A model generated the notes under the pieces. The model was not told the DNA's origin. It ran no database searches and saw nothing but the letters and a program-made list of their open reading frames with translations. 14,358 nt of DNA. Origin: Rhodospirillaceae bacterium. GTDB lineage: Bacteria > Pseudomonadota > Alphaproteobacteria > UBA8366 > GCA-2717185. Each line of letters opens with the position of its first letter. Within the stretch, counting starts at the first letter, position 1. The stretch spans positions 28,695-43,052 of the forward strand of contig PBDC01000043.1 in the NCBI GenBank assembly GCA_002717185.1, in the 5' to 3' direction. Positions 1 to 14,358 of this stretch are shown one piece after another. The translations under genes were made by a program, and so were the position numbers.

Positions 1-489
1 TTACCCGAAGCTAACCCAGTGGCGCGCATCCCGACCCTTATTACGGATGGCGGCGTGCCGCTTGGAGGCTCCACCCTGATTTGTCAGCATCTCAATCGCG
101 TGGCGGATGGTAAGAGTTTGATTCCTGACGGGGTCGCAGCTGAGCGCATGTGGTCCCTCTACGCCGTTGCTGACGGTTTAGTCGAAGCGCAGATCCTCAT
201 GCGAGCGGAAATGCTGCGTCCGGAGGACATTCGTTCCGAAGGTTTCCTCGATAAACAGCGCGATCGCATTGTGCGCTGCTTCGATTATATCGAGGGACGC
301 GCCGAAGAGCTGAACGGTCCGCTCGACCTGGCGCAAATCGCGGTAGGTATAGCCTGTGGTTATCAGGATTGGCGAGACTGGCTGGATGACTTTCGTCCCG
401 GCCGAGATTGCCTAGCGGTTTGGTACGCGGCGTTCGTTGAGCGTCAGGCGATGCGGGATACGGAACCTCAAGAGACCCCGGCGGATTAG
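1..489 (+). CDS. Glutathione S-transferase, 5' end cut by window edge
   Basis: The frame is open from base 1, and the residues before the first possible start (GTG at 19) already fit the family, so the true start lies upstream. The first visible stretch, ANPVARIPTL, is the end of the thioredoxin-like GST domain, with the cis-proline of the glutathione site in RIPTL. It is followed by GGSTLICQHLN, where the Ser after the loop normally contacts the glutathione gamma-glutamyl group. The rest is the all-helical C-terminal domain, including LDLAQIAVGIACGYQDWR, which is like the conserved folding motif of helix 6, and a WYAAFVERQAMRDT ending typical of bacterial GSTs. Such proteins conjugate glutathione to electrophiles or act as isomerases or reductive dehalogenases in the cytoplasm. 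About 50 N-terminal residues are missing, so class and substrate cannot be given. The next gene begins 155 bases on, with its own promoter candidate. Confidence 0.9.
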   Translation, partial: LPEANPVARIPTLITDGGVPLGGSTLICQHLNRVADGKSLIPDGVAAERMWSLYAVADGLVEAQILMRAEMLRPEDIRSEGFLDKQRDRIVRCFDYIEGRAEELNGPLDLAQIAVGIACGYQDWRDWLDDFRPGRDCLAVWYAAFVERQAMRDTEPQETPAD

Positions 490-493
490 ATGA

Positions 494-549
494 AGCAAAA
501 TATTTTTTTTTGCTGTCGCTGAAACAACACCGCTTCGGTCCGGTGGTTT
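494..549 (+). other. Inverted repeats after the GST stop, no clear terminator
   Basis: Two structures follow the GST stop. AGCAAAA (494-500) and TTTTGCT (508-514) are a 7-base inverted repeat around a T-run. CACCG (528-532) pairs with CGGTG (541-545), and the stem can extend by AAAC/GTTT across an AA bulge. The T-run lies before the stronger stem rather than after it, so this is not a standard intrinsic terminator for the plus strand. Transcription may still end or pause here. Confidence 0.25.
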
Positions 550-557
550 GTATAAGC

Positions 558-584
558 ACGATGATACAGACTTAACACCATCGT
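558..584. promoter_or_regulatory. Possible operator palindrome upstream of the class II aldolase gene
   Basis: ACGATG (558-563) and CATCGT (579-584) are perfect 6-base inverted arms separated by 15 bases. The right arm ends two bases before the candidate -35 element at 587, a usual place for an activator site. No regulator gene lies in the window, so this rests on symmetry and position only and could be chance. Confidence 0.25.
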
Positions 585-586
585 CC

Positions 587-615
587 TTGGCCTCATTGAA
601 TAATAACGGAATAAT
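587..615 (+). promoter_or_regulatory. Candidate sigma70-type promoter for the class II aldolase gene
   Basis: TTGGCC at 587-592 (four of six matches to TTGACA) is followed after exactly 17 bases by AATAAT at 610-615 (five of six matches to TATAAT). This would start transcription near 622 and leave a short leader carrying the ribosome binding site GAAGAGG just before the ATG at 645. It is a sequence match only. Confidence 0.4.
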
Positions 616-644
616 GGGACAGACATTGGGGAAGAGGTGGTGAT

Positions 645-1433
645 ATGGCGAACGCAATGTATGAGACGTTGGATGACGCTTCTCTGCGCGGCTCGGTGAG
701 CGACCCGGAATGGGCGGCTAGAGTTGAACTTGCGGCGGCGTTCCGCGTTGCCGTATCGCGTGACTGGAACAATACGACCGCCAATCACATGACGGCGCGC
801 ATTCCCGATCAGCCGGATACTTTCCTAATGAACGGGGGCGACTTCGCCTGGGATGAGGTCACGGCCTCTAACCTCTTGAAGCTTGATATGGATGGGAATG
901 TAGTAAGCGATACCGATCGCAAGCCGCGTCCAGCTGGCCTCAATTTTCATAGTGCCTTACAACGCGAATGCCGACATCTTGGCTGCACCATTCATATACA
1001 TGCCATGGCCGGTGTCGTCGTATCGGCCTGGGAGGAGGGGTTGCAGTTTTTCGACCAGGGCTCCTGCGGCGTCTACGGCCAGGTGGCTTATCACAACTTT
1101 GAGGGGATTGCCGAGGAGGAAGATGAGGGGCCGCGCATCATTGCTGACCTGAACGGCAAATACACGTTAATTATGCGCAATCACGGCCTGCTTTCTGTCG
1201 GCCGCACGGTTCCGGAAGCGATGGCCTATATGGACAGGCTGGTGAATGCTTGTGCTGTTCAGGAACGTATCCTAGCGACCAACCACGCGACACCGCGGCC
1301 TCTCTCTCGGGAGATTTGCGAGTCCACGGCGTCCCAGTTTGCCAAGCGGGCAGGTAATAGGCCAATTGGTGACGCCGAGTTCGAAGCCTGCGTCCGGCGC
1401 GAACTGCGCAAGGATCCGTCTTTTGAAACCTGA
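645..1433 (+). CDS. Class II aldolase/adducin-family protein
   Basis: A 262-residue cytoplasmic protein of the class II aldolase/adducin fold. Zinc-ligand motifs are present: H117 and H119 in IHIHAMAG and H180 in MRNHGLL. The segment RPAGLNFHSAL (96-105) aligns with the stretch that holds the catalytic Glu of true fuculose- or rhamnulose-phosphate aldolases (SSEWxxH), but Gly or Leu stands there and no acid is seen. The segment VAYHNFEGI is also more like the adducin-like subgroup than sugar-phosphate aldolases. It therefore probably binds metal, but may act as a decarboxylase, epimerase or other enzyme rather than an aldolase. The start is set by GAAGAGG, with the ATG 8 bases after it; an ATG four codons later is less well placed. 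It has its own promoter candidate and converges on the SDR gene at 1542. The substrate is unknown. Confidence 0.85.
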   Translation: MANAMYETLDDASLRGSVSDPEWAARVELAAAFRVAVSRDWNNTTANHMTARIPDQPDTFLMNGGDFAWDEVTASNLLKLDMDGNVVSDTDRKPRPAGLNFHSALQRECRHLGCTIHIHAMAGVVVSAWEEGLQFFDQGSCGVYGQVAYHNFEGIAEEEDEGPRIIADLNGKYTLIMRNHGLLSVGRTVPEAMAYMDRLVNACAVQERILATNHATPRPLSREICESTASQFAKRAGNRPIGDAEFEACVRRELRKDPSFET

Positions 1434-1487
1434 AGCATGAGTGGCTAATTGCGAATGAGAAGTTTGTTGTAAACGAACGTTGCATAA

Positions 1488-1502
1488 GACCGCCCTGCGG
1501 TC
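1488..1502. other. Short GC hairpin between convergent genes
   Basis: GACCGC (1488-1493) and GCGGTC (1497-1502) form a perfect 6-base stem with a three-base loop, between the ends of the convergent genes at 1433 and 1542. Neither strand has a following T-run, so it is at best a weak or Rho-assisted stop for both transcripts. Confidence 0.3.
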
Positions 1503-1541
1503 GCGGATCAAGTCCGAAATTGATGGTGTAGGGAGCGTTCT

Positions 1542-2315
1542 TTAATCCTCGGCTGCGCTTCTTATTTTCTGTTTTAGGCGCGTCATACCCTCGATCCAGC
1601 GTTCGGGATCGTCAGCCTTCTTGGCCCAGTAGGCACCGGCTGGTTCGTGCGTATAGATCAGGAAGCGGTCGTCGGCGATGCCATTCATGATTTTTGCGGC
1701 TGCCTCGTCGGCACTGATTACGCCGTCGCGCACGGTGCCGCTATCTAGGGCTCCTTCGGTCATTGGGGTGGCGACGCGGAGGGGGCAGACGACGGAAACG
1801 TCAACACCCTTTGGTCCCCATTCCACGGCAAGCCACTCCGCGAGGCCGACGGCGGCATGTTTGGTCGCCGTGTAGACTGCCGAATTCATCTGCATGAGGA
1901 TACCAGCCGCCGATGCAACATTGACGAGTTTACCGCCACCGCGTGAGGCCATCTGGGGGGCGGCTGCGCGGGCTGCGTAAAGATGTGCCATCACGTGGAC
2001 ATTCCACTGCTGATTCCAGTGATCGTTATCGTCACGCACAGGTTTGGGGCTAATTCCGGCGTTGGACACGAATAACTCAACTGGTCCCAGTTCAGCCTCA
2101 GCACGGTCGAATAGCGCGCCGATGGCCGCCTCATTCGTCACATCGGTAGTGGTAGCGAGACCGCCAACTTCCGCGGCCCGTGCTTCCAGCGTGTCAGCCT
2201 TTAGATCCGCCATGGCCACACCCTTCGCGCCAGCAGCCAGGAGCGCTTTCGATAGCGCAAAACCTATGCCGCTGGCTGCGCCAGTGACTACGGCGACCTT
2301 GCCGGTTACATCCAT
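1542..2315 (-). CDS. Short-chain dehydrogenase/reductase (SDR family)
   Basis: A 257-residue classical SDR, an NAD(P)-dependent oxidoreductase acting on an alcohol or ketone. The Rossmann glycine motif TGAASGIG is at 11-18 and NAG at 85-87. The catalytic residues N105, S135, Y148 and K152 (YTATK) are all present, so it should be active. Asp37 at the end of the second strand (MADLK) usually means NAD(H) preference. The region after the catalytic helix has CPLRVATPM in place of the common PGxxxTxM. The ATG follows GGGAG at a good distance. It lies 20 bases after the alpha/beta hydrolase stop, so the two are probably co-translated. Together with the hydrolase this suggests hydrolysis of an ester or lactone followed by oxidation of a hydroxyl group, but no substrate can be read from the sequence. 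Confidence 0.9.
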   Translation of the reverse strand: MDVTGKVAVVTGAASGIGFALSKALLAAGAKGVAMADLKADTLEARAAEVGGLATTTDVTNEAAIGALFDRAEAELGPVELFVSNAGISPKPVRDDNDHWNQQWNVHVMAHLYAARAAAPQMASRGGGKLVNVASAAGILMQMNSAVYTATKHAAVGLAEWLAVEWGPKGVDVSVVCPLRVATPMTEGALDSGTVRDGVISADEAAAKIMNGIADDRFLIYTHEPAGAYWAKKADDPERWIEGMTRLKQKIRSAAED

Positions 2316-2335
2316 TCTGAACTCCCTTTTTCGTT

Positions 2336-3181
2336 CTAACTCGCCAGGAATGTCCTGATCGCATCAATCTCGTCCGATGTGGTCAGTCCCGGGCAATGGC
2401 CGACGCCGGGTACCTCGTGGATCAACGAATTTGGGCCGGTTGTTGCCATACGCTCGACGACATCGGCGGGAAGTAGCTTCGATTCTTTGCCCCACAACGT
2501 CAGCACGGGACAGGTGATCTGCGACCATAGATGCCAATTATTTGTATCTTGAACCGGTGCGCCTATTTTCGAAAGCCCGGGATCGTAATGCAAAGTCCAT
2601 TGTCCATCCGGCAGTTGGCGCAGCGAATCTCGGCCAAATTTTTGCCAGCTAGCTTCGCCGAAGGGACCAAATGCGCTGCGCGTTTCGCGCACATGGGCGA
2701 TGCCTAATTTTTCGCTCTTAAAGCGCGGATCCTTTCCAAAATCCGCCTGGTTATGGCGGCGCCCCTCGGCCGGGATGAAAGGTCCGATATCATTCAGGAC
2801 CAGTTTGACGATTGGCGTGCCAGGCCGGCTGGCTAAACGCATGCCGATTATTCCGCCCATGGAGGTACCAATCCACACAATTTCATCGCCACCGCTACGT
2901 GCTAGTACTGCGGCGCAGACCGCCTCATAAACTTGATAACCGTAGTCGTTTTTTTCCTCGAGCCAGTCGCTGTCTCCTCGTCCTGGCATATCGATGGCGA
3001 GGACGCGCCAGTTGGAGGCGAGCGCAGCGGCGAGATCGTCGAAGTCTTGGCAATTGCGCGATAGGCCGTGCACGCATACCACAACCTTGGCATTGTCGGA
3101 CGTCCCCCATTCCCGATATCGGATGCGGAGGAAGCGGTTCGCTGCAAACACCTTGAGATTTTTGTCCGTGAAATTGGTCAT
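2336..3181 (-). CDS. Alpha/beta hydrolase
   Basis: A 281-residue alpha/beta-hydrolase-fold protein, probably an esterase, lactonase or C-C hydrolase in the cytoplasm. The oxyanion segment is VHGLSRN (38-43), the nucleophile S107 lies in the elbow GTSMGG, and H262 in GVGHCPG is the catalytic histidine. The usual acid motif of close relatives (RGxxSDLL) reads WGKESKLL here, with Lys in place of Asp, so E233 or an acid elsewhere, for example D131 in LNDIGP, must complete the triad if it is active. The start at 3181 (MTNF) was chosen because GGGGAAG precedes it. A start 13 codons upstream would run into the small decayed gene that ends at 3202 and has no comparable site. It is followed 20 bases on by the SDR gene in the same transcript. 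Confidence 0.87.
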   Translation of the reverse strand: MTNFTDKNLKVFAANRFLRIRYREWGTSDNAKVVVCVHGLSRNCQDFDDLAAALASNWRVLAIDMPGRGDSDWLEEKNDYGYQVYEAVCAAVLARSGGDEIVWIGTSMGGIIGMRLASRPGTPIVKLVLNDIGPFIPAEGRRHNQADFGKDPRFKSEKLGIAHVRETRSAFGPFGEASWQKFGRDSLRQLPDGQWTLHYDPGLSKIGAPVQDTNNWHLWSQITCPVLTLWGKESKLLPADVVERMATTGPNSLIHEVPGVGHCPGLTTSDEIDAIRTFLAS

Positions 3182-3201
3182 CGGCTTCCCCAACTGGCGT
3201 G

Positions 3202-3476
3202 TTACCGCGCGTCGACGCAATTATCGAGCAGAGGAACAGCTTCGCAAGTGATATTAAGTGCACGTAGCTGAATACGAAGGCTGCGGACGTCTTGGTTTTT
3301 CAGGCCACCGAAGGTCAAAAGCATAACCTCGTATTTAAGTATCGATTCCTTTGGCAAATTTAGGAGGATGCCGAGTTCCTTGGCCTCGCCCTTCCGCTGC
3401 CTTTATCTCTTGAGCTGTAAAGCCCCACAACGGTATCGAAAGCTTCGCCTGACATTAAATATGCGTCCTGGCCCAT
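3202..3476 (-). pseudogene. Frameshifted small gene, function unknown
   Basis: A hidden reading frame. An ATG at 3476 has a very strong ribosome binding site (GAGGGAGA, four bases before it) and begins MGQDAYLMSGEAFDTVVG. In this frame it stops at 3360 after 38 codons with an unlikely Arg/Ser-rich tail. From about 3417 a second frame reads GFTAQEIKAAEG, and from 3387 a third reads EAKELGILLNLPKES and stays open for 61 codons, through FGGLKNQDVRSLRIQLRALN, to a TAA at 3204-3202. Joined, these give a plausible soluble protein of about 90 residues, so two single-base shifts have probably broken it. The end lies 20 bases before the hydrolase start, in the same direction, which suggests it was the first gene of the hydrolase-SDR operon. 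The family is not recognised. Sequencing error or a chance frame are alternatives. Confidence 0.42.
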
Positions 3477-3703
3477 TGAGTCTCCCTCAGCTAAACCGAG
3501 ATGTTCGCTGGATAACTAGTATCGCTATGCATTAACTTGTTGAGTATAAATACAATTTCTTGTTGCTTTCCGCCAAGCGTGTTCAATTGTTTTGCAGGCA
3601 ACGCCACAACACCCAATTGTGTTGCGAGGGCATCCATAGCTGCAGCGGTGTAGTCGTTAATGCGGCGCGAGCCACCTGTCTAGAAGCGATGGGGACGTCG
3701 ATC
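3477..3703. promoter_or_regulatory. AT-rich intergenic region, likely leftward promoter with a repeated CAATTG motif
   Basis: These 227 bases lie between the enolase-superfamily stop and the decayed small gene, and no gene is seen in them. The left part is AT-rich; on the minus strand TATACT (3548-3543) could be a -10 element, without a good -35. CAATTG occurs twice, at 3584-3589 and 3614-3619, exactly 30 bases apart, about three helical turns. CAACAC (3607-3612) and GTGTTG (3619-3624) form a palindrome across the second copy. Both copies would lie upstream of the -10, as activator sites do. Direct evidence is motif symmetry only. Confidence 0.3.
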
Positions 3704-4795
3704 CTACGCCGCGAATGCAGAGATCGCCTTTTCGTCGAACCTCAAGCCTAGCCCCGGTTTATCTGGCAGGACCAATTCGCCATTCTCGATTAATGGGGTT
3801 TCTTCATAAAGCTCAAGCATCCAGGGCATGTATTCCACGGTAAGCCCATTCGGGCAGGCTGCGACGAGGTGCGCAAGGATTTCCGGCATCACGTGACTGA
3901 CTATCGGAAGGTTGAAAGCCTCCGCCATGCCGGCGATCTTCATCCAGGGAGTGACGCCGCCGGCGCGCACCAGATCGACCATGACGATATCGACGGAACG
4001 CGCTTCAATCATCTGTCGGAACGGTCTGATGCCGTATAGGTATTCACCGCCGGCGATTGGCGTGTTGAGTGCTGCTGTGACGCGCGCAAGCCCCTGATAA
4101 TCGTCCGCTACGGTGACGTCCTCCAGCCAGAACAAACCAATATCCTCAACACGGCTGCCGATATCGATTGCTTGCTCCGGTCGCCATCTCTGATTGATGT
4201 CACACATCAGGGTGATGTCCGGGCCAACCGCTTCGCGGACCGTGCGCACGCGGCGGATCTCGTCAGTTGGTGTGGGATTACCCGGCAGCGCCATCTGGGT
4301 CTTCATTTGTGTAAAGCCTTTCGTGACCAATGTGCGCGCGGCCTCGGCCACTTGATCATCGGTCAGGCCGCGTCGTAGCGCTCCTGATGCATAAGTGGGC
4401 ACCCGGTTGCGGTGGCCTCCGAGCAATTTCCAAAGAGGCTGACCCAACGCTTTGCCCTTTATATCCCATAGCGCGGTGTCGATTGCAGCGAGCGCCAAGG
4501 AATAAATGCCACCCGGACCAGCTGAGTTACCCGTTGTGTCCAACGTTTCGATGATTGCTTCAACGCGCATTGGATCTGCGCCGACCGTGAGGTCAGCTAG
4601 TTCCTCGACTGCTTTACACAGGCTGCCCGTCATAGCCCCGCCATAGAAGGTGAGCCCAAGTCCTTCGATACCATCATGCGTTCGTAACCGAAGGATGACG
4701 ACAGGACGAAAGCGACCTCTCTCTTCCGGCATATTCGCTAACGGTTCGTCTTCGGGAACCTTTAGGATTGTTGTTTCGTAGCTGGCGATTTTCAT
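3704..4795 (-). CDS. Enolase-superfamily protein of the mandelate racemase group, probable sugar-acid dehydratase
   Basis: A 363-residue member of the mandelate racemase/muconate lactonising group, with the N-terminal capping domain (about 1-120) followed by the TIM-barrel domain. The metal ligands are visible: D199 in CDINQRW, E225 in WLEDV and E251 in GGEYLYG. The D274-H301 dyad (MVDLVRAGG, SHVMPE) and E321 in VEYMPW are also as in mandelate racemase. At the second-strand KxK motif the protein has KTQ (165-167), so the usual second lysine base is Gln. The His-Asp base can still abstract the proton next to a carboxylate, so a one-sided acid-sugar dehydratase is more likely than a racemase. 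GAGGA precedes the ATG. It is transcribed away from the racemase-family gene at 4874 across 78 bases. The substrate, probably an aldonic or uronic acid, is not known. Confidence 0.88.
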   Translation of the reverse strand: MKIASYETTILKVPEDEPLANMPEERGRFRPVVILRLRTHDGIEGLGLTFYGGAMTGSLCKAVEELADLTVGADPMRVEAIIETLDTTGNSAGPGGIYSLALAAIDTALWDIKGKALGQPLWKLLGGHRNRVPTYASGALRRGLTDDQVAEAARTLVTKGFTQMKTQMALPGNPTPTDEIRRVRTVREAVGPDITLMCDINQRWRPEQAIDIGSRVEDIGLFWLEDVTVADDYQGLARVTAALNTPIAGGEYLYGIRPFRQMIEARSVDIVMVDLVRAGGVTPWMKIAGMAEAFNLPIVSHVMPEILAHLVAACPNGLTVEYMPWMLELYEETPLIENGELVLPDKPGLGLRFDEKAISAFAA

Positions 4796-4814
4796 GGGTA
4801 TTATCCTCGACCTG

Positions 4815-4839
4815 TGCGGTGATGGGATAGGCTACCGCA
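4815..4839. promoter_or_regulatory. Candidate shared operator in the 78-base divergent intergenic region
   Basis: TGCGGT (4815-4820) and ACCGCA (4834-4839) are perfect inverted arms with 13 bases between them. They lie near the middle of the short space between the divergent starts at 4795 and 4874. A single regulator bound here could control both genes. No regulator is encoded in the window, and no clear promoter boxes were picked out in so short a region. Confidence 0.35.
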
Positions 4840-4873
4840 GAGGCGACGACCACGCGAGAGAGGGTAGGCATAC

Positions 4874-5653
4874 ATGAAACTTTGGCTGCAGAGTGGCAGC
4901 GGCCTGTCGGCTGACAGTGCTACGACGTACGGAAAGCGTTACGAGGCGTCGGTCGCAAAACATATGGCGGCGGTAGCGCGTCCCGGCACGGAGCTGCAGA
5001 CGTTTGGTATTGAAGGCACGCCCTACGGTAAGGACCGCTACCGCGCTTCGCTGCACATAGTTACTACAGGTGTTATCAAAAGCGTGTTGCGCGCTGAAGA
5101 CCAAGGCTTTGATGCGGTAGCCGTTATCAACACCCTTGATCATGGGTATTACGAGTTGCGTGAACTGCTCGACATCCCAGTGGTGTTCATTACGGAAAGC
5201 TCGATGCACCTGGCCTGCCAGTTGGCGCCTTCCTTCGCATTCGTCACCCACAACGCCAATATGCAGCGCCACGTCGCCGAGCTTGCTAGACGCTACGGCT
5301 TGACAGATCGGTTCGTACCAGGTGGCAATCTCGGCCTGACCTATGAAGATTTCCCGAAGTTATATGCAGATCCGGCGGCGTATCTCGACCGCTTCAACGT
5401 TGTTGCTCGACAAACTATCGCTCGCGGCGCAGCGATGCTGATGGTGGCTGGAAACCCTTTCAATATGTTTTTGATCGACGAAGGAGTGCGTGACGTGGAT
5501 GGCGTGCCGGTCCTGGATTGCTGCACGGCGGCGATCAAAACTGCAGAGTTGATGGTTGATCTACAGGCGTTAGGCCTTCGGCGCAGTGCCAAAGGCCTGT
5601 TCGAGGCGCCTATCGCGGACGGCAGGGATGCGATCCGGGACCTGTATCGCTAA
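4874..5653 (+). CDS. Asp/Glu/hydantoin racemase-family protein with first cysteine replaced
   Basis: A 259-residue protein of the two-domain Asp/Glu/hydantoin racemase superfamily (also maleate isomerase and arylmalonate decarboxylase). The pattern AVINTLDHGYYELRELLDIPVV (81-103) matches the family segment that usually reads N/S-C-x-D-PGL, and DCCTAAIKTAEL (215-226) carries the second catalytic cysteine (C216/C217). At the first cysteine position stands Thr87. With only one thiol it is unlikely to be a standard two-base racemase; one-cysteine members are decarboxylases or isomerases, or use another residue. The start is supported by GAGAGAGGG 9 bases upstream. Its divergent partner is the enolase-superfamily enzyme, and both act next to carboxylates in their families, so they may work on related acids. 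Its stop is three bases from that of the convergent small gene at 5657. Confidence 0.82.
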   Translation: MKLWLQSGSGLSADSATTYGKRYEASVAKHMAAVARPGTELQTFGIEGTPYGKDRYRASLHIVTTGVIKSVLRAEDQGFDAVAVINTLDHGYYELRELLDIPVVFITESSMHLACQLAPSFAFVTHNANMQRHVAELARRYGLTDRFVPGGNLGLTYEDFPKLYADPAAYLDRFNVVARQTIARGAAMLMVAGNPFNMFLIDEGVRDVDGVPVLDCCTAAIKTAELMVDLQALGLRRSAKGLFEAPIADGRDAIRDLYR

Positions 5654-5656
5654 CGA

Positions 5657-5944
5657 TCAGCGTAGCAAGGCGTCAGTGATCTGGTCCCACTCTTCCTGCA
5701 ACGTTGCCGTGCATTCCGGCTTGTTCGCATTGCGATACCAGTAACCGGCGTTGCGCAAATCACCTTCGACACGATGTAGATAGGCGTGCACCCAGGCCCC
5801 GGTCTCGTCCTTCTGATCCTGTGCGAGTTTGTGCGCTTCATCCCAGTTGCCCTTAGCATCATGCCATAGCGCCTGAAGGGCTAGACCGAGCCTATCAGGC
5901 GGATTGTCATCAGCAACCGATCTTTTGAAAGCCGTGATATCCAT
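5657..5944 (-). CDS. Small conserved-looking protein of unknown function
   Basis: A 95-residue soluble protein with no signal peptide or membrane segment. It is rich in Trp, Tyr and charged residues and looks all-helical. The stretch ALWHDAKGNWDEAHKLAQ, then GAWVHAYLHRVEGDLRNAGYWYRNA, reads like two TPR-style helix pairs. I have a general impression of small hypothetical proteins of this type in proteobacteria but cannot name a function. The start at 5944 was chosen because AGGAGA precedes it by five bases; a longer frame from 6001 would run back into the glycerol kinase gene. It begins 17 bases after the kinase stop on the same strand, so it is probably expressed with it. Its end lies three bases from that of the convergent racemase-family gene, leaving no room for a separate terminator. 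Confidence 0.75.
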   Translation of the reverse strand: MDITAFKRSVADDNPPDRLGLALQALWHDAKGNWDEAHKLAQDQKDETGAWVHAYLHRVEGDLRNAGYWYRNANKPECTATLQEEWDQITDALLR

Positions 5945-5961
5945 GCTGTTCTCCTGCGTTG

Positions 5962-7443
5962 TCACGTGTCGCTTCGCGTTCGCCGGACGGCATCTTGCCA
6001 CCCGTCATAGCGGCGTGTCCGTTCCGCTTCCTTCATCGCCGGGTCGAAGCGAGCCTCGCGTCGCCAACGTTGCGCCAAGTCTGCGGGACTTCCCATAATC
6101 CCCGTCTGCATCCCGGCGAGTGTTGCCGCCCCCAGTGCCGTGGTCTCCGGCTGCACCGGCCGCTCCACTGGCATGTCAAGAATGTCGGACAGGAACTGCA
6201 TTGCCCAGTTATTTCCAACCATGCCACCATCTACCCGCAGGGACGCCGGCGCAGTAGCACCGTCGCGGGCCATCGCTTCAAACAGATCGCGGGTTTGATA
6301 GCAGATTGATTCTAGCGTTGCACGAGCTAGCTCAAAACGACCTGTGTCACGCGTCAAACCGAAAATTGCTCCGCGTGCTTCTGGATCCCAATAGGGAGCT
6401 CCCAGTCCTGTGAAGGCGGGCACGAGATAGACTGCGCTGTTCGGATTGGCTTTGCTGGCCAAAGCTTCGGTGTCTGCCGCATGTTCAACGATACCGACGC
6501 CGTCACGCAGCCATTGCACCGCTGCACCTGCGATAAAGATGCTACCCTCCAAGGCATAGGTGGTCTGGCCGTCGAAGCGGTACGCGATGGTAGTCAGCAG
6601 CTTGTTATTGGATTTGACTGGGCTTCTGCCTGTATTAATCAGGGCGAAACAGCCAGTGCCATAGGTAGCCTTGATCATGCCTGGCTCAAAACAAGCCTGC
6701 CCGATCGTTGCCGCTTGCTGATCGCCCGCCATGCCAGCGATTGGAATAGCCGCGCCTAGAAACTCTCTATTGGTTGTACCGAAATCCGCCATGTTGTCGT
6801 AAACTGCTGGTAGCATCACCCGCGGAATTCTGAAGACTGCAAGAAGGTCGTCATCCCAGTCCTGTGTTTTGATGTCAAACAGGGAAGTACGTGCGGCGTT
6901 GGTCGCATCCGTCGCATGCACTGCACCGCCTGTAAGGCGCCACAGTAGAAAGCAGTCGACGGTACCAAATGCTATTCTTCCCGCTTCGGCTTTTGCCCTT
7001 GCGCCGTCGACGTGGTCCAGGATCCATGTGATTTTGGTCGCTGAGAAATATGGGTCGAGCAACAGCCCGGTCTTTGATTTTATCGTCGGCTCCAGCCCGT
7101 CAGCGCGGAGCGCGGCGCAGGTCTTTGCCGTGCGTCGGTCCTGCCAAACGATGGCGTTATTGATCGGCTCACCAGTTGCCCGATCCCAGAGGACCGTTGT
7201 TTCACGCTGATTGCTGATACCGACCGCTGCTATGTCCGACGGTACTTTTCCGCCAGCCTCAATCGCGTCCCGGCAAACTGAAACAGTCGCCTGCCAAATC
7301 GCTTCTGGGTCGTGCTCGACCCAACCCGGATGTGGGTAGATCTGCAGCAGTTCCTCCTGGGCTTGGCCCAGTACGGTCCCGTCTGCGTCATAGAGGATCG
7401 CACGCGTGCTCGTCGTCCCCTGGTCGATGGCGAGTATGGTCAT
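5962..7443 (-). CDS. glpK: Glycerol kinase (FGGY family)
   Basis: A 493-residue FGGY carbohydrate kinase, near the usual length of about 500, that would phosphorylate glycerol to sn-glycerol-3-phosphate with ATP in the cytoplasm. Glycerol-kinase hallmarks run through it: DQGTTSTRA (7-15), GWVEHDP (40-46), [10 protein letters not shown] (77-86) with the glycerol contacts R80 and E81, Y132, and the catalytic base D241 in AGDQQAA. Later come TYGTGCF, a [11 protein letters not shown] segment, and the ATP-site [17 protein letters not shown]. The ATG at 7443 follows GGGAG by six bases; the open frame continues to 7725 but would overlap the divergent gene at 7570. No glycerol facilitator, glycerol-3-phosphate dehydrogenase or glp regulator is nearby. 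The 95-residue gene follows in the same direction. A related polyol kinase cannot be excluded, but the active-site residues fit glycerol. Confidence 0.93.
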
Positions 7444-7569
7444 CCACTGCTCCCTGTTGCCTGCATGGTCGCAAAGCGTGTCGCCTTTGTCATGTCTCGA
7501 AGTTCTGCTTGCCCGGACCTGCGTTCCGTCGCAGAAATGTCGATGAATGCAAAGTGAGAGAGCAGGGGA
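7444..7569. promoter_or_regulatory. Divergent intergenic region between glpK and the glutamine-synthetase-like gene
   Basis: These 126 bases separate two genes transcribed away from each other and must hold promoters for both, including the long rightward operon. CTGCG (7519-7523) and CGCAG (7530-7534) form a short palindrome around six bases. No convincing -35/-10 pair was found in either direction. GAGAGAG at 7556-7562 serves as the ribosome binding site of the rightward gene. Confidence 0.35.
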
Positions 7570-8934
7570 ATGGCGGGAAATCTCGACCTTAAAACACTGA
7601 CGGCGCTGATCAGAGCCGGGGATATAGATACGGTCCTGGTCTGTTTCCCGGATATGCAGGGGCGGCTGGTTGGCAAACGTATAACCGGCAATTTCTTTCT
7701 CGACCATGCTGTTAACGAGATGCATGTTTGTGACTATTTGCTGACCGTCGATATGGAGATGGAGCCGGTGCCGGGGTATCAGGCGGCGAGTTGGGATACC
7801 GGCTATGGCGATTTTGGGGTACGGCCTGATTTGGCGACGTTGCGGCGAGTTCCTTGGCTCGAGAGTACCGCCTTAGTGTTGGGTGACTGTGTCGATCATG
7901 AGGGCAACGAGCTGGCGCACAGTCCGCGCGCCATTTTGAAACGCCAGATTGAACGGGCGGGGAAGGTCGGGCTTGCGATCAAGATGGGCTCGGAACTGGA
8001 ATTTTACATCTTCGACGAGAGCTACGTTTCGGCTTCCGATAAGGGCTACCGGAACCTGCAGACTGTCGGTCGATATATCGAGGACTATCACATCTTCCAG
8101 ACGACCAAGGAGGAACCACTGATCCGTGCTATCCGCAACGGTATGGAAGGCGCTGCAGTGCCGGTTGAATTCTCCAAGGGCGAGTGGGGGCCGGGCCAAG
8201 CAGAGATCAATCTGCGTTACGCTGACGCCCTGGAAATGGCCGACCGCCATGTCATCTACAAGAATGGCGTCAAAGAAATCGCTTGGCAGAAGGATAAGGC
8301 TGTAACCTTCATGGCAAAATTCCGCGACGATCTGGCGGGAAATTCCTGCCACATCCACTCCTCTATATGGGATGTGGTAGACGGATCGTCCCGATGTGAG
8401 GATCGTGATGGTGAGAACAGCCTTTCCGAGACGTTCCGTCAGTGGACTGCCGGTCAATTGTCCCTGACCGATGCAATGACGCTTTTCTTCGCGCCATCGA
8501 TCAACGCTTATAAGCGCTTCCAGGCGGGCTCCTTTGCACCAACTCGGATCGCCTGGAGCCGCGATAACCGAACCTCTGGTTACCGTCTGGTAGGGCAAGG
8601 CGACAGTTTGCGGGGCGAATGCCGAATTCCGGGCGCAGATTGCAATCCCTATTTGGCATTTGCAGCGCTGATAGCCGCCGGACTATACGGTATCGAACAC
8701 AGCCTGGATCCTGGCCCGCTGATGGTGGGCAATATTTATGACCGCGATGACATTGAGAGGGTCCCGATGAATTTGCGCGATGCGATTGCAGCGTTAGACC
8801 GGAGTGAGGCGATGCGGGCAGCCTTTGGCGATGCGGTAATCGAGCATTATCTGCACGCTGCGCGTTGGGAGCAGTCGGAGCATGACCGTCAAGTAACCGA
8901 CCTGGAACGCTGTCGTATGTTCGAGCGCGGCTGA
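7570..8934 (+). CDS. Glutamine-synthetase-like ligase, probably gamma-glutamyl-amine synthetase
   Basis: A 454-residue protein of the glutamine synthetase superfamily, similar in length and style to PuuA/GlnA-like ligases that join glutamate to an organic amine with ATP. The N-terminal beta-grasp part ([16 protein letters not shown]) is followed by the catalytic domain with E142 and E144 in SELEFYIFD, the metal and glutamate motif [11 protein letters not shown] (207-217), and the ATP-site histidines in [16 protein letters not shown] and [17 protein letters not shown] (349-364) complete the active site. True GlnA adenylylation features were not seen. The next gene, an aldehyde dehydrogenase, starts on its last stop base, which is how PuuA-PuuC-like modules are often arranged. 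The likely role is making a gamma-glutamyl-amide for later oxidation. The amine is unknown, and no gamma-glutamyl hydrolase gene is in the window. Confidence 0.86.
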
Positions 8935-10325
8935 TGGTCGATTTACTGCATTGCATCTCGCCAGTCGATGGCAGCGTTTTTGTCGAACGTCCGATTGCCG
9001 ATGAACAGGAAATTTCGGCAGCGATCGCGCGCGCGCAGGATGCCACCGCTGCATGGCGCGCTCTGACCATCCTCGACCGTCAATCGATCCTGTCTTCAGC
9101 TGCCGAATTTCTCGAATCGGAGACAGACGAGGTAGCACTCGAACTGACTTGGCAGATGGGGCGCCCGACGCACCAGGCCCGGGGTGAACTCCTGGGATTT
9201 GCCGAGCGGGCGCGCCATATGACGTATATTGCCAACGAGGCGCTGGTCGATATCGAGACCGATTATCTGCCGGGTTTCAATCGTTTCATCCGTCGGGAAC
9301 CGGTTGGGCTCGTTCTCGTCGTTGCTCCTTGGAATTATCCTTATCTGACGGCGGTCAACGCAGTTTGGCCAGCACTACTGGCTGGCAATACGGTGATCCT
9401 CAAACATTCACACCAGACGCCACTCTGCTCGGAGCGTTTCGCGTCCGCGATGGCTCGGGCAGGCGTGCCGGATGGGGTCTTCCAGCCGCTGCATCTGTCC
9501 CATGAGGGGACGGCCGCATTAATGCAACATAACGATGTCGGCTTCGTCGCCTTCACCGGTTCTTTGGCCGGAGGTCTCGCGGTGCAGCAGGCCATGACCG
9601 GGCGGCTCATCGGTGTGGGGCTCGAACTAGGCGGCAAAGATCCTGCTTATGTGAGGCACGATGCCGATATCGATCACGCGGTCACCGAGCTTGCCTCTGG
9701 CGCTTTTTTCAATTCAGGACAGTCCTGCTGTGGGATTGAGCGGATATATGTGCACGAAAACGTATACGAGGATTTTGCAGCCAGGCTGATCCTCGCGGCT
9801 CGGGGTCTTGAACTGGGTGATCCGCGGCGCGAGACGACAACCATAGGGCCTATGGTGCGGCCCGCGGCGGCAGACTTCGTGCGCGGCCAGATTGCTGAGG
9901 CAGTGCGGGCTGGAGCGCGGCCGATGGTCGATCCGAATACCTACCGTCTGGACCGCGAAGGGTCGGCCTATAAATCGCCACAGGTCCTGGTGAATGTGAC
10001 CCATGAAATGCGAGTGATGACAGAGGAGAGTTTTGGTCCAGTCGTCGGCATCATGAAGGTTCGCAGCGACGAAGAGGCCATCGCACTGATGAACGACAGC
10101 GACTACGGGCTGACGGCAGCGATCTGGACCAGCGACGAGGAAGCCGCGATCTCAGTCGGCGAGCGGGTGGATACCGGTACCTGGTTCATGAACCGCTGTG
10201 ACTATCTTGATCCGGAGCTGGCATGGAGCGGTGTGAAGAACTCCGGCTACGGCTGCAGTCTTTCGACAGTCGGATATGAGCAACTCACCCGGCCGAAATC
10301 TTTCCACTTGAGGATCACGACGTGA
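8934..10325 (+). CDS. NAD(P)-dependent aldehyde dehydrogenase
   Basis: A 463-residue aldehyde dehydrogenase that oxidises an aldehyde to the acid or acyl product in the cytoplasm. Visible residues: N134 in APWNYPY, K157 in ILKHSHQTP (usually K-P-S-E, so the P and E are His here), the cofactor motif FTGSLAGG (207-214), E231 in LELGGKDP and the nucleophile C265 in FNSGQSCC, which has a second adjacent Cys. The later EESFGPVVG motif is also intact. The start codon shares one base with the ligase stop (TGATG), indicating translational coupling. The stop in turn overlaps the GTG of the decayed alcohol dehydrogenase (GTGA). The pairing suggests it oxidises the aldehyde formed from a gamma-glutamylated amine, or from the alcohol once made by the lost dehydrogenase. 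Subfamily and substrate cannot be decided here. Confidence 0.9.
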   Translation: MVDLLHCISPVDGSVFVERPIADEQEISAAIARAQDATAAWRALTILDRQSILSSAAEFLESETDEVALELTWQMGRPTHQARGELLGFAERARHMTYIANEALVDIETDYLPGFNRFIRREPVGLVLVVAPWNYPYLTAVNAVWPALLAGNTVILKHSHQTPLCSERFASAMARAGVPDGVFQPLHLSHEGTAALMQHNDVGFVAFTGSLAGGLAVQQAMTGRLIGVGLELGGKDPAYVRHDADIDHAVTELASGAFFNSGQSCCGIERIYVHENVYEDFAARLILAARGLELGDPRRETTTIGPMVRPAAADFVRGQIAEAVRAGARPMVDPNTYRLDREGSAYKSPQVLVNVTHEMRVMTEESFGPVVGIMKVRSDEEAIALMNDSDYGLTAAIWTSDEEAAISVGERVDTGTWFMNRCDYLDPELAWSGVKNSGYGCSLSTVGYEQLTRPKSFHLRITT

Positions 10326-10608
10326 TCCATCCTGCGACCTTGCGGGACGATTGGAATTACCCGACGCAAAGGCTCGGCCGTATTCTTGGCGTTGAAGACC
10401 CATCTTTCTATGGCGTAATGGAGTGGCTGATCGGTCTGGCTGGACATTGGGTATTCCGGAACCGCTGGGCGCGTTTGACGTGCTGGATAACGAAAGAGCG
10501 CGGGTCGCCGCCGGTGCGATCGATCCCACGGCGGGGACCTAACCTAGAACACTCGATCCGGGGAACCTCGATAGCCTTTTCCTGAATTGCTTGCGAGGGA
10601 CATTGTGA
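10322..10608 (+). pseudogene. Iron-containing alcohol dehydrogenase remnant: internal deletion, frameshift, nonsense codon
   Basis: The GTG at 10322 overlaps the aldehyde dehydrogenase stop and begins IHPATLRDDWNYPT, a start typical of group III iron-dependent alcohol dehydrogenases. Near 10367 it passes directly into the family's C-terminal part, RLGRILGVEDPSFYGVMEWL. After LA, one base is missing near 10442; from 10444 the next frame continues with TLGIPEPLGAFDVLDNERAR and AAGAIDPTAGT. A TAA at 10540-10542 interrupts it, and the same frame then gives PRTLDPGNLDSLFLNCLRGT to a final TGA at 10606-10608. AIDPTAGT-x-PRTL corresponds to the usual DPSAGGNPxPL ending. About 290 of roughly 380 residues are gone, including the metal-binding middle, so the gene is dead. 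It was once the third gene of the ligase-aldehyde dehydrogenase operon. Confidence 0.85.
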
Positions 10609-10618
10609 AGGAAATCCT

Positions 10619-11080
10619 ATGACCATAATGTTGGAGCCGATTGCCTATGTAATCGGTGGACGGGAAAAACCAACGGATGATGATTGGGCCAGGGAGCGCG
10701 CAGTTATCCAGCTTGACGAGACGCGTTTTACGGCTGAAGCAATAGAGGGCCTTGATAGTTTCTCTCATATCGAAGTGGTGTTTCATTTCAACAAAGTTCC
10801 GGAAAATAAGGTGCAATATGGGGCGCGGCATCCACGCGACAACACCCGGTGGCCGAAGCTTGGCATCTTCGCTCAACGCGGCAAGAACCGACCGAACCGT
10901 ATCGGTGTGACGGTGTGTCAACTGCTGAAACACGAGGGCACGAGGTTGGAGGTCGCTGGGCTTGATGCCATCGATGGGACGCCGGTCCTCGACATCAAAC
11001 CTTTTATGCGCGATTTCGCACCCCGCGGTGAAATCCGCGAACCGTTCTGGGTTGGGGAATTGATGGCTGGATACTGGTGA
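10619..11080 (+). CDS. TrmO/TsaA-family protein, single beta-barrel domain
   Basis: A 153-residue protein of the TrmO (YaeB/TsaA) family. E. coli TrmO uses S-adenosylmethionine to N6-methylate the threonylcarbamoyladenosine at position 37 of tRNA. Family features: PIAYVIGGR at the start, LDSFSHIEVVFHF (51-63), and the hallmark KNRPNRIGVTVCQL (102-115), followed by GTPVLDIKPFM. It has only the conserved barrel and lacks the C-terminal domain of the longer E. coli protein, as many stand-alone family members do. GAAGGAAA before the ATG supports the start. It lies 10 bases after the alcohol dehydrogenase remnant and 50 bases before mtnA, inside a catabolic operon, which is odd for a housekeeping tRNA modifier. 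It may methylate a small molecule or supply SAM by-products to the MtnA step; this is speculation. Confidence 0.8.
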   Translation: MTIMLEPIAYVIGGREKPTDDDWARERAVIQLDETRFTAEAIEGLDSFSHIEVVFHFNKVPENKVQYGARHPRDNTRWPKLGIFAQRGKNRPNRIGVTVCQLLKHEGTRLEVAGLDAIDGTPVLDIKPFMRDFAPRGEIREPFWVGELMAGYW

Positions 11081-11130
11081 TCGGCTGAACATCTTGGTAT
11101 GAAAGTATACGGAACTGAAGGGACCATTAC

Positions 11131-12222
11131 ATGCTGGTGAGCGGCGTTGCGTATCGTACGATCTGGGTCGCCGAAGATGGTTTAACAGTCGAGATAATCG
11201 ACCAGACAAAACTGCCCCACCTATTTGAAACCGTTAAATTAAAATCCGTCGAAGACGTCGCGCGAGCTATCAAGGTGATGCAGGTCCGCGGCGCGCCGTT
11301 GATTGGAGCGACGGCCGGTTACGGTATGGCCTTGGCGATGCGGAGTGATGCCAGCGATGTGGCTGCGCGCGCTGCCAGGGACCTGTTGATGAATACGCGC
11401 CCGACGGCGGTCAATCTGCGCTGGGCGCTGGATGAAATGACAAATTTTTTACTACGTCTGCCAGAGGGGGAACGCCGGGATGCGGCCTATCAGCGCGCTG
11501 CGGAAATCTGTGACGACGACGTTGGTATCAATGAGGGAATAGGCAATTATGGCATTGACCTGATCCGAGCAGCGTCGGAGGCGAAGGGTGGCGCGCCAGT
11601 TAACATACTCACGCATTGCAATGCGGGTTGGCTAGCTACCGTCGATTGGGGGACCGCCACAGCGCCGATCTACCGCGCTCATGACGAAGACATACCCGTG
11701 CATGTTTGGGTCGACGAGACGCGACCACGCAATCAAGGCGCCAGCTTGACCGCCTGGGAGTTGGGGCATCACGGAGTGCCGCATACGGTGATTGTCGATA
11801 GTGCCGGCGGCCATTTGATGCAGCATGGCGACGTTGACCTGTGCATCGTTGGCAGCGACCGGACGACGGGGGCGGGCGACGTTTGCAATAAGATTGGTAC
11901 CTATCTGAAGGCGCTCGCGGCGCATGATAATGGTGTGCCTTTTTATGTTGGACTACCGTCGCCGACCATCGACTGGACTTTGGCGGATGGTGTCGCAGAA
12001 ATACCAATCGAACAACGCGACGGTGCGGAAGTGTTCGAGATGACGGGCCGCACCGAGAACGGTACGATTGAAACTGTGAAGATCACACCCGATGGCAGCG
12101 ATGTTGCGAACTATGCGTTTGACGTGACGCCGGCGCGCCTAGTCACCGGCCTTATTACGGAACGCGGAATCGCCACTCCCAGCCGCGAAGGTTTGCTCGA
12201 TTTGTTTCCCGAAAGACGATGA
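11131..12222 (+). CDS. mtnA: S-methyl-5-thioribose-1-phosphate isomerase (MtnA) family
   Basis: A 363-residue aldose-1-phosphate isomerase of the MtnA/eIF2B-alpha-like family. MtnA converts 5-methylthioribose-1-phosphate to the ribulose-1-phosphate form; close relatives act on 5-deoxyribose-1-phosphate. Conserved pieces: the phosphate-binding RGAPLIGA (53-60), the catalytic C163 in [24 protein letters not shown] (194-211), the catalytic D243 in GSDR and the NKIGTY motif (253-258). [10 protein letters not shown] differs from the common GADRIAANGD and may reflect another substrate or lineage. The start is supported by AAGGGA eight bases upstream. The next gene, an aldolase-dehydrogenase fusion, begins nine bases after its stop, so the isomerase product is very likely the aldolase substrate. 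The methionine-salvage genes mtnB, mtnC and mtnD are not seen, nor any phosphorylase or methylthioribose kinase that would make its substrate. Confidence 0.88.
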
Positions 12223-12231
12223 GACGACAAT

Positions 12232-14280
12232 ATGGATAGCCTTTGGTCGACAAACGAAGCGGACTTGTTTGTTTCGCAATACGCTGATGACGGCGTAAAC
12301 CAGGATCTGGCGCTGCGTGTATACACTAGCCGTTTGCTGGGCAGTGATCCGAGGCTTGTTTTGCATGGCGGCGGCAACACGTCAGTCAAAACGATACAGA
12401 CTGACATCGTCGGCGAAGCGGTGGATGTCCTTTGCGTCAAGGGTAGCGGCTGGGACCTAGGGGATATAGAACCGGCAGGATTGCCTGCGGTTCGGCTGGA
12501 TCCTCTGCTGCGGCTGGAAGCGCTCGACAAGTTGAGCGACGAGGATATGGTCAATGTCCAGCGCGGTAATTTGCTCGACAGCACGGCACCAAACCCTTCG
12601 GTTGAGACACTGCTGCACGCTTTCCTTCCGCATAAATTTATCGATCACACCCATTCCACCGCGATCTTGAGTGTCAGCGACCAACTCGACGGTGAGGACG
12701 TATGTGCCGAAATATTTGGCGATAGCATGGGATCTGTGCCCTATATAATGCCGGGGTTTGCGTTGGCTAAGAGCGCCGCCTCGATCTATCGGCGAAATCC
12801 GGATGTCGGCGGATTGATCCTGCACAAGCACGGCATTTTTACTTTCGGAGACAGTGCGCAAGAAGCATACGAACGTATGATCGATGCTGTGACCGTGGCT
12901 GAAGAGAGATTACAAAAAGGTCGTAAATCGGTTTTTGTCGCTGCAGAACTGTCGCCGAATATTGCTGCGATTGCCGATGTTGCGCCAATCATACGTGGTC
13001 TTGCGGCAACGGATCTGGGTGATGGGTCGTGGCGGCGCATGATGTTGGACTTCCGCACTCGGCCAGAGATTATGAATTACGTAAACGGGGCGGAAGTCGG
13101 ACGCTACAGTCAGGTCGGTGTTGTGACACCGGACCACAATATTCGTATCAAGAACACACCGGTGCTACTGCCTGCGCCTGAGGCTGGCAAGTTGGACGAC
13201 TTTCGTGAAGGAGCAGCAGCGGCCTTCGCGAGTTTCGCCGACGCCTATCGCGATTATTTTGCGCGGCACAATGCAAGGCAAGAACGGCCAAAGACGCCGC
13301 TAGATCCGTTGCCGCGGGTCGCACTGGTACCCGGCCTCGGATTGTTCGGAATTGGGGATAGCCTAAAATCCGCCTCTGTTGCTGGCGACCTGGCGGAAAA
13401 TACAGTGGATACGATCACCGATGCGGAAGCGATCGGGGTCTATGAGTGTGTAGCCGAGGCCGATATGTTCGACATTGAATATTGGTCGCTGGAGCAAGCC
13501 AAGCTGGGCAAAGGCGCTGAAAAGCCGCTGGCACGACAGATCGTGGTAATCACCGGCGCTGGCGGTGCGATCGGACAGGCTATGGCCCGAGCGTTTGCGG
13601 CTGATGGCGCGACAATCGCTGCTCTGGATATAAATAGTGATACGGCGGCTGGGGGACTTGACGGGATCGCCGGTGCGCCTTTCACCTGTGATGTCACCAA
13701 CTCGAATTCGGTAGAGTTGGCGTTTAATCAGATTTGCGAATGCTTTGGCGGCGTTGACGTGGTTGTTTCTAATGCCGGCGCGGCATGGAGTGGGCGGATC
13801 GGTGATGTTAGCGCCGAAGTTCTGCGGGAATCCTTCGAACTCAACTTCTTCGCTCATCAGTCAGTCGCTCAGTCGGCGGTCAAGGTCATGCGGGCGCAAG
13901 GGACCGGTGGAGCATTGCTGTTCAATACGTCGAAACAGGCAGTCAATCCGGGCCCTGATTTTGGTCCCTACGGTTTGCCCAAAGCCGCTACCATGTCATT
14001 GGTTCGACAGTACGCGGTTGATCATGGTGCCGAAGGCATTCGGGCCAATGCCGTCAATGCGGATCGCATTCGCAGCGGTTTATTGGACGATGATATGATT
14101 GCGGCTCGAGCTGAAGCGCGCGGTGTCAGCGAGATCGACTACATGGCCGGCAATCTGCTGCATCAGGAAGTTCGCGCCGAAGATGTTGCGGATGCATTCG
14201 TCTATCTAGCGAAAGCGGAGCGCACGACCGCGGCTGTCGTGACCGTCGATGGTGGCAACATTGCCGCCGCGCTCCGATAG
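12232..14280 (+). CDS. Class II aldolase fused to short-chain dehydrogenase
   Basis: A 682-residue two-domain protein laid out like the rhizobial rhamnulose-phosphate aldolase/lactaldehyde dehydrogenase (RhaD/E type). Residues about 25-400 are a class II zinc aldolase: LHGGGNTSVK (44-53), probable catalytic E125 in PSVETLLH, and zinc ligands H139 and H141 in DHTHS and H200 in KHGIF. Residues about 435-682 are an SDR: TGAGGAIG (441-448), D466 favouring NAD(H), NAG (514-516), S567, Y580 and K584. Unlike the aldolase-like protein at 645, the catalytic acid is present. The aldolase would split a ketose-1-phosphate to dihydroxyacetone phosphate and an aldehyde, which the SDR domain then oxidises or reduces. 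No rha genes are near; the adjacent mtnA points to a 5-substituted or 5-deoxy ribulose-1-phosphate. The ribosome binding site is weak, suggesting coupling to mtnA. Confidence 0.9.
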   Translation: MDSLWSTNEADLFVSQYADDGVNQDLALRVYTSRLLGSDPRLVLHGGGNTSVKTIQTDIVGEAVDVLCVKGSGWDLGDIEPAGLPAVRLDPLLRLEALDKLSDEDMVNVQRGNLLDSTAPNPSVETLLHAFLPHKFIDHTHSTAILSVSDQLDGEDVCAEIFGDSMGSVPYIMPGFALAKSAASIYRRNPDVGGLILHKHGIFTFGDSAQEAYERMIDAVTVAEERLQKGRKSVFVAAELSPNIAAIADVAPIIRGLAATDLGDGSWRRMMLDFRTRPEIMNYVNGAEVGRYSQVGVVTPDHNIRIKNTPVLLPAPEAGKLDDFREGAAAAFASFADAYRDYFARHNARQERPKTPLDPLPRVALVPGLGLFGIGDSLKSASVAGDLAENTVDTITDAEAIGVYECVAEADMFDIEYWSLEQAKLGKGAEKPLARQIVVITGAGGAIGQAMARAFAADGATIAALDINSDTAAGGLDGIAGAPFTCDVTNSNSVELAFNQICECFGGVDVVVSNAGAAWSGRIGDVSAEVLRESFELNFFAHQSVAQSAVKVMRAQGTGGALLFNTSKQAVNPGPDFGPYGLPKAATMSLVRQYAVDHGAEGIRANAVNADRIRSGLLDDDMIAARAEARGVSEIDYMAGNLLHQEVRAEDVADAFVYLAKAERTTAAVVTVDGGNIAAALR

Positions 14281-14305
14281 AATTCGTGTTTTGCCAAGGA
14301 AGGGA

Positions 14306-14358
14306 ATGAAAAGTGCGACGACTGCTGCTATTGATCGGGTTCGTGTGGGGAATTATTT
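14306..14358 (+). CDS. Start of a further gene, cut by window edge; possibly a transporter
   Basis: Two starts compete just before the edge. The ATG at 14306 has AAGGA five bases upstream and reads MKSATTAAIDRVRVGNY; a GNYRW-type entry to the first membrane helix occurs in sugar-acid MFS transporters, which would suit this operon. The GTG at 14313 is in another frame and reads like a signal peptide or membrane helix (RRLLLLIGFVWGII). With at most 17 codons visible the choice is open. It begins 25 bases after the fusion gene stop in the same direction, so it probably belongs to the same operon. Confidence 0.4.
   Translation, partial: MKSATTAAIDRVRVGNY

Follow-up and report, generated by a model that had tools for sequence, protein, structure and literature searches.

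The closest described systems are the DHAP shunt and 5-deoxyribose disposal of R. rubrum, R. palustris, E. coli ATCC 25922 and B. thuringiensis, in which MtnP or MtnK/DrdK, MtnA/DrdI and the stand-alone aldolase Ald2/DrdA take part. In the excerpts of two papers (PMC5893883, PMC10986504), these shunts end at 2-(methylthio)ethanol or ethanol, and in E. coli with the known shunt the carbon ends as ethanol in air (PMC10986504, excerpt). Universal methionine salvage (MtnB, C, D, E) likewise enters via MtnP or MtnK and then MtnA, and the MTA-isoprenoid shunt (RLP, cupin) uses MtnP and MtnA. An aldolase joined to a dehydrogenase is described in RhaEW of C. aurantiacus and B. subtilis, which carries rhamnulose-1-phosphate aldolase and lactaldehyde dehydrogenase activities; it oxidises with NAD+, and no reductase activity was seen with it (PMC3870299, excerpt).

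The window, the whole stretch of 14,358 nucleotides analysed here, resembles the DHAP shunt in encoding an MtnA-type isomerase and a class II aldolase predicted to give DHAP and an aldehyde. Unlike Ald2/DrdA, the window aldolase is fused to a short-chain dehydrogenase (SDR) and is not a close Ald2 relative. The E. coli aldolase gave no BLASTP match to the fusion at E 1e-3. ORF calls on the + strand and profile scores confirmed the original prediction that the isomerase gene lies 9 bases upstream of the fusion gene. The features are as follows.

10619..11080, + strand: TrmO-like gene, 153 aa (Pfam TrmO_N, PF01980)
11131..12222, + strand: MtnA-type isomerase, 363 aa (TIGR00512 profile, solved relatives, motifs)
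12223..12231, + strand: spacer between mtnA and the fusion gene, 9 bases
12232..14280, + strand: bifunctional class II aldolase - short-chain dehydrogenase, 682 aa (NF006192, AlphaFold2 model)
12232..12915, + strand: aldolase domain, residues 1-228
12646..12654, + strand: HxH motif H139/H141, with H200 (12829-12831) the predicted metal ligands
13522..14277, + strand: SDR domain, residues 431-682 (TGxxxxxG 441-448, D466, NAG 514-516, N538-S567-Y580-K584)
13930..13983, + strand: subfamily signature SKQAVNPG...YGLPK around S567-Y580-K584, from alignments

The 363-aa protein passed the TIGR00512 salvage_mtnA profile with 407.2 bits (cut-off 279) and shares 62% identity with the MtnA of the E. coli mtnK-mtnA-aldolase locus. 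Its solved relatives 1t9k and 6a34 are both named methylthioribose-1-phosphate isomerase. The motifs THCNAG and GSDRT were found at residues 161-166 and 241-245, and we take the Cys of the former and the Asp of the latter to be the known MtnA catalytic residues. By its sequence, the protein is a predicted 5-methylthioribose-1-phosphate / 5-deoxyribose-1-phosphate isomerase.

The fusion matched NF006192, 'bifunctional aldolase/short-chain dehydrogenase' (PRK08324.1-6), over residues 1-682 with 1048.5 bits (cut-off 639). Its AlphaFold2 model had a mean pLDDT of 86.8 and a pTM of 0.87, with the SDR loop 570-579 modelled poorly (pLDDT < 50). SDRs filled most of the match list in the structure comparison, and 3m4r was the only aldolase structure compared. 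In the aldolase domain, E125 and H129 lie close to the HxH motif, and the His residues presumably bind metal as in class II aldolases. The claim that the catalytic residues of both domains are visible was borne out: H139, H141, H200, E125 and H129 were invariant in 56 of 56 aligned rows linked to MtnA, MtnK or MtnP, the window included, and so were the SDR catalytic positions, with D466, across the aligned rows.

A sample of 289 genomes was drawn evenly from the Alphaproteobacteria, the class of the nearest relative retrieved, and two sets of fusion genomes were considered, 50 in this sample and 50 from a contig scan. An MtnA match was present in 47 of the 50 sample genomes with a window-type fusion (two as fragments only) versus 86 of the 239 others (Fisher p 4e-15), and MtnA was over the cut-off in 48 of the 50 contig-scan genomes. 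Conservation of the pair outside the window genome had been set as a test of the original prediction, and the pair was found across the sample, with the two genes no more than 5 kb apart in 28 of 50 genomes and MtnA upstream on the same strand in 28 of 28. Some counts speak against a shunt: 22 of the 50 sample fusion genomes had no MtnA within 5 kb, three had no MtnA match at all and two more had a fragment only.

The 133 sample genomes matching MtnA divided into 43 with the fusion only, 70 with an Ald2-like protein only, 4 with both and 16 with neither (p 1e-16). Ald2-like proteins occurred in 4 of the 47 genomes with fusion and MtnA, versus 70 of the 86 MtnA genomes without the fusion, and where an Ald2-like gene lay within 5 kb of MtnA (53 genomes) the fusion was present in one. 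The fusion and the stand-alone Ald2-like aldolase of the DHAP shunt are nearly mutually exclusive across the sample genomes, largely replacing each other. Because the Ald2 query itself scores within the fuculose-aldolase subfamily, an Ald2-like match distant from MtnA may represent a fuculose aldolase. For MtnA, the best tree (118 rows) implies 23 switches of partner, which speaks for the shunt; well-supported branches force only 2-4, which counts against it.

Most relatives of the window have, as in the known DHAP shunt, a phosphorylase or kinase in the locus or genome, and those in rhizobia add a transporter and a related regulator. Of the neighbours named beforehand as worth looking for, MTA phosphorylase or methylthioribose kinase did occur in the same loci or genomes of relatives. 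Neighbour clustering relied on our own ORF picker, which is noisy in GC-rich DNA, and served only to choose genes to name. Among the contig-scan fusion genomes, MtnP (MTA phosphorylase) was over the cut-off in 33 of 50 and MtnK (methylthioribose kinase) in 9 of 50, none of them shared with the MtnP genomes, so that 42 carry one of the two. The 8 genomes with neither over the cut-off weigh against the shunt. Within the window, no MtnP or MtnK was found. One locus type reads mtnP-mtnA-fusion (L009, L022, L059, L092, L101) and another regulator - fusion - ABC transporter - mtnK - mtnA (L001, L002, L005, L054, L065 and others); some rhizobial clusters have a RuBisCO-like gene after mtnA (L001, L005, L094). 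The rhizobial regulator and its counterpart in the E. coli mtnK-mtnA-aldolase locus share 31% identity (E 8e-49), and both match Pfam Sugar-bind. The importer encoded in the rhizobial cluster suggests that external methylthioribose or 5-deoxyribose is taken up and used. No mtn gene lies close by in a Reyranella-like clade or in three Rhizobium/Ensifer loci (L003, L093, L095), which again counts against the shunt.

Unlike in universal methionine salvage, where the MtnA product is dehydrated, it would here be cleaved, and MtnD is rare in fusion genomes. It was over the Pfam cut-off in 8 of the 50 sample fusion genomes, 6 of them strong (at least 65 bits), and over the cut-off in 1 of the 50 contig-scan genomes, at 28.7 bits; the strong matches mean that the classical pathway can co-occur with the fusion. 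No MtnD (ARD) was found among the scanned window proteins, and the reported absence of mtnB/C/D agrees with the scan, in one or both profile libraries, of 13 window proteins, none of which matched MtnB, C or D above cut-off. The MTA-isoprenoid shunt differs in that no RLP or cupin was found among the scanned window proteins, and the fusion is a different class of enzyme. A class II aldolase-family protein is also encoded at 645-1430, with an MtnB score of 49 bits (cut-off 137).

The gene pair, the intact catalytic residues, the partnership with MtnA, MtnP and MtnK, the separation from RhaI (0 of 50 sample genomes with the window-type fusion) and the mutual exclusion with Ald2-like proteins are computed observations. 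They support the original prediction of a variant DHAP shunt built on an aldolase-SDR fusion. We consider it highly probable that MtnA and the fusion form such a variant, with a RhaEW-like aldolase-dehydrogenase taking the place of Ald2 and also dealing with the aldehyde that it sets free. MtnP, or a nucleosidase with MtnK, adjacent or elsewhere in the genome in relatives, would convert MTA or 5'-deoxyadenosine to 5-methylthioribose-1-phosphate or 5-deoxyribose-1-phosphate, and MtnA would convert these to the corresponding ribulose-1-phosphates. Cleavage by the class II aldolase domain would then release DHAP together with 2-(methylthio)acetaldehyde or acetaldehyde, and the NAD-type SDR domain fused to it would act on this aldehyde without leaving the chain, most likely forming the acid by oxidation as RhaEW does. 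The fusion would thus stand in for the Ald2/DrdA aldolase plus a separate dehydrogenase. The substrates, the products, the channelling and the direction of the SDR step are what we infer. In related bacteria, the fusion appears to take the role of the stand-alone aldolase in degrading the sugar remnants of SAM use, and it probably processes the reactive aldehyde as well.

The fusion could instead be an ordinary RhaEW, a rhamnulose-1-phosphate aldolase and lactaldehyde dehydrogenase with mtnA as an incidental neighbour. It belongs to a distant common family with RhaEW/RhaD (TIGR02632), sharing the domain order, the aldolase His residues, the SDR S-Y-K and the NAD-type Asp; the C. aurantiacus and B. 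subtilis proteins carry both activities according to the excerpted paper (PMC3870299), and JGI names many close relatives, among the matches listed, 'rhamnose utilization protein RhaD'. Unlike that type, the 682-aa protein misses the TIGR02632 RhaD cut-off (462.5 versus 567.75 bits), is 30-35% identical to the RhaEW/RhaD proteins and falls in a separate clade. The residues surrounding the SDR active site also differ, the signature reading, for example, SKNGLAAS...YCTAK in the rhamnose-type row L088. The two fusion types do not overlap in score in the 289-genome sample (at least 725 bits versus at most 475 bits). Rhizobial-type rhamnose isomerase (RhaI), missing from all sample genomes with the window type, was found in 9 of 9 genomes with only the rhamnose-type fusion (2 of the 9 under the RhaI cut-off), and MtnA in 1 of these 9. 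No rhamnose isomerase lies within the window. Contig-scan fusion genomes had RhaI over the cut-off in 5 of 50 and RhaA in 1 of 50, which counts against the shunt. A rhamnose role was ruled out by the cut-off, the neighbours, the tree and the residue differences, and we regard an ordinary RhaEW as very improbable.

That two unrelated metabolic genes lie together by chance would fit the 22 of 50 genomes without MtnA within 5 kb, but the probability of this is negligible, because MtnA lay upstream on the same strand within 5 kb in 28 of 50 fusion genomes of a divergent sample, and the co-occurrence (p 4e-15) likewise refutes it. Also unlikely, though less remotely so, is a different sugar phosphate as the substrate of isomerase and fusion, for example ribose-1-phosphate, with ribulose-1-phosphate cleaved to DHAP and glycolaldehyde. 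Class II aldolases are promiscuous in the excerpts of PMC6302742 and PMC6079011, and proteins related to the fusion or to its aldolase part occur in other contexts (L003, L093, L139). The linkage to MTA phosphorylase, methylthioribose kinase and a regulator resembling the E. coli one argues against this, as does the exchange with the Ald2-like aldolase. The same pathway with the SDR as a reductase is a tentative possibility well short of even; the product would then be 2-(methylthio)ethanol or ethanol, which in the known shunts a separate alcohol dehydrogenase forms. This reading fits the end products in the shunt excerpts (PMC5893883, PMC10986504) and the usual N-S-Y-K set kept here, whereas Leu replaces the Asn in 4 of 4 rows of the rhamnose type, the type with characterised oxidising relatives. 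Against it, the characterised fusion relative RhaEW carries out NAD+ oxidation and displayed no reductase activity (PMC3870299, excerpt), and D466 would favour NAD(H), the cofactor more commonly used in oxidation. On balance, oxidation is modestly favoured over reduction. To an oxidative DHAP shunt, in which the SDR with NAD+ would form (methylthio)acetate from 2-(methylthio)acetaldehyde and acetate from acetaldehyde in the same chain, we give only slightly less than an even chance.

If the SDR is oxidative, the products formed in air from exogenous or endogenous MTA and 5-deoxyribose would be DHAP, acetate and NADH; the carbon loss as ethanol of the E. coli shunt would be avoided, and (methylthio)acetate would be a sulfur intermediate not met in the excerpts of the salvage-route literature consulted. 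If the DHAP-shunt variant is correct, a family partly annotated as rhamnose utilisation would be a common SAM by-product handler, present in about one in six sample genomes (50/289), and of those carrying MtnA roughly one in three (43/133) would have the fusion in place of the Ald2-like aldolase. It would explain how the pathway is completed in most fusion genomes, which are without both MtnD and Ald2, and would represent a one-chain solution for a reactive aldehyde with a new predicted end product. A search of the open-licence literature found no report on an aldolase-SDR fusion paired with MtnA or MTA.

No Rfam family or tRNA gene was matched, and no phage copies of the fusion were found at E 1e-30. 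Between 10200 and 14358, promoter-like sites (2 versus 2.2 in shuffles) and terminator-like sites (5 versus 3.5, sd 1.6) were not clearly over expectation. A TrmO-family gene had been noted just before the pair. The gene is present, its 153-aa product passing Pfam TrmO_N (PF01980) with 95.8 bits (cut-off 26.8) and missing the TIGR00104 TrmO cut-off (83.7 versus 93.25 bits); a role in the pathway did not hold up, as the neighbour is not conserved. TrmO was ruled out as a pathway member, since a relaxed search of 138 loci gave only a 39-residue match, in L008, the nearest relative retrieved. From its sequence, this piece reads as a decayed TrmO gene with a large internal loss.

A claim made from the sequence, that an MtnA-type isomerase lies nine bases from a fusion of class II aldolase and short-chain dehydrogenase (SDR), was borne out by the window ORFs and profile searches, with both genes on the + strand and above their cut-offs:

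11131-12222, + strand: MtnA-type isomerase gene (407.2 bits; family cut-off 279)
12232-14280, + strand: aldolase-SDR fusion gene, 682 residues (NF006192, "bifunctional aldolase/short-chain dehydrogenase", 1048.5 bits; cut-off 639)

The fusion fell under the cut-off of the rhamnose model TIGR02632 (462.5 versus 567.75 bits). A TrmO-like gene directly 5' of the pair scored above the Pfam cut-off and below that of TIGR00104. Further window genes identified by profile searches encode a class II aldolase-family protein, an SDR, a hydrolase, an enolase-superfamily enzyme, an Asp/Glu racemase-family protein, a glycerol kinase, a glutamine-synthetase-like enzyme and an aldehyde dehydrogenase. The class II aldolase-family member of this list (PRK07044 subfamily; 227.5 bits, cut-off 207 bits) sits at 645-1433, distant from mtnA, and is a second protein of its kind in the window besides the fusion. 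The best structural match to the aldolase part of the fusion was PDB 3m4r, described as the N-terminal domain of a Thermoplasma acidophilum protein, so archaea may hold similar fusions.

The contig scan, run with an 18-row alignment, retained the best 80 of at least 593 relatives (L008-L087), which were 56-70% identical over the best segment. The pair proved to be conserved in other genomes: counting only the available DNA (some contigs are short), 39 of these 80 loci had MtnA no more than 10 kb from the fusion, and 42 had MtnA, MtnP or MtnK. Where at least 5 kb of upstream DNA was present (63 of the 80), one of the three was found in 37 loci. Two layouts recurred. Contigs with the order mtnP-mtnA-fusion mostly carry the title Rhodospirillales, Rhodospirillaceae or Alphaproteobacteria, one (L083) being titled Longimicrobiales; in Rhizobiales the order was regulator, fusion, ABC sugar transporter, mtnK, mtnA. 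In Ruegeria sp. AD91A the fusion is immediately preceded by mtnA, as in the window. In some Rhizobiales clusters mtnA is followed by a pair of transketolase-like genes and one RuBisCO-like gene (L001:20318-23375; likewise L005, L057, L065, L082 and L094); in several of them this suggests that the MtnA product may take a second route as well. One transketolase-like half is DXPS-like and N-terminal, the other a transketolase C-terminal half.

In the nearest fetched relative, L008, mtnA and the fusion are also present, but of the window's TrmO-like gene only a decayed piece survives (about 8660-8896), from which a large internal stretch is lost. Ahead of the locus, both the window (region 7570-10325) and L008 (region 6143-8630) have a glutamine-synthetase-like gene (72% identical); the gene after it encodes an aldehyde dehydrogenase in the window and an iron alcohol dehydrogenase in L008. 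The arrangement suggests gamma-glutamyl amine use.

An even sample of 289 genomes from the class of the L008 genome (titled Alphaproteobacteria) was chosen to avoid selection by adjacency; five (G001, G012, G015, G031, G032) were also among the 50 scan genomes. Fusion scores were bimodal: 50 genomes scored at least 725 bits, 11 genes at most 475 bits, and none fell in between. MtnA was matched in 47/50 genomes with the high-scoring fusion (fragments only in G148 and G247) versus 86/239 others (Fisher p = 4e-15; p-values are descriptive, as the genomes are related). In 28 of the 50 it lay within 5 kb, in each case (28/28) upstream on the fusion's strand; in the other 22 no MtnA was that close. 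The rhizobial-type rhamnose isomerase RhaI was found in 0/50 of these genomes. Where only the low-scoring type occurred, RhaI lay within about 5 kb in 9/9 (two under the RhaI cut-off) and MtnA was present in 1/9. The remaining two low-scoring genes are second copies in high-scoring-fusion genomes (447-459 bits; L136:8222-10117 in G241, and G015:C13:47976-49889), with neither mtnA nor RhaI alongside; ABC transporter genes and an FGGY-like kinase lie near the L136 copy (weak tblastn matches). According to PMC3870299, orthologues of RhaEW, the distant rhamnose-type fusion, always lie in rhamnose loci, whereas by the sample counts the look-alike NF006192-type fusion is not.

The genomes of 50 of the 80 scan loci (again from the best 80 of at least 593) were searched for other pathway genes. 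MtnA was above cut-off in 48/50, MtnP in 33/50 and MtnK in 9/50. The MtnP and MtnK lists share no genome, so exactly one entry enzyme was above cut-off in 42/50; never found together at that level, the two appear to be alternative entries to the same pathway. RhaI was above cut-off in 5/50 and RhaA in 1/50. MtnD, which belongs to classical methionine salvage, was above cut-off in 1/50 (28.7 bits), with any match in 4/50. In the even sample MtnD exceeded the Pfam cut-off in 20/289 genomes and reached at least 65 bits in 12 of those; fusion carriers numbered 8 and 6, respectively, and therefore the fusion and classical salvage are not mutually exclusive everywhere.

The DHAP shunt, in the published descriptions consulted, uses a stand-alone Ald2 or DrdA aldolase, whereas in the window the aldolase is fused to an SDR. 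In the E. coli locus L137, whose gene names (mtnK, mtnA, aldolase) are our own assignment, the aldolase is of class II and scores in the fuculose-aldolase subfamily, as expected for Ald2/DrdA; BLASTP did not match it to the fusion at E 1e-3. With this query, Ald2-like proteins were found in 81 of the 289 genomes at E 1e-25 or better; part of these may be fuculose aldolases. Of 133 genomes with any MtnA match (126 above cut-off), 43 carried the fusion alone, 70 an Ald2-like protein alone, 4 carried both and 16 lacked both (p = 1e-16); five of these 16 have weak or partial MtnA matches only. An Ald2-like gene lay within 5 kb of MtnA in 53 genomes, of which one has the fusion; in that genome the Ald2-like gene adjoins an additional, weak MtnA copy. 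For 118 MtnA proteins (43/43 fusion-only, 69/70 Ald2-only and 2/4 both, plus the window, L001, L004 and E. coli) the best tree required 23 partner changes versus about 37 in shuffles. The partner pattern comprises more than one lineage; the count of independent swaps is uncertain, as no more than 2 to 4 are required when supported branches alone are considered.

MtnA and the fusion most likely act together in a DHAP route that converts its aldehyde, judging from gene content and arrangement. MTA or 5'-deoxyadenosine would become the 1-phosphate via MtnP, or via a nucleosidase and MtnK; MtnA would yield the ribulose-1-phosphate, which the aldolase domain would cleave to DHAP and 2-(methylthio)acetaldehyde or acetaldehyde, and the SDR domain would convert the released aldehyde. 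Oxidation by the SDR is favoured by the characterised relative RhaEW, which uses NAD+ to oxidise lactaldehyde and showed no reductase activity (PMC3870299). A reductase role is the somewhat less likely alternative: known shunts end at the alcohol (PMC5893883, PMC10986504), and the domain carries the ordinary N-S-Y-K set. No publication on the pairing of MtnA with an aldolase-SDR fusion was found in the open-licence literature searched.

Use of an external sugar is suggested for the rhizobial clusters by their transporter and by a regulator with 31% identity (E 8e-49) to its relative in the E. coli locus, Pfam Sugar-bind being common to both. Separately, fusions about 52% identical form their own clade in Rhizobium/Ensifer (L003, L093, L095); they lack neighbouring mtn genes and may act on a different substrate. 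Annotated neighbours include sugar transport and glycerol-phosphate genes in L003, and in L093 an FGGY kinase and an iron alcohol dehydrogenase; L095 is unannotated. An aldolase-only relative in S. meliloti (L139:6001-7251), 44% identical to residues 1-425 of the window fusion, closes an lsr-like autoinducer-2 operon (lsrK, regulator, lsrA, two permeases, lsrB) and may act on an AI-2-derived phosphate.
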